Positions 1-64,000 of a DNA stretch of 64,000 nt are shown in pieces. Both the position numbers and the translations under genes were made by a program. The DNA is from Deltaproteobacteria bacterium (lineage in GTDB: Bacteria > Myxococcota_A > UBA796 > SXON01), in the NCBI GenBank assembly GCA_947484175.1, contig CANKOI010000005.1:1-64000 (forward strand). Direction: 5' to 3'. The notes under the pieces were generated by a model. That model did not search any database, was not told the origin of the DNA, and saw only the letters and a list, made by a program, of their open reading frames with translations. The number at the start of each line of letters is the position of its first letter. Position 1 is the stretch's first letter.

Positions 1-193
1 CGTCGTAGTTGCCCCGAAGGCGAGCGCTGTGCGATCTGGGTGGAGGCGCGCTGGGGTGCGCCGGTGCCCATGCCCACGGCGATGGCGGCCTTCGCTGAGG
101 GCCCCGCCACCTCGGCTGTCACCGTTCTCCGATTCGCCGGCCTCGCCGCCGAGCCCGCCACCCACGTGCAGGTGTCGCGATAGGCGAGCGCTG

Positions 194-847
194 ATGCTCC
201 TCCTGTCTGCGCTCGCCTTCGCCACCGATCCCGTAGCCCTCCGCAGCGCCATGGAGGCAGAAGCGGGGTGGGAGCTTGTGGACACGAAAACGGTCAAGGG
301 CGTGGGGCCGGTGGCCGTGCGCCACAAGCAGGTGCTCGGTGAAGACTGCCTCGAGGGCAGCACCACCGCCGCGCTCGACCCCGACGTGTTCCTCGCCGCC
401 GCCACCGACGTGGAAAACCAGCCCCGGTGGAGCTCGTGGTCGCTCCCCGCGGCGCGCCGACTCACCGCTGGCGCAGACAGCTTCGACTACTACCAACTGC
501 TCGACAACCCCGCGCCGGTGTCCGACCGCTTCTGGTTCGTGCACGCGACCACCAGCGTAGAGGGAGGCGCCCGGATTTTTCGCTGGGATCAGGTCGACGC
601 CGAGGCTCGTTATCCTGCCGAACTGGCCGAGTTGCAGGCTCGCTTTCCGGGCGCTCTGAGCACGCGCACGAACCTCGGCGACTGGACCTTTCGCCCCGAA
701 GCTGCCGGCACCCTCGTCCGCTACCGCATCTGCACCGATGCGGGGGGCAACATTCCCCGCTGGGTGGGCGAGATCGCGGCGCGCAGCACGCTCCCCGGCA
801 ACGTGGCCGACCTCATCAAAGAAGTGCGGCGGCGAACGGGCGGCTGA
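194..847 (+). CDS. START/SRPBCC-like lipid-binding domain protein with short N-terminal leader
   Basis: ORF MLLLSALAFATDP...; overall START-like pattern (VENQPRWSSWS..., DRFWFVHATT, GNIPRWVGEIAARSTLPGNVADLIKEV). ATG at 194 chosen because the leader begins there. Confidence 0.6.
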   Translation: MLLLSALAFATDPVALRSAMEAEAGWELVDTKTVKGVGPVAVRHKQVLGEDCLEGSTTAALDPDVFLAAATDVENQPRWSSWSLPAARRLTAGADSFDYYQLLDNPAPVSDRFWFVHATTSVEGGARIFRWDQVDAEARYPAELAELQARFPGALSTRTNLGDWTFRPEAAGTLVRYRICTDAGGNIPRWVGEIAARSTLPGNVADLIKEVRRRTGG

Positions 848-903
848 GCGCACTGTAAGGCATCACGGACGAGCGGCGTTGTGGGCGGCACCAAGGCTCC
901 GTG

Positions 904-1407
904 ATGAACTTCCTCGACAAGGTCCAGCTCGCTTATTCCTGCCCGCTCGCGTGGGAGAAGCTCGTCGGCGGCGAGCGGCGGCGCTTCTGCGGCGACTGCC
1001 AGAAGCACGTCACCAACCTCAGCGCGATGTCGCGCCCCGCGGCGTCGGCCTGGCTCGCACGGAACGAAGGGGTCTCGGTCTGTGTGCGGGTGGAGGTGGA
1101 CGAGACCGGGCGCTCGCTGCACCGGCCGGCGCCCGCTGCCTTCGCGCTCGCTGCGCTCGCGCTCGGCGCCGCCGGCTGCGCCACCGACGAGGACACCTCG
1201 TTCGACAGCGGCAACCGGGGCCCCGCCGAGGTGGTCACCGCCGACAATCGCGCGAACGCCGCCAACGAGGAGGCGCTGACGCTGCGTACCGAGGCGGGCG
1301 GCGTTCACCAGCTCCTCGGCGAGCCGCCGCCCGTAGCCGTGATGGGCGGCATTTCGCCGGTTCGCCCGATGGTGGGGCGAGTGGCTCCGAGCCCCGACGG
1401 CGAGTAG
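904..1407 (+). CDS. Small protein with N-terminal RFCGDCQKHVTNLSAM cysteine motif followed by a hydrophobic/lipobox-like segment
   Basis: ORF 901..1407; CxxC motif FCGDCQKHVTNLSAMSRP and later ALAALALGAAGCATDE. Confidence 0.6.
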   Translation: MNFLDKVQLAYSCPLAWEKLVGGERRRFCGDCQKHVTNLSAMSRPAASAWLARNEGVSVCVRVEVDETGRSLHRPAPAAFALAALALGAAGCATDEDTSFDSGNRGPAEVVTADNRANAANEEALTLRTEAGGVHQLLGEPPPVAVMGGISPVRPMVGRVAPSPDGE

Positions 1408-1439
1408 TTCCGCAGGCCGCCCACCAGCTATACTCCCCC

Positions 1440-2906
1440 ATGCCCGGTGTGAGCTCCCCACCCAAGTCTGGCGGCCTCCTCGACGCGCTGGAACGAGCCG
1501 GAAACCGCCTGCCCGATCCGGTCGTGCTCTTCGCGCTCGTCGCGGGGCTCATCGCCGTTGCGTCGGCGCTCATGGCCGGCGGAAACTGGACCGTCACCCA
1601 CCCCGGAACCGGCGATCCGGTGGCCGTTCAGAGCCTCCTGGAGGGTTCACAGCTGCGCCGGATGTGGACCGACGCGGTCAAAAACTTCGGAGCCTTTCCG
1701 CCCCTCGCCAGCGTGCTCGCGGCGGTGATGGGCATCGGTGTGGCCGAGCGCTCCGGCCTCATCGGGGCCGCGCTCAGCCGCGCCGTAAGCGCCGTCCCGC
1801 CGCGGCTCCTCACCGTGGCGATGCTGTTTGTGGGCGCCAATGGCGCCTTGGCCTCCGATGCGAGCTTCGTCGTGCTGGTGCCGCTCGGCGCCACCCTCTG
1901 GGCGCGCGCCGGCCGGCACCCCTTGGCGGGCATGAGCATCGCCTATGCGGCGGTGAGCGGCGGCTACGGCGCCAACCTGCTCGTCACCGCGCTCGACCCC
2001 TTGCTGGCCGGGCTCACCGACGCCGCCGCGAAGCTGGTGGATCCCGAGGTGCACGTGGCGGCCACCTGCAACTGGTACTTCAACGCTGCCAGCGTCTTCC
2101 TCGTTACCGGCGTGGGTGCGTTGGTGGCGCCCTCGGTGGAGCGGCGATTCGGGCCGTGGGCCACGCGAGAGGAGCCCGACGAGGCCGAATCCGCCTCGCT
2201 CCTCCCGGCTGGCATCGCCTGCGCCGTCACCGTCGCGCTGCTCGCGCTGGTCGCCGTGTTCATCCTCCGCGCCGACGACGGAAGGTGGACCCCCGTGTAC
2301 GAGAGCATGGTGCTCCTCGTGGCCACCGCGGCCCTCGTTCCCGGGCTCGTTCACGGCGTGCACACCGGCAGGGTGCGCAACACCCAGGACGCCGCGAAGC
2401 TCGCCGCCGACGCCGCGGGCGGCATGGGCGGCTACATCGTGCTCGCCTTCGCGGCCGCCCAGTTCGTGGCGTGGTTCAACTGGTCCAACCTCGGCATGGT
2501 GCTCGCGGTGCGTGGAGCCGACGTGGTGAGAGAGCTCGGCCTCTCGTCCGGCGTTTTGCTCGCCGCCTTCGTAGTGCTCTCGGGCTTCATCAACATCCTG
2601 ATCGCGAGTGCCTCGGCCAAGTGGGCGCTGATGGCGCCGCTGTTCGTGCCCATGCTGCTGCTCCTCGGCATCGATCCCGCGATGACGCAAGCGGCGTACC
2701 GGGTCGGCGATGCGGTCACCAACGTACTCACTCCGTTGATGCCGTACATGCCGATCGTGCTCGCCGCCGCGCGTCGCTACGTGCCCTCCGCGGGCATGGG
2801 GACCGTTTTCGCTGCCCAGTTGCCGTTCGCGGTGGCGTGGGGCGTCACCTGGACAGCGCTGTTGCTCTTGTGGAATGCGGTCGGCTGGCCATTGGGGCCC
2901 GGGTAG
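1440..2906 (+). CDS. AbgT family (p-aminobenzoyl-glutamate type) transporter
   Basis: Long polytopic ORF; AGNRLPDPVVLFALVAGLI, GVAERSGLIGAAL, GANGALASDASFVVLVPLGA, SASAKWALMAPLFVPM typical of AbgT. Confidence 0.9.
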   Translation: MPGVSSPPKSGGLLDALERAGNRLPDPVVLFALVAGLIAVASALMAGGNWTVTHPGTGDPVAVQSLLEGSQLRRMWTDAVKNFGAFPPLASVLAAVMGIGVAERSGLIGAALSRAVSAVPPRLLTVAMLFVGANGALASDASFVVLVPLGATLWARAGRHPLAGMSIAYAAVSGGYGANLLVTALDPLLAGLTDAAAKLVDPEVHVAATCNWYFNAASVFLVTGVGALVAPSVERRFGPWATREEPDEAESASLLPAGIACAVTVALLALVAVFILRADDGRWTPVYESMVLLVATAALVPGLVHGVHTGRVRNTQDAAKLAADAAGGMGGYIVLAFAAAQFVAWFNWSNLGMVLAVRGADVVRELGLSSGVLLAAFVVLSGFINILIASASAKWALMAPLFVPMLLLLGIDPAMTQAAYRVGDAVTNVLTPLMPYMPIVLAAARRYVPSAGMGTVFAAQLPFAVAWGVTWTALLLLWNAVGWPLGPG

Positions 2907-2953
2907 CCTCGCCGCCGCGTGCCCCGGCGCCCGCCGCCGGATAGCCCCGCGCC

Positions 2954-3439
2954 ATGCTCGCCCTCGCCGATCTCACCGGCCGGTTCCTCGCGCACTCGGT
3001 GTGGTGCGTCATCGATCCTGAAGCCTTCGTACCGCTGCTGGGCCACGAGAAGGCCGGCAAGCGAGGGCTCCTCCGGCTCAAGCATTCCACCCTAGAAGAG
3101 TCGGTGGCCGCGGGCCGAGCGTGGTTGGAGAAGAACCCCGACGGTGTCGATCGCGCCGTGCTGGTGTACGACACCTTCCTCACGGTGGGCGGCCTGAAGA
3201 CCGACGCCCTCTTCCTTCGCGCCGTGGAGTACGGCGAGCGCCCGCTCACCCTCGAGCTCGGGCTCCGCTACCGCCCCAGCGGCACCGCCGAAGGCTTCCG
3301 CGTGGGCAGCCCGAAGGTGCTGGCAGATGGGGGCATCGGCGACCAGTGGGACCCCTTCTTCGCCCAGTTCTGGAAGGGCGTGAAGAGCCATGCCGAAGCG
3401 GCGAAGGTCTGGAACGACCACCTCGACGACGGGCTGTAG
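2954..3439 (+). CDS. Hypothetical protein (161 aa)
   Basis: ORF with consistent high-GC3 coding character between two well-supported genes. Confidence 0.55.
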   Translation: MLALADLTGRFLAHSVWCVIDPEAFVPLLGHEKAGKRGLLRLKHSTLEESVAAGRAWLEKNPDGVDRAVLVYDTFLTVGGLKTDALFLRAVEYGERPLTLELGLRYRPSGTAEGFRVGSPKVLADGGIGDQWDPFFAQFWKGVKSHAEAAKVWNDHLDDGL

Positions 3440-3464
3440 GCCACCACCCCCCACGGATCGAACC

Positions 3465-4301
3465 ATGACCCCCGAAAATCTCGCCTCCTTGCAGCGTTTC
3501 ATCGGCATGAACCTGGCCACGCTTGGCATGAACGCGCTCGGTGCCATCGTCATCCTGCTTGCGGGTTGGTGGGCGGCCCAACGGATGGCGAAGGTCACGG
3601 GCTTCGTGATGCGGCGGTCGCCGGGGATCGACGACACCCTCAAACCCCTCGTGGTCTCGGTCGTCAAGAACACGGTCCGGCTGCTCACGGTCGTCGCGGC
3701 GCTGGGGAATTTCGGGGTGGAGACCTCCAGCCTGATCGCGGTTTTCGGGGCAGCCGGTCTCGCCGTGGGGCTCGCGCTGCAAGGCACGCTCACCAACGTA
3801 GCGGCCGGGGTGATGCTGCTCGTACTCCGGCCCTTCCAGCTCGGAGACTCCATCCTCGTGCAGGGACACAGCGGCACCGTGCAACGCATCGGCCTCTTCG
3901 CCACGGAGTTGACCACCACGGAAAACCTCTACGTCTCGCTTCCGAACGCCAGCGTCTGGGGCGCCCCGATCGTGAACTATTCCCGAAACCCCACCCGCCG
4001 AATCGACGTCGTCGTGAACCTCGACTACGCCAGCGATCTCGATCAGGCCATCCTGATCGCCACCGCCGCACTGCGCAGCGACCCCCGCGTACACGCCGAG
4101 CCGGCGCCGGTAGTGGCGGTACGGGCGCTAGGCCCCGCATCGGTGGAGCTCGTCCTTCGCGGTTTCGTGGACCAAGCCGAGCATCAGGTCGTCCTCTACG
4201 CCGTGCAAAAGTCAGCGAAGGAGCGACTCCAAGCCGCCGGCATCCTCCTCGCCGTGCTCGCGCCCACCCCCGTCTACCCGTCCCTCAACCCCGCGCAGTA
4301 G
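3465..4301 (+). CDS. mscS: MscS family small-conductance mechanosensitive channel
   Basis: GAAGLAVGLALQGTLTNVAAGVMLLVLRPFQLGDSILVQGHSGTVQRIGLFATELTTTENLYVSLPNASVW. Confidence 0.93.
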   Translation: MTPENLASLQRFIGMNLATLGMNALGAIVILLAGWWAAQRMAKVTGFVMRRSPGIDDTLKPLVVSVVKNTVRLLTVVAALGNFGVETSSLIAVFGAAGLAVGLALQGTLTNVAAGVMLLVLRPFQLGDSILVQGHSGTVQRIGLFATELTTTENLYVSLPNASVWGAPIVNYSRNPTRRIDVVVNLDYASDLDQAILIATAALRSDPRVHAEPAPVVAVRALGPASVELVLRGFVDQAEHQVVLYAVQKSAKERLQAAGILLAVLAPTPVYPSLNPAQ

Positions 4302-5050
4302 GCGCTGGTGTCGTCGAAATAGCCCTTCATGCCGTCGAGGATCAGCGCGCGGATGATGTCGGAGTCTTGGGTGGTGTCGGGGTTGATCTGGAATTCGCGC
4401 CACATGCCGTAGGCGTGAATCATCCCCCCGTCGCCCGGGAAGTAGGCCTCGATCTGATAGTCTTGGTCGAGCTTGGTGGCCTCTTCGTCGCTGTCGGCTG
4501 GGTTGGGAGCCCATGTGCGCGTGGCAAAGCCTTCCTCGCCGTCCACGTCGAGACGCATCGCGCCGCCGTGCACGAACGTGCGGTAGGCACCCGCGATGGG
4601 AATTTCAACCGCGTAGGTGGTGTCCCAGGTGACAATGTCGGTGTCTCCTGCCAAGAAACTGTCGCGGTCGGTTGTGAATTCCCGTTGGTAGTCGGTGTAA
4701 TTGTCCGGGAACACGAGCCGCTGATCGGGTTGGATGAGCGCGTCCATCAGCTCGGCAGAAGAGCAGTCGAGGGTGTCCACGAGGTAGAACCCCGCGGCGT
4801 CCTTCGGGTTCGCGTCCCACTCCACGTCCACCAGCAAGAATTCCTCTTGCGTGAGGTCGGAATAGTCACCCTGAAGGGGGAACTCTTCGGCGTCGAGGGT
4901 GGCGCCAAAGCTGATGGTCAGCTCCGCGAGGGCCTCGAGGTCTTCGCTGGCGTAGTTCACCCACGTGCTGTGGAGGAACTCGTCGAGGGTAGGCGGAGCG
5001 GGGGCGGCGTCGGGGGAGAGACAGCCGGTGAGCAGGAGGAGGGTAGACAT
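4274..5050 (-). CDS. Predicted lipoprotein, unknown function
   Basis: MSTLLLLTG|CLSPDAAP lipobox-like; convergent overlap with mscS end. Confidence 0.6.
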   Translation of the reverse strand: MSTLLLLTGCLSPDAAPAPPTLDEFLHSTWVNYASEDLEALAELTISFGATLDAEEFPLQGDYSDLTQEEFLLVDVEWDANPKDAAGFYLVDTLDCSSAELMDALIQPDQRLVFPDNYTDYQREFTTDRDSFLAGDTDIVTWDTTYAVEIPIAGAYRTFVHGGAMRLDVDGEEGFATRTWAPNPADSDEEATKLDQDYQIEAYFPGDGGMIHAYGMWREFQINPDTTQDSDIIRALILDGMKGYFDDTSAYCAGLRDG

Positions 5051-5092
5051 CTGCCGCAGGGTAGCCGCTCCTCGCGGAGTTAGCATTCGCCC

Positions 5093-6532
5093 ATGCTGGC
5101 CCTCCTCGCCTTCGCCTTCGCCCGTTCCCTCCCCTCCGATGCCCCTGCCCGGCCCGCCGATCGACTCTTGGAGCAGGTGGACTGGGCCGCGGCCACCCCT
5201 GAGCTCACCCGTTTGCTGTCGGAGCTGCTGCAGATCGAGTCCGTCAATCCGCCGGGAAACGAACGGGCCGCCGTGGACTACCTTGACCGCGTCTTGCAGG
5301 CCGAGGGCATCGTGACGGAGCTGGTGCCACTCGAAGACGGCCGGGCCTCACTCATCGCCCGCCTGCCTGGCACCGGCGACCAGCAGCCGCTGTGCCTGTT
5401 GAGCCATGTCGATGTGGTGCCCGCCGAAGCCGACCGCTGGAAGGTTTCCCCCTTTTCGGGCGAGGTGAAGGAGGGCTTTGTGTGGGGTCGCGGCGCCCTA
5501 GACATGAAGGGCATGACGGCCCTCGAAGTGATGACGATGATCCAAATCAAGAGGCTCGGCGTGCCGCTCAACCGGCAGCTGGTTCTGCTCGCGGTGGCCG
5601 ACGAAGAGGTGGACAGCAAGGGCATCGACTCGGTGGTGAAGCTGTGGGACCGCGTGAACTGTTCCCATTCCATCAACGAAGGCGGCTACGGCCTGCAAGA
5701 CCTGTTCATCAAGGGTCAAACCTTCCACGCCATCTCGGTGGCGGAGAAAGGCGCCGTCTGGATGAAGATGATCGCGTCGGGCGCCCCGGGGCACGGGTCC
5801 ACGCCGGTGCCTGGCCGCGCTCCCGAGGTGCTCACCCGCGCGCTGCAGCGGCTCGCGCAACGGAAGGATGTCGTGCACTGGAACCCGGTGCTGATGGAGA
5901 GCTTCCGGCGGGTTGGCGCCGAAGGCGGCGGGCTTTCAGGGGCCATCCTCCAGAACCCCTTTCTGGTGAAGCTGCTCGTGCGCGACCGGCTGATGAAGAA
6001 CCCGCCTACGCACGCGGCGCTCACCAACACCGTGAACGTGACCGGCTTCTTCGGCGGCAAGCAACCGAACGTCGTGCCCAGCGAAGTGGGTGCCGTACTC
6101 GACTGCCGCATCCTTCCCGGCGAGACGGCCGAGGCGCTGGTAGCTGAGCTGGTCGCGCTGGTCGACGACCCCGCTATCCGTTTCGAGATCACCAGCAGCA
6201 CCCTCGCCAACGCGAGCACCTGGGACGACCCCTTCTTCCGGGCCCTCGCCGACCGCGCCGTATTGGGTCAGGAACACGCGGTAGCCGGACCGATCGTGAG
6301 CATCGGCTACACCGACAGCCAGGCGCTGCGCCCCCTCGGCGTGCATGCCTATGGCTATGTGCCCTTCGTGATCGACGGCGAGCTGTTGGCTACGGCGCAC
6401 GGCGACAACGAACGCGTGCCGGTGTCAGAGCTGGAGCCTGGCCTGCGCCGCCTCCTCGGGGCTGTCCTCGATGTGAGCACCGGCCGGGAGGACGGCCCGC
6501 GCGCCGCGCCGAACGTAGAGCAGGCGCGGTAG
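5093..6532 (+). CDS. M20 family metallopeptidase with signal peptide
   Basis: LLSHVDVVPAE, GRGALDMKGMTALEVM, AVADEEVDSKG, GHGSTPVPGRAPEVLTRAL. Confidence 0.9.
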   Translation: MLALLAFAFARSLPSDAPARPADRLLEQVDWAAATPELTRLLSELLQIESVNPPGNERAAVDYLDRVLQAEGIVTELVPLEDGRASLIARLPGTGDQQPLCLLSHVDVVPAEADRWKVSPFSGEVKEGFVWGRGALDMKGMTALEVMTMIQIKRLGVPLNRQLVLLAVADEEVDSKGIDSVVKLWDRVNCSHSINEGGYGLQDLFIKGQTFHAISVAEKGAVWMKMIASGAPGHGSTPVPGRAPEVLTRALQRLAQRKDVVHWNPVLMESFRRVGAEGGGLSGAILQNPFLVKLLVRDRLMKNPPTHAALTNTVNVTGFFGGKQPNVVPSEVGAVLDCRILPGETAEALVAELVALVDDPAIRFEITSSTLANASTWDDPFFRALADRAVLGQEHAVAGPIVSIGYTDSQALRPLGVHAYGYVPFVIDGELLATAHGDNERVPVSELEPGLRRLLGAVLDVSTGREDGPRAAPNVEQAR

Positions 6533-6539
6533 AGCCCGG

Positions 6540-7208
6540 ATGCCGCGGCCCTGGAACCTCATCGCCAGCGAAAAGACCCCCGACGGCACCTTGGAGCTGC
6601 GCCGCCGGGCCGATGGTGAACACCTGATCCAGCTCTCGGGGCGAGTGCTGATGAACAGCGCGGCGCGGCGCTCCGAGGAGGTGCTGGCTACGCGAGGCTG
6701 CGGTGCGAGCCGTTCCCCTTCTCCGCGCGTGCTCATCGGCGGTCTGGGGATGGGCTGCACCCTGCGCGCGGCGCTGGACGTGCTCCCCAAGTCAGCGACC
6801 GTGATGGTGGCTGAGCTGAATCCAGTCATGGAAGAGTGGTGCCGAGGGCCGCTTGTCGAAGTCAACGGCGGAGCGATACATGACACAAGGGTCACCATGT
6901 TTCACGGCGATGTGTCACGACACATCTCGGGCGTTTCGCATGGAAGCTACGACGTGATCCTCTTGGACCTGTACGCCGGTCCGAACGAGGCCGCCGACAA
7001 CGCAGGAGACCCGTTCTACGGCTTGGCGGCCCTCGCTCACCAGCGCCGGGCGCTCTCCAAGGGTGGCGTGCTCGCCGTGTGGGGCGAACGCCGCGACCTC
7101 GCGTACGAGCGTCGCGTGGGTCAGTCCGGCTTCACCTTGCAGCCCCGCTCGTTGGAGGCGGGTGGCGATGCGTGGAAACATGCGGTGTACGTGGCGCTTC
7201 GGGAGTGA
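6540..7208 (+). CDS. Spermidine synthase-like (SpeE-type) methyltransferase-fold protein
   Basis: VLIGGLGMGCTLRAALDVLPKSATVMVAELNPVMEEW ... YDVILLDLYAGPNE. Confidence 0.8.
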   Translation: MPRPWNLIASEKTPDGTLELRRRADGEHLIQLSGRVLMNSAARRSEEVLATRGCGASRSPSPRVLIGGLGMGCTLRAALDVLPKSATVMVAELNPVMEEWCRGPLVEVNGGAIHDTRVTMFHGDVSRHISGVSHGSYDVILLDLYAGPNEAADNAGDPFYGLAALAHQRRALSKGGVLAVWGERRDLAYERRVGQSGFTLQPRSLEAGGDAWKHAVYVALRE

Positions 7209-7227
7209 GGGCCACGCCGCCCCCCCC

Positions 7228-8076
7228 TCACCCCCACCAGCTCTGCAGCGGCGCTAGGACGACGGGCTCCGCACCTCCCGCCCGAATCTCGTCCACGAAC
7301 CCCTCCACATCCACGCCCGGCAGCTGACGTGGCGGAGTCTCGATTGGCACGCTGAAGTCGTCCCAATGGCAGGGGATGACCACGCGGGGCTTCACCCGCT
7401 CGAGCAGGCAGCGCGTGTAGTCTTGGCGGTACTGCCGCCCCACCGCGCAGAGGAGCAGCACGTCGGCGGGCGCGAGCTCGTCTTCGAGGAAGTCGGCAGA
7501 GTCGATGTGCAGTACCCGCAGCCCATCGAGTTCGAGGTGCCAGTGAAACACGTCGCCGTGCGGCAGCTCGTGGATTCGGGGGGGCCAAGGAGGCGGTGCG
7601 GTGAGCCGCCCCTGGAACGGAATGCGCCCGAAGATCGCCTTGCCGTGCCGAGAAGGCCACGCCGTCGCCGTTGCTGCGCCGCATGACACCGGCTCCCGCG
7701 GGTTGACCGTCACGTAGCTCTCAAGGTCAAAACCTGCGGCGGACGCGATCTGTCGGGTATCGCTGCTGCCTAAGAGGCGTGCGCCCGTTTGGGTGGCGAC
7801 AGCGGAGGCGTCGAGGGCGTGGTCGTAGTGGCTGTGGCCGACAAGGACTTCGTCGGCGGTGGGGAAGTACCGGCGCACACGCTCCGCATCCACCGGCAGG
7901 CGCCCGAAGGCGGTTCGCCACAGTCCGGCCCGCGACACATAAGGATCCAACACGAACGTGCGGGACTGCCCCTGCACGACAAACCCCGCGGTCCCCATGA
8001 AGGTGAACCGGACCTTTCCTTGCGAGGGCGCAAGGTGGAATTCCGGCGCCGGCCGGGTGAGCCAGCGACGGATCAC
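7228..8076 (-). CDS. MBL-fold metallohydrolase
   Basis: FMGTAGFVVQG..., VLVGHSHYDHALDAS, VVIPCHWDDFSVP. GTG at 8076 overlaps the nadC stop (GTGA); the longer ORF runs to 8109. Confidence 0.85.
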   Translation of the reverse strand: MIRRWLTRPAPEFHLAPSQGKVRFTFMGTAGFVVQGQSRTFVLDPYVSRAGLWRTAFGRLPVDAERVRRYFPTADEVLVGHSHYDHALDASAVATQTGARLLGSSDTRQIASAAGFDLESYVTVNPREPVSCGAATATAWPSRHGKAIFGRIPFQGRLTAPPPWPPRIHELPHGDVFHWHLELDGLRVLHIDSADFLEDELAPADVLLLCAVGRQYRQDYTRCLLERVKPRVVIPCHWDDFSVPIETPPRQLPGVDVEGFVDEIRAGGAEPVVLAPLQSWWG

Positions 8077-8894
8077 GCCGGCAACATCCGGAGGCTCAGG
8101 TCTACCCACCGGGCCTGGTGGATGAGCCCCCCCATGCTCACCCGGTGCACCCCAAGCCCTCGCAAGAGCGGCAACCGTTCGGCGGTGATCCCGCCGCTCA
8201 CTTCGAGGCGGGCGCGGCCCGCGTTCAGCCGCACCGCCTCGGCAAGCAGGGTGTCATCCATGTTGTCGAGCAACACATCGTCGGCGCCCGCTTCGAGTGC
8301 CTCCGCAAGCTCGGCGAGGTCCTCCACCTCCACCTCCACGCGCAACAGCGGATGAGCGCCGGCGCGCGCCCGGGCCACCGCCTGCCGAATGCCGCCCGCC
8401 GCCACGATGTGGTTGTCCTTGATGAGGATCCCGTCGAACAGGCCGAACCGATGGTTGGCGGCTCCCCCGTGGCGCACCGCGGCCTTCTCCAAGCCCCGCA
8501 GCAGCGGGGTGGTCTTCCGGGTGTCGACCAGCCGCAGGCCAGGCGCCGCGGCCACCACGCGCCGTACATGAGTGGCAATTCCGCAGAGCCGCATCAGGAA
8601 GTTGAGCGCGGCCCGCTCACCAGTGAGCAGCCCGCGCGAGGGGCCCGACACCAGCGCGATCGTGTCCGGCTCGCTGCCGCCCGCACACGCGCCGTCGTCC
8701 ACCTGCGTCTCGTACCGGCACCCGAGCTGGCGGAACACCTCGGCGGCCACCTCCTGCCCGCTCACGACCAGAGCTTCCTTGGCGTAGATGCGCGCGCGCC
8801 CTGTCGCGCTGGCGGGAACGGTGGCCTCCGTCGTGAGGTCGCCGTGGCCGACGTCTTCTTCGAGGCTGAGCCGCACGAGTTCGTCGAGGTTCAT
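8073..8894 (-). CDS. nadC: Nicotinate-nucleotide pyrophosphorylase (carboxylating)
   Basis: EEDVGHGDLTTEATVP, ERAALNFLMRLCGIAT, DTRKTTPLLRGLEKAAVRHGGAANHRFGLFDGILIKDNHI. Confidence 0.95.
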   Translation of the reverse strand: MNLDELVRLSLEEDVGHGDLTTEATVPASATGRARIYAKEALVVSGQEVAAEVFRQLGCRYETQVDDGACAGGSEPDTIALVSGPSRGLLTGERAALNFLMRLCGIATHVRRVVAAAPGLRLVDTRKTTPLLRGLEKAAVRHGGAANHRFGLFDGILIKDNHIVAAGGIRQAVARARAGAHPLLRVEVEVEDLAELAEALEAGADDVLLDNMDDTLLAEAVRLNAGRARLEVSGGITAERLPLLRGLGVHRVSMGGLIHQARWVDLSLRMLPA

Positions 8895-8923
8895 TCCGCC
8901 GGCCTATCCCACCGCCGCGACCG

Positions 8924-11695
8924 CTAGTAGTTCACCTTCAACGACGCCCGGATGCTCCGGGGCTCTTGACGGTAGAGCGTGAGCCCGAAGTTCTCGTCGT
9001 CGTTCTCGTAGTAGGTGATCGCCTCGCTCAGATCGAGCACGTTGAAGATGTCGATGGCGACCTCGGCGGACTGGGACTTGCCCCACTCGAACGACTCGCC
9101 GAAGTGAAGGTCTACGTAGTGCACCGACGGCATGAACCGGGTGCCGCGACCTTCCGGCAGCGCCGAGTAATCCTGGTAGTTGGGCACCCAACCGCGCTTC
9201 TGCCAGGCATGTCCGCTGTCGAACTCGTAGACCGCGCCGACCGTGTGATTCCACGCGCCCGTCGTGAAGGTGTAACTGCCGTTCACTTTCACCGAGTGCA
9301 GCGAGTGATACGGCAGGTAGCCGTAGTAGCCTGCCTCGTTGGTGTAGCTGCCAAGCCCGGCGTACCCGGCCACGTATTCGCCGTAACCGGCATCGAAGTA
9401 CTCGGCGCGGGTTTCGGCGCTGCCGATGTCGTCGGCCCACACGCCCACTTCGTTGCCATTGCCGCCGTAGTCGCTGGCCGACGCCGACTCAAACTGCCCC
9501 GGCAAGGTGCCCGTGGACTCCGACACCGTGTAGCTGGCGAGCAGCTGCCAGTGCTTGTCGAACTGCTTCTCCGCCGTAAACTCAAGCGCCCAGTAGTCCC
9601 GACGCTTGTTTTCGGGGTTGGTGATCACCCAGTTGACGTCGTCGTAGTTGATGTCCTCAGGAATATCGACCGTTTGCGACAGGATGCCGCGCACGCCGAC
9701 CGCCACCGTCGGGAAGATCTCGCGCTCCACCGACACCACCGCCTTGTCCATGTGGTAGGGACGCAGCTCTCCGTTACACGCTTCGCGGGCGGCGCTCTGG
9801 GCCTCGTCGTCGAGCGTGGCGAAGCTCTCCTCGGTACAGAACACCAGCGGGTAGGCACCCTGACTAAAATAGGCTTCGGTTTGCGAGTAGGGACCGTAAT
9901 AATAGTCGTACCCAGCGCTGCTTTTGCTATCGCCCCACTCCGCAAAGGCCGCGCCGTTCACGTCGTAGTACTGCCCGGCGTTGAGCGTCACCTTGGTTTT
10001 GTGGTCGCCGGTTGCGTCCCACGCCACACCCAAACGAGGGGCGGGCATCACCTGATCGAGGATGCGGGTGCCCTGCACCGTGTACAGCGCTTCGTAGTCC
10101 ACCCGCATGCCCGCGTTGATGGTGAGCACGTCCACCGGCTGCCAGTCGTCTTGGAGGAAGCCCGAGAAGACGATCGCCCGATGGGTGAGCGGCCCAACGT
10201 AGAGGAATTCCTGCCGCGTGTAGCAGTCCGTGTAGTCGGGGCCGGTGCAGGGGTAGCCCTCGGCGCTGGTGCCGATCAGGCCGTCGCCGGGGCCCGTGTA
10301 GTCGAGCTCGCGGGTTTCGCTGAGCTGCCAGGCTTCGAGGCCAGCCTTCACGCGGTGGTCGCCCGTCTTGCCGCTGGCGAGCTGCGTACCGGTGAGGGTG
10401 AAGCCCGCCCGACTGCGCGTGTTGTAGTCAAACGCGCTCGCGTTGCCGGTGTACTGGCCCGACTCGCTGTCGAAGATCTGGGGCGTTTCGGCGTCGTCCG
10501 ACATCGGGCTGACGTCGAGCTTGCTCACGCTGTAAATGCCCTTCAGATCGATCTCGGTGAAGATGCCGGGCCGCCAGACCACTTCCACCTGGTTTCCGAG
10601 GTCGGTCGACTGGTAGTGCTCCTGCGCCTCGGGCAGCACCGTGGAGCTGGTGAGCAGGTTGTCGATGTCGGTGAGCTGGCCGTTGAACTGGTAGCGGAGC
10701 TTGGCATCGGGAGTGGCGAACCAGGTGACCTTGGCGAATCCGCCGCCGTCGTAGGCCGAATAGGGCGAGGACGGGTCCTGTCCTTCGTACACCGAGTTGT
10801 CGGCGCCGAGGTCGATCGAGGCGAGGTACCAGACCTTCTCCTTGGAGATCGGTCCGCCCGCGAGCAGCGACAGGGAGTGCGTGAGGAACTCCCGCTTGTC
10901 CGTAGCGACCTCTTCGTGCGTGGCGAGGTCGACGATGTCGTAGGTGCCCGAGGACGCCGCGGTGTTGAGGAAGTAGCCGACGCTGCCGAAGTGTTCGTCG
11001 CCGCCATCCTTCGTGACCACGTTCACGGTCATCCCGGTGGCTTGTCCGAACTCTGCGGGGGCGCCGTCGGTGTACACCTGAATCTCTTCGATGGCGTCGA
11101 AGTTCACGTTGGTGCCGAAGGTCTTCGTGGCGGGGTCGCGCGTGCTGATGCCGTCCACCAAGTAGTTGTTCCCGTACTGGCCTTCGCCGCGTACGCTGGG
11201 ATTGCCGTCGCTGGGGCCGCCGCTCGACGTGTCCACGCGGCCCGAAACGCCGGGGAGCACATTCACCACGTCTTGGTAGCTGCGCCCGACAGGGAGGTGG
11301 TCGAGGGCTTCTTTCGAGAGTTCGGTGCTCACCGAGCTCCGCGAGGTGTCCAGAGCCGGCAGCGTTTCTTCGATCACCACCACTTCGGTGCCGACCGTGA
11401 GCCCGATGCCCACGAACGCCGTCTCGCCGAGCTTCACCCGTACCTTCCGTTCCGCGCCGGGGAACCCCGTCTTGAACACCTTCAGGTCGTGGGTGCCGAC
11501 CGGCACCGAGACAAAGCGGAAGTTGCCTTCGTCATCGGTGGTGGCCTGCAGTTCGCCCGCGATCAGTGGCCCGGAGAGCACGACCGTGGCACCCGGGATG
11601 CCGAGCTCCGTCTCATCGGTAACGGCGCCGCGCAAGGACCCGGACTGGGCGGCTTCCACGTAGGGGATGACGAGGAGGGCGAGCAAGGTGATCAT
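8924..11695 (-). CDS. TonB-dependent receptor with N-terminal carboxypeptidase-regulatory-like domain
   Basis: SGSLRGAVTDETELGIPGATVVLSG..., NPSVRGEGQYGNNYLVDGISTRDP, C-terminal beta-barrel SIRASLKVNY. Confidence 0.9.
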   Translation of the reverse strand: MITLLALLVIPYVEAAQSGSLRGAVTDETELGIPGATVVLSGPLIAGELQATTDDEGNFRFVSVPVGTHDLKVFKTGFPGAERKVRVKLGETAFVGIGLTVGTEVVVIEETLPALDTSRSSVSTELSKEALDHLPVGRSYQDVVNVLPGVSGRVDTSSGGPSDGNPSVRGEGQYGNNYLVDGISTRDPATKTFGTNVNFDAIEEIQVYTDGAPAEFGQATGMTVNVVTKDGGDEHFGSVGYFLNTAASSGTYDIVDLATHEEVATDKREFLTHSLSLLAGGPISKEKVWYLASIDLGADNSVYEGQDPSSPYSAYDGGGFAKVTWFATPDAKLRYQFNGQLTDIDNLLTSSTVLPEAQEHYQSTDLGNQVEVVWRPGIFTEIDLKGIYSVSKLDVSPMSDDAETPQIFDSESGQYTGNASAFDYNTRSRAGFTLTGTQLASGKTGDHRVKAGLEAWQLSETRELDYTGPGDGLIGTSAEGYPCTGPDYTDCYTRQEFLYVGPLTHRAIVFSGFLQDDWQPVDVLTINAGMRVDYEALYTVQGTRILDQVMPAPRLGVAWDATGDHKTKVTLNAGQYYDVNGAAFAEWGDSKSSAGYDYYYGPYSQTEAYFSQGAYPLVFCTEESFATLDDEAQSAAREACNGELRPYHMDKAVVSVEREIFPTVAVGVRGILSQTVDIPEDINYDDVNWVITNPENKRRDYWALEFTAEKQFDKHWQLLASYTVSESTGTLPGQFESASASDYGGNGNEVGVWADDIGSAETRAEYFDAGYGEYVAGYAGLGSYTNEAGYYGYLPYHSLHSVKVNGSYTFTTGAWNHTVGAVYEFDSGHAWQKRGWVPNYQDYSALPEGRGTRFMPSVHYVDLHFGESFEWGKSQSAEVAIDIFNVLDLSEAITYYENDDENFGLTLYRQEPRSIRASLKVNY

Positions 11696-12351
11696 TCGGC
11701 ACCCCCGTAGGTGAGCTTCTGGTCGGTGCAGCTACTGCCCGTGTCTCCCGAGTCGGGCGGAGGACAGGGAGCGCCGCTGAGGATGGCGCCGTCGGCAACG
11801 TTGATGAGCTCGAGGTAATACTCGCCGTCCGGCATCGCGGGGGCGGTGAAGCTCACGGTTGCCGTGCCACACATCGAGACCAGCGGCAGATCTGCGCTCT
11901 GCACCAAGCCGTCGGCCGAGACCACCCGAGCGGCCACCGCACCGCTGTCGAGCCCGCAGCCTTCCACGGTAACGAGCACGCCGGCTGCGAGTGCGCCCGC
12001 CGGCGAGACCGCCTCCATCGTGCCGGCGCCCGGGCACTCCACATAGTAGTAGCCGGCGGTCTTCGTTAAGGTCGACGTTTCTCCGCCGGATCGCAGGGAC
12101 ACGTCGGCGTACCCGTGTTGGCCCGCGGGCATGGTGCCGTACACCACAAACCCCTTGTCGATCTTACCTTCGGGGTAGGTGATCCCGGTGATGTCGGAGC
12201 CGCCCACCGAAGCGGAGACCTCATCCGAGAACCCGTGGCCGGAGAGGGTGACGGGGTTGCACCCATCCACCCAGCCGTAGATCGGGGAGATCGACACCAG
12301 GGCGTAGCCGGCGTCGTTGCATGCGCTGGAGAGCGCGAGGAGGAGGAACAC
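11692..12351 (-). CDS. IPT/TIG-like domain lipoprotein, overlapping start of downstream TonB receptor
   Basis: MFLLLALSSA|CNDAG lipobox; VSISPIYGWVDGCNPVTLSGHGFSD TIG-like; 4-nt ATGA overlap with 11695 start. Confidence 0.65.
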   Translation of the reverse strand: MFLLLALSSACNDAGYALVSISPIYGWVDGCNPVTLSGHGFSDEVSASVGGSDITGITYPEGKIDKGFVVYGTMPAGQHGYADVSLRSGGETSTLTKTAGYYYVECPGAGTMEAVSPAGALAAGVLVTVEGCGLDSGAVAARVVSADGLVQSADLPLVSMCGTATVSFTAPAMPDGEYYLELINVADGAILSGAPCPPPDSGDTGSSCTDQKLTYGGAE

Positions 12352-12388
12352 GAGTGGGCTCCGGGGGGCGCCCCGGTTCTACCACAAG

Positions 12389-13786
12389 TCAGGGGATCGT
12401 GATCGTGAACGCCTCGTCGAGGATCACGTTGGGCCACGGTCCGGCGTAGGTGCCGTCGTAGCAGTCGTGCTCCGGGCACGAACTGAGGCACACCACCTCG
12501 TTGAGCGACTGTTGTTTGCCGGTGCCCCAGTGAAGGACGAGCGCGTCGATCCGCGCATCGCACGTGTTCTGATCGACAGCGGTGATCTGGAGGCTGTCGC
12601 CGACGCGCGCGGAGAGCCGCACCGGGGCGAGATTGTCTTTGGTGTCGTTGTTGTCGTCGAACACCACGAGGCCGGCCACCGTGAACCGCACGTCGTCGTC
12701 CACCCCGAAGTAATCGAAGCTCGTGTTGCCGCCGGAGATCACGTAGTCGAGCGGGTCTTCGTGCTTGAACACCGTCACGCTCGTGCTGTCTTTGCCCTGC
12801 TCCCCCTCGCTGTCGAAACAGCGGAGCTCAACATCCACATCGCCTTCCGGAAGGAGCGAGCTGCCGGCGAGTGTGCCGTCGATGGCGACGGTGGCGTTGG
12901 CCGTGGCGAGGCGCGACCCATTCGCGTACCAGCCGCAAATGAGGTTCGTGACCGCCTCGTCGGCATCGTAGACCGCGCCCGTGAGGGTGACGAGCTGGTT
13001 GTCGAGGAAGTACTCGCCCACATCCGGCTCGGTGATCTCTACGACGGGAGGCTCGTTCTCGGTGGGATCGTCGACGGTGTTTCCCTTGAGGGCGACAGCA
13101 GCCGTGGCCTCGTCGGGGTCGTTGCTGTTGAACCAGAGTTCGCCTTCCCAAGGAGCATCGTCGGGAGGGCTGAACGTGACCGACATCGTGAACGAGAAGC
13201 CGGTGCGCAGCGGGTAGGGCTCCACCCAGCCATCGGGGTAGGTGAGGGTGTAGGCAGAGGCCTCGGCGCCAGGAAACACGACGCTCCCGATGTTGAGCGT
13301 CCCGCTGCACCCGGCCCGCACCGTGAACGACTTGGTCGCGCTCTCGCCGGGCGCCACCGTGCCGAACCAGAGCAGCTCCGGGTCGATGTCGATGCACGGC
13401 TTTACGCCGAGACCGGTGACCGAGAGCGGCGCTTCGGGATTGTCCGGTTCGTTGGTGCTGAGCACCACTGTTCCCCAGTCCTCGGCTTCCTGATCGGGCG
13501 TGTATTGCATCACCAGCAAGCCCTCGTCGTGCGCACCGAGCATGTCGGGCCACGAGAGGATCTGGAAATCGGACGACGAGCCGGTCTGAAGCTCGGCCCC
13601 GGAGATGCTCAACGAGCCAAGGCCCTCGTTCCGGAGCACCGCGCCCACCTCGGTGTACGTACCAAGCACCGTCTCCCCGAAGTCGACCGTGGGCGGCTCC
13701 AGCACCAGCACCGGCTCCGCTACGCTCAACTCGTTGTCAGGGTCGCAGCCCATCAGAGTGAGCGCAAGCGGCAGGAGGGCGAGCAT
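12389..13786 (-). CDS. Choice-of-anchor-D / ASH-like domain lipoprotein
   Basis: MLALLPLALTLMG|CDPDNE; LEPPTVDFGETVLGTYTEVGAVLRNEGLGSLSISGAEL and NTDP-type repeats. Confidence 0.75.
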   Translation of the reverse strand: MLALLPLALTLMGCDPDNELSVAEPVLVLEPPTVDFGETVLGTYTEVGAVLRNEGLGSLSISGAELQTGSSSDFQILSWPDMLGAHDEGLLVMQYTPDQEAEDWGTVVLSTNEPDNPEAPLSVTGLGVKPCIDIDPELLWFGTVAPGESATKSFTVRAGCSGTLNIGSVVFPGAEASAYTLTYPDGWVEPYPLRTGFSFTMSVTFSPPDDAPWEGELWFNSNDPDEATAAVALKGNTVDDPTENEPPVVEITEPDVGEYFLDNQLVTLTGAVYDADEAVTNLICGWYANGSRLATANATVAIDGTLAGSSLLPEGDVDVELRCFDSEGEQGKDSTSVTVFKHEDPLDYVISGGNTSFDYFGVDDDVRFTVAGLVVFDDNNDTKDNLAPVRLSARVGDSLQITAVDQNTCDARIDALVLHWGTGKQQSLNEVVCLSSCPEHDCYDGTYAGPWPNVILDEAFTITIP

Positions 13787-13981
13787 TGCAGTGGGGGCGA
13801 TATATACGCGGCGCGCCCCGAGTAGCAACTGTTCGACCTCCTCGCCCGAGCCCGAGAGCGTATCTGGCTTGTCGCACGTGCAGACACCGACGCGGTTGCC
13901 GCCGCCGCGCATGCGCTGTTCGGGCGCGGCCCGGAGCCCGACGAGTGGGCCGACCTGCTGGACTTCGCCGGCACGGAATGG

Positions 13982-14845
13982 ATGAATGAGGAGGGGCGCA
14001 CGGTGGCGGAGTCCTTGGCGGGGGAGCCGGGGCTAGGGGACCTTGCCCGGTGGCCGCTGGAGGCACGCCCTTCCTTGTGGATGGTGGACGGGCAGGACGG
14101 CAACGTGGTGCTGCTCCGCGACCTCCAGGACGACCGGGAGATTGCGGTGGCGGTACCGCCCGCCGCGCTGCTCGAGCTGCCCAAGCGCACGGTGGTGCGC
14201 GCGCGGGTCGTGCCGTGGCGGGGCGCCACCTGCTTCTTCGGTGATCCCGGCCTCTACGGCCAGCCCGGCGTGCTCGCCCGGATGCACCTGTTGCAACAGT
14301 GGAGAGACGGCGTGGAGCCAGAGCTGCTGGCGGGACTCCATGCTCGGCGCGTGACGTGGGCACGCCAGCGCAATCAGCACCGCGTCTTTCTGGCGCATTT
14401 TGGCAGCGACCTCGCCGAGTTCCGCAGCGGAGAGGCGATGCAGATCGCGGTGCGCGCGTTCCTCGACCAACTGTTGAACGTAGACCGGGGAATCGACGGA
14501 ACGGGACCGACGCTGCGGGAGCGCTTTCTCACTGAACACGGCCGCCTCCCGCAACAGGTCGACGTAGTGGTGGGAGAAACGTTGCTCACGGGGAGCCCCG
14601 CGCTCTGCTTCGACCCGCGCGAGGGGCTACTTTTCTTCCCTGGTTTCGGGGAGCTCAAGGCGCACCTCGCGGGCACGGCTGAAAATCCCGATATTCTCGC
14701 GCTTTGGATGTCCACCTCCGAACTTCCGGTGCAGGGACTCGCCCGCGCCGGCTTGTCCGTGGAGGACCTTGCTCCCGTGCGGGCGGCGCGTCCTGCGCAC
14801 TCCGAGCCTTCCTGCTTTCCGGAGTTCGAGCCGCACGACGGCTGA
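13982..14845 (+). CDS. Hypothetical protein (about 287 aa; possible N-terminal extension from a non-ATG start)
   Basis: ORF with coding-like composition; the in-frame open region extends upstream to TAG at 13823. Confidence 0.6.
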   Translation: MNEEGRTVAESLAGEPGLGDLARWPLEARPSLWMVDGQDGNVVLLRDLQDDREIAVAVPPAALLELPKRTVVRARVVPWRGATCFFGDPGLYGQPGVLARMHLLQQWRDGVEPELLAGLHARRVTWARQRNQHRVFLAHFGSDLAEFRSGEAMQIAVRAFLDQLLNVDRGIDGTGPTLRERFLTEHGRLPQQVDVVVGETLLTGSPALCFDPREGLLFFPGFGELKAHLAGTAENPDILALWMSTSELPVQGLARAGLSVEDLAPVRAARPAHSEPSCFPEFEPHDG

Positions 14846-14965
14846 TCGCCCCCGACCCCGCCGCCACACGTGGTCGCCTGCACAATTGAGCTTGCGCCTA
14901 AGACTTCGACGAGATAGCTCCGCTGTCGCGCTTGCGATTGCTCATCACCCCGCTGGGGAGCTCCT

Positions 14966-15955
14966 GTGCCTTCCGATTCAACCCCCCCCTCGGCTCCGAC
15001 AACCGAACGAATCACGCTGCGCGCGTCCACCGGCGTGCAGGGCAAGACCGGCATGAACTTTGGCACGCTGGAGTGGATCGCGGGGCAGCGCATACACCTG
15101 CGGGTGGACTCCGAACTCGTTCCGCTTGAGGCCGTGAGTTTGCGCGTGGATCTGTCCCCAGTTGCCGGCACTGCATTGCTGGAAGCGACGGTGATGCGGG
15201 TGCTCCCTGGCGCACCAAGCGACCCGTCCCAGTACCTCCTTCGCCTCGATCGGGTCGCTCCCGTCGACCATCCCGCGTGGGATCGTTACCTCCGAACCAA
15301 GCATTCGGGGGGCACCCTGAGCGACGTGAGCGACATTCGCGGAGGCAGCTCCGACCTGCGACTGGGGTACGCAGCCGTGGCCAACTCCAAGCCCCCTCCC
15401 GGCTTGGGGGGCCTCCGCAGTGTTCCCGGCGACACGAGCACGGCATCGGTAGGCAGCGCCCTCGGAGGCGGCGCCCGCCGAATCGCCATGCGAGATGCGC
15501 TCCGGAGCGCGATCGAGCGCACACGAACCGCCCCTGCCGCCCCCGCGCCCGGCGCTGCTCCCGCCCAGTCCCCCGCCCCTGCCGCCGCCCCCCTGCCAGG
15601 AACACGCCCGCCCGACGACGAACTGGCTTGGGTCGCCTCCAACGTAGGCGGTCGGCAGTACCTCGAAGTGCGCTGGCCCTCCGCGGCGGCGTTCAGCTAC
15701 GACGTACACTCGCAGCTCACCGCCAACGCGCTGAGGCTCACCAGCGATGGTCGCCCCCTCCCCGCCATCCCCCCGATCTTCGTCGTCCTGCGCTTCAACG
15801 AGGTGGTGGTGCAGACGATGGCCACGCCCGCGCAAGTGGGGGAGCGCTCGGTGGTCTACCAGCTCACGCTCGACGATGCGCAGCGCGCCATGTTGCGGGG
15901 CGGGGCCAGGGCTACGTCCACGATTTCGGTGACACCCAGCTCATCGCCGCGGTGA
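14966..15955 (+). CDS. PilZ-like domain protein with Pro/Ala-rich linker (tentative)
   Basis: GTG start; beta-rich N-terminus ITLRASTGVQGKTGMNFGTLEWIAGQRIHLRV; PAAPAPGAAPAQSPAPAAAP linker. Confidence 0.45.
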   Translation: MPSDSTPPSAPTTERITLRASTGVQGKTGMNFGTLEWIAGQRIHLRVDSELVPLEAVSLRVDLSPVAGTALLEATVMRVLPGAPSDPSQYLLRLDRVAPVDHPAWDRYLRTKHSGGTLSDVSDIRGGSSDLRLGYAAVANSKPPPGLGGLRSVPGDTSTASVGSALGGGARRIAMRDALRSAIERTRTAPAAPAPGAAPAQSPAPAAAPLPGTRPPDDELAWVASNVGGRQYLEVRWPSAAAFSYDVHSQLTANALRLTSDGRPLPAIPPIFVVLRFNEVVVQTMATPAQVGERSVVYQLTLDDAQRAMLRGGARATSTISVTPSSSPR

Positions 15956-15958
15956 GGC

Positions 15959-17173
15959 TCAGGGCAGAAGCCAGGTGCGAAGAATTCGGCGCAGGTCGGG
16001 CAGCGCACCCACCGGCGCGGTGCCATCCGGCGGCTGGAGTCCGGACGTCACCAGCGCCGCCCTCAGCTCCACGGGCGTGAGCGGCTCGCCGCGCGTTGCG
16101 AGCGCGACGGATTGCACTGCCGCGGCCATTCCCGCCACCATGGCCGACGCCCCGCTGGTGCCCCCGAAGGCCGAGGTGTAGGCCTGCCGCTCGTCACGAT
16201 CCGGAAAATACAGATCGGTCAGCGGCGAACCGCCCGTCGTGACGATGTCCTCCGCCCACGCTTGCACGAGTACGCTCGAGCCCCAGTTGCTGCCCTCGCG
16301 AGCCCGAGGGGTCGGGCCCAACGACGATCCTCCACCGCCGACCCTGATTACGCCGGTGTCGTCGGTGAATGCGCCTTCGTACACCGGGTCGTCGAGGTCC
16401 ACGTCGTCGTTCCCCGCCGCCTCCACCACCACGATCCCGGCGGTCGTGGCCAGACGGATCGCGTCGCGGACCGCCGGGTCGATGCTCACGGGCACGAACT
16501 CGTCGAGGATGCCGTAGCTCTGCTGTTCCAAGAGGATCACGTCGCCCGGGGCCAGCAGCGCGGTCGACTCGACGATGGCCCGCGCCACGTCGTAGGTAAG
16601 CACCCCGTCCTCTCCAGAGAAATACGGGTGGTGGACGAAGACGGTCGCAAGCGGGACGGCGCCCGTCACGCCGAAGCCGTTGTCGCGAGCGCCGAGGATC
16701 CCCAACACCGCGGTGCCGTGGTAGGCCCAGGTGGCTTCGGCGACACCCCCCAGCGAGGTGGGCGGGAGTTGGAGAAGGTCCTCGTGAGTTGGGTCCCAGC
16801 CGTACTCGATGTCCACGATCGTGACGTACTCGCCAAAGCCGCCGGGAAAGTGGCTCGCCTCTTCGAGGCCGAGGCCGTCGGGGTAGGGGCTTCGCCACAG
16901 CTGCTCAAACTCGGGGGTGGCCGGCGGCAGGTCATCGGCGTCGGGGGGCGGCGCGGGCAAGGCGGCGCACCACGCGGCGCTGACGCGGCCGGCATCCAGC
17001 AGGCGAGCGGCCTCCGCGCGCGCCGCAGGTCCGCGAAGCTCCCAATGACGCGCCAGCACGCCGGTTGCGCCGGGAAAGCGGGGCTGTGCCCCCGGCGGGG
17101 CGGCCTCGGCGATGAGGTGCACTCGCTCCGCTTCGTGGCCCGGGCGCAGCTCCAGCGCCGACAGCGGCATCAT
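15959..17173 (-). CDS. Subtilisin-like S8 family serine peptidase
   Basis: Catalytic triad regions TIVDIEYGW, YHGTAVLGILGA, FGGTSGASAMVAG. Confidence 0.85.
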   Translation of the reverse strand: MMPLSALELRPGHEAERVHLIAEAAPPGAQPRFPGATGVLARHWELRGPAARAEAARLLDAGRVSAAWCAALPAPPPDADDLPPATPEFEQLWRSPYPDGLGLEEASHFPGGFGEYVTIVDIEYGWDPTHEDLLQLPPTSLGGVAEATWAYHGTAVLGILGARDNGFGVTGAVPLATVFVHHPYFSGEDGVLTYDVARAIVESTALLAPGDVILLEQQSYGILDEFVPVSIDPAVRDAIRLATTAGIVVVEAAGNDDVDLDDPVYEGAFTDDTGVIRVGGGGSSLGPTPRAREGSNWGSSVLVQAWAEDIVTTGGSPLTDLYFPDRDERQAYTSAFGGTSGASAMVAGMAAAVQSVALATRGEPLTPVELRAALVTSGLQPPDGTAPVGALPDLRRILRTWLLP

Positions 17174-17862
17174 GCCGGCGCCCACCAGCGACCGGCAGCG
17201 AAGGCGTACCGCCAGGGGGGCTCCACCCGGTCGGTGGAAGGATGTTCGGGGTCGCCCGGCAACAACACATGGAGCGTGTCACCTTCGGAGAGGAATCGCG
17301 GCATGATCGGCGGCGCGTGGCGCTCAGCGGCCAGAATGGCCTCCACCGAAGGGTAGTCGGAGATTTCCGCGAGGGTACGCAACGTGGGCGGCGCGAGCGG
17401 CAGATCCCCTCGCGCGGCGGCCTCCATCGCCTCCCGCGGCCGGAACCAGCGGCCCTGCGCGGCCTCCTGCCCATCGGCCTCTGCCGAGGCTCCCTCGGGA
17501 AGCGGCGCCACGAAGAACCACGTGTCGTACCGACGCGGCTCCACTTCGGGCGTGAGCCAATGGGACCACACCCGCATCGTCCGAAGATCCCACACGTCGC
17601 CGACCCGCAGGGCCACGTTGGCTTCCTCGTGGAGCTCGCGGGCGGCCGCCGTCCAGAACGCTTTGGGAACCCGGGCGAAGTCGCCTCCGTCGGTCGGCGC
17701 CGCAGCGTCCGCGTCGTCCACCCGACCGCCGGGAAATACCCACGCCGAGGCCATGAACCCCACCGTCCTGGCGCGCTCCATCAGCCACACTTCCGGACCG
17801 GCCTCGCCCTCACGCAGGAGCACGACGGTGGCGGCGGGGCGGAGCGGCACGGGAGGCGACAT
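17170..17862 (-). CDS. NUDIX hydrolase
   Basis: WVFPGGRVDDAD ... AARELHEEANVAL (Nudix box GX..REXXEE). Confidence 0.85.
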   Translation of the reverse strand: MSPPVPLRPAATVVLLREGEAGPEVWLMERARTVGFMASAWVFPGGRVDDADAAAPTDGGDFARVPKAFWTAAARELHEEANVALRVGDVWDLRTMRVWSHWLTPEVEPRRYDTWFFVAPLPEGASAEADGQEAAQGRWFRPREAMEAAARGDLPLAPPTLRTLAEISDYPSVEAILAAERHAPPIMPRFLSEGDTLHVLLPGDPEHPSTDRVEPPWRYAFAAGRWWAPA

Positions 17863-17969
17863 GGGGCACAGTATCCGGGAGCGCGCCCCACCGGATGCGA
17901 GATGCGCCCCTGCCCACCTCACCGCAAGGTTACCGGGCCCTTGCGCATCTCCCCGACCCGTCTGCACGT

Positions 17970-18010
17970 TGGACGAGTCCACAATCTAACGATACACTTG
18001 ACGAGTCAAG
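17970..18010. promoter_or_regulatory. Two operator-like palindromes, TGGAC-GA-GTCCA and CTTGAC-GA-GTCAAG, upstream of the TSP3/OmpA gene
   Basis: Perfect arms at 17970-17981 and 17997-18010, shared core GAC-GA-GTC, centres 28 nt apart; TTGGAC (17969) and ATACAC (17992) have -35/-10-like spacing. Confidence 0.5.
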
Positions 18011-18018
18011 GGTTCACC

Positions 18019-21000
18019 ATGCACCTCCTCCTCCTGAGCCTCCCCGCCTTCGCCTTCCCCACCGACGCCGAATGGGTCGCCGTCGAAACGTCGGGCGCCG
18101 CCTTGGTGGACGACTTCAACGACCATGATCGGGAAGGCACGGGCAACCCCGATGCCATCGACTGTGTGGGCGACAACGCCGTTTCCGCCCCCGCGCTCTA
18201 CTGGTACACCGACGGCACCAGCCTGTGGTTCCGGATGCGGGTCGACGACACCCCCTGGCTTACGGCCGGCACCCTCCTGCAGCCCAACGCCTGGGCCTTC
18301 CTGATCGAAACGGACGGCAACCTCGACGACTTCGAGTACTCGCTCTCCGTCACCGGGGCCTCACCGACCGTTTACCTGTACCGCAACTCCAGCGGGGACG
18401 ACGGGGCCGACGCCTCCCTGGACTCACTCGAAGGCGTGCCGACGACCACCGGCTTCCAAGCGAGCGCCGCGGGAAGCACGATCCACACCCTCGAGGACTG
18501 GTTCGTAGACGTCGAAATCGATTTGGGCGAGCTCCCCGACAGCGTGAGATCGGGCCAGACCATCCGCGTGGCCGGCATCACGGGCGACTCCTCTACGCCA
18601 GACGGCGCCGACGCCGACCTCTGCGGCACCGACGACTCCGTGGCGCTCGGCCTGCTCACCGACGCGTGGAGTGAAGAATTCGGCGTCGATCGGGATGGCG
18701 ACGGGCTCCTCGACCTCGACGAGGTGACCGCGAGCACCGATCTCGACGACGCAGACTCCGACGACGACGGACTGAGCGACGGCGATGAGGTGAACATCTG
18801 GGGGAGCGACCCGCTGCGCTGTGACACCGATGGGGACTCGCTTGTTGACGGGTTGGAGGCTGGAGTGTCCGAGCCCATCGAGGGCACCGACCTCAGCGCC
18901 GCCTGCTTCCAAGCCGATGGCGACGCCGGAGCCACCACGACCAACCCCACGCTCGCCGACACCGACAGCGGTACGGTGAACGACAACGACGAGGACCGGG
19001 ACGGCGACGGCGTGGAAGGGAGCTGGGAGACAGACCCCAACGATCCTTCCGACGACAAAGACAGTAAAGACGAACCGGACGGAATCGCCGAGGCACTGGA
19101 AGACCGCTGCGCCGGCGAAGACGAGACCGACCGCGATGGCGACGGCGTGCCCGACATCGAGGAGGGACTCGCGGACACTGACGGCGACGGCCTCCCCGAT
19201 TTCTGCGACGAGGACGATGATGGAGACGGTGTGGCGACGGTCGAGGAAGGCGCCGCCGACAGCGACGCCGACGGACTTGACGACTACGAAGACCCGGACA
19301 GCGACAACAACGGCGTGGGGGACGGCGAAGAGCCCGCGGCGGACGTGGATAGTGACTGCGATGGCCTGACGGACCGCATCGACATGGACGACTCCGACGG
19401 GGACTGCGCCGACCCTGACGGCGACCTCCTCACCAACGCCGACGAGCGGGCGTGCGGCTCCGACCCCCAGAACCCCGACACCGACGGGGATGGCCTGTTG
19501 GACAGCGACGAAAGCTGCGACGAGGATGTGGACTGCGACGAGCTCACCGACATCCTCGACGCCGACGACGCCGACACGTCTGCCTGCGACTCGCCGGGCG
19601 ACACCGGCGCGGTGGGCGACACCAGCAGCGGTCCCACGTGCGTGAACGGGCTGTGCGACGGGCATTACACCGGCGGCTCGTGCTCGACGACGGGCGGAGC
19701 GGGCGCGGGCCTGCTTGGCGCCCTCGCGGCGGCCGGCCTCGCCGCCCGGAGGCGGCGTGCGGGCCTTCGTGGCGCCGCAGTCGTGATGGGAGCAGCGGCC
19801 GTCGTGTCCTCGCCGGCGCTGGCGGAGGAGCCAAGTGTGAACGCCCAACGGTTCCACCCCACCTTCGAAAGCGGCACGTTCATGACCGTGCACGACACGA
19901 GCCCCCACGCGCCCGGCGTGGGCCTCGGTCTGGTGTTCAATCAGGCGTCCCAACCGCTGATGTACCGGTACGGCGATGGGCGCGAGCCGGTGTCCGTCCT
20001 CGGCTCGGCCACCACGCTGGAGGTCGGAGGCAGCTACGCCACGAAGCGCCTCGCCCTGACGGTGAACATGCCGTTGCACGTGGTGGACGGCGACTTCATC
20101 GACGACGGCTTTGCTCCCGGCGATCTGCGCCTCGGCGTGCTCGCGAGCATTCTCGACCGAAAGAACGCGGGCGCCGGTTTCGGCCTGTACGGCAGTCTCG
20201 GACTCCCCACCGGCGACGGCGAGCGGTTCGTGGGAACGAACTCTCCCGAGGTGATCGCCGGCCTCGCGGGGAGCTACGGCGCAACGTGGGCGATGAGCGC
20301 AAACCTCGGAATGGCCATCGGCGCTCCGGCCTCGCTCGGCGACCTCAGTTGGGGCAGCCGGGCCCAGTGGGGCCTCGGCGTGCACGTTCCGATGCGTCGG
20401 GGCATCGCGCTCATCGGGGAGCTGGAAGGGGAGTCGGCGATCGCGAACATCGACGAAGTAGGCGGAACGCCCATCGAGTGGCGCGTCGGGGCAAGCGCCC
20501 AGACCAGTCGCACGGTCCTGTTCGATGTCGGTTTCGGCACGGGCCTGACGACCGGCATCGGGGCGCCCGAATACCGTGTCACGGCCGGCCTCAAGTACCT
20601 CCCCTCCTCAGTGGCGCGGGTGACCGCCGGGCTCGACCGGGATGGCGACGGCATCGTTGACGCCACCGACCTCTGCCCCGACCAGGCGGAGGACAAGAAT
20701 GGCCAGGCCGACGAAGACGGCTGCCCTGACGGCGGTTTCGTTCCCACCCACTTCGTCGTCACCGACCTCGGCGGCAGCCGCATCGCCGGCGCCTGGCTCG
20801 AGCTGTCGAGCGGTCCCGAGACCGGACGGTGGGCCCTCCCCTCCGGCGACGTGACCCGGTCGTTGCCCCCGGGCACCTACGCCCTCCGCGTGCGTGCCCC
20901 CCATTTCACGCCCGCGGAATCGTCGCTCACCGTCCCGGCCGACGCGCCTCGGCACGAACAGGTCGTGCAGCTCTCGCCCGCAGTGGCCGGCGGCACCCTG

Positions 21001-21666
21001 ATCCTGTCGGTACAGAACGAAGCGGGGCAGCCCGTTGCAGCGCTGGTGACCATCCTCGGCGAGGGCCGCAAGTTCACCACGGCCGGAGACGGCATCGGCA
21101 CGGAGGGCGTGCCGGTGGGTGAGGTGGAGCTCTCGGTGTGGGCCGAGGGGTACCGCCCCAAGCGCGTGAAGGTCAACGTGGCTGGCGGCGAGAAACAGAA
21201 CGTATCGGTGGTGCTCGATCTGACCCGCGTGGTGGTCCTCGCCGACCGGGTGGACATCCGCGACAAGGTGTTCTTCGACCTCGACAGCGCCACGATCACG
21301 GCCGCGAGCCACAACATCCTCGACGACGTGGCGGGCGCCCTCGAAAACCACGAGGAGCTGCGGCTCGTAGAGGTGCAGGGCCACACGGACGATCAGGGTG
21401 CGGAGGAGTACAACCTCGAGTTGTCCCAACGCCGCGCCGAGGCTGTCCGCGCCTACCTGATCGGCCAAGGCATCGAGGCCGAGCGCCTCGTGGCCCGCGG
21501 CTACGGCGAGAGCCAACCCCTCGAGTTTGGCACCAGCGAGAACTCACGCGAAGTGAACCGGCGCGTCGTATTCAAGATTCTGGCCGGCCCCCCCGAGTCC
21601 GATCGCCGCCCCGGCCGCCCCGGTCGTCCGGGTCGCCCCGGACCCGGCCCAGGCCGTCGGGACTGA
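18019..21666 (+). CDS. Fusion ORF: secreted TSP3-repeat protein, internal MYXO-CTERM-like sorting tail, second signal-like segment, then OmpA-type beta-barrel and peptidoglycan-binding domain
   Basis: DxDGDG repeats; GSCSTTGGAGAGLLGALAAAGLAARRRR; RRRRAGLRGAAVVMGAAAVVSSPALA|EE; FFDLDSATI...VEVQGHTDDQGAEEYNLELSQRRAEAVRAYL (OmpA). Confidence 0.85.
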   Translation: MHLLLLSLPAFAFPTDAEWVAVETSGAALVDDFNDHDREGTGNPDAIDCVGDNAVSAPALYWYTDGTSLWFRMRVDDTPWLTAGTLLQPNAWAFLIETDGNLDDFEYSLSVTGASPTVYLYRNSSGDDGADASLDSLEGVPTTTGFQASAAGSTIHTLEDWFVDVEIDLGELPDSVRSGQTIRVAGITGDSSTPDGADADLCGTDDSVALGLLTDAWSEEFGVDRDGDGLLDLDEVTASTDLDDADSDDDGLSDGDEVNIWGSDPLRCDTDGDSLVDGLEAGVSEPIEGTDLSAACFQADGDAGATTTNPTLADTDSGTVNDNDEDRDGDGVEGSWETDPNDPSDDKDSKDEPDGIAEALEDRCAGEDETDRDGDGVPDIEEGLADTDGDGLPDFCDEDDDGDGVATVEEGAADSDADGLDDYEDPDSDNNGVGDGEEPAADVDSDCDGLTDRIDMDDSDGDCADPDGDLLTNADERACGSDPQNPDTDGDGLLDSDESCDEDVDCDELTDILDADDADTSACDSPGDTGAVGDTSSGPTCVNGLCDGHYTGGSCSTTGGAGAGLLGALAAAGLAARRRRAGLRGAAVVMGAAAVVSSPALAEEPSVNAQRFHPTFESGTFMTVHDTSPHAPGVGLGLVFNQASQPLMYRYGDGREPVSVLGSATTLEVGGSYATKRLALTVNMPLHVVDGDFIDDGFAPGDLRLGVLASILDRKNAGAGFGLYGSLGLPTGDGERFVGTNSPEVIAGLAGSYGATWAMSANLGMAIGAPASLGDLSWGSRAQWGLGVHVPMRRGIALIGELEGESAIANIDEVGGTPIEWRVGASAQTSRTVLFDVGFGTGLTTGIGAPEYRVTAGLKYLPSSVARVTAGLDRDGDGIVDATDLCPDQAEDKNGQADEDGCPDGGFVPTHFVVTDLGGSRIAGAWLELSSGPETGRWALPSGDVTRSLPPGTYALRVRAPHFTPAESSLTVPADAPRHEQVVQLSPAVAGGTLILSVQNEAGQPVAALVTILGEGRKFTTAGDGIGTEGVPVGEVELSVWAEGYRPKRVKVNVAGGEKQNVSVVLDLTRVVVLADRVDIRDKVFFDLDSATITAASHNILDDVAGALENHEELRLVEVQGHTDDQGAEEYNLELSQRRAEAVRAYLIGQGIEAERLVARGYGESQPLEFGTSENSREVNRRVVFKILAGPPESDRRPGRPGRPGRPGPGPGRRD

Positions 21667-21684
21667 GCGCCCCCGCTCCGCCCC

Positions 21685-22338
21685 TCACGCGCCGCCGCCG
21701 CCCGCCCCAGCTACTTCTTGGCCGAACGTTCGGAGAAGTTCGACCCCCTCGCGATCATGCGCGATCACGCTGACACGGACGCGCGGCGTGCCCACGACGA
21801 GCCACTCGGTGAGTGGGAGGACCGTGACCGTGGTGTAGACGTAGGCCTCGTTCGGCACGGAGCCACCGAGTACCGCGCCCATCCGCTTGAGGGTGCCGCC
21901 GGCGAACAGCGTGTCGGTGGCCACCCGCAAGGCGAGGCCGTCGGGATCGACCCACGTGCCGCTCAGCACGGTGAAGTCGTTGGCCACCGCGCCCCAGTCC
22001 GTTGTTTCTTCGCCCATGACTCGCGACTTGTCTGTCGTCTGGGTGACGCCCTGTGAGGCCAACCACGCGGACACCGAGCGCTCCACCTTTTCCCCGAACT
22101 AGTCGAGCTCCGCGTTGTTCACAAGCGCGAGCACGCCCTCCAACACACCCAAGGTACCGCCATTCGACGTGTTGGGCACCGACGTCTCGATGATGGTGGA
22201 GACCATCAGCCCAGGCGCAGGCGCATCCGCCTTGAGGTCAGTAGAACGTACGACTTTCGTTGCGTAGCAGCCGGCCAAGAGCGGAGCGAATGCGAAGACA
22301 GAGACCACGAAAACTCCACGGGGTGCGCCGAGTATCAC
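21685..22338 (-). pseudogene. Lipoprotein gene interrupted by an in-frame TAG
   Basis: Lipobox FAFAPLLAG|CYATKVV...ALVNNAELD then TAG (22101-22099), same frame continues FGEKVERSVSAWLASQG... to 21685. Confidence 0.6.
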
Positions 22339-22440
22339 AACGGTCGGACGCCTGCTGGGGGCCGCCAGGGCCGTCGCAACGTCCGCGGGCACCTCGACCG
22401 GTCTCCGCCCGACGGTGTCCGATGACCGATTACCGGCGAC

Positions 22441-22496
22441 CGAGGTTCGAAAGGCGAATCTCGATAGCCGAGGTTCGAAAGCCGAAACTCGACTAG
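22441..22496. repeat. Two tandem copies of a 28-bp unit (cgaggttcgaaagscgaa...ctcga)
   Basis: cgaggttcgaaag at 22441 and 22469 with the following bases conserved. Confidence 0.6.
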
Positions 22497-22635
22497 CGAT
22501 CACCGAGCCCCGAACGTCGAGTCGCGTAATGCATCCGACGGATGAACGAGGTTCGATGAACGAACGCTCCCTGCGACTCCGGCAGGCCCCGGGTTGGTTC
22601 GGCTGCGGCGCTCTCGCGGTGGAGATGCGGGGCGC

Positions 22636-22764
22636 AACCACTACAGAATCGCGGCGGGCTCGGCCGCGGAGGCCTGCGCCGCCCTGGATCTGGTGGGCAC
22701 GTCCGAAGCACTGGCGCTCCAGCCGAAGCTTCGGCGGGTCGGGGCGATGTTGCGCGGGGAGTTC
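22636..22764 (+). pseudogene. Remnant resembling the C-terminus of a four-helix-bundle (S23-type) protein
   Basis: NHYRIAAGSAAEACAALDLVGTSEALALQPKLRRVGAMLRGEF; no complete gene upstream. Confidence 0.4.
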
Positions 22765-22767
22765 GCT

Positions 22768-23150
22768 GCCGGCAAGCACGGAGAGCATGAACCCTCGGTC
22801 CCACCCGCAGCGTTGTCGCCGCTTCACCATGCTCCGCTTCTTTCCCGGCGCCGTGCGCATCAAGTTCATTACGAGATGGCGCAGTACCGCCAGGTTCTGA
22901 GCGGCGTTTCCGGCTCGCACCCTGCACTGGTCCTCGTTGAACGTCATGTCCAGAACCCAGTGGAGCCCGTTCTCGATGCCCCAGTGCGCACGCACGACGC
23001 CCGCCACCGAAGCTGCTGTCGGGGTCGGAGTATTCACGACGAAGTAGGCTTGCTCCGTGGACACCTGGCCGGTGCGCTTGTCTTCACGTCGTCGGGCGAG
23101 GAGGCGGCGTCGAAGCTCCCGCGCACGGTCTTGCCGTCCAACGCTACGTG
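22768..23150 (-). mobile_element. ISAs1-family transposase relic with internal deletion/frameshift
   Basis: Frame 1 HVALDGKTVRGSFDAAS; shifted frame QAYFVVNTPTPTAASVAGVVRAHWGIENGLHWVLDMTFNEDQCRVRAGNAAQNLAVLRHLVMNLMR...GWDRGFMLSVLAG. Confidence 0.85.
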
Positions 23151-23159
23151 GCCGCCTTC

Positions 23160-24445
23160 CCACACCGTCCGCAGGCCGTGGACCCGATCACCTACGCCTA
23201 CACGTGGTTCGCGGACGGCACCGAGGTGCAGTCGGGCGAGAGCGACACCCTTGCGGCCGGGAGCTTTGCCAAGCACCAGCGCATCTCGGTGGAGGTGACC
23301 CCGAACGACGGGTTCACCGACGGCGAGGCGATGCTCTCTGCCGACGCGGTCGCGCTCAACAGCCAGCCCACGGCCACCGCCGCGAGCCTCGACCCCGCCA
23401 CCGCGTACGAGGCCTCCACGCTCACCTGCCTGCCCGCTGGCTTTGCCGACGCGGACGCGGACGCCGAGGGCTGGGCGTACAGCTAGTCCGTCAACGGCGC
23501 CGACGCCGCGACCGCCGCCACGCTCGACGGCAGCGCCTTCTCCAAGGGCGATTCCGTCGTCTGCACCGCCACTCCGTGGGACGGCGAAGAGAGCGGCGCG
23601 GCGGTCAGCTCCGCGGCGCTCACGATCTCCAACACGGCGCCCGTCCTCGCCAGCGCGGACCTGTCCACCACCACCCCCTCCGAGAACGACACGATCGCCG
23701 TGACGCTCGGCGCCGGCACCGACGACGACGGGGACACGATCAGCTACGGCTACGACTGGTACGTGAACGGAGCCGTCGCGAGCACATCGAGCACGCTGTT
23801 GGCGAACCGCTTCGCAAAGGGCGACAGCATGTACGTCGTGGTGACCCCCTGGGACGGCACCGACTACGGCACGGAGGCGAGCCGATGTGGGCGCTCGTGG
23901 AGTCGTGGTCACTGGCCTCGCAACCCGCGGGATCGACCGCTGCGAATGGCGCTTTCGGGGGTCAGTCGGTCGCGACCGTTGGCGGGTACTCGTGCTGGAA
24001 TCAGACCTCGGGCTGGAACTACTTGTGGATCCCGCACCCTGATCCCTCGGCCAGCCGGATGGCCATCGAGGTGGACGTGTATGTGAATACCGCGAGTGCA
24101 GAGTTTCTGGTGATGCCGATCGTGGACGGCCCGTTCTGGATTCCGAGCACGTTTATTCGGAACGGGATTGGGTTCGACTCCACCAGGGCGTGGTCCACAA
24201 TTTCGTACTCCTCGACCACGCTGGCCACCTACTCTGCGCTGGCGGCATCGTCCGTGTGGGTCACCGTTCGGCAGGACGTGGATCTGATCGAGGGTACCGT
24301 CACAGTCTACCGAGACGGCGTTGAGGTTGGCAGCGCGGGCGTCGACACTGCTGCCGCAGTCGGCTCCAACGTGCTTTTCAGCTCCTTCCAGCCGTTCTCT
24401 GGGAGTCACTGCTTCCAGAACCTCAACTTCTACACGGCTCCGTGA
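23160..24445 (+). pseudogene. Broken surface-protein gene: about 90-aa tandem repeats with an in-frame TAG, then frame-shifted into a separate C-terminal module
   Basis: Repeats ITYAYTWFADGTE.., AEGWAYS*SVNGAD.., TISYGYDWYVNGAV..; then MWALVESWSLASQPAGSTAANGAFGG... in another frame from about 23885 to TGA at 24445. Confidence 0.65.
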
Positions 24446-24694
24446 CGAGCGGCCGTAGCCTCCGCTGAGAAGGCGTCCGCACCGCCAGTCGGGCCACCCC
24501 GCCCCGCGCTCATCCCTCCCTCCCGCCGAAGGGGTCGTCAGCGCACCCTCGGCACCCACGGATCGACAAGCACGACGCCAGCATGGAGTCAATCGGCGGC
24601 CGCGCACGGCCCGTGCGACGACCGGCCGCGCTGATCGCCCCCCACTGCAGAGCGACGGCCTTGTCAACGGGGACCAGCGGGGGGCCATCTCCCG

Positions 24695-24982
24695 CTACGG
24701 CTTCGCTTTGATGATCGCCGTGAAGTCAGACCACTGCTCGACCTTGAACGCGCGGATCTCGCGGACGCTCGGCGGGAACCACGGGAGCGCCTTCAGCGCC
24801 ATCAGCGCCGCGAACAGGTTCGCCATGTCGTCGCTGTCCACGGTGTACAGGCTGCCTTGCCGCCACTCGAAGCCAGGACGGGAGAGCACCTGGCCGATCT
24901 CGCGGTACGCGGCCGCCGGATCGCCCTTCGGGTGGTTGGCGACCGTGTCCTTGACGACGAGGTCGAACGCGACCGCGTACAT
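24695..24982 (-). CDS. vapD: VapD-like protein (Cas2-like fold endoribonuclease family)
   Basis: MYAVAFDLVVKDTVANHP..AAYREIGQVLSRPGFEWRQGSLYTVDSDDMANLFAALMALKALPWFPPSVREIRAFKVEQWSDFTAIIK matches the VapD pattern (start MYAxAFDL, GFEWxQGS, SVRDIRAFKVEDWSDFT). Confidence 0.88.
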   Translation of the reverse strand: MYAVAFDLVVKDTVANHPKGDPAAAYREIGQVLSRPGFEWRQGSLYTVDSDDMANLFAALMALKALPWFPPSVREIRAFKVEQWSDFTAIIKAKP

Positions 24983-25278
24983 CAGTCGGCTTCGGGATGC
25001 CGGAGGACGATCGAGTAGAGCACGTCTACCTCTTCGCTCGTCTCGGGTACCAGCAGGTGAAGCACCGCATCGCCTTCCGGAAGCCGAGCTTCGACGCGTT
25101 GGACCTCGTAGACAGGGCCGAAGTCGCCGAAGCGGCGGTAGGACCCCACAAGATCCTCGGGGCTGGGAACGGCGGTGAGGGCGCGGGCGGGGATCACGGC
25201 TTTGATCTTACCGGCGTCGGCGGTGTGCGTCCACGACGGACCCGCGGTGGTGAACTGCCTGCCCGCCAAAGCGCCCAT
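24982..25278 (-). CDS. Small VapX/DUF5397-like protein, overlapping the vapD start by one base
   Basis: 98-aa frame MGALAGRQF...EDLVGSYRRFGDFGPVYEVQRV...; stop/start TGATG overlap. Confidence 0.6.
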   Translation of the reverse strand: MGALAGRQFTTAGPSWTHTADAGKIKAVIPARALTAVPSPEDLVGSYRRFGDFGPVYEVQRVEARLPEGDAVLHLLVPETSEEVDVLYSIVLRHPEAD

Positions 25279-25343
25279 CTCGCCGCGCGATCGGGCGATG
25301 CTCGCAGCGCCGGTCACCCGACCCCGCACCCGCCCCACGTCGC

Positions 25344-26702
25344 TCACCGCAGCGCGGCCAATACGAGATCCGGGGTGACGATGTCGTCGCCAGATGCGCC
25401 CTGGCGGACCCAGAGCGCATGGAGGATGCGCCGCCCGCGCACGAAGGGCGCGCCCGCGGCCCGGGCGCGCAGTTCCCCCCGCCACCTGGCTACATCGGGC
25501 CGCGTTGCCCACTTCGCCTCGCCGATCAGCACGCTCTCCCCGTCGAGGGACTCTGCGACCACGTCGAATTCCCGGGGACCCTCGGGGCCGCTTCCCCACC
25601 AGCGCGACGCCGGACCCCACGCGGTTCCTCCGATGCCCAGCCGCGGAACCGACTCCCGCGCCAGCACCTCCCAAGCCTCGGCACAATGCTGAGGGAAGCC
25701 CTCGACCAGCCGAGCCTCGACGGGTTCGAGCAGGTCCCGCTGAAGGAGGGTGCGTGCGGGCTGCACGAAGCGGAACCAGAACGCGAGGAGGGGGTCGTCG
25801 ATACGGTAGAGCGTTCGCTTGGACGATCGTTCGTCCTCCCCGAACGGGGTGTCCTTCCGGAGGTAGCCGAGCTCGATAAGGTTCGAAAGCGGGCGCGTCA
25901 ACGAGCCCGCCGGCTTCCCCATGCGCGCCGCGATCTCGGAGAGTCGGTTGCACCCGGCACCCACGAGCGCCAGGAGTGAGGACGCCTGGCTGGCGCTCCG
26001 CATGTCGTCCAGCAACAGGCCCTCCGGCTCGTCGTGGAGCACTCCGTGACGATGCAGCACAAGGTCTCGGATGGACTCCTGCAGCGACGCATACCGGCTG
26101 GCGAGCTCCCAATAGCGGGGCACGCCACCCCACACCGCCCAGGCTTCCACGGCCGCCGCCCCTCGCACTCCGAGGGCATCGCAGATCCACCCGGGCTTCA
26201 GCGGCGCGAGACGTATGATTTCCTGAGCTCGTCCGAACAGCGGAGCGCTCCGATCGAGGGCCAGCCCTTGCATCATGCGTTGCGACGACCCACACAGCAC
26301 GAAGCGAAGGCGCCGCGGGCCAGGTAGATCGAGGTGCCGCTGGAGCACACTCGGGAGTTCCGGCGCGGAAGAGACGAGGTAGGGGAACTCGTCGAGCACG
26401 ACGTTGAGGCGCTCTACACGAGCTTCGAGCGACGTGAACAGGGCGTCCCATGATGGATACCGTGCGGCGTCGAACTCCGGCACCACTCGGGAGAGCTCGG
26501 AGGCCAACGCTTGTATCTGGAGGGGCGCGTCCCGCTCGTCCGCGAGGGAGTAGGCATCACCCTCCCCGCACATTCGCTGAACCAAGGTGGATTTTCCGCA
26601 TCGACGGCGCCCGTAGACTACCGCCAGCCGAGAGTCATCCCCGCCCATGAACCGCCGGAGCCGGCGCTGCTCGTCCAGTCGATCGAGAAAAGGAATGGCC
26701 AC
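25344..26702 (-). CDS. Archaeal-type AAA ATPase with DUF234 / PD-(D/E)XK-like C-terminus
   Basis: Walker A VVYGRRRCGKSTL, Walker B LNVVLDEFPYLV, C-terminal EFDVVAES..SVLIGEAKW. Confidence 0.85.
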   Translation of the reverse strand: MAIPFLDRLDEQRRLRRFMGGDDSRLAVVYGRRRCGKSTLVQRMCGEGDAYSLADERDAPLQIQALASELSRVVPEFDAARYPSWDALFTSLEARVERLNVVLDEFPYLVSSAPELPSVLQRHLDLPGPRRLRFVLCGSSQRMMQGLALDRSAPLFGRAQEIIRLAPLKPGWICDALGVRGAAAVEAWAVWGGVPRYWELASRYASLQESIRDLVLHRHGVLHDEPEGLLLDDMRSASQASSLLALVGAGCNRLSEIAARMGKPAGSLTRPLSNLIELGYLRKDTPFGEDERSSKRTLYRIDDPLLAFWFRFVQPARTLLQRDLLEPVEARLVEGFPQHCAEAWEVLARESVPRLGIGGTAWGPASRWWGSGPEGPREFDVVAESLDGESVLIGEAKWATRPDVARWRGELRARAAGAPFVRGRRILHALWVRQGASGDDIVTPDLVLAALR

Positions 26703-26707
26703 TCGAT

Positions 26708-26729
26708 CATGTATCTACAACATGATGTT
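26708..26729. promoter_or_regulatory. Overlapping inverted repeats upstream of the ATPase GTG start
   Basis: CATGT-N7-ACATG (26708-26724) and AACAT-G-ATGTT (26719-26729). Confidence 0.4.
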
Positions 26730-26788
26730 CGTCAAGCATGTTTGCAGGAAGAGGCTGCGAGGACGGACAGCGCGGCCAGCGCCCGTTG

Positions 26789-26805
26789 GTCTACACATCG
26801 TAGAC
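26789..26805. promoter_or_regulatory. Inverted repeat GTCTAC-ACATC-GTAGAC in the divergent ATPase/A2M intergenic region
   Basis: Perfect 6-bp arms, 5-nt spacer. Confidence 0.35.
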
Positions 26806-26898
26806 GACCCCGCTCCCGATTATCGCAGAAGCCATCGGAAAGGCGCCTTCCCGCTGGCCCGCCGCTTGCTACTCTCCCGATCGAGCCCGAGAGTCCCC

Positions 26899-29800
26899 AT
26901 GCGTTCGACTGTTCCTGCCGCCCTGATCGCGGCGCTTGTCCTCGGCGCGCTGGCGTTGCCCGCCTGCACCTGCAACGAGGCCTTGGAGCCACAGGAGTCG
27001 TTCTCCGAGGCGGTTCCCGAAGTCGTGAGCGCCTACACCTCGGGCCTCGTGAGCCGCAAGTCGCCGATCACGGTGCAGCTTGCGCAGGCCAGCACGGCGT
27101 TCAGCGCCGTCGGGGCGCCCGCAGAGGGCATCTTCACCGTGAGCCCGCAGGTGGAGGGAGCGGCGGTGTGGACGAGCAGCACCGAGCTCACGTTCACCCC
27201 CGGCGCCGACCTGAAGCCGGGCGAAACCTACAACGTCGGCGTGAACCTGCCCGTGGCGCTCCCCGGTGTGGCCAAAGCCCATCCCTTCTCGTTTCGCTTC
27301 ACCGTCGTCCAGCCCGACTTCTCCGGCGAGCTGCTGGGGCTCGCGGCCGAGGGAGATGCGGGAAAGCAGACCTTCTCCGGACGCCTCGATCTGGCCGATG
27401 TGGCCGACCCCGGCGACGTGGAAAAGCTGTTGACCGCCGCGCACAACGCAGACGCCCTCAGCGTGGACTGGAGCCACGACGAAGACGGCCGCGCCCACCG
27501 CTACACCGTCCGCGGAATCCAGCGCGTGGCCGACGACAGCACGCTCACCCTCTCGTTCGATGGCGCTTCGCTCGGCGTGCCGCGAACGGAAGTCGAAGAA
27601 GTGACGGTCCCGGGGCTCAACAAGTTCCTGGTGAACTCTGTCCGCGCGGAGACGGTGGGGGAGCGCCACATCGAGCTTCGTTTCAGCGACCCGCTGTTGG
27701 AGAAGCAGGACCTGCGCGGGCTCATTCAGGTGGAGGGACACACCGACTTGCAGCTCGCCCGCGAAGGGAGCGTGGTGCGCGTGTACGCCACAGGGGGTTG
27801 GCGGGACAGCGAAACGGTGATCGTGAGCGGGGTCAAAAACACCGGCGGCTTCGTGCTGAAGGCCGAGCACCGCACGGTGGTGAGCTTCGCGCCGCTCCAG
27901 CCGAGCGTCCGATTCGTGGGCGACGGCGTGATCCTCCCGACCACCGCCAACCTCACCATCCCGGTTGAGGCCACCAACGTGCGCGCCATCGAGGTGGAGG
28001 CCACGCGGGTGTACGCCGCAAACGTGCCGCAGTTCCTCCAAGTCAGCACGCTCGCGGAGAGCACCGAGATGCGGCGCGTGGGCAAGGTGGTGTGGAAATC
28101 ACGGGTGGAGCTGCCGAGCGGGGCGGACAGCTACAACCGGGTGCAGCGCGTGGGGCTCGACCTCGCGCCGCTGGTGCGCGACAACCCAGGCGGTCTCTAC
28201 CGAATCGCCGTGAAGTTCACCCGCGCCGACATCCTGCTCGACTGTCCCGCGCAGAACTGGGACGACAAGGAATTGGCCGAGGGGCGGTGGGACGAACAAG
28301 TGTCCGCGCCGAGCTTCTGGGATTATTTCGAGGGCGAGGACGGCGAGGACGGCGAGGATGGCTGGTCGGCGTGGCAGCACCGCGACGACCCGTGCCGCCG
28401 GGCGTTTTACGTCCCGTCCTACGACCACGACCTGACGGTGTCGCGCAACGTGGTGGTTTCCGACTTGGGGCTCGTGGCCAAGCAGGGCGCGGACGACGTT
28501 TTGCGCGTGGTGGCCACGAACCTCGTGCGTGCCACCCCCACCGCGGGCGCCTCGCTCGACGTGCTCGACTACCAGCTCCAATCGCTGGCGAAGGGCACCA
28601 CCGATCAGGACGGCCTCGCCACCGTGCGGCTGCCGGCCGGCTCCGCGCCCTTCGCGATCGTCGCCACCTCGGGCGCCGACCGCGGCTGGCTGCGGCTGGC
28701 CCGGTCGGCCGCGCTCGCCACCGCCCACTTCGACGTGAGCGGCGCCGAAGTGGTGGAGGGCCTCGAAGGCTTCCTGTACGGCGAACGGGGCATCTGGCGC
28801 CCCGGCGACGACATCTTCCTCACCTTCGTGCTGCGCGACACCGCCAACACCCTCCCGGCGGGCCACCCCGCCGAGTTTGAGCTGGTGAATCCGCGCGGGC
28901 AGGTGGTGGACCGCCGCACCGTGACCGACCCGGTCGACGGGTTCTACCGCCTCACCACCCGCACCGCTGCCGACGCACCGACGGGCGCGTACACGGCTCG
29001 GGTGCGGGTCGGCGGCGCCCACTTCGAGAAATCGCTCCGCGTGGAAACGGTGGTGCCCAATCGCCTCAAGATCGAGCTCGACAACGCGGACATGGTGAAG
29101 AGCGCCGAGCTGGCGCTGCACAGCACGCTGAAGTCCCGCTGGCTGCACGGGGCGCCGGCGCCCGGATTCGCCGCGGACGTGGAGCTGCGTCTCGCCCCCA
29201 AAACGACCACCTTCCCCAAGTACGGGGAGTACGTTTTCGACAACCCGTTGGCCCAGTTCAGCTACGAAGCGGCGAAGGTGTGGGAGGGCGAGCTCGACGA
29301 GTCGGGCGTGGCCGTGGTGAACGCCGAAATCCCCGCCCCCGAAGGAGCCCCCGGCCTCTTGGCCGGCACCCTCCGAACACGGGTCTTCGAGCCCAGCGGC
29401 GCCTTCAGCGTAGACGAGAGCGAGCTGACGGTCTCCCCCCACCCCCGCTACGTGGGCCTGAAGTTGCCCAAGGGCGACGCCGCTCGCGGCATGCTGCTCA
29501 CCGACATTCAGCAGCCCGCCACCCTCGTGCTGGTCGACGAAGCCGGCAAGCCGGTGCCCGAGGGCAAACTCGACGTCACGCTCTACAAACTCGACTGGCG
29601 CTGGTGGTGGGAGAAGAGCCCCGAGAACCTCGCGGAGTACGCCGAGGGCGCACATTTGCGTCCGCTGATGAACGGCACGGTGGACGTAAAGGACGGGAAA
29701 GCGACCTGGAACTTCGAGGTGAAATACCCCGACTGGGGCCGCTACCTGGTGTTGGCCAAGGACGCCCAGGGCGGCCACGCCGCCGGCCGCATCGTGTACA

Positions 29801-32445
29801 TCGATTGGCCCGGTTGGGCGGGGCGCGCCGGGGCCGATCAGCCCGGTGGCGCCAGCGTTCTCTCGGTGAGCGCGGACAAGCCGAAGGCCGAAGTGGGCGA
29901 GTCCGTGACGCTCTCCTTCCCGATGGCGGCGAAGGCCCGCGCGCTGGTCAGCCTCGAGTCGGGCACCCACGTGCTGAAGATGGCCTGGGTGGAACCCACC
30001 GCGGGCAGCGCGACCAGCACCTACACCTTCCCGGTCACCGGCGAGATGGCGCCCGGTGTGTACGCCAACGTGACCGTGCTCCAGCCTTGGTCGGACCGCG
30101 GCAACGACGCGCCGATCCGCATGTACGGGATCACCCCCATCGAGGTGATGGACAAGGCCACCCGGCTGGAGCCGAAGGCCACAATGGCTTCGGTGTTTGA
30201 GCCCGAATCCACCGCGCTCGTGAGTGTGTCGGAGGCCCAGGGCCGCCCGATGACGTACACCCTCGCGGTGGTGGACGAAGGCCTGCTGGGCCTCACCCGC
30301 TTCAAGACGCCCAACGCCTGGAGCACCTTCTACAGCCGCAAAGCCCTCGGCGTGCGCACCTGGGACCTGTTCGAGCTCGTGGCCGGTGCCTACGGCGGCG
30401 CCCTCGACGGCCTCGTGGCGATCGGCGGCGACGGTTCCGGCGGAGACGGACAGCCCCCGCAGGCCCAACGCTTCAAGCCGATGGTGCACTACGCCGGCCC
30501 CTTCCAACTCGCGGCGGGTGCGAGCGCCAAGCACGAGGTGCCTATCCCGCAGTACGTCGGCGAAGTGCGCGTGATGGTGGTGGCGGGCGCCGGTCAGGCC
30601 TATGGCGCCTTCGACCACGCGGTGCCCGTCAAAAAGCCGCTCATGGTGCTCGCGAGCCTGCCCCGCCAGCTCGGCGTGGAGGAGGACGTAGACCTGCCCG
30701 TGTCGGTGTTCGCGCTCGACCCCAAGCTCAAGGAGGTCACGCTCACCGTCGCCACCGAGGGCCCAGTGACGGTGGTGGGCGACAAGAAGCGCACGCTGAA
30801 GTTCACCACGATCGGCGACAAGCTCGGGGTGTTCAAGTTGCACGTCGGCGCGACCGCGGGCGTGGCCAAGGTTCGAGTGACGGCGACCGGAGCGGGCGAG
30901 AAGGCCGTGCAGGAGGTGGAGATCGACGTGCGCCACCCCGGACGGCCCGAGTCGAGGGCCGTGGCGCAGGTCCTGAAGCCAGGAGGGAGCTGGAACGTTT
31001 CGCTCGAGCTCCCCGGCGTTCCCGGCACGAACGACGCGGTTCTGGAGCTCAGCGCGATGCCGCCGCTCGACCTCGGCAGGCGGCTGCCCGAGCTGCTGCG
31101 CTACCCGCACGGCTGCATCGAACAGACGACCAGCGCCGTCTTCCCCCAGCTCTACCTCACCAAGCTGGAAACCCTCTCGGGCCCGGAAACCCGCAAGGTG
31201 GAGACGAACGTGCGCGCCGGCCTCACACGGCTGCGCTCCTTTCAGAACGGCGATGGCGGCTTCGGCTACTGGCCCGGCACGCCCAGCGATGGGTGGGGAA
31301 CTACGTACGCCGGCCACTTCCTGCTCGAAGCGGAGCGGGCCGGCCACCCCGCTCCCGCCGGCGTGAAGTCTGCGTGGGTGAAGTACCAGCAGCAGCGTGC
31401 GCAGCGGTGGGTGAAGGAGGGGGAGGACTCCGACCTCGACCAGGCCTACCGACTGTACACGCTGGCTCTCGCCAGCAAGGCCGACGTGGCGGCGATGAAC
31501 CGCCTCAAAGAAACCCGGCTCGGCACCGCCGCCCGCTGGCGCCTCGCCGCCGCCTACGCGCTCGCCGGGCAGGAAAAGACCGGCAAGGCGCTCCTCAAGG
31601 GCGCCGAAACCAAGGTGGACCGCCCCCGCGGCCTCTCCGGCACCTACGGCTCCACCCTCCGCGACGAGGCGATGGTGCTCGAAGCGGCCACCCTCCTCGG
31701 CGAGAGCGCGCGCGCCAGCAAGCTCGCCGAAACGGTGTCGGCCGGCCTCACCGCGGAGACATGGCTGAGCACGCAGGAGACGGCCTACTCCCTCGTGGCG
31801 CTGGCCCGCTTCGCTACCAGCGGGCAGGCAGGCGTCCTCTCGGGCGCGTCGTGGAAGCTCGACAAGGGAGCCAGCGTCAAGGTGGACGCGACGACCGCGT
31901 TGGTACGGATTCCGCTCCCCGTGGGGCAGGCCGGTCGGCCCGCGCTCACCGTGCAGAACGGCGGCAAGGGGGTGCTGTACGCCCGCGCCGTGACCACCGG
32001 CACTCCGGCCCTCGGGAAGGAGACCGCGGCGGCGTCGGGCCTCGCGCTCTCGGTGAGTTGGCTCTCGCCCACCGGGGAGTCCGTCGGGGTGACCCAACTG
32101 GAGCACGGCACCGATCTGGTGGCCCATGTCACGGTCAAAAACACCACCGACCGGAGGCTCCCCGAGCTCGCGCTGAGCGAGCTGTTCCCCACCGGCTGGC
32201 AAATCAACGGCGTGTCCCCAGGCGCGGGCCCCGGCTACGACTACCGCGACGTTCGGGACGACCGGGTGTACACCTACTTCGACCTCGACGCGGGCGCTTC
32301 GGTGGAGTTCGACGTACCCGTGAACGCCACCTACGCCGGCCGTTACTACCTTCCCGCGGTGGTGGTGGAGGCGATGTACGACGCGAGCCTCGTGGCCCGC
32401 GAGCCTGGGCAGTGGGTGACGGTCTTGGCGCAGCCGGAGGGCTGA
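26899..32445 (+). CDS. Bacterial alpha-2-macroglobulin family lipoprotein with thioester motif
   Basis: MRSTVPAALIAALVLGALALPA|CTC lipobox; A2M domains; thioester YPHGCIEQTTS. Confidence 0.93.
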   Translation: MRSTVPAALIAALVLGALALPACTCNEALEPQESFSEAVPEVVSAYTSGLVSRKSPITVQLAQASTAFSAVGAPAEGIFTVSPQVEGAAVWTSSTELTFTPGADLKPGETYNVGVNLPVALPGVAKAHPFSFRFTVVQPDFSGELLGLAAEGDAGKQTFSGRLDLADVADPGDVEKLLTAAHNADALSVDWSHDEDGRAHRYTVRGIQRVADDSTLTLSFDGASLGVPRTEVEEVTVPGLNKFLVNSVRAETVGERHIELRFSDPLLEKQDLRGLIQVEGHTDLQLAREGSVVRVYATGGWRDSETVIVSGVKNTGGFVLKAEHRTVVSFAPLQPSVRFVGDGVILPTTANLTIPVEATNVRAIEVEATRVYAANVPQFLQVSTLAESTEMRRVGKVVWKSRVELPSGADSYNRVQRVGLDLAPLVRDNPGGLYRIAVKFTRADILLDCPAQNWDDKELAEGRWDEQVSAPSFWDYFEGEDGEDGEDGWSAWQHRDDPCRRAFYVPSYDHDLTVSRNVVVSDLGLVAKQGADDVLRVVATNLVRATPTAGASLDVLDYQLQSLAKGTTDQDGLATVRLPAGSAPFAIVATSGADRGWLRLARSAALATAHFDVSGAEVVEGLEGFLYGERGIWRPGDDIFLTFVLRDTANTLPAGHPAEFELVNPRGQVVDRRTVTDPVDGFYRLTTRTAADAPTGAYTARVRVGGAHFEKSLRVETVVPNRLKIELDNADMVKSAELALHSTLKSRWLHGAPAPGFAADVELRLAPKTTTFPKYGEYVFDNPLAQFSYEAAKVWEGELDESGVAVVNAEIPAPEGAPGLLAGTLRTRVFEPSGAFSVDESELTVSPHPRYVGLKLPKGDAARGMLLTDIQQPATLVLVDEAGKPVPEGKLDVTLYKLDWRWWWEKSPENLAEYAEGAHLRPLMNGTVDVKDGKATWNFEVKYPDWGRYLVLAKDAQGGHAAGRIVYIDWPGWAGRAGADQPGGASVLSVSADKPKAEVGESVTLSFPMAAKARALVSLESGTHVLKMAWVEPTAGSATSTYTFPVTGEMAPGVYANVTVLQPWSDRGNDAPIRMYGITPIEVMDKATRLEPKATMASVFEPESTALVSVSEAQGRPMTYTLAVVDEGLLGLTRFKTPNAWSTFYSRKALGVRTWDLFELVAGAYGGALDGLVAIGGDGSGGDGQPPQAQRFKPMVHYAGPFQLAAGASAKHEVPIPQYVGEVRVMVVAGAGQAYGAFDHAVPVKKPLMVLASLPRQLGVEEDVDLPVSVFALDPKLKEVTLTVATEGPVTVVGDKKRTLKFTTIGDKLGVFKLHVGATAGVAKVRVTATGAGEKAVQEVEIDVRHPGRPESRAVAQVLKPGGSWNVSLELPGVPGTNDAVLELSAMPPLDLGRRLPELLRYPHGCIEQTTSAVFPQLYLTKLETLSGPETRKVETNVRAGLTRLRSFQNGDGGFGYWPGTPSDGWGTTYAGHFLLEAERAGHPAPAGVKSAWVKYQQQRAQRWVKEGEDSDLDQAYRLYTLALASKADVAAMNRLKETRLGTAARWRLAAAYALAGQEKTGKALLKGAETKVDRPRGLSGTYGSTLRDEAMVLEAATLLGESARASKLAETVSAGLTAETWLSTQETAYSLVALARFATSGQAGVLSGASWKLDKGASVKVDATTALVRIPLPVGQAGRPALTVQNGGKGVLYARAVTTGTPALGKETAAASGLALSVSWLSPTGESVGVTQLEHGTDLVAHVTVKNTTDRRLPELALSELFPTGWQINGVSPGAGPGYDYRDVRDDRVYTYFDLDAGASVEFDVPVNATYAGRYYLPAVVVEAMYDASLVAREPGQWVTVLAQPEG

Positions 32446-34787
32446 TGTCGCCGCGATGGAAGCGGGCGCGGCGGGTGGCGGGCGTCGCTGCGCTGCTCGT
32501 CGTCCTGTTTCTACTCGTCCCCGTGCCTCGGGTAGACACCCCCCGCTCGCGCCTGCTGCTCGACGGCGCCGGCAACCTCGCGGGGGCCACCGTCGCCTCC
32601 GACGAGCAGTGGCGATTTCCCGGCACCGGCCGCGTTCCCGACAAGTACGCCCGCGCCGTCGTCGCCTACGAGGACCGCCGCTTCTGGATGCACCCGGGAG
32701 TAGACCCGCTCGCCGTCGCACGGGCGGTGAAGCTGAACGTGGCCGGTGGCAGCGTGGTGAGCGGCGCCAGCACCCTGTCGATGCAGGTGGTGCGCATCGC
32801 GCGCGGCAACCCTCCGCGAACGCTCTCCGAAAAAATCCTCGAGGCCGGGCTGGCGTTGCGACTGGAGGCGGCAGACTCCAAACTGGAGATTTTAGCGGCC
32901 TACGCGGAGAACGCCCCGTTCGGCGGCAACACCGTGGGCATCGAGGCCGCCGCGTGGCGCTATTTCGGCCACTCGCCCGACCAGCTCAGCTGGGCGGAGG
33001 CGGCCACCCTCGCCGTCCTCCCCAACAGCCCCGCGCTCATCCACCCCGGCCGAAACCGCGAGGCGCTCCGGCACAAAAGAAACGCACTCCTCGACCGCTT
33101 GGCCGCCGCCGGCGACCTCGACCCCATCGACCTCGAAGCGGCCCGGCTGGAGCCCGTGCCCGAGACGCTCACCCCCATTCCGCAGGACGCACCGCACCTC
33201 TTGGCCAAGTCGCACGGGGAGCGGCTCTCCACCACGCTCGATGCCGGGCTTCAGGCCCGCGTGCGGGCCGTGGTGGAGCAGCACGCCCGAGTACACGCCG
33301 CACAGGGCATTCAGCACGCTGCTGCCCTGATCGTAGAGCTGGAGTCCGGCCGGGTGCTGGCCTACGTCGGGAACGTGACGCCGAGCGCCACCCCGGGGAG
33401 CCACGTGGATGTGGTGAACCAACCGCGGAGCACCGGCAGCCTCCTAAAACCGCTGTTGTACGCTTCCGCGCTCGGCGAGGGCACCGTTCTCCCCCGGCAG
33501 CTGCTCCCCGATGTGCCGGCGCGCCTCGGCGGCTGGAGCCCCGAGAACTTCGACCACAACTGGACAGGCGCGATCACGGCCGCCACGGCTCTCGCACGCA
33601 GCCGCAACGTTCCGGCGGTGTGGATGTTGCGCGACTACGGCACCGAGCGCTTCACCGCCCAGCTCCGCCGCATGGGCATGACCACGCTGTTCCGCACCGC
33701 CGATCAGTACGGCCTGAGCCTCGTGATCGGGGGCGCCGAGGGCAGCCTCTGGGAGCTGACTGGCCTGTACCGCGACCTCGCCCTGACCGTGGCGCACCCC
33801 GACGGCCACCTCCCCTCCGCGATGCACTGGCGGTCGGACGGGGAGACGCCGGAGCGCGCCGCAGTCCTCGATCCCGGCGCCGCGTGGCTCACGCTGCAGG
33901 CCCTCGACGAAGTGGCGCGGCCGGGGGTGGAGAGCCAGTGGCGGTCCTTTCGAGGCGCAGACTCGGTGTCGTGGAAGACCGGCACCAGCCAGGGCTTCCG
34001 AGACGCCTGGGCGATCGGCGTGACCCCGAGCCACGCCATCGGCGTGTGGGTGGGCAACGCAGACGGCGAAGGACGTGCCGGCCTCACGGGCTACGAGGCC
34101 GCCGCCCCCGTGCTGTTCGACCTCTTCGGCCTGGTGGGCAGCACCGCGGGCTTTCGCGCCCCGATGGAGCACCTCGCGCCCGTGAAGGTGTGCGCCCACA
34201 GCGGGCTCCTCGCCTCCCCCGACTGCGCCGACACCACCCTGATCGAGGCCCCCCGCGCCTCGGAGCGCGGCCCCGGCTGCGACCGCTGCCAGCTCGTGCA
34301 CTGCACCAACGGCTGTACCGAGCGCGTGAACGCGAGCTGTGTCGGACTCGACCAGATCGAGACTCGTTCGTGGTTCGTCCTGCCGCCGGGACAGGAGGCC
34401 TGGTACGCGCGCCAGCACCCGGAGTACCGCCGCCTCCCTCCCCTTCGAGCCGGGTGTACCGAGGAGAACGACGGCACCAACCCGATGGCGATCCTCTCCC
34501 CCGCGCCGGGCAGCGCGCTGTTTGTGCCGGTGGAGGTGAGCGGCGAGCTGGGGCGCGTGCTCTTCGAGGCCAGCCATCGAGACCGGAACGCACGGGTATA
34601 TTGGCACCTCGACACCGACTTCCTCGGCATCACCACCTCGCCCCACCAGATGGCCCTCGCCCCGAGCCCCGGAAAGCACACGCTCACGCTTGTGGACGAG
34701 CAGGGGCGGCGTGTGGAACGGGGGTTCAGCGTGATGGCAGCAGAACCGCGGCCTACCCCCCCCGCAACAGCCGAGCCGCCGCGTTGA
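32445..34787 (+). CDS. pbpC: Penicillin-binding protein 1C
   Basis: Transglycosylase VVAYEDRRFWMHPGVDP...; transpeptidase RSTGSLLKPLLYASAL, KTGTSQGFRDAW; TGATG overlap with A2M. Confidence 0.93.
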   Translation: MSPRWKRARRVAGVAALLVVLFLLVPVPRVDTPRSRLLLDGAGNLAGATVASDEQWRFPGTGRVPDKYARAVVAYEDRRFWMHPGVDPLAVARAVKLNVAGGSVVSGASTLSMQVVRIARGNPPRTLSEKILEAGLALRLEAADSKLEILAAYAENAPFGGNTVGIEAAAWRYFGHSPDQLSWAEAATLAVLPNSPALIHPGRNREALRHKRNALLDRLAAAGDLDPIDLEAARLEPVPETLTPIPQDAPHLLAKSHGERLSTTLDAGLQARVRAVVEQHARVHAAQGIQHAAALIVELESGRVLAYVGNVTPSATPGSHVDVVNQPRSTGSLLKPLLYASALGEGTVLPRQLLPDVPARLGGWSPENFDHNWTGAITAATALARSRNVPAVWMLRDYGTERFTAQLRRMGMTTLFRTADQYGLSLVIGGAEGSLWELTGLYRDLALTVAHPDGHLPSAMHWRSDGETPERAAVLDPGAAWLTLQALDEVARPGVESQWRSFRGADSVSWKTGTSQGFRDAWAIGVTPSHAIGVWVGNADGEGRAGLTGYEAAAPVLFDLFGLVGSTAGFRAPMEHLAPVKVCAHSGLLASPDCADTTLIEAPRASERGPGCDRCQLVHCTNGCTERVNASCVGLDQIETRSWFVLPPGQEAWYARQHPEYRRLPPLRAGCTEENDGTNPMAILSPAPGSALFVPVEVSGELGRVLFEASHRDRNARVYWHLDTDFLGITTSPHQMALAPSPGKHTLTLVDEQGRRVERGFSVMAAEPRPTPPATAEPPR

Positions 34788-35751
34788 CCTCCGCCAACCG
34801 CCGGTTGCGCACCACCGCCTCCTCCGGCGTGCGCGCGAGATCGGGGTGCCACCGCTGCACCAAGGCATGCCACGCGGCGCGCACGGCGTCCGCGTCGGCG
34901 TCCTCGGCTACGCCGAGCGTGGCGCGCGCCTCGCGCTGCGCGTCGGCGAGGCCCGGCGGCGGCCGGGCCGGCGAGGCGCCCAGCGCGTCGGCGAGGGCCT
35001 CGATGTAGGCGACGCTCTCGGGGGCCGTCCAGGCCTCCGCCGCGCCGCGCCACAGCCACTCGAGGAGCCCGGCCCGGCCCTCGTCGTCGAGGTGGGGGTC
35101 GAGGCGCGCGGCCACGCGCCCGGGCGCGAGGCGCTCGGGCGCCGCCGCGCGCAGCTCGCGGAGCCAGGCGCGGAGCCAGAGGCGGCCGTCGTCGTCGAGG
35201 GCGAGGCCCTCCGCGAAGCTCTCCCGGATGAAGCGCACGGCGTCGGGCGAGAGCTCGCCCGACGCCCGCGCGGCCGCGACGAGCGCCATCACCGCACGGG
35301 CTGGCCCGCTCCCGCCGAGCCGACGCACCGCATTGGGCGTGCGCACCCGAAACGTGGCTTCGTCTTCCTGACCGGGCCCCGCTCGCAGCCGCACCTGCAC
35401 CGACACCGTCTGCGCTTCCGGCAGGTCGGCGTAGGGCAGGAACACCCGCGGCAGCGCCACCGTCTCGGGGTCGGTATCGGGCGACACCGTGGCGCGATGC
35501 CGCAGTTCGCCGCAGGTGAAGGTGACGCGGACCTCGGCATCGGCGAGTCCGCGGGCGGTAAACACCGGCGTGACGAGCATCCCCGGGCCGGCCTCGCGGA
35601 AGGCGTGCTGGTGCCAATCGAGACGGTGCAGCTCCAGAGCGCGCCTGCCGTCCCCCAAAACATGGCCCACCGTGGCGCCGATCCCCGCCCCCAGCGGACC
35701 CCCCAGCATGCCGCCGATCAGCCCACCAACGAGCTTACCCGACCAAGCCAT
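34753..35751 (-). CDS. DjlA-like protein: glycine-zipper, TerB-like region, C-terminal DnaJ domain
   Basis: GKLVGGLIGGMLGGPLGAGIGATVGH; C-terminal ARATLGVAEDADADAVRAAWHALVQRWHPD. Confidence 0.75.
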   Translation of the reverse strand: MAWSGKLVGGLIGGMLGGPLGAGIGATVGHVLGDGRRALELHRLDWHQHAFREAGPGMLVTPVFTARGLADAEVRVTFTCGELRHRATVSPDTDPETVALPRVFLPYADLPEAQTVSVQVRLRAGPGQEDEATFRVRTPNAVRRLGGSGPARAVMALVAAARASGELSPDAVRFIRESFAEGLALDDDGRLWLRAWLRELRAAAPERLAPGRVAARLDPHLDDEGRAGLLEWLWRGAAEAWTAPESVAYIEALADALGASPARPPPGLADAQREARATLGVAEDADADAVRAAWHALVQRWHPDLARTPEEAVVRNRRLAEVNAAARLLRGG

Positions 35752-36190
35752 CCCACTCGGCGCTCCCGTTCGGGGTCTCCCACACCCGCACGCGCACCAC
35801 TCGCACTCCCGTGTCGGCGAGGAGGCGCTGCGCGTGGCCGGCCAGTTCCGCGGCCACGTTCTCGGCCGTGGGAGGGACCGCCATCCAATACACGGGGCGG
35901 CCGTGGCCGGCATTGCTCTGGGCGATGACCGCAACGGCGGGGTCGGGGTCGCCTTCCTGGAGGATCGCGGTGTGGTCCCAGTGGGTGTCGATCCAGGCGC
36001 CCACACGCTCCTTGACCACCCCGAAGTCGATCACGCGCCCGCGATCGTCGAGAGCGTCGGCGTGGCAGGTGATCTCGGCGGCGTAGCGGTGGCCGTGGAA
36101 GGCCGCGCACTTGGATTCGTGGCGAGGGATGCGATGCATCGCGTCCCATTCGAGGCGGCGGGTACAGGTGAGCACGGTCGCCGGTATCAC
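35735..36190 (-). CDS. queD: 6-pyruvoyl-tetrahydropterin synthase / QueD-like
   Basis: CTRRLEWDAMHRIPRHESKCAAFHGHRYAAEITC..., DFGVVKERV, WDHTAILQEGDP, PTAENVAAEL. Confidence 0.88.
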   Translation of the reverse strand: MIPATVLTCTRRLEWDAMHRIPRHESKCAAFHGHRYAAEITCHADALDDRGRVIDFGVVKERVGAWIDTHWDHTAILQEGDPDPAVAVIAQSNAGHGRPVYWMAVPPTAENVAAELAGHAQRLLADTGVRVVRVRVWETPNGSAEWDGLVG

Positions 36191-36203
36191 GGGAGGACGC
36201 GCG

Positions 36204-38044
36204 CTACCCTGCGCCGACGGCCGGGTCGGTGACGCACAACGGGAGCACCAGCGAGCCGTAGTACCAGGTCAGGAGACCGATGATTGCGTAGGGCGCCGCC
36301 TCCAATCCCCCGGCGGGGAGCCGAGTGGGGATTTCCTCGAACGCCGCGATGCAAGAGGCGCTCTCGGTGTCGCGGGCCCGAGAGGGGGCGGTCTGCACCC
36401 ACTTCACGGCGTCGGCGCCGGTGGCGAAGCGGGCGGGAGTGCTCAGGAGGCAGCCCATGTCGCGCAAGGGGGCCAGAGTCGAGCGGGCGTACGCGGCGCT
36501 CCCCTTGGTGGCGGAGGCGTAGGCCTTGAGGAACTCTAGGGGCTGCTTGCAGTCGGGGTCGGCTACCGCAACGCGTTGGGGGTCGGCGGCGGCCACAGCG
36601 TCGAGAGCCGCACGGAGGGTGGTGGGGGTGAAGGCCAGACGGGAGACCCGCTCGCGCTCGACGGCGAGGCCCATTCCTGCGAGCTGCCTCGCCTGGCTCT
36701 CGGCCCAGGCGCGGGCGGTGCCGCCCCCCGTCGCCTTCAGCGTCGTTTCGTCGTCGTAGGCCGACACCAGCGCCGCAATCCGGGCCGCCATCGCGGCGTC
36801 GATGCCTGTCCCACGCGCCCGGATCGCCAGCGCCGACCACTCGAGCCGCCCGGAGAGCATCGCCGGGTAGTCAAAGGGGCGCTCGTCGCCCACCTTGTGC
36901 CGGGTGACAGCTTCACGGAGGGCGGCCAGTTCGGTGAGCTGCTCGGGCACGCTCATGCAGGTGGTCATCGCCGTGAGCAGGTCGGGCGACGAAGGTACGT
37001 CGAGGAGCATGGTGGGAAAGTCGTAGAACCAGCGGCCCACCGAGCTGAACAGGCCCGCGCCCTTGGACTGGATGCGGAACTCGGCGTCGCGGTGGCCGCC
37101 CGGGTCGGCCTTGGGGTCGGGGGCGTAGCCTACGCTTACGGCCAAGGCGGTGGCATCCTTCCAGAGCTGCCCGTACGCCTCCTTGCCGCCCGGGAACTTC
37201 CAGCCCACCACGTCGAGGTGGCGGCGCATCTCGGCGTAGCGTTCGCAGGCTTGGCCCTGTTCGTGGAGAACGAGGAGCCGCAGGAGGAAGGCGGCGCGGG
37301 CTTTCCGGTCGGGGGGCGAGGAGGGCTCCGGGAGCAAGGTCAGGAGCTGGTCGAGCTTCTCGGCGCGTTTGGCGGACTGTTTCTGCTGGCGGTCGCGGGC
37401 GGCGCGGTCGAGCGACTTCCGGAGGCCAAAGAGCGACTCGGCGGCGAGCGTGAACGCGGGGTCCGCAGCCAGCGCCTGGCCGTAGGCGGCCTGCGCCTCG
37501 GGGAGCTTGCCGGCGCTCTCCTTGGCGAGCCCTTCGCCGTAGGCGGCGAAGGCATCGAACGTGCGGGTGGGGGCGGTGGCGAGGATGCGCGCTAAGGCGT
37601 CGTCGGCCAGCTTCACTTCCAGGCCGTCGAGCAGTCCCGAAACCAGCCGCTTCTCCACATCCACAAAGGCCGCGACGGTGCCTTGAGCGTCGGCCGCGCG
37701 CACCACGGTGCCCGACTCCACCTTCACGAGGCGGGCATCCAACAAGAACTGCTCGCCCACCACGCTGTATCCGCCGACCACCACGAACTCGGCGCCCAGC
37801 CCCTTCCCGAACTTCTGGGCGGTGGCGGCGTCGAGAAAGGCGGACTCCGCGAGGTTCAGCTCGGCGGTGAGGGCATCGAGCTGGGAGCGCTCCACCAGCG
37901 TGAGGCCGGGGGCGTTGCTCAAGTCGGTGGTGAGCATCCCGGAGAGGGCGCGCCCGAGGCCCTCGTAGGCCGTGCCGCCGGCGCCCTGCTGAGCGGGAGC
38001 ACCGCCACGGTGGAGGCCAGCGCGGCGGAGAGGAGGAGCACCAT
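36204..38044 (-). CDS. CsgG/FlgO-like lipoprotein-assembly-type protein with repeats; N-terminal leader in a different frame from the body
   Basis: MVLLLSAALASTVAVLPL from 38044; body frame AQQGAGGTAYEGLGRALSGMLTTDLSNAPGLTLVERSQLDAL... ends 36204; frames differ by one base near 37990-38000. Confidence 0.6.
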
Positions 38045-38092
38045 GGGCGCGGCCTATCTCGCTAGCCCGGCGACAGAATCCGCAAGGGGGAG

Positions 38093-39763
38093 CTACTGCC
38101 CCATCACATCGGTGCTCAGCACCCCCCGCCACTCCGCGCCCCGCTCGGTGCTGGCCACGTCGAGCGTGAGCGAGCCGCCCGCTAAGTAGGCCGCCGTCTG
38201 CCACTGGCCTCCGGTGTCGGGCGAGAGGTACAAGAGCGCCGCCGTGGCCGACCGGCCGTCGATGGGGAGCACCGCGCCGTCCTCCACGAGGTTCGCGTCG
38301 AAGGTCACGTAGGGGGCAATCCACGTCTCCGGGGCGATCTCGCTGATGGTGAGCCAGAGCGCGGTGGTGTCGTCGGCGTAGCCGGCGGTGACGCCGTCCT
38401 GGCTCGACGGATAGGCCACACCGTCGATCTCGTAGGCCACCTCGGCCTCTCCACCGCCGAAAACGTCGCCGTTGGGGTAGGTGCCCCACGTCGTGGCGAA
38501 CTCCACCCACACCGTTCCGGCGGGGCGCCAACAGATGCTCCCGCGCAGGGGAAGCTGTTCGAAACGGCCGCCGATGTTGGCGCGCAGGTCGGCCTCCTTG
38601 GTGGCCAGCACCTCCCGCGTTTCCGCCATCCCCGCCCGCATCTCCGCCGTGTCCACCCGCTTCACCAACGTGGCCCATTCCTCCGCCTGCGCCACCCGCT
38701 CGTCGCCGTTCCAAGCCTCGTCAAGCAGGCGCTCCACCTCCGCGAGGTACCGCGCTTCGCCTTCCTCGGTGGCCCAGATGCGCGACGACAGCTCGCTGGA
38801 GGTGACGATCCACGGCGGCCGACCGTAGCCGAAGGGGGTGCGTGAATCGAAGGCCGAGTCGGGACCGCTAGCCATGAACCGAGCGAGGCCCGTGTGGGGA
38901 TCGGTGTAAACGTAGAAGTTGTTGGTGTTGCCGTTGTAGCCGTCCCAATGACCGGCGATCGACTCGGCGGCCCAGAAGGTGATGAAGGCGTCGAGGTCGA
39001 GGACGGGTCGCAGGCGCGCGAGCAATCCGTCGTCGTCGCCGTCGAGCGCCGCCGCGATGGCCGCGATCGCCGTGCCGTCGGAGGAGTCCGTCTCAAACTC
39101 AAAGGTCACGAGCAGCTCGTCATTGAAGTCGGAGAGCGCGCCCTCGTACATCTCGGCCGGTCGGGCACCCAACTGTCGGCCCACCAGCTCCTCGTCGAGC
39201 GTCTCGGTGTGGGCGTACACTCCAAGGTCCTCGCCGTTGACCACGACGTGCACCAGCGCGCACCGGGGCGCCACCAGCCCAGCATCCGCGAACCACTGGT
39301 GAGCGAGGCAGGTGCGCAGGCGGCCCGGGTCCTGGTTTCCATTGTTGAAGGTTAGCTTTTCGAGCCCGTGAAAGCGCTGGTCGGGCACTTCGCGGTCCAC
39401 GTCGAGCTTCAGGCTGGGCCGGGTGTCGCTGAGCGAACCGAAGAAGCCCTTCTTTCGCACGCCGACGGCGCCGAGCTCCTCCCCGTCAAACGTGGCCTCG
39501 GCCGAGAACCAGTCGTACGGGCTGCCCCAGGGCCCGGTGAGGCAGTCGTCTCCCAGCAGATCGTAGATCGTCCGTTCTTGCTGCCGCAGCACCTCCCAGT
39601 CCTCGGGTGCGACCGTGACCTCCAGCTCGTGCAACACATCGACATCGAAGAGCACGTCGGCCTCGGCGCCGCCGGAGATTTCGGGCGCGCCCGCCGAGTC
39701 GCCGGGAGCGGCGTCGGAGGCCTCGGGGGAGCAGGCCAGAGCGAGAGGGAGCAGGGTGTACAC
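38093..39763 (-). CDS. CotH kinase family lipoprotein
   Basis: MYTLLPLALA|CSPEA; VRKKGFFGSLSDTRPSLKLDVDR...LEKLTFNNGNQDPGRLRTCLAHQ...VNGEDLGVYAHTETLD. Confidence 0.9.
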   Translation of the reverse strand: MYTLLPLALACSPEASDAAPGDSAGAPEISGGAEADVLFDVDVLHELEVTVAPEDWEVLRQQERTIYDLLGDDCLTGPWGSPYDWFSAEATFDGEELGAVGVRKKGFFGSLSDTRPSLKLDVDREVPDQRFHGLEKLTFNNGNQDPGRLRTCLAHQWFADAGLVAPRCALVHVVVNGEDLGVYAHTETLDEELVGRQLGARPAEMYEGALSDFNDELLVTFEFETDSSDGTAIAAIAAALDGDDDGLLARLRPVLDLDAFITFWAAESIAGHWDGYNGNTNNFYVYTDPHTGLARFMASGPDSAFDSRTPFGYGRPPWIVTSSELSSRIWATEEGEARYLAEVERLLDEAWNGDERVAQAEEWATLVKRVDTAEMRAGMAETREVLATKEADLRANIGGRFEQLPLRGSICWRPAGTVWVEFATTWGTYPNGDVFGGGEAEVAYEIDGVAYPSSQDGVTAGYADDTTALWLTISEIAPETWIAPYVTFDANLVEDGAVLPIDGRSATAALLYLSPDTGGQWQTAAYLAGGSLTLDVASTERGAEWRGVLSTDVMGQ

Positions 39764-39771
39764 GCTCGTGC

Positions 39772-40617
39772 CTACCGACCGTTCCGCGTGGACCAGCCCG
39801 GATCCACCAGCTCGATCGACATGGGCGTGGGCTCCCGGTCAGGATCGCAGCGGTAACGGGCGAGATCGGTGACTCCCGCCTCCGCGAGCACCTCCTCGTC
39901 GAGCCAGGCGCGGAACCGGTTGTGGCGGGGGTCTCGTTTGAGGAGGAGCACGGTAGCGTCCGCGAGGATGTCCGGCGTGCGCCAGTCGGCCACGCTGCCC
40001 ATGCCGAGGTTCTCGGTGGCGGCGGTACGGATGCCCGTGACGGGCCACAACGCGGAGGCGCTCACGCCCGTGTCGGCCTCTTCCGCGTCGATCGCCATCG
40101 CCAGCGCCGTCATCCCCCACTTCGACACGAGGTAGGGCGCCTTGCCGGGGAGCGCGCCCAGGACGATCGGCGGAGACATCATCAGGATGTGCCCCCCCCC
40201 GCGCTTCCGCATCTCGGGGATGGCTGCGTGGCTCAGCGCGAAGGCCGCGCGCATGTTCACGCCAAACACGAGGTCAAAACGCTTCACCGACCAGTCGGCG
40301 ACGGGACCCCAGAAGATCGCCCCCGCGTTGTTCACGAGAATGTCGATGCCCCCGAAGCGCGTGAGGGTCTCCTCTACGAGGCGGCTGCACGCCTGGCTGT
40401 CTCGTGCGTCGAACGCCACGACGTGCGCCTCTCCGCCGGCCGCCTCCACTTCACGGGCGGTGTCGAGGAGCGTTCCCGGCAGTCGGGGGTCCGGCTGGAT
40501 GGTTTTGGCCGCCAACACCAGCCGGCACCCCTCTCGGGCCAGCGCCACCGCACACGAAGCGCCCACGCCGCGGCTGGCGCCGGTCAGGAGCACCACCTTG
40601 TCCTTCAGCGACCACAT
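39772..40617 (-). CDS. Short-chain dehydrogenase (HSDL2-like)
   Basis: VVLLTGASRGVGASCAVALA, ILVNNAGAIFW, YLVSKWGMTALAMAI. Confidence 0.92.
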   Translation of the reverse strand: MWSLKDKVVLLTGASRGVGASCAVALAREGCRLVLAAKTIQPDPRLPGTLLDTAREVEAAGGEAHVVAFDARDSQACSRLVEETLTRFGGIDILVNNAGAIFWGPVADWSVKRFDLVFGVNMRAAFALSHAAIPEMRKRGGGHILMMSPPIVLGALPGKAPYLVSKWGMTALAMAIDAEEADTGVSASALWPVTGIRTAATENLGMGSVADWRTPDILADATVLLLKRDPRHNRFRAWLDEEVLAEAGVTDLARYRCDPDREPTPMSIELVDPGWSTRNGR

Positions 40618-40633
40618 CGCACACCCCGCAAGA

Positions 40634-42166
40634 CTACCTATGCTCCCGCGGGCGTAGCAGGAGGAGCAGCGCCACTACGAGTGATGAAATCCACCCGACC
40701 GCGTCACCCACCCGCTCGTAGAGGGTGCCCCCCTGCAGGAGTCGCACGTGGACGATGCGGTCCTCCGCAACGAACAGCCCGCCCAGCTGCGTGGCCGTGC
40801 CGGTAGCGTCCACCACGCCGGACGGGCCGCTGTTGGTGGCGCGCACGAGGAAACGACGGTGCTCGATGGCGCGCAGCCGGGCCTCGGCTTGGTGAATCCA
40901 CGGCTCGGCGCTGTCTCCAAACCAGGCGTCGTTCGTGAGGTTCACCAGCAGGTCGGGCTGAGAGGCGGCCACCTGCTCGTTCACGAAGCCCGCCAAGATG
41001 TCCTCGTAGCAGACCAGCGCCTGAACTCGGTGGCCGTCCCACTCCAAGGGTTGGGGGCCGACCCCCGGCGTGTACCTGCCCCCACGCACCAACCCGCTCG
41101 CCCACGCGGGGAGGATTTCGGAGAACGGCGTGTACTCGCCGAACACCAACAGCCGGTGTTTGTCGTAGCGGCCCAAGATGGAGCCATCGCGAGCGGCGAG
41201 CATCACCGAGTTGTGCCGAACCTTTGGCGCACCCTCCGTCGCGCCCAACCTCCACGTTCGCACGCCGAAGATCGTGGGGATGCCCAGTGAGCCCGTCACC
41301 TGCTCCGGAATGGTTTTTTGGTAAGTCAGGTCGTTGTAGGAGGTGTGGATCGCGGTTTCAGGCCACACCACGAGCTCGGCGCCGGCAGCGGCGAGCGCTC
41401 GCGTCGAGGCTTGGAGATCGGACACCGCGGCGTCTCCACCAGTACGGACATTGGGCTGAACGAGGCCGACTCGCAGCTCGGGAGCGCCCGCCTGCCGCTC
41501 CGTGATCTGCCCCATCCGGATGACACCCCAACCCGCCGCGAGAGCAGGCAGCATCAGGCCCACGCCCACCACGGCCGCGGAGGGAGAACGCCCCTCTGCA
41601 CGCGACCGCCACAGCTCCCCGAGGGCAAGACTGGGCCCGAGGATCAGGAGGTCGACGAGGAGGGGACCGCCGAGCTCGGCCGACTGCAGGAGGGCGCCGT
41701 TGTCGCCCATCGCCGTGGCGAGGTTCCAGGTGAAGATGAGCGGGAACAGCCACTCGAGGGCCAGCACCGACACGGCAAACGTAGGCGCCGCGGGCCAGCC
41801 CCGCCCTTCGGCGCGGACCGCGAGGGCGGTTGCCAAACCGAGGCGGAGACCGTGCCACGCGCTGAGCAGCAGCAGCCCGAGGATGGCGAGCGGCAACGGC
41901 AGTCCGCCAAACGCACGCAGAGTGCCCACCAGCCAGGAAAATACGAGGGTGCTCGACAAGAAGAGAGAGGTCCATCCAAGCAGAAGCGCGCGAGCGGGTG
42001 TCTGCCCGGCGAGGGCTCGGTAGAGCGGGGCGAACGCCACCAGAGTGCACGGCCACCAGCCCACAGGCGGAAATCCCGGCACGAAAAGCAGTCCGGAGAG
42101 GGCCGAGAGGGCGAGCGCGGAGCGGAGCGGCAGCGGCTGCAACGAAGGCACCGACGCGTTTAGCAT
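40634..42166 (-). CDS. lnt: Apolipoprotein N-acyltransferase
   Basis: LVVWPETAIHTSY, YDKHRLLVFGEYTPFSEILP, QALVCYEDILAGFVN, LVNLTNDAWFGDSAEPWIH. Confidence 0.93.
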   Translation of the reverse strand: MLNASVPSLQPLPLRSALALSALSGLLFVPGFPPVGWWPCTLVAFAPLYRALAGQTPARALLLGWTSLFLSSTLVFSWLVGTLRAFGGLPLPLAILGLLLLSAWHGLRLGLATALAVRAEGRGWPAAPTFAVSVLALEWLFPLIFTWNLATAMGDNGALLQSAELGGPLLVDLLILGPSLALGELWRSRAEGRSPSAAVVGVGLMLPALAAGWGVIRMGQITERQAGAPELRVGLVQPNVRTGGDAAVSDLQASTRALAAAGAELVVWPETAIHTSYNDLTYQKTIPEQVTGSLGIPTIFGVRTWRLGATEGAPKVRHNSVMLAARDGSILGRYDKHRLLVFGEYTPFSEILPAWASGLVRGGRYTPGVGPQPLEWDGHRVQALVCYEDILAGFVNEQVAASQPDLLVNLTNDAWFGDSAEPWIHQAEARLRAIEHRRFLVRATNSGPSGVVDATGTATQLGGLFVAEDRIVHVRLLQGGTLYERVGDAVGWISSLVVALLLLLRPREHR

Positions 42167-42233
42167 CCACGCTCGGCCTTTTCATTGACAAGCTGGCCGC
42201 AGGTGGGCACGTTCGGGCCCCTGCGGACCCCCC

Positions 42234-43391
42234 ATGCACGTGCTCGACATTCTGAAGGAGCGTGGCTTCTTCAACCAGTGTACCGACGAGGAGGGGCTTC
42301 GCGCCCACCTCGACACGCCGCGCACGTTCTACATCGGGTTCGATCCCACCGCCGACTCGCTGCACGTGGGCAGCCTCGTTCAGCTCATGGCGATGGCGTG
42401 GCTCGCACGGGCCGGGCACCGGGCCATCGCCGTAGTCGGCGGCGGCACCGCGAAGGTGGGAGACCCTAGCGGGCGCGACAGCACCCGCGACATCCTCGAC
42501 GCCGAGCGCCTCCGGGCCAACAAGGAAGGCATCTCCAAGCAGATCGCGCGTTTCTGCGACGGAAAGCTCGTAGACAACGCCGATTGGCTCGACGGGCTTG
42601 GCTACATCGAGGTGCTACGCACGATCGGGCGACATTTTTCCGTGAACGACATGCTTCGCGCCGAGAGCGTGCGTCAACGTCTGGAGCGGCAGCAGGGGCT
42701 CTCGTTCATCGAGTTCAACTACGTACTCCTGCAAAGCTACGACTACCTCGAACTGTACCGGCGCGAAGGCTGCACCTTGCAGGTGGGCGGGGGCGACCAG
42801 TGGTACAACATCGTGTCGGGAATGGACCTGATCCGCCGCCTCGAAGGTGGACAGTCCTTTGGCCTCACGACCCCGCTCTTGACGACGGCCAGCGGCGCCA
42901 AGATGGGGAAGACCGCCGCGGGTGCGGTGTGGCTCAGCGCCGAGCGCGTGTCGGCCTACGACTACTTCCAGTACTGGATCAACGTGGACGACCGAGACGT
43001 TCCGCGCTTCCTGCGGCTGTTCACCTTCTTGCCCATCGAAGACTGCAACATGGGGGACATCCGCCAGGCGAAACGAACGCTGGCCATCGAAGCCACGGCG
43101 GTGGTGCACGGGCGAGCGGCGGCCGAGGCGGCCGACGAGGCGGCCAAGGCGGCCTTCGCGGGGGGCGTGAGCGATGACATGCCCACCGTCACGGTCACCT
43201 TTCCGGTGGGGGTCCTCGCCGCTCTGGTCGCTTCGGGCGCGGCCGCCAGCAACAGCGAGGCGAGGAGGATGGTCGAAGGCAACGCGGTCCGTTTCGGAGA
43301 GGAGCGGATCAGCGATCCCAAAGCTCAGCTCGCGGGGCCCGGCGTGTTGTGGGCCGGAAAGAAAAAACCGTTCCGACTCGAGCCGGCCTGA
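42234..43391 (+). CDS. tyrS: Tyrosyl-tRNA synthetase
   Basis: FYIGFDPTADSLHVGSLVQLMAM, GGDQWYNIVSGMDLIRR, TTASGAKMGKTAAGAVWL. Confidence 0.96.
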   Translation: MHVLDILKERGFFNQCTDEEGLRAHLDTPRTFYIGFDPTADSLHVGSLVQLMAMAWLARAGHRAIAVVGGGTAKVGDPSGRDSTRDILDAERLRANKEGISKQIARFCDGKLVDNADWLDGLGYIEVLRTIGRHFSVNDMLRAESVRQRLERQQGLSFIEFNYVLLQSYDYLELYRREGCTLQVGGGDQWYNIVSGMDLIRRLEGGQSFGLTTPLLTTASGAKMGKTAAGAVWLSAERVSAYDYFQYWINVDDRDVPRFLRLFTFLPIEDCNMGDIRQAKRTLAIEATAVVHGRAAAEAADEAAKAAFAGGVSDDMPTVTVTFPVGVLAALVASGAAASNSEARRMVEGNAVRFGEERISDPKAQLAGPGVLWAGKKKPFRLEPA

Positions 43392-44116
43392 TGCCTCCGC
43401 AGCGGCGTGAAGATGCCCTCTTCGCGTGGTTCGAGAAGCTCCACGGGCCCACCTGGGGGAGTGTGCTGGACTCCGGCACGGGCGACCACTCGCTCGCTTG
43501 GCTGCACAGCCTCGCGCCCCGCGAGCTCACCGCCGTAACCGTGGAGAACTGGCGCCTTCCTTCGCTGAGTACCCTCGCTCCCGGCGTGCGGGTGGTGCTG
43601 GGCCAGTGGACCGACCCGGCCCTCCTCGCCGGGGAGAAGTTCGACGTGGTGCTCGCCGACTACGTGCTCGGCGCCATCGATGGCCACGCCCCCTATTTTC
43701 AGTACGGCTTCCTCGAGCGCATCCGGCCCCACGTCGCCGACCGCCTCTACCTCGTCGGTCTGGAGCCCCCGCCCCGCGATGGCAGCGTGCTCGACGAGGT
43801 GTGCCGCCTCCGCGATGCCGCCATCCTGCTCGCCGGGCATCGCTGCTACCGCGAGTACCCCCGCGAGCTGGTGCTCTCCTGGCTCGACCGCGCGGGGTTC
43901 GATCTGATCGACTCCAGCAGCTTCGCCAACCGGCTCGGCGAGCGCTTCGTGAATGGCCAGCTCGATGTTGCGGTGCGCAAGCTCCCCCACTTCCGCGACC
44001 GAGCAGTGGCGGCCGCCTTCGAGGCCCACATCGCCGAGTTGCGCACCCGCGCGCTGGATGCCGTGCCCATGGCGTGGGGCTCGGACTGGGTCATCGCGGC
44101 CAAGGTTCGAGCGTAG
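43391..44116 (+). CDS. Class I SAM-dependent methyltransferase-like protein
   Basis: WGSVLDSGTGDHSLAWLHSL...KFDVVLADYVLGAIDGHAPYFQYGFLERIRPHV; TGATG overlap with tyrS. Confidence 0.65.
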   Translation: MPPQRREDALFAWFEKLHGPTWGSVLDSGTGDHSLAWLHSLAPRELTAVTVENWRLPSLSTLAPGVRVVLGQWTDPALLAGEKFDVVLADYVLGAIDGHAPYFQYGFLERIRPHVADRLYLVGLEPPPRDGSVLDEVCRLRDAAILLAGHRCYREYPRELVLSWLDRAGFDLIDSSSFANRLGERFVNGQLDVAVRKLPHFRDRAVAAAFEAHIAELRTRALDAVPMAWGSDWVIAAKVRA

Positions 44117-44130
44117 GCGCCAGCGGCACC

Positions 44131-44177
44131 GGCGCGGCGTCCTGCGCGGCGAACCGCAGCGAGGTCAGTCGCTCTCA
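44131..44177 (-). repeat. 3' element, copy B, starting at the stop codon of the GGDEF-EAL gene
   Basis: Shares 36/47 positions, including the exact 21-mer GCGGTTCGCCGCGCAGGACGC, with 55204-55250. Confidence 0.6.
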
Positions 44178-46103
44178 GCTCTCCTGCTTGCGAAGCAGCT
44201 CGATGGCCGCCTCGGGCGTACAGGGGCGCGCGAACAGGTAGCCTTGGCCCCGGTCGCAGCCGAGGCTTCGAATCGCCTCGAGCTCGGCCTCGGTCTCCAC
44301 ACCCTCCGCCACGATGCCCATCTTCAGCGCCTGAGCAATCGCCACGAGGCCGCGGACGATCTCCGCCGTCGTAGAATCGGACACCACCGCCTCGGTGAAC
44401 GAGCGGTCGATCTTCAAGCACTGCACCGGAAAGCGGCGCAGATGAGAGAGGGACGACCAGCCCGTGCCGAAGTCGTCCAGAGCGAAACCGACTCCGAGGC
44501 TGCGGAAGCGACCAATGAGGCGCACCATCTCGTCGGGCCGGTTGATGAGCGCCGTCTCGGTAATTTCAATGTTCAGCATGCCGGGCGCGAGGCCGGCCGT
44601 GCGGCGGAGGGCCTCCAATGCAGCCTCGAAGCGCTGATCGTGCATGAGCCGCGCGTTCGCGTTCACGTGCATCACGAAATCGTCGCCCACGAGCGCACTG
44701 CGGCGGGCGGCGAGCAGCCACGCCACAGCCTGGCCGAGCACGAACAGGCCGAGATCCGTACCGAGCCCAAGTTCGTCGGCCGCGTCCACCAACTCCTGCG
44801 GCCTGACGGCGCCGAGCTCGGGGTGCTGCCAACGCAGCAACGCCTCCATCCCCACCACCCGCCTCGAAGGCAACTCCACCATCGGCTGGAACACCACCCT
44901 CAGACCACTGCGGCGCAACGCGAGTGGGAACAGCGCAGCGATACTCGAGCGCCGCTGAATCCGCGCGCGCATGTCGGCGTCGGCAACCTTGTGCCCGACG
45001 TTCCCCTCTGTGCGGGCGTAGTACATCGCCGAGTCGGCATCGCGGATCAACGCGTCGATATTGCCGCTCGTATCGCCCATGACCGCGCCAACTGTGCCCG
45101 CGATCTCCACCGTGAGGGGCCCAAGCGGAAACGGCACAGAGAGCGCCCGCTCCACCCTTTGCGCCGCGGTAACCATGTGGTGTTCGTTTCCCACAGGCTC
45201 CAAGAGCAGTCCGAACTCGTCGCCGCCGAGACGGGACACCGTGTCGCCGGGGCGAACGGCCGCGAGCAGGCGGGTCGCCACGCTGCGGAGCAGGTCGTCG
45301 CCCACCTGATGGCCGTACTGGTCATTCACCTGCTTGAACTTACGGAGGTCAACGTAGAGCACCGCAAAGTTGGCCGTCACGCTACGGTGGGCTCGACGCG
45401 AAGCCTGCTCCATACGCTCCACAAAAACCCGACGGTTGTAGAGGTTGGTGAGCGGGTCACGGGTCGCCTGCTGCACCAACTTCTCCTCGGCGTCCTTCCG
45501 GTCCTGGATGTCGGAGAGCCCGCCGGCCACGCGCTCCGGCCCACCGTCGGGACCACAGAAAATCATGGCGCGTAAGAGCACCCACCGCCAGCGTCCCTCA
45601 CGGTCGCGCAGTCGCAACTCCTCTGCAAGATGGCCACCCGAGCCGGGCACCGGACCCCGGAGGGTGTCGAGGAGCCGTGCGAGATCGTCGGGATGCACCA
45701 GATGCTTGGCGTGAGCGATCGTCGTTTCTTGCGAGGGGAAGTCCACCAGCTCAAGGCAGCGCGGGGAGAGCAGTACCGCGCCTGTCGCCAGCTCCAACTC
45801 CCAGAGCCCTTCGCTTGCACCGCGCACCGCCAGATCGAAACGGGCGTCGCGTTCGGTGGGGCGCCCCCTGCCCGTGCGGGGCGTATCCCTCCGGAAGATC
45901 ACGCTGTGCGAGCGCCCGCCGGCTTCGTCGTTGATGAGCAGGCGACGCACGCCGCGGGTGGGCAAAGGCGGCGACGGTTGCCCGATCGCCTGGTCGGCGC
46001 GCTGCCCCGTGAGCCGTACCCAGGCCGGATTCACGAAAACGCAGACACCGTCTGCATCGTGGATTTCCACGGCATCCTCGACGTACAGCAGCACCCGCAC
46101 CAA
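44175..46103 (-). CDS. PAS-GGDEF-EAL cyclic-di-GMP enzyme
   Basis: SRLGGDEFGLLLEPV; VVGMEALLRWQHPELG; FALDDFGTGWSSLSHLRRFPVQCLKID. Confidence 0.95.
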   Translation of the reverse strand: MVRVLLYVEDAVEIHDADGVCVFVNPAWVRLTGQRADQAIGQPSPPLPTRGVRRLLINDEAGGRSHSVIFRRDTPRTGRGRPTERDARFDLAVRGASEGLWELELATGAVLLSPRCLELVDFPSQETTIAHAKHLVHPDDLARLLDTLRGPVPGSGGHLAEELRLRDREGRWRWVLLRAMIFCGPDGGPERVAGGLSDIQDRKDAEEKLVQQATRDPLTNLYNRRVFVERMEQASRRAHRSVTANFAVLYVDLRKFKQVNDQYGHQVGDDLLRSVATRLLAAVRPGDTVSRLGGDEFGLLLEPVGNEHHMVTAAQRVERALSVPFPLGPLTVEIAGTVGAVMGDTSGNIDALIRDADSAMYYARTEGNVGHKVADADMRARIQRRSSIAALFPLALRRSGLRVVFQPMVELPSRRVVGMEALLRWQHPELGAVRPQELVDAADELGLGTDLGLFVLGQAVAWLLAARRSALVGDDFVMHVNANARLMHDQRFEAALEALRRTAGLAPGMLNIEITETALINRPDEMVRLIGRFRSLGVGFALDDFGTGWSSLSHLRRFPVQCLKIDRSFTEAVVSDSTTAEIVRGLVAIAQALKMGIVAEGVETEAELEAIRSLGCDRGQGYLFARPCTPEAAIELLRKQES

Positions 46104-46299
46104 GGAGCTGAGGGAGGGCGGTGAAGCGGAAAACAGGCGGGCGCCTACGGGCTCTGGCGGCAGCGCCGCCCATTGTACGTTCCGTGCCGGGTGGCCGCCG
46201 CCCCCCGGTCGATCGCGTCCTCAGCCGTCAACTCGTCTTCCCCCCCGCAGCGGACCAGATCGGCACGACCGCCGCGCGTCATGATAGCCGCCGAGTATA

Positions 46300-47871
46300 A
46301 TGGACCCGATAGAAACGCTCGCCCACGAAGCCGCCCGCCGGCGAACGTTCGCGATCATCTCCCATCCGGACGCCGGCAAGACCACGCTCACGGAGAAGCT
46401 CCTGCTCTACGGGGGAGCCATTCACATCGCCGGCGCTGTGAAGTCGCGAAAGGCCAGCCGACACGCGGTGAGCGATTGGATGCAGATGGAGCAGGAGCGC
46501 GGCATCTCCATCACCAGCTCCGTGCTGCAGTTCGACCACCACGGCTGCCGCCTCAACCTCTTGGACACTCCCGGCCACGCCGACTTCTCCGAGGACACCT
46601 ACCGGGTGCTCGCCGCGGTGGACTGCGCCGTGATGCTGATCGACAACGCCAAGGGTGTGGAAGAGCGCACCCGCAAACTCTTCGACGTGTGCCGGCTGCG
46701 CGGCATCCCGGTGCTCACGTTCATCAACAAGTGCGACCGCGAAGGCATCGAGCCCCTCACCCTCCTCGACGACGTGAGCCGGGCCCTGGGGATCGAATGT
46801 GCGCCCGTAAACTGGCCGGTGGGCACCGGGCGCGACTTCGTCGGCGTGTACGAACGCGCGTCGGGAAAGGTGCTCCGTTTTGGAGAAGGACGAGGCACCG
46901 ACCTCGTTCAGTTCGAGGCGATCGACCCGTCGGCGCTCGAAGCGGGCCTGTTAGCCAAGCTCAACGAGGACCGCGAGCTCCTCGACATGGCCGGGGAAAC
47001 CTACGATCCGGAGAGCTTCCGCGCCGGCCTGCAAACGCCGGTGTTCTTCGGGTCTGCCATGAAGAACTTCGGCGTGGAGCCCTTCCTCAACGCCATGGTC
47101 AACATGGCGCCGGGGCCGGGCATGCGGCCCTGTGTGGGCGAGGCGCGCGAACCTTGCGACCCCCGCTTCTCCGGCTTCATCTTCAAGATCCAAGCGAACA
47201 TGAACCCGCGCCACCGCGACAGGGTGGCGTTTCTTCGCATCCAGAGTGGAAAGTTTGAGCGCTCGATGGAAGTGCAGGTGCATCGAACCGGCCAAACGCT
47301 GAAGCTGAGCAAGCCCCACACCTTCCTCGGGAGCGACCGCGAACTGCTCGAAGAAGCCTGGCCAGGCGATGTGGTGGGCCTGTTCGACCCCGGCGAGCTG
47401 CGTATCGGCGACACACTCTACGTCGGGCCGAAGGTGGAGTTTCAGGGCATCCCCCGTTTTGCCCCCGAGCACTTCGCACGCGTCAAGCTCAAAGACCCGA
47501 TGCGCCGTAAGCACCTGTCGGCTGGGCTCCAACAGCTCAGCTCCGAAGGCGCAATCCAGCTGTTCTTCCGCCCCGAGCTGGGCGACCAGGACCCCTTCCT
47601 CGGCGCCGTGGGGCAGCTCCAGTTCGAGGTGTTGTTGCATCGCCTCGAAACGGAGTACGGCGTCAAGTCGGTGCTCGACCCGAGCCCCTTCCGCATCGCA
47701 CGGTGGATTCGCGGCGATGTAGGCCTCGCTTGGTTGCGGTCGCGGCGCGACTACACCGTCGTGGAGGACCGCCATGGCCGCCCGGTGGTGCTCGCCGAGA
47801 GCCCGTGGCCGCTCCAGTACGCGCTGCGCGAGAACCCGGGAACAGAGCTGCTCGAAGTCGAGCCGCTGTAG
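46300..47871 (+). CDS. prfC: Peptide chain release factor 3
   Basis: RRTFAIISHPDAGKTTLTEKLLLYGGAI..., LLDTPGHADFSEDTYRVL, INKCDREG. Confidence 0.96.
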   Translation: MDPIETLAHEAARRRTFAIISHPDAGKTTLTEKLLLYGGAIHIAGAVKSRKASRHAVSDWMQMEQERGISITSSVLQFDHHGCRLNLLDTPGHADFSEDTYRVLAAVDCAVMLIDNAKGVEERTRKLFDVCRLRGIPVLTFINKCDREGIEPLTLLDDVSRALGIECAPVNWPVGTGRDFVGVYERASGKVLRFGEGRGTDLVQFEAIDPSALEAGLLAKLNEDRELLDMAGETYDPESFRAGLQTPVFFGSAMKNFGVEPFLNAMVNMAPGPGMRPCVGEAREPCDPRFSGFIFKIQANMNPRHRDRVAFLRIQSGKFERSMEVQVHRTGQTLKLSKPHTFLGSDRELLEEAWPGDVVGLFDPGELRIGDTLYVGPKVEFQGIPRFAPEHFARVKLKDPMRRKHLSAGLQQLSSEGAIQLFFRPELGDQDPFLGAVGQLQFEVLLHRLETEYGVKSVLDPSPFRIARWIRGDVGLAWLRSRRDYTVVEDRHGRPVVLAESPWPLQYALRENPGTELLEVEPL

Positions 47872-47905
47872 CCTGCGAAGTCGCGGTCCGGTGTACACTC
47901 CGCAG

Positions 47906-48886
47906 GTGAGCCGCCGCCTCGTGTTCGTGCTGGCCGTTGCGGGTTTGCTGCTCGCCATGGCGTGGTGGGCGCAGCGCGCCGACGGCGCGAGGCTGGGGGC
48001 CTGGAGCCCGCCGCGCCTGATCTTCGGGAAGGACACTCGCCCGGATGCCGCGGTTGCCACGGAAGAGGACGGGCGCGAGTGGGGGGTGGTGAGCTGTGTG
48101 GTGGACCCGTCCTTAGGGGAGAAGCCCGGCCGGCTAGTGGCCACGGAGTCTGAGGGGAACGGTGTCGTGGTCAGCACCACTGCGGGTCGGGAGCTCAGCC
48201 TCGTGTTGCCGCCCGGCGACTGGAAGGTGAGCTGGCACGCCAACGTCGAGGGCCGCCGCGCTGAGGTGCGCCGGGTAGGGATCGCGGTCGTCGAGGCGGG
48301 AAACGTGGACCGCTGCCGAATCGAGGGCTCCGGGTGGACCCTCGGCGGACAGGTCACGGACCTCGACGGCGAGCCCACCCCGGGCGCGTGGGTGGAAGGC
48401 TGCGGGGAGGCAACCACCACCGACGAGGCCGGCCGTTATTCTCTCTTGACCCAGAACGGCGACTGCTTGCTGCGTGCTTGGAGCCGCGACGGCGAGCTCC
48501 GGCGCCCTGGCGAGGCCGAGTACTTCGACGCCTTCGCCCCCCCTGCCGCCATCAACCTTCGGGTAAACGTCGACCCCATCGGCGGGTTGGGGATGGGGCT
48601 CGCCACCAACACCGACGGCCTATCCGTGGTGTTCGTGGCCGATGAGTCTCCGGCGGCAGCGGCAGGAATTGTGGCCGGCGACCTCGTCGTGGCGGTGGAT
48701 GGGGTGTCCGCCGCGGGGTGGAGCACCCTTCGCGGCGTGCAAAGCATCACCGGCGATCCCGGCACCCGGGTGGCGATCCGGGTCCGCTCCGAGGGAGGTG
48801 AAGAGCGGGAGCTCAGCCTAGAGCGGGCTCGCATCGCCGAGGCGGAGCCTGCCGTCGCCGATACGGGGTCGCTACTCGCCCCCTGA
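47906..48886 (+). CDS. Membrane-anchored PDZ-domain protein with carboxypeptidase-regulatory-like region
   Basis: N-terminal TM VFVLAVAGLLLAMAWW; GEPTPGAWVEG...TTDEAGRYSL; PDZ AGIVAGDLVVAVDGVSAAGWSTLRGVQSITGDPGTRVAIRV. Confidence 0.75.
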   Translation: MSRRLVFVLAVAGLLLAMAWWAQRADGARLGAWSPPRLIFGKDTRPDAAVATEEDGREWGVVSCVVDPSLGEKPGRLVATESEGNGVVVSTTAGRELSLVLPPGDWKVSWHANVEGRRAEVRRVGIAVVEAGNVDRCRIEGSGWTLGGQVTDLDGEPTPGAWVEGCGEATTTDEAGRYSLLTQNGDCLLRAWSRDGELRRPGEAEYFDAFAPPAAINLRVNVDPIGGLGMGLATNTDGLSVVFVADESPAAAAGIVAGDLVVAVDGVSAAGWSTLRGVQSITGDPGTRVAIRVRSEGGEERELSLERARIAEAEPAVADTGSLLAP

Positions 48887-50815
48887 AGCGGGCAGGCCCC
48901 ATTCGCCGCGCGCACCGAGGAGCGGGATCACCACGGGCCCCGCCACACTCTGCTGCGCGTCGTAGTCGTAACTCCACACCTCGTACATCACGTTGTTGCC
49001 CGGCGGAACGAACCAGAGTTCGCCATACAGCGCGAGGCTCCACGTCCGGAACCGCCAGTCCTTCTGGACATGCACGTCCACCTTCTGAAAGAACGGCAGC
49101 CTCGCGCTATTCGGCTCCCCCAGCACGGCTTCGTACTGGTCGCTGGCCGCCAAGAAGGTGCCATCCACGATGGGGGTGTAGGGCAATCCGGCGCTGGCTC
49201 GGTATCGGAGCCCGACGTTCCATGTGGGCCGAACGTTCCAGCTCCCGACGAGGTTCACGGCCCAGGGCTGGTCGTAGTCGGAGGGGTGACCGTCGTGCTC
49301 GCTCCGCGAAGCGGCGACCGAGGCGCTCGCGAAGAAGCGCTGACGGATTCGATACCGGCTCTCCACTTCCACTCCCCACGCGGTGCCGTCGACCGAGCGC
49401 GGACCCTCGCCCACCTCGGTCTCCACGAGGTCTTCGCTCAGCTTCCCGTACACGTCGAAAGCAAGCTCCCAGCGGTGCGCGATGGCGTAGTCGAACCCCA
49501 GCGCGGCCTGACGCGAGACCGACGGCGGCAACCAGGGATCGCCCACTTCAGGGGCGAGGTGCAGCAAGTCGGGGAACTGGCTGTACTGGCCGGCAGCTAA
49601 GCGGAGCTGTTCGTCCTCCCCGATCTTCCACCGGGCGTTGAAGCGCGGGTCGACGACGGTGCGGCCGGTGAGGGTGTCGCCGTCGGCACGCACTCCGGGA
49701 ACGAACCGAAACGGGCCGGCACGCAGGCGGGCCTCCGCGTACGCCCCGCCCATGACCCGCTCCACGGTTTCCGAAGCGCTCACGCCGCGCAGAAGCAGCG
49801 CCGACTCTCGCGCCAGCTCGGACCACGCACGGTCGGTCTGCACCTCGAGCGCCAGCGATTCGTACCGACCCTCCACCCCCACCGCGAGATGGAACCACGG
49901 TTTCACGAGCAACAGCGCATCCTCACGGCCCTGCACGCGAAGGAGGTCCTGTCGATCGAGCGCACCCGGCATGCTCCCGGAGATGCCGTAGCTGGTGGCG
50001 GCCACCGCACCGTCCAGACGGTTCGCCCCCAGCAGATGGCGATGGGACAGCTGCGCCAAGCCGTACTGTTTTCGAAAGGCAAAGCTGGGGTTGACCGTCT
50101 GCTCGTAGGGGTCTAGCTGATCGGGCTCGCCAGCGAAGCGCGTGTACTCATCGCTGGCACCCACGAGGCTCAGCGCCCACCGCGCGTCGGCGCTGGGCGC
50201 GTACTCCAAACGGCCGAAGCCGTCGGCGAAGATGGGGAACGCACTGTACTGGGGGTCGTCCCGGGTGACGAGGTCCAGAAAACTGCGGCGGGCGCTGGCC
50301 CGAACGGTCCAGTCGTCCCCGCTAGGGGCGGTGGCCTCCGTGCCGATCATCACGAAGTTCACGTTGGCGCTGGCGCGGGCGGCCTCCGGGCGAGTCCACG
50401 TGCTCGTGGCGTCCACGATGCCGCCGGTGGCGTTGCCGTGCTCCGCCCCGAAGGTGGAGGGGAGCAACTGCAGCTCGTCGAGCAGGCGCGTGGGGATGAC
50501 GGAGCTGTACCCGTTGAAGTGGTACAGGTAGGGAATCTCGATGCCGTCGAGCAGGTAGCGAGTTTCCCGGGGGTCGGCGCCGCGCACGGCGATGTCACCG
50601 GCGGTGGGGGAATACTCTGGCGTGATCGCCACACCCGGCAGCGACTGCACGAGCCGGACAGCATCTTCGAACGTGCCGGGCGTGAGCAGCACGCGCTCGC
50701 GATCGAGCGTGTGTTCGGCCACGACCGGGGCATCGCGACGGGCCTCAACCACCACCTCGAGCTTGGCCGGAGGCGCATCCTCGGCCGCGGCCCAAGAAAG
50801 CAGGAAGAGGCTCAC
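48872..50815 (-). CDS. TonB-dependent receptor
   Basis: GTG start overlapping the upstream lipoprotein stop; DAVRLVQSLPGVAITPEYSPTAGDIAVRGADPRETRYLLDGIEIPYLYHF. Confidence 0.88.
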   Translation of the reverse strand: MSLFLLSWAAAEDAPPAKLEVVVEARRDAPVVAEHTLDRERVLLTPGTFEDAVRLVQSLPGVAITPEYSPTAGDIAVRGADPRETRYLLDGIEIPYLYHFNGYSSVIPTRLLDELQLLPSTFGAEHGNATGGIVDATSTWTRPEAARASANVNFVMIGTEATAPSGDDWTVRASARRSFLDLVTRDDPQYSAFPIFADGFGRLEYAPSADARWALSLVGASDEYTRFAGEPDQLDPYEQTVNPSFAFRKQYGLAQLSHRHLLGANRLDGAVAATSYGISGSMPGALDRQDLLRVQGREDALLLVKPWFHLAVGVEGRYESLALEVQTDRAWSELARESALLLRGVSASETVERVMGGAYAEARLRAGPFRFVPGVRADGDTLTGRTVVDPRFNARWKIGEDEQLRLAAGQYSQFPDLLHLAPEVGDPWLPPSVSRQAALGFDYAIAHRWELAFDVYGKLSEDLVETEVGEGPRSVDGTAWGVEVESRYRIRQRFFASASVAASRSEHDGHPSDYDQPWAVNLVGSWNVRPTWNVGLRYRASAGLPYTPIVDGTFLAASDQYEAVLGEPNSARLPFFQKVDVHVQKDWRFRTWSLALYGELWFVPPGNNVMYEVWSYDYDAQQSVAGPVVIPLLGARGEWGLPASGGE

Positions 50816-51612
50816 GGCACCACCTCCCCGCGCAGGCGGACCCGCGCGCCCACCGTTTCGCCGAGGCCGCAGCGCCGCTCCAGCAGGTCCGTAGCGGTCC
50901 AGTGCCCGTCGGCCGTGCCGCAAGGAGCCGCCGGCGTCTCGGTGCCGTCGTCCGCCACGACCCCCGTGAGCTCGAAGCCGCGTACTGCCGACGCCTGGGT
51001 GAGCGTGGCCAAGAGGGTGGCGCCGCCTTCCGGCGTGGACGCGGGCACTGGCAGCAGCCGGCCATCCTGCGCAAGGAAAGGCCCGCTCACACCCACCGGA
51101 ACGTCGAAGGTCTCCCACCCCACGCCCCCCGCGCCGTCGAACCACAGCGCCACCACCGGCCACACCCCCGCCGCGACCGCCTTCCCCTCCGCATCCACAC
51201 CCGTCCATGTCGTGGTCGCAGCGCCACTCTCATCAAAGGTCCCCGTTGGGGCCATCCAATGCACCGTGGCGGCCTCGGACAGCGTCAGCGACAGCTCAGC
51301 ACCGTCGTCCGTCAGCTCCCGACTCCACGCCTCCACAGTCGGCGAAACGTGGCCGGGCTCCACCCACAGCTCACCGCGCTCGGTGGCGCCCGTGGCGTCC
51401 GTAATCGCCAGCGCGATCAGGCCCGCCTCCGGGGCGCTCCAAGCCTGGGCAGGCGGCGACTCGCTCCACGCGTCCGAACCTTCCCACACGAACGCCCGCG
51501 CCTGTGCGAAGTCACCTTCCGGCGCAGACATGCCCACGATCCGCAGGTCAGCGAGATCGTGACGGTCGAGGGCGAAGGGCTCGTAGCAGCCGAATGCGAG
51601 GACGAGCAGCAC
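50812..51612 (-). CDS. Lipoprotein overlapping the downstream TonB receptor start
   Basis: MLLVLAFG|CYEPFALDRHDLADLRIVGMSAPEG; GTGA overlap with 50815. Confidence 0.65.
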   Translation of the reverse strand: MLLVLAFGCYEPFALDRHDLADLRIVGMSAPEGDFAQARAFVWEGSDAWSESPPAQAWSAPEAGLIALAITDATGATERGELWVEPGHVSPTVEAWSRELTDDGAELSLTLSEAATVHWMAPTGTFDESGAATTTWTGVDAEGKAVAAGVWPVVALWFDGAGGVGWETFDVPVGVSGPFLAQDGRLLPVPASTPEGGATLLATLTQASAVRGFELTGVVADDGTETPAAPCGTADGHWTATDLLERRCGLGETVGARVRLRGEVVP

Positions 51613-51695
51613 GCCGCGGTGCTAACCCGGGGCTCCGCCGAGATCGTCTACCGCCGGGTTGCGGTCGGTCAGCGCATCGTCGCGCGAGGCCCCGC

Positions 51696-52457
51696 TCACT
51701 TCGCCGCGACCGCCAGCTCCTCACCACGCTGTTCGGGGGGCAAGGCTTCGTTCACCACCCGGTGCACCTCCGCCACATGAAGTTCGAGGGTGTCGAGGGT
51801 CCACAGGCTGGTGTCGATGGCGGGCAGCACCTTCACGTTCACTTCGCCGGGGTGGATGAGGAAGCTGTTTTTGCGCCAGATGCGGTGGGCCCCGCTCACC
51901 ACCACCGGCACGACCGGCAGCCCCGTGGCCAGCGCCAAGTGAACAAACCCCTTTTTGAAGGACCGCAACCTCCCGTCCTTCGACCGCGTTCCTTCCGGCC
52001 AAATCCACAAGCCGAGTCCGTTCTCGCGCACCAGCTCCGCCATGTTGGCGAGCGCGGCGATGGCACTCCCCCGGTTCGAACGGTCGATGCGCAGATGCCC
52101 CGACATCACGTACAGCTGGCCGAAGAAGGGGTAGTAGGCGACCTCCTTCTTCGCCACCCCGCACACCCCGATGGGGCTCAGCCAGATGCCCAGAAAGATG
52201 TCGATGGGGGACGTGTGGTTGGACACGTAGATGGCCGGCATCGAGCGGTCCATCTCCGGCTTCGCGCCGCCGGTCACGGTGGTTCCGGTGACCGCGAGGA
52301 TGCTGCGGCCCACGATGTGCCCGAAAACGTTGCACACGCGGATGCGCAGCGTGCGCCAGGGCAAAAGCAGGGTGCAGAGGACAGCGAAGATCGCCACCGC
52401 AACGACCATGATGAGCAGGCCGAGCAGCTGACGGACCGCACTGGAGAGAAGTGCCAT
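51696..52457 (-). CDS. plsC: 1-acyl-sn-glycerol-3-phosphate acyltransferase (PlsC family)
   Basis: IYVSNHTSPIDIFLGIWL (HX4D), LWIWPEGTRSKDGRL. Confidence 0.93.
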   Translation of the reverse strand: MALLSSAVRQLLGLLIMVVAVAIFAVLCTLLLPWRTLRIRVCNVFGHIVGRSILAVTGTTVTGGAKPEMDRSMPAIYVSNHTSPIDIFLGIWLSPIGVCGVAKKEVAYYPFFGQLYVMSGHLRIDRSNRGSAIAALANMAELVRENGLGLWIWPEGTRSKDGRLRSFKKGFVHLALATGLPVVPVVVSGAHRIWRKNSFLIHPGEVNVKVLPAIDTSLWTLDTLELHVAEVHRVVNEALPPEQRGEELAVAAK

Positions 52458-52517
52458 TCCGCCAATCTCGCACGCCGAGGTCACGGGATCGTCACCACGT
52501 GCTAAAGACCTGCCCTC

Positions 52518-53531
52518 GTGCCGGTCTACCTCTCGCTCCCTGCCGCGAACCTGCCGCCGGCCGTGGTGCCCAACGAGGCGGTCATCGAACGGGTTCGCGC
52601 GCGCTTCCGGGGCGGCGCCCTGCAGTGGAAGGCGCTCGAGCGCGCCCTTCGTTTGGTCTTCCAGAGCTGCGGGACGACTGTGCGGCACCAAGAAACCGCC
52701 GAGCCGGCTGCGCCGGGCCTGCACGCCGCCAACCGAGCGGCCGACGTGCTGCGGGAGCAGGAGCTGCGGGCCGACGCCCTCGACACCGTCGTGTACGGCA
52801 GCATCGCCCGTACCGTCTTCGAGCCCGCGACGGCGTGTGAGGTGGCCGCCCGCATCGGAGCTCACCGGGCCCTAGCGTTCGACGTCGTGGCTGCCTGTGC
52901 GGGCCCCCTGGTGGCCGTCGAACAGCTGCTGGGGAAGGCTGCGATCGATCCGAGCTGGCGGCTCGGGGTGATCACGTCCGCTTCGCTCTCGGAGGGGCAT
53001 CTCAGCTACGACATCCAGGTCCTCGACGACCTCGAGACCCTCGCCGCCGGCCTCACAATCGGCAACGCATCCACGGCCATGCTGATGGGTCGGCGTCCAT
53101 TCCGGCACGGGGGGCGCATCGTGGCCACGCACACTCAGGGTCAGTCGGCTCAACACGCGCTCTGCCAGGTGCCCACCAACGGGCCCTTCCTCTCCTCACG
53201 GGCCACCCTCGTGCAACTTGCGGCGCTCGTTCCGCAGCACGTCGAGGCGGTCACGCGCCGCGCCGGCTGGGCGATCCGCGATGTGGACTTGTTCGTGTTC
53301 CACCAGCCCTCCGACCGCGTGCTGCGCGGAGTGGCCCGCACCCTCGGGGTGCCCGCCGACCGGGTGCCGCAGCTTCATGGCCTGCACGCCAACACCGAGG
53401 CCAGCGCGGTGCCGCTGGCGCTGCGTACGCTGCACGACACCGGCCGCCTGCGCCCCGGGATGAAGTTGCTGTTGGGCTCGGCGGCAGCGGGCTTCACGAT
53501 GGCCTCGGTGCTGGTAGAATGGGAGGGCTGA
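52518..53531 (+). CDS. Beta-ketoacyl-ACP synthase III-like (FabH/OleA-type) protein
   Basis: FDVVAACAGPLVAVEQL (Cys), DLFVFHQPSDRVL (His), LHANTEASAVPLALRTL (Asn). Confidence 0.85.
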   Translation: MPVYLSLPAANLPPAVVPNEAVIERVRARFRGGALQWKALERALRLVFQSCGTTVRHQETAEPAAPGLHAANRAADVLREQELRADALDTVVYGSIARTVFEPATACEVAARIGAHRALAFDVVAACAGPLVAVEQLLGKAAIDPSWRLGVITSASLSEGHLSYDIQVLDDLETLAAGLTIGNASTAMLMGRRPFRHGGRIVATHTQGQSAQHALCQVPTNGPFLSSRATLVQLAALVPQHVEAVTRRAGWAIRDVDLFVFHQPSDRVLRGVARTLGVPADRVPQLHGLHANTEASAVPLALRTLHDTGRLRPGMKLLLGSAAAGFTMASVLVEWEG

Positions 53532-53538
53532 GAGACTG

Positions 53539-55206
53539 GTGACCCTCCCTCCCCTTCTGCTCCTAATGGCCTGCGAGCCTGTCGGCGGCGCAGCGTGCGA
53601 GAACGGGCTCGATGCCAACGCCGACGGGAAGTGCGACGCCCTCGTGGCCGACTGGTCGGAGGGCGCTTCGATTGAGCCGGGCACCGACCGCCACAACATC
53701 TACGAGCTCGAAGCAGCCTCGCTCGAGACCACCACGGCAGCCGGCCTCGCGCACGCCTCTGCTTGGCCCGTCGGCGTGTCGGGGCTGCTGCTCCCGGACC
53801 GCTCGTTCCGCCTGCTGTTCGAGGAGGACACCACCCACGAAGGCCGCGAGACCTTCCAGACCCTCGCTGGCAACCTGCTCGGCTTCGGCACCATGGAGGA
53901 GATGACCGACTGGCTCGGGCTCGCACGCTATCCCGACGACGGATCCATCCCGCTCCCGCCCAACGCGCAGCCGGGCGACCCGATGGGCATGGGCACGGTG
54001 GATACCGAGTGGGGGCCGGCGTTCAGCGTTTCCTGCTTCGCCTGTCACGCGAGTGAGCTCTTCGGGCGGCCCGTGGTGGGGCTCACGAACCGGCGAAGCC
54101 GGGCCAACGAGTTCTTCCACAACACGCGCGTGTTCTTCCCGCTGTTTCCCGCGGCCGACTACCAGGAGCTGACGGGCGCAAGCGAACTCGAGATGGACTT
54201 GTATGTCCGGGCGCAGCAGAACCTGCCGGCCGTCGGCGCAACCCTGCCGGTCGCCCGCGGGCTCGACACCTCGCTCGCCCAAGTGGGACTCAGCCTCGCC
54301 CGACGCCAGCCCGACGCGTGGGCTACCCGCGATCCGGAGCTGGAACGGGATCCCCGCGAGAGCCTCCTCGACGACCTCGTGGCCGACAGCAAGCCCGCCG
54401 TGTGGTGGACGCTCCGCTACAAGACCCACTGGCTCGCCGACGGCAGTGTGCGCTCCGGCAACCCGGTCTTCACCAACTTCTTGTGGAACGAGATCGGCCG
54501 CGGCACCGATCTGCACGACCTCGACGACTGGATGGACGAGAACGGCGTGGCGATGGATGAGCTGACGGTGGCGATCTTCAACACGCCCGCGCCCCGCTGG
54601 GAGGACTTCCTGCCCGAACTTGTCGTCGACGTGGAGGCCGCGCAGCGAGGGGAAGTCGTGTTCGAGGCCGCGTGCGCCGGCTGCCACGGGCACTACGAGA
54701 AAGCCTGGAGCACGGGCGAGGCGGGGGTGGACGCCCTCGGCACCACACGCGTGGTGTACGCGGCGCAGACCGAAGTGCTCGACGTGGGCACCGACCCGCA
54801 ACGCGCGGAGGGCATGGGGGCCTTCGCCGAGGCGCTGAACCTCCTTGAGCTCTCGCAGGAGATGAACACGGTGCTATCGGTGCAGCAGGGCTACGTGCCG
54901 CCTCCGCTCGACGGCATCTGGTCCCGTTTTCCCTACCTCCACAACGGCAGCGTTCCCACCCTCTGCGACCTCCTTCGCCCGCCGGCCGAGCGCCCCACCC
55001 GCTTCGTGGTGGGCCCCGCCGACGACCCCGACACCGACTTCGACGCCGCTTGCGTGGGCCTGCCGTCCACGCCCCCCGCAGCCTGGCTCGAAGACGAAGC
55101 GAACGTCGTCGACACGTCGCTGCCCGGCCTCGGGAACGGCGGGCATGAGGTGGAGGTTCCCGAAGCGGACCGGGCGGACCTCGTGGAGTTTCTGAAGACG
55201 CTCTGA
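53539..55206 (+). CDS. Dihaem c-type cytochrome lipoprotein (RoxA-like / cytochrome c peroxidase superfamily)
   Basis: CxxCH at CFACH and CAGCH; GYVPPPLDGIWSRFPYLHNGSVPTL. Confidence 0.78.
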   Translation: MTLPPLLLLMACEPVGGAACENGLDANADGKCDALVADWSEGASIEPGTDRHNIYELEAASLETTTAAGLAHASAWPVGVSGLLLPDRSFRLLFEEDTTHEGRETFQTLAGNLLGFGTMEEMTDWLGLARYPDDGSIPLPPNAQPGDPMGMGTVDTEWGPAFSVSCFACHASELFGRPVVGLTNRRSRANEFFHNTRVFFPLFPAADYQELTGASELEMDLYVRAQQNLPAVGATLPVARGLDTSLAQVGLSLARRQPDAWATRDPELERDPRESLLDDLVADSKPAVWWTLRYKTHWLADGSVRSGNPVFTNFLWNEIGRGTDLHDLDDWMDENGVAMDELTVAIFNTPAPRWEDFLPELVVDVEAAQRGEVVFEAACAGCHGHYEKAWSTGEAGVDALGTTRVVYAAQTEVLDVGTDPQRAEGMGAFAEALNLLELSQEMNTVLSVQQGYVPPPLDGIWSRFPYLHNGSVPTLCDLLRPPAERPTRFVVGPADDPDTDFDAACVGLPSTPPAAWLEDEANVVDTSLPGLGNGGHEVEVPEADRADLVEFLKTL

Positions 55207-55250
55207 GTCGCTACGACCTCGGGGCGGTTCGCCGCGCAGGACGCGGCGCT
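55204..55250 (+). repeat. 3' element, copy A, starting at the stop codon of the cytochrome gene; contains CGCCGCG-CAGGA-CGCGGCG hairpin
   Basis: See copy B at 44131-44177. Confidence 0.6.
55230..55248. terminator. Hairpin between convergent genes (candidate terminator)
   Basis: Perfect 7-bp stem, 5-nt loop; not followed by a T-run. Confidence 0.4.
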
Positions 55251-55984
55251 CAGGGCTGGACCGTCTGGGCCTCGAGCACCAGCGGATCGAGGCTCTGGCG
55301 ACCGTCGTTGAGCGACTTCAGCTCCTCGGCGGGGAAGGGCTCGGCGCCGGACTGCACCACGCCGAGCACGTACGAGCGGATCGCGGCCTTGGCGGCGAAG
55401 CCCGCTTCGTTCTCAAGCCGGCTGTCCCAGTAGAGGAAGATGACCCGACGGCGCACCTCGGCGGGCTGGGTGGTGTCGCGCCAGATGGTGTCCAGGTCGG
55501 CGGGGATGTCCTTGTACACACGCTGACCGAGGTGTTCCCGCACCACTGCATCGTTGAGCGCACGCACCTCCCCGCGGGTGCCCTCCAGAACATCGGACTT
55601 GATTGCGCTGTACTTTCGCTCGCCGATCGCCCAGCCGCCGACCGAAACACACGCGGTCATCAGCGTGGGGATGCACCACAGGTAGTTCAGCGGGCTGCCC
55701 TGGTCGGCGAAGCTGTGACCGGGCGAATGAATTCTCGGCGGCTGCCGACGCAGCGACACCCACCCGTCGTCGTGAACCCACACCTGCGGGTGCCAAGGGG
55801 TGTTGTTCTTGAACACCGTGTAGTCGCCGCGCCTCTCGGAGCGGACGTACCCCTCCTCCCGGAGCTTGAGCTTCAGCGCGTCGCGCGCGCGCCCCACCTC
55901 GCGGTCGTAGATGATCATCACCTCGTCGACGTCGTCGTCGACAGGGGTTTCCTCCGCGAGCGCGAGGGCGAGCAACAGCAGCAT
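55250..55984 (-). CDS. Hypothetical exported/membrane protein
   Basis: MLLLLALALA|EETPVDDDVDEVMIIYDREV...; one internal hydrophobic segment. Confidence 0.55.
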   Translation of the reverse strand: MLLLLALALAEETPVDDDVDEVMIIYDREVGRARDALKLKLREEGYVRSERRGDYTVFKNNTPWHPQVWVHDDGWVSLRRQPPRIHSPGHSFADQGSPLNYLWCIPTLMTACVSVGGWAIGERKYSAIKSDVLEGTRGEVRALNDAVVREHLGQRVYKDIPADLDTIWRDTTQPAEVRRRVIFLYWDSRLENEAGFAAKAAIRSYVLGVVQSGAEPFPAEELKSLNDGRQSLDPLVLEAQTVQP

Positions 55985-55992
55985 GGGCCCGT

Positions 55993-57147
55993 TTATCTCG
56001 GCGCGCCCGCCGCCACGCAGCGCGCCACCTGCGCGGCCACGACCTCGTGGCCGCGGACCGAGAGGTGGCCGTCGAACGGCAGGTACGGGCGCTCGCCCGC
56101 GTCGGAGGCGGCGCGCAGCGCGGGCAGGAGGTCGCAGACCTCCGTGCCGGCGCTGCGCGCTGCATCGACCGCGAGCTTCTGCGCAGCGTCGAGGTCCGGC
56201 GTGGCGCCGTCGAGCCCCACGGAGCGGAACGTGCGCGTGGCTACGTCGGCGTCCATGACCAGCGCCGGTGGAACCACGGCCACGACGATGCGAGCGCGGA
56301 GCGCGTCGGCCGCGCCCTTCGCGTAGCGAAGGGCGGCCTCCGTGGAGGCGAGATCGCGCCCGGCGCTCGCCGATCCCTCGGTGGTGAACAGGCGCAGCTC
56401 GTCGCGGAAGCGACGGGCGGTGGGCCCCGTGCCGCTGCGCGCCCGGCGCGTTTCCGCCCACGACCAGTAGTGCGCGGCGATCACGCTGTGATCACGGATG
56501 AACTTCACCCAGGCCGGCGTGACCGGGCCGATCGCGCCGATCACCGGCAACGAGAACGGCGGGGCGCCCGGTTCACCCGGACCGAGAGGCACCTCGCTCA
56601 CCGGCTGGTTCACGACCTGCCGATTGTCGAAGTAGTCGTTGCCCGTGAAGAAGGTGATCAGCACCAGTTCCGCGGGAAAGTTGCGACCCAGCTGCACCGC
56701 GCGCAGCCCTTCCTTCCACGTGGAATAGCCGTCCACCCCAGCGTTGAGCACCTGCACGCCCTCCGAGGCGGCGAGCCGCGCCGAGTAGGTCTGCTCCTCC
56801 TCTACCTGCAATGCGATGGTGAACGAGTCTCCGAGCGAGAGCCAGGTGCGCACCCCCTTCGTCGGCTCCGCCCCCCGCGTGCCCCAAGAGGAAAAGCGCG
56901 GCTTCACCGAGTAGCCGAACGAGCGGATCGTGCCGCGGAACCCGGGGTTGGGGTAGTTCATGCCCCCGCCCATCACGTAGATGTCCTGCGGGTACGACAT
57001 CGGCGCCATGAACACCAGGTCGTTTCCACGCGCAAGGCCGTCTACGCGCCCCACCGATTCGGCGATCCCGAGCCCGACCACGAGCCCGCCCAAAACAAGC
57101 CCCACTCGTTTCAGCCACACCCGCTTCGCCGCGCCCGCGAACCTCAC
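55993..57147 (-). CDS. SGNH/GDSL-type hydrolase with N-terminal TM
   Basis: TWLSLGDSFTIALQVEEEQTY, NAGVDGYSTWKEGL, VLITFFTGNDYFDN, FDGHLSVRGHEVVA. Confidence 0.85.
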   Translation of the reverse strand: MRFAGAAKRVWLKRVGLVLGGLVVGLGIAESVGRVDGLARGNDLVFMAPMSYPQDIYVMGGGMNYPNPGFRGTIRSFGYSVKPRFSSWGTRGAEPTKGVRTWLSLGDSFTIALQVEEEQTYSARLAASEGVQVLNAGVDGYSTWKEGLRAVQLGRNFPAELVLITFFTGNDYFDNRQVVNQPVSEVPLGPGEPGAPPFSLPVIGAIGPVTPAWVKFIRDHSVIAAHYWSWAETRRARSGTGPTARRFRDELRLFTTEGSASAGRDLASTEAALRYAKGAADALRARIVVAVVPPALVMDADVATRTFRSVGLDGATPDLDAAQKLAVDAARSAGTEVCDLLPALRAASDAGERPYLPFDGHLSVRGHEVVAAQVARCVAAGAPR

Positions 57148-58145
57148 CGTCCCTCCAGCAAAGGGGCGATCTTGGACCGCTGAGCGGCTGCGCTCCGGGC
57201 CAGAGAGAGCTGCCCCTGCGCGCGGAACAAGTTGTGGGCCGGGCGGCTCTCGAAGCGTGTGGCGTTCCAGCCAAAGTAGCGGTCCTCCACCACGTCACGA
57301 CAGAACCGGGCCGCCAACTCCAAGGCGATCCGCTCCACGGCAAACGTGAGGGAGTGGATTTCGGCGGGGCTGAGCGACCGCTCCCGGCGGTAACCACCCA
57401 CAGCAGCCGCGAAAATCTCCAGGTCGAGACGCGTGTCCAGACCATCTTCGCCCACCGGGTTGCACCAGGACCGCCACGCGTCGCCAAGCTCCACATCGAG
57501 GGAGAGGCGCGAGAGCGTGTCGAGATCGAGCAGGCACAGACCCCGCCCGGCCTCGTCGAAGCGCAGGTTGCTGATCTTCAGATCTCCGTGGGCGTGTCGG
57601 GTAGGGTGCTCGAGCGAGCCGGGCCAGGCGCGCCAGCCGGCGAGGATGCCCTCCGCCACCGGAAGCGCAGGGCCGCCCTGGACCACCCTCTCCAACGACT
57701 GCATGTGGGCCACCGTGTCGTGCGCTCCGGGGCGAACGTGGCGGTACTCCCATTCCAACGAGTCGACCGCGGCGTGGAACCGCGCCACCAGCGCGCCCGC
57801 CTCGAACGCCCGCGACGCGCTGTCGATCTTGTGAACGGTCACGCCCGGCACGAACTCCATCACCCGCCAGGCCGCGCCGTCGTCGGCCACCGCACACAGG
57901 GCCCCGCTGTCCGTGCGCACCAGCCTGGGCGTACACAGCGCCCGCCCCGCGAGGTGCGCCGTCACGGCCTCGATGTCTTCGTGCACCTCGGGTTTGAACA
58001 ACACGTTCACGCGCTGCACGACGAACCGTGGCGGCGACCCCACCAGCCACGTGTGGTTGATTAGACCTGCGTCGGCGCAGTCGTCGAGGCGGGCCTCCGC
58101 CAGCGCGCGCCACGCCGCGGGCCGCGGCGCTGGAGCGGCAGACAC
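57144..58145 (-). CDS. Aminoglycoside/choline phosphotransferase (APH)-family kinase-like protein
   Basis: INHTWLV...RFVVQRVN, RHAHGDLKISNLRFDEAGRGLCLLDLDTLSR; GTGA overlap with downstream SGNH gene. Confidence 0.85.
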   Translation of the reverse strand: MSAAPAPRPAAWRALAEARLDDCADAGLINHTWLVGSPPRFVVQRVNVLFKPEVHEDIEAVTAHLAGRALCTPRLVRTDSGALCAVADDGAAWRVMEFVPGVTVHKIDSASRAFEAGALVARFHAAVDSLEWEYRHVRPGAHDTVAHMQSLERVVQGGPALPVAEGILAGWRAWPGSLEHPTRHAHGDLKISNLRFDEAGRGLCLLDLDTLSRLSLDVELGDAWRSWCNPVGEDGLDTRLDLEIFAAAVGGYRRERSLSPAEIHSLTFAVERIALELAARFCRDVVEDRYFGWNATRFESRPAHNLFRAQGQLSLARSAAAQRSKIAPLLEGR

Positions 58146-58148
58146 GAG

Positions 58149-58391
58149 CTACTCTTCGGCTTCGTTGTTGCCGCGGGACATGCCCACGGCCAAGAGTACG
58201 ACGGCGAGCACGCCGCTGAGGCAGCAACAGCCGTTGCTGCCGTAGCTGAGCGCAGTGAACAAGGTGGGGCCCAAGTCAGCGTCCACCCCGTTGAAAGCAT
58301 CGGCCAGCTGGGCGGCAGCCACGTAAAAACCCAACGACACGACCATGAAGATGAGCGTGAGACAGGCAAAACAACCAGCGGCGATCTTCAC
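58149..58391 (-). CDS. Small two-TM membrane protein
   Basis: GTG start; MKIAAGCFACLTLIFMVVSLGFYVAAAQLADA...GSNGCCCLSGVLAVVLLAVGMSRGNNEAEE. Confidence 0.5.
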   Translation of the reverse strand: MKIAAGCFACLTLIFMVVSLGFYVAAAQLADAFNGVDADLGPTLFTALSYGSNGCCCLSGVLAVVLLAVGMSRGNNEAEE

Positions 58392-58562
58392 GGGGACTCC
58401 GACTTCGCGGGGATAGGTATTGCAGACCGGGCGGGATGCAAGGTCCCGGCGGCGAAAATGCCGATCCTCGCGGCGATCCCGCGCGTGACCGGACTTGACG
58501 ACGGAAGACCTGCACGGACGAGCGTGCGCGAGATAAGCAGCCCGAACGGTCTTAGGAGCCCC

Positions 58563-59087
58563 ATGACCCGCACCGTGCCCTGCCTCATCCTCCCCGCCCT
58601 CCTCCTCGCGCTCGTCGGCTGTCCCAAGGCCCCCCCTCCCGAACCCCCGCCGCCGCCCGAAGTCGTCGTCGAGGCCCCCCCCGTCAAGCGCGAGGTGCCC
58701 GCGCCGGTCCAAGAGCTGGTGAAGAACTTCAGTCGCGTCTTCTTCGAATTCGACAGCGCCGAGCTCAATGCCGACGGGCGAGATGCCCTCGACGCGAACG
58801 CCGCCATCCTCGCGGAATACCTCGACATCTGGGTAGAGGTGCAGGGCCACGCCGACGAACGCGGCACCACCGAGTACAACCTCGCGCTCGGCCAGAAGCG
58901 AGCCGACGCCGTGGTGCGGTACCTGCTAGGCCGCAACGTATCGACGGCCCGAGTGAAGTCGGTCTCCTACGGCGAGGAACGCCCTGCCGACGGCCGCACC
59001 GTCGAGACGGCCTACTCGTCGAATCGCCGAGCAGAGTTCGTCGTGAGCTGGAGCGGTGAGGCTCCCGTGCGCGGCACCTTGAACTAA
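58563..59087 (+). CDS. pal: Peptidoglycan-associated lipoprotein (Pal/OmpA)
   Basis: MTRTVPCLILPALLLALVG|CPK; VFFEFDSAELNADGRDALDANAAIL...VEVQGHADERGTTEYNLALGQKRADAVVRYL. Confidence 0.93.
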   Translation: MTRTVPCLILPALLLALVGCPKAPPPEPPPPPEVVVEAPPVKREVPAPVQELVKNFSRVFFEFDSAELNADGRDALDANAAILAEYLDIWVEVQGHADERGTTEYNLALGQKRADAVVRYLLGRNVSTARVKSVSYGEERPADGRTVETAYSSNRRAEFVVSWSGEAPVRGTLN

Positions 59088-59098
59088 CGGAGCTCTGC

Positions 59099-59953
59099 AT
59101 GTCCTTCGCCACCATCGGCATCGTGGGTGCCGGAACGATGGGCCACGGCATCGGCCATGTTTGCGCGCTCGCCGGGCAAACGGTGGTCCTCTACGATCTC
59201 GACGATGCCCGGGTCGCCGCCGGTCTGAAGAAGGTGGAGGTCAACCTCCGCAAGGGCGTGGAAAAGGGGAAGGTGACAGCGGAGGAGAGTGCCGCGGCAC
59301 TCGCCCGGATGAGCGGCACCAGCCGTCTTCAGAATCTGGCCGACTGCGACGTGGTCGTGGAGGCCGTCCCCGAAAATCTCTCCCTGAAGCAGGAGCTGTT
59401 TCGCTCCCTTGACGGCATCCTCGCCCCCGGCGCCGTGCTCGCCACCAACACCTCGTCGCTGAGCGTGGCCGCGATCGCTTCGGTAGTGGCCGACCCATCG
59501 CGGGTAATCGGCACGCACTTCTTCAACCCCGTTCACATCATGGCCCTCTTGGAGGTCGTCGTGCACGTAGGTACCCGCGCCGACGTTCTGGAGCGCACGC
59601 TCGCGTGGGGCGTGGCCATCGGGAAGGAGTGCATCACCGTCCGCGACTTCCCCGGCTTCGCCACCTCGCGCCTCGGGGTGTGCCTCGGCATGGAGGCGAT
59701 CCGCATGGTGGAAGAGGGCGTCGCCAGCGCCGAGGACATCGACAAGGCCATGGTGCTCGGGTATCGCCACCCCATCGGGCCGCTGCGCCTGACCGACATG
59801 GTCGGCCTCGATGTGCGGCTCGCCATCGGAGAGTACCTTGCCGGCGAGCTCGGCAACGCCGCCTTCCAGCCCCCCCAGTTGATGCGGCGCATGGTCGCCG
59901 AGGGCAAACTCGGCGCGAAGTCGGGCGAAGGCTTCTACGCGTGGCCGAAGTAG
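59099..59953 (+). CDS. hbd: 3-hydroxybutyryl-CoA dehydrogenase
   Basis: IGIVGAGTMGHGIGHVCALAGQTVVLYDLD, VIGTHFFNPVHIMALLEVV, DFPGFATSRLGVCLGMEAIRMVEEGVAS. Confidence 0.95.
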   Translation: MSFATIGIVGAGTMGHGIGHVCALAGQTVVLYDLDDARVAAGLKKVEVNLRKGVEKGKVTAEESAAALARMSGTSRLQNLADCDVVVEAVPENLSLKQELFRSLDGILAPGAVLATNTSSLSVAAIASVVADPSRVIGTHFFNPVHIMALLEVVVHVGTRADVLERTLAWGVAIGKECITVRDFPGFATSRLGVCLGMEAIRMVEEGVASAEDIDKAMVLGYRHPIGPLRLTDMVGLDVRLAIGEYLAGELGNAAFQPPQLMRRMVAEGKLGAKSGEGFYAWPK

Positions 59954-59991
59954 GGCGTCGCCGCTCCGCCGATTGTTGATATGCGGCGGGC

Positions 59992-60183
59992 ATGCTCCTG
60001 AGCCTCCTCCTCTCCTGCACGCCGCTCGCCACGCCGCTTGTTCCGCCCGCCGCCGCCAGCAGCTGCGGTAGCATCAGCAACAACGACCTGCGCTACTACT
60101 GCGACAGCAACTGCGGCAGCATCAGCAACTCCGACCTCCGCTACCTCTGCGGCAGCGGACGGAAGTACCCGGGCAGTCACTGA
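59992..60183 (+). CDS. 63-aa predicted lipoprotein with two Cys-rich 16-aa repeats
   Basis: MLLSLLLS|CTP...; CGSISNNDLRYYCDSN (60064-60111) and CGSISNSDLRYLCGSG (60112-60159). Confidence 0.65.
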   Translation: MLLSLLLSCTPLATPLVPPAAASSCGSISNNDLRYYCDSNCGSISNSDLRYLCGSGRKYPGSH

Positions 60184-61850
60184 ACAGGGTCCACCTCGCG
60201 CCCGCGCTGGGCCTGTTGGCGTTGGCGGCCCTCCTCGTCGGCCCCGCCGTGGGTGAGCTGGGTGCGGCGGTACCGGGACACCCGCAGGGCGACACCTACG
60301 AACACCTGCATGGCTACGCTTGGGTCGCGCGACGCCTCGCGGCGGGCTCGCTGCCCTGGGACGCCGTGGACTTCGGGCTTCCCGAGGGGGGGGTGCTGTG
60401 GTTCCCCGATCTGCTCGGGGCGCTGCTCATGCTTCCCCTCACCCTCACGGTCGGGGCGCCGTTGGCGTACACCGCCGGCGTGGTGGTGCAGGTGTGGCTC
60501 GGCCTCCTCGGGGGGTACGCGCTGGGCGTGCGGTTTGGCGGCACCCGGTCGACAGGCGCGCTCTCGGCGGTCGTTTTTGGGGCGAGCCCCTTCGTTCTCG
60601 GGCTCCTGCACAGCGGGGTGTCGGAGTACCTGCACGTGGGCATGTTTCCGCTCCTTTGGCTCGCCGCCGAACGTGCGTTCGAGCGAGGCGGCCGCTGGAT
60701 CGTGGCGGCGGGCCTCGCCTGGGCGTGGCTGGGCTGGGCCAACGTGTACTACGCGCTCTTCGCGGCGTTCGTGCCCGTCGTGGCCTGGCTGGCGGGGCCG
60801 CCCGTGCCTTGGGGGCTGGCTCTCCGCCGCACTCTGGCCGCCGCGGCCCTCGCCGCCGTCCTCCTCACGCCGGTGGCGCTCACCATCGCGGCGAGCCTAG
60901 CCGCCCCCGGCGCCCTGCTCCGCGAAGACAGCGCGCCCGGGTGGTCGTGGGTGTTCCTGCCCGCGAACGACCTCGCCGGCTTCGTGCTCCCCGGCGACCA
61001 GCTGTTCCCCGACTTCCGCGACGGCGGCAACTTCGGCATCCGGCATGTGAGCTACCTCGGCGCCATCGCCGTGCTCTGCGCCGCGTCCGTGTGGCGCCGC
61101 TGGTGGAAGCCTCTGCTCTTCGTCGGCGTTCTCGCGCTCGGCCCCACGCTTCACTGGCGAGGCCAGCCGGTGCGGGTGGCCGGGCGCTTCGTGCCGCTCC
61201 CCGCCGCGCTCCTGTGGCTCCCGGGCTCGCCGTTCAACGCCGTCCACCATCCCTACCGGCTCACGGTGCTGCCGATGCTCGTGCTCGCCGCAGCCGCCGC
61301 AGACGCGCTCCGCCGTCGCCCTCGCCTCGCCCTCGGGGCCGGTGCCGCCGTGCTGATCGAGAGCTTCGTCGTCTCGCCGGGGGCCGGCCCCACGCCCCTG
61401 GCGCCGCTCTCAGGCGTGGCGGAATTTCCGGAGAAGGGCGGCGTGCTCGACCTCCCGCCTGACTTCCGCTCCGACAACCGCCGGTGGATGGGCCTGCAAG
61501 CGGTTCACGGCCGCCCCATCGCCTACACCATCAACGTTTTCCTGCCCGCCCCCTTCAGGGCGAATCGCGTGTACCAGGCCTCGATGGGCTGCCTCGCGCA
61601 AGCGGGCCGCCACACCATGGCCCGCGATGCGCGACCGCCCCTCGGGGCGTGGCTGCGACAGGACTCCGTCCAGAGCGTGCCCGAGGGCCTCGCGGAGATG
61701 CGCGACTGGGGCTTCCGCTACGTCGTCCTCCACCGCGATGTGCTCGCCGATAGCGAACTCGAGTGCCTCTCAGCGATGCTGGAGGAGGGCGGGGCAACGC
61801 CGGTACCGGGGCGGCCGGGTTTGTCGGTGTACGACGTGGGGGGCAGGTAG
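60180..61850 (+). CDS. Polytopic membrane protein (glycosyltransferase-C-like topology)
   Basis: Many TM segments; HPQGDTYEHLHGYAWVARRLAAGSLPW. Start uncertain: TTG 60216 or upstream CTG. Confidence 0.65.
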   Translation: MNRVHLAPALGLLALAALLVGPAVGELGAAVPGHPQGDTYEHLHGYAWVARRLAAGSLPWDAVDFGLPEGGVLWFPDLLGALLMLPLTLTVGAPLAYTAGVVVQVWLGLLGGYALGVRFGGTRSTGALSAVVFGASPFVLGLLHSGVSEYLHVGMFPLLWLAAERAFERGGRWIVAAGLAWAWLGWANVYYALFAAFVPVVAWLAGPPVPWGLALRRTLAAAALAAVLLTPVALTIAASLAAPGALLREDSAPGWSWVFLPANDLAGFVLPGDQLFPDFRDGGNFGIRHVSYLGAIAVLCAASVWRRWWKPLLFVGVLALGPTLHWRGQPVRVAGRFVPLPAALLWLPGSPFNAVHHPYRLTVLPMLVLAAAAADALRRRPRLALGAGAAVLIESFVVSPGAGPTPLAPLSGVAEFPEKGGVLDLPPDFRSDNRRWMGLQAVHGRPIAYTINVFLPAPFRANRVYQASMGCLAQAGRHTMARDARPPLGAWLRQDSVQSVPEGLAEMRDWGFRYVVLHRDVLADSELECLSAMLEEGGATPVPGRPGLSVYDVGGR

Positions 61851-61889
61851 GGGGCGTAGCGCGGTTACAGTGCGCCCCGAGAGGTTCCT

Positions 61890-62915
61890 ATGTTCCTTCT
61901 AGTATCGCTCTGCGCCCCCGCCGAGGCCGGCTTCGTGGAGGTCTGGACCTACGATCGCTTCGAGGTGGACGCCGATCTCGCCGGGGCCGACGGCTGGGAG
62001 GGCGGCTACGACGGCGACCCCTGGAGCGGTGCTCGCGACGGCGGGGATTCTTGGGCATACTCGACGGCCGACCACGCGCCCACCGGCGACTTCGGCGCTG
62101 GCGGGCCCCATGACAACTGGCTCGTGCACGAGGCCGCCGACGTGCAGCAGGGCGCGTACACCGTCACGGCTTACCCCACCGACAATGACGCCTTCGGGGT
62201 GGTGTTCGGCCACAATCGGAACGACTACTACATGCTGCTGGTGTGCGGCGAAGAGGGCAACGACACCAGCATCCAGAGCTGCCCGATTTCGGGGCTCGCC
62301 GTGCATGTCACCGCGCTCGTCTACGTGAGCGGCTCGCAAGTAGAAGTGCTCGACTCGGCCGACCGAGGGGCGTCGACCTACGAGGAAGCGGAGGTGGACA
62401 TCGTCATGGACAACGGGCAATTGACCGCCACCATCGGACGTGTCTCGCTGAGCAGTGAAGTGGACGAGGACTTCGTGCTCAACGGGGTCGGCTTCTACGC
62501 GTTCAACGAAGGCGTATACGACGAAGCAGGCGAGAGCGACGGCGACACCGTGTTCTTCCGCAATCCCGTGCTCGCCGCGTTGGATGAAGACGACGACGGC
62601 GTGGTGGACGACGAGGACAACTGCGAGGCCGACTCCAACCCCGATCAGGAAGACGCCGACGGCGACGGCCTCGGCACCGCCTGCGACGAAGAAGAAGCCC
62701 CCGTGGACACCGGCTCCGGCGATACCGGGACCGACGACACCGGCGGAGGCGGCGGCGGTGGTGGCAAGAAGGACAACGGAACCGTGAGCATCAACAAGAC
62801 CGGCTGCGGCTGCGACGCGGGAGGCGGCGCCGCTGGAGTTGGGGCGGTGGCGCTGACCGTGGCGGCGTTGAGGCGGCGGCGGGGAGTGGCTGCGCTTCAA
62901 GAACGGAGAGGCTGA
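61890..62915 (+). CDS. Secreted protein with TSP3-like repeat and MYXO-CTERM-like C-terminal tail
   Basis: DEDDDGVVDDEDNCEADSNPDQEDADGDGLGTACD; DTGSGDTGTDDTGGGG linker; TGCGCDAGGGAAGVGAVALTVAALRRRRG. Confidence 0.8.
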   Translation: MFLLVSLCAPAEAGFVEVWTYDRFEVDADLAGADGWEGGYDGDPWSGARDGGDSWAYSTADHAPTGDFGAGGPHDNWLVHEAADVQQGAYTVTAYPTDNDAFGVVFGHNRNDYYMLLVCGEEGNDTSIQSCPISGLAVHVTALVYVSGSQVEVLDSADRGASTYEEAEVDIVMDNGQLTATIGRVSLSSEVDEDFVLNGVGFYAFNEGVYDEAGESDGDTVFFRNPVLAALDEDDDGVVDDEDNCEADSNPDQEDADGDGLGTACDEEEAPVDTGSGDTGTDDTGGGGGGGGKKDNGTVSINKTGCGCDAGGGAAGVGAVALTVAALRRRRGVAALQERRG

Positions 62916-63124
62916 TGCCGCGACGGCGCAGGAAACAATCCTCCGAGACGCGGGCGGAATCACCAGTCCCGAGTAGTGGGGACGCCGTGGTGGACTGGAT
63001 GAAGGCGCACAACATTCCGCTTACCCGAAGCAATTACCTCAATCTTGCGTTTTGGGGGGACCCCCCGGATGAGCTGGACGGAGAGCAGAAGGCGGACCTG
63101 CCGCGGGGGCTCCTTCCGGATTAG
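62915..63124 (+). CDS. Small protein with conserved-looking IPLTRxNYLxLAxxGxPPxEL motif
   Basis: MPRRRRKQSS...VVDWMKAHNIPLTRSNYLNLAFWGDPPDELDGEQKADLPRGLLPD; TGATG overlap with preceding CDS. Confidence 0.6.
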   Translation: MPRRRRKQSSETRAESPVPSSGDAVVDWMKAHNIPLTRSNYLNLAFWGDPPDELDGEQKADLPRGLLPD

Positions 63125-63170
63125 TTCCCCACGCCGCCCCGAACGTCGGCTCTTGGAGCGATCCGCCGGT

Positions 63171-64000
63171 TCAGCTCGCGAATCGCCTCGACCGAAAGCG
63201 GTCCGCCACGGGCGAGGTGCCCTCCAGGACCAGCTCGGCGAGGGCGGCGCCGCAGAGCCAGGCGAAACCAAAGCCGTGCCCCGTGAAGCCCACCGCGGCG
63301 AGCGCGCCCGGCAGGCCCGGCACCGCTCCCACGATCGGCATGCCGTCGCGCGAAAAACCCATGGTGCCGGCCCAGCGGTGGGTAACGAGCACGCCGCGCA
63401 GCGCAGGGAAGCGCTCGAGAAACTCGCCCATGCGCGCCTGGATGCCGGCGTGGAGCACCTCGGCGGTGCCCTTCTCACCGTCGGGGTCGAGGTTGCGCCA
63501 GCCGCCGAGCACGATGCGCCCGTGTTCGTCCTGGCGCCAGTAGTCAAATCCGTGGTCGGCATAGACGGGGCAGGAAAACAGCGGCGGCACCGGGGCCGTG
63601 GCGAGCATCTGACCCCGCACCGGGTCGACCTTGTCGGCCAACCACGGCGCCAGCTCCCCCGCCCAGGCGTTGGTGCAGAGCAGCACGATCTGGGCACGCA
63701 CCTCGCCGTGCGCGGTTCGAACCACGACATCGCCGGGGGCGGGGGCGTCGAGGGAAACCACGGGCGAGTCTTCGTAGAGCGCCACCCCGGAATCCATGGC
63801 CGCTCGGGCCACCCCGCGCACGAACCGCGCAGGATCGAGCTCGCCGTCGTCGGCGATGTGCACGCCCACTCTGAAGCCAGCCTCGCGGTACACGGGCTCC
63901 AGCGCACTGCCCTGGCGGATCTCGCTGCAGAACCCGTCTTCGCAGAGGAGCGCGGCGGATTCCAGCAGCTCGGCCTCCTCGGCTTCGCTGCACGCGAGCT
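63171..64000 (-). CDS. FAD-dependent oxidoreductase (DAO family), N-terminus beyond window
   Basis: VLLCTNAWAGELAPWLADKVDPVRGQMLAT, HRWAGTMGFSRDGMPIVGAVPG, GFTGHGFGFAWLCGAALAEL; frame remains open to the window end. Confidence 0.88.
   Translation of the reverse strand, partial: LACSEAEEAELLESAALLCEDGFCSEIRQGSALEPVYREAGFRVGVHIADDGELDPARFVRGVARAAMDSGVALYEDSPVVSLDAPAPGDVVVRTAHGEVRAQIVLLCTNAWAGELAPWLADKVDPVRGQMLATAPVPPLFSCPVYADHGFDYWRQDEHGRIVLGGWRNLDPDGEKGTAEVLHAGIQARMGEFLERFPALRGVLVTHRWAGTMGFSRDGMPIVGAVPGLPGALAAVGFTGHGFGFAWLCGAALAELVLEGTSPVADRFRSRRFAS

Follow-up and report, generated by a model that had tools for sequence, protein, structure and literature searches.

A putative two-product precursor in Myxococcota, with a MYXO-CTERM signal and an internal signal peptide meeting at one arginine cluster

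Within the window (the whole 64,000-nucleotide stretch of DNA that was analysed), a single ORF on the plus strand (18019..21666) encodes 1215 amino acids and appears to specify a two-product precursor, composed of a TSP3 surface protein and a TraB-like barrel-OmpA protein. The plus-strand features of this ORF begin with an N-terminal signal peptide (MHLLLLSLPAFA followed by FP; 18019..18054), the start and AxA of which are kept in the sequences of relatives, and continue with a domain of ~210 residues (residues 14-222; 18058..18684) that has conserved W, D and R residues in alignment A6, and with Asp-rich TSP3-type repeats (18685..19626; PF18884). An internal MYXO-CTERM signal (19672..19758), supported by TIGR03901 and by ortholog conservation, then comprises GG-x-C555, a first helix and RRRR. 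It is followed by an internal signal peptide (19759..19824), which is hydrophobic, ends in A-L-A and has a predicted signal peptidase I cut at 19824/19825, as judged from Ala conservation and from the frequency of Gln at +1 in the wider set of junctions. The remainder of the ORF encodes a 12-strand outer-membrane beta-barrel (19915..20598, model residues 83-310; AF2, Foldseek and the TraB profile), a short TSP3 linker between the barrel and the periplasmic domains (20632..20730; sequence DRDGDGIVDATDLCPDQAEDKNGQADEDGCPD, aligned in the TraB-like family), a CarboxypepD_reg/PEGA-type periplasmic domain (21007..21216; PF13620 and PF08308) and an OmpA peptidoglycan-binding domain (21271..21561; PF00691, E 1.7e-22, with PDB relatives). 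In the adjoining ORF, 22099-23163 on the minus strand, the first part of the product appears to be the terminal portion of a putative IS transposase (HWGIENGLHWVLDMTFNEDQCRVRAGNAAQNLAVLRHLVMNLMR).

The junction between the two halves (CDGHYTGGSCSTTGGAGAGLLGALAAAGLAARRRRAGLRGAAVVMGAAAVVSSPALAEEPSVN) is open in frame, with C555 at 19681-19683, the RRRR cluster at 19747..19758 and ALA at 19816-19824, and the original prediction of one ORF with an internal sorting tail and no stop at the junction is correct to the letter. The internal tail has the Cys, helix and Arg cluster of the MYXO-CTERM signature and scores 22.8 bits on TIGR03901 against a cut-off of 20 (20.3 bits in a second run). The first half had been described as a secreted TSP3 protein with a tail like that of the protein encoded at 61890, and the latter tail was correctly described. 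ORF 61890-62915 encodes an ordinary MYXO-CTERM-like protein with a terminal GCGCDAGGG-TM-RRRR tail, which carries RRRRGVAALQERRG after the helix and is longer than most. Among the 21 MYXO-CTERM matches in the genome, the internal tail is the sole non-terminal one (no stop within ~30 residues of the Arg cluster): 635 residues follow its RRRR, whereas the other 20 tails lie at the extreme C-terminus. The second signal likewise has the features of a signal peptide, namely an RRRR n-region, a mean hydropathy of 2.0 and an AxA cut site, but it is internal rather than at the N-terminus of a translation product and has no conserved start codon.

The N-terminal domain (residues 14-222) has no Pfam match and no PDB sequence relative, and its AF2 model is too poor (pLDDT 50) to be used for fold assignment. 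In the N half as a whole, NCBIfam gave no match to TraA (NF033759) and PA14 was absent from the Pfam search. For the C half, AF2 predicts 12 long strands (barrel pLDDT mostly 80-96) followed by periplasmic domains and OmpA. In a Foldseek search, the barrel resembled FapF (5o68) and the COG4313 channel (4rl8), which were retained as matches for this part only; the top matches, 6fwv and FimD ushers, were discarded because their rmsd exceeded 20. The TraB profile matches the C half at the barrel (40.9 bits) and at OmpA (98.6 bits), and the domain order of barrel, TSP3 and OmpA is that of TraB, yet the NF033763 score of the C half is 145 bits against a cut-off of 700, whereas M. xanthus TraB itself scores 1018. 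Because the profile matches both domains and the score falls far below the TraB cut-off, the C half, judged by its sequence, is TraB-like and not TraB. The expectation of a signal-like start and an OmpA domain in the second half was correct, but the term 'OmpA-type porin' does not describe a TraB-like 12-strand barrel joined to a TSP3 linker, PEGA/CarboxypepD-type domains and an OmpA domain.

Full-length fused orthologs are present in 24 other genomes, and a search among relatives recovered them from the same genus, from the same family and from families further away within the order. All 25 orthologous ORFs retain the fused frame, and their C halves are 38-78% identical to that of the window protein. 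In an alignment of the hairpin from 25 orthologs, Cys and RRR are invariant or nearly so, GG-x-Cys is likewise kept, and both Ala of AxA are invariant in 25/25. Apart from these residues no hairpin position is invariant: both helices vary freely among the 25 aligned junctions, and the residue between the two Ala is among the most variable positions (2.65 bits). Retention of the fused frame together with Cys, the Arg cluster and AxA in 25 orthologs goes far beyond chance. There were no inverted repeats of note at the junction, and the AF2 model of the hairpin supports neither side, as its confidence is low (pLDDT below 50 for residues 1-54).

The window's genome is fragmented and incomplete (167 contigs), and a stop lost, or a frameshift introduced, by sequencing or binning error might in principle have joined two separate genes. 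We consider such an artefact extremely improbable and rejected assembly error, because the same fusion is conserved across relatives: it recurs in the orthologous group, with 24 further genomes, and in an M. xanthus genome.

A different possibility is that the fusion is only apparent and that the OmpA half is translated as a separate product. The original prediction had offered the in-frame ATG at 19786..19788 (plus strand) as the start of such a product, and an in-frame GTG (19783) lies just before it. These two codons in the linker of this one sequence would permit separate initiation, and the second gene of related split loci does start at the same place. However, the ATG is not conserved, being missing from the nearest relative (L009), whose linker lacks any start codon, and no Shine-Dalgarno site precedes ATG 19786 in the window. 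No ATG, GTG or TTG occurs between the Arg cluster and AxA in 27 of the 77 fused junctions that we verified across the phylum (see below), 67 of the 77 have no ATG there, and a start codon with a Shine-Dalgarno match of at least 5 bases was found in only one. In addition, all 7 genome pairs compared have a pN/pS below 1 along the linker, where synonymous divergence shows no reduction. The linker is thus translated and under constraint at the protein level, and nothing points to a start site embedded in it. We therefore rejected ATG 19786 as an internal start, and two separate translation products, begun there or at the GTG, are very unlikely.

The original prediction had also called for a check of whether the two halves occur separately in homologues. 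They do so as neighbouring genes, broken where a fusion of two signals would predict: in related loci the first gene stops right after RRRR and the next has its own ATG and an ordinary signal peptide, as in traA-traB. In one split ortholog (L034, G038:C151), a TGA follows directly after FRRREDD and is succeeded by an SD-like AGAGG and then an ATG. The window's own genome also has unfused pairs (L260 on C10, L262 on C30 and L265 on C20) in which a MYXO-CTERM-like gene lies directly upstream of a signal-peptide barrel-OmpA gene. In a tree of 119 barrel halves the window protein falls in a supported clade of 33 fused members and one split member, the latter being the ortholog just described, and a clade of 24 unfused members adjoins it. 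Across the tree as a whole, counting by starred branches gives at least 8 changes of the fused state and parsimony gives 13, compared with 38 expected if states were shuffled; the pair and solo labels in this tree are heuristic and some are blurred by contig ends. Several barrel-OmpA families of the phylum seem to have an adjacent MYXO-CTERM partner.

Persistence of the fusion over long times, as in 33/34 members of the window's clade, might be taken to mean that the mature protein is full-length and that its hydrophobic stretches are a fixed membrane linker running from the surface domain to the barrel. We regard this as very improbable, since a hairpin in the inner membrane would hold back a barrel that belongs in the outer membrane, since two-gene split homologues with an ordinary tail and an ordinary signal peptide exist, and since an invariant AxA would have no role in a linker.

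To survey fused junctions, we ran a junction profile on 284 genomes of the phylum, retrieved 60 matches and read their junctions, counting those that had an open frame and no fewer than 150 upstream residues and including the orthologs and M. xanthus. The 77 fused junctions verified in this way come from 70 genomes and 22 families of Myxococcota, numbers that describe spread and not frequency among all such loci, as the loci were found with the junction profile itself. Most of them (72/77) were parsed automatically as Cys-helix-R cluster-helix-AxA. Gln is the residue after AxA in 37 of these 72, and the parser had scored that position for hydropathy only and not for identity. NCBIfam models (E<=0.05) call the tail MYXO-CTERM in 21/25 near and 33/52 distant junctions, and the midcut model weakly matches five (1/25 near and 4/52 distant). 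G and Cys are invariant across the 52 distant junctions. The earlier suggestion that RRRR has two roles, closing the sorting tag and forming the n-region of the second signal, gains support from the strict conservation of Cys, RRR and AxA, from Gln being the commonest residue after AxA, and from split homologues that are broken exactly between the two signals.

The genome encodes candidate machinery for handling the first of these signals. A CPBP protease of the myxosortase family (L089:976-1872, on G000:C15) scores 112.2 bits on Mrt_core (NF040914) against a cut-off of 100, so that the genome check proposed in the original prediction gave a positive result. Its scores fall below the subfamily cut-offs (161 bits against 250 for MrtP, the best, and 112 against 180 for MrtX), and by sequence it might possibly represent an undescribed myxosortase subfamily. 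A type II secretion secretin is also present (GspD, TIGR02517, 530.9 bits against a cut-off of 351), so that a myxosortase-family enzyme and a type II secretion component both accompany the MYXO-CTERM proteins of this genome. Signal peptidase I is a general enzyme. The original prediction had envisaged a polyprotein cut by a sortase-like protease. The polyprotein part is supported by the conservation of Cys, RRR and AxA and by the split homologues, but one sortase-like enzyme would not suffice, because the two cuts would call for different proteases: a myxosortase of the CPBP type for one and signal peptidase I for the other.

It is also conceivable that signal peptidase I cuts alone, in which case the barrel half would be freed, the TSP3 half would stay in the inner membrane or be shed with the hairpin, and the MYXO-CTERM signal would be a relic. 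Within the second signal, AxA is indeed the part under the strictest conservation, and the low subfamily scores of the genome's myxosortase would fit with this possibility. Nevertheless, a relic should decay, whereas the orthologs show no variation in GG-x-Cys or the Arg cluster either, G and Cys are invariant even in the distant junctions, and in TraA, cleavage of the MYXO-CTERM signal by myxosortase depends on these conserved Cys residues (PMC11980579). Cleavage by signal peptidase I alone is therefore rather unlikely.

We think it probable that the ORF is the precursor of two paired envelope proteins, a covalently joined traA-traB-like couple that would be cut by both myxosortase and signal peptidase I. 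This proposal takes as its starting points the open frame, the conservation of both signals, the myxosortase-family enzyme and type II secretin encoded in the genome, and the split-gene homologues, all of which are observed. The N-terminal signal peptide would start export and the TSP3 half would be translocated until helix 1 of the internal MYXO-CTERM signal stopped transfer, leaving RRRR in the cytoplasm. Helix 2, with RRRR now serving as its n-region, would be an internal signal peptide that restarts export of the C half, and the two helices would form a hairpin in the inner membrane as a stop-transfer followed immediately by a start-transfer. The very short cytoplasmic turn of this hairpin counts against the proposal, as do the low subfamily scores of the myxosortase and the low TraB score of the C half. 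Signal peptidase I would cut after ALA (602/603), releasing the barrel-OmpA half to insert into the outer membrane. Myxosortase would cut near C555, releasing the TSP3 half, probably lipidated on C555, which the type II system would then bring to the cell surface. If the two products do pair, the fusion would fix their ratio at 1:1, as TraA and TraB act 1:1 (PMC12045341), and would tie a surface protein to a peptidoglycan-bound partner; such a pair might plausibly form an adhesin unit.

The architecture itself is already known from MXAN_5598, of which the window protein is a further case. In MXAN_5598 an internal MYXO-CTERM separates an adhesin from a barrel-OmpA part, an arrangement that may stem from gene fusion, and Guo, Haft and Wall (2025, PMC11980579), who term internal MYXO-CTERM motifs rare, liken this protein to TraAB and propose that its N part is processed and surface-anchored. 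The text of that paper makes no mention of a second signal peptide. MXAN_5598 has been detected in proteomics of M. xanthus outer-membrane vesicles (PMC4158809). Both proteins combine a secreted N half, an internal MYXO-CTERM, an outer-membrane barrel and an OmpA domain in one ORF. In the M. xanthus AM003 genome, an ORF with the same architecture (L132:32-5593), which we take to be the MXAN_5598 ortholog, lies directly upstream of ftsZ, has the junction GRGCSSSGAG-TM-RFRR-TM2-AVA followed by Q, and matches the window protein over 237-904 with 38% identity. The N half of MXAN_5598 is a large Ig-like/Big adhesin, whereas that of the window protein consists of its N domain and TSP3 repeats. MXAN_5598 also lies beside ftsZ in the cell-division cluster, but no linkage of this kind was found for the window gene, as tblastn of FtsZ gave no match in the window or in the fetched loci other than that of M. 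xanthus. To that description our analysis adds a second, internal signal peptide in which the Ala residues of AxA never vary, several arguments against a start within the ORF, homologues in which the two genes are split, and recurrence throughout the phylum.

The TraA-TraB pair offers a two-gene parallel, in which a MYXO-CTERM surface protein is followed by a barrel-TSP3-OmpA partner (PMC3325183, PMC6372800, PMC12045341). The traA and traB genes overlap (PMC3325183), and TraB is proposed to hold the TraA-TraB pair to peptidoglycan (PMC12045341). In contrast to this pair, the window has a single gene, and the PA14-like domain and Cys-rich repeats of TraA were not found in its N half. Sorting-type signals composed of a motif, a TM and Arg residues in mid-protein are also seen in NCBIfam midcut-by-XrtH proteins and, as cited in PMC11980579, in a substrate of Haloferax ArtA whose tripartite signal is not terminal (Abdul Halim 2017), but the sorting enzymes differ from that proposed here. 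We searched the literature for bacterial precursors that give rise to two products and contain an internal signal peptide, and retrieved nothing of relevance. For the ArtA and midcut-by-XrtH cases, we know of no internal signal peptide joined to a barrel protein.

Looking across the phylum, we lean towards the view that Myxococcota have repeatedly merged the sorting signal of one protein's C-terminus with the signal peptide of another's N-terminus, forming one membrane hairpin with a single, shared Arg cluster. The resulting proteins would be dedicated two-product precursors, cut at both hairpin ends by myxosortase and signal peptidase I and yielding, at a fixed 1:1 ratio, a surface protein and the partner that anchors it in the outer membrane. 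If both cuts take place, this would be a bacterial precursor of two envelope proteins destined for different outer-membrane places, in which one Arg cluster is common to the sorting signal and the signal peptide. The single oddity of MXAN_5598 would then become a general feature of Myxococcota, and the fusion would be a genetically linked route to pairs of surface protein and anchor like TraA-TraB. The fused genes would also be natural substrates for testing myxosortase and signal peptidase on one hairpin.

Some genomes encode more than one fused hairpin protein. At least three different ones are found in a single genome of the survey (G130; L187, L190 and L191), and the window's own genome has a second fused hairpin ORF (L263, G000:C53:17500-25500), which starts at 2815, encodes 770 aa and has a shorter N half (SECSASPGLVSLWPLLLVLLAVVRRAGPALAALLLLLPTPSRADG).
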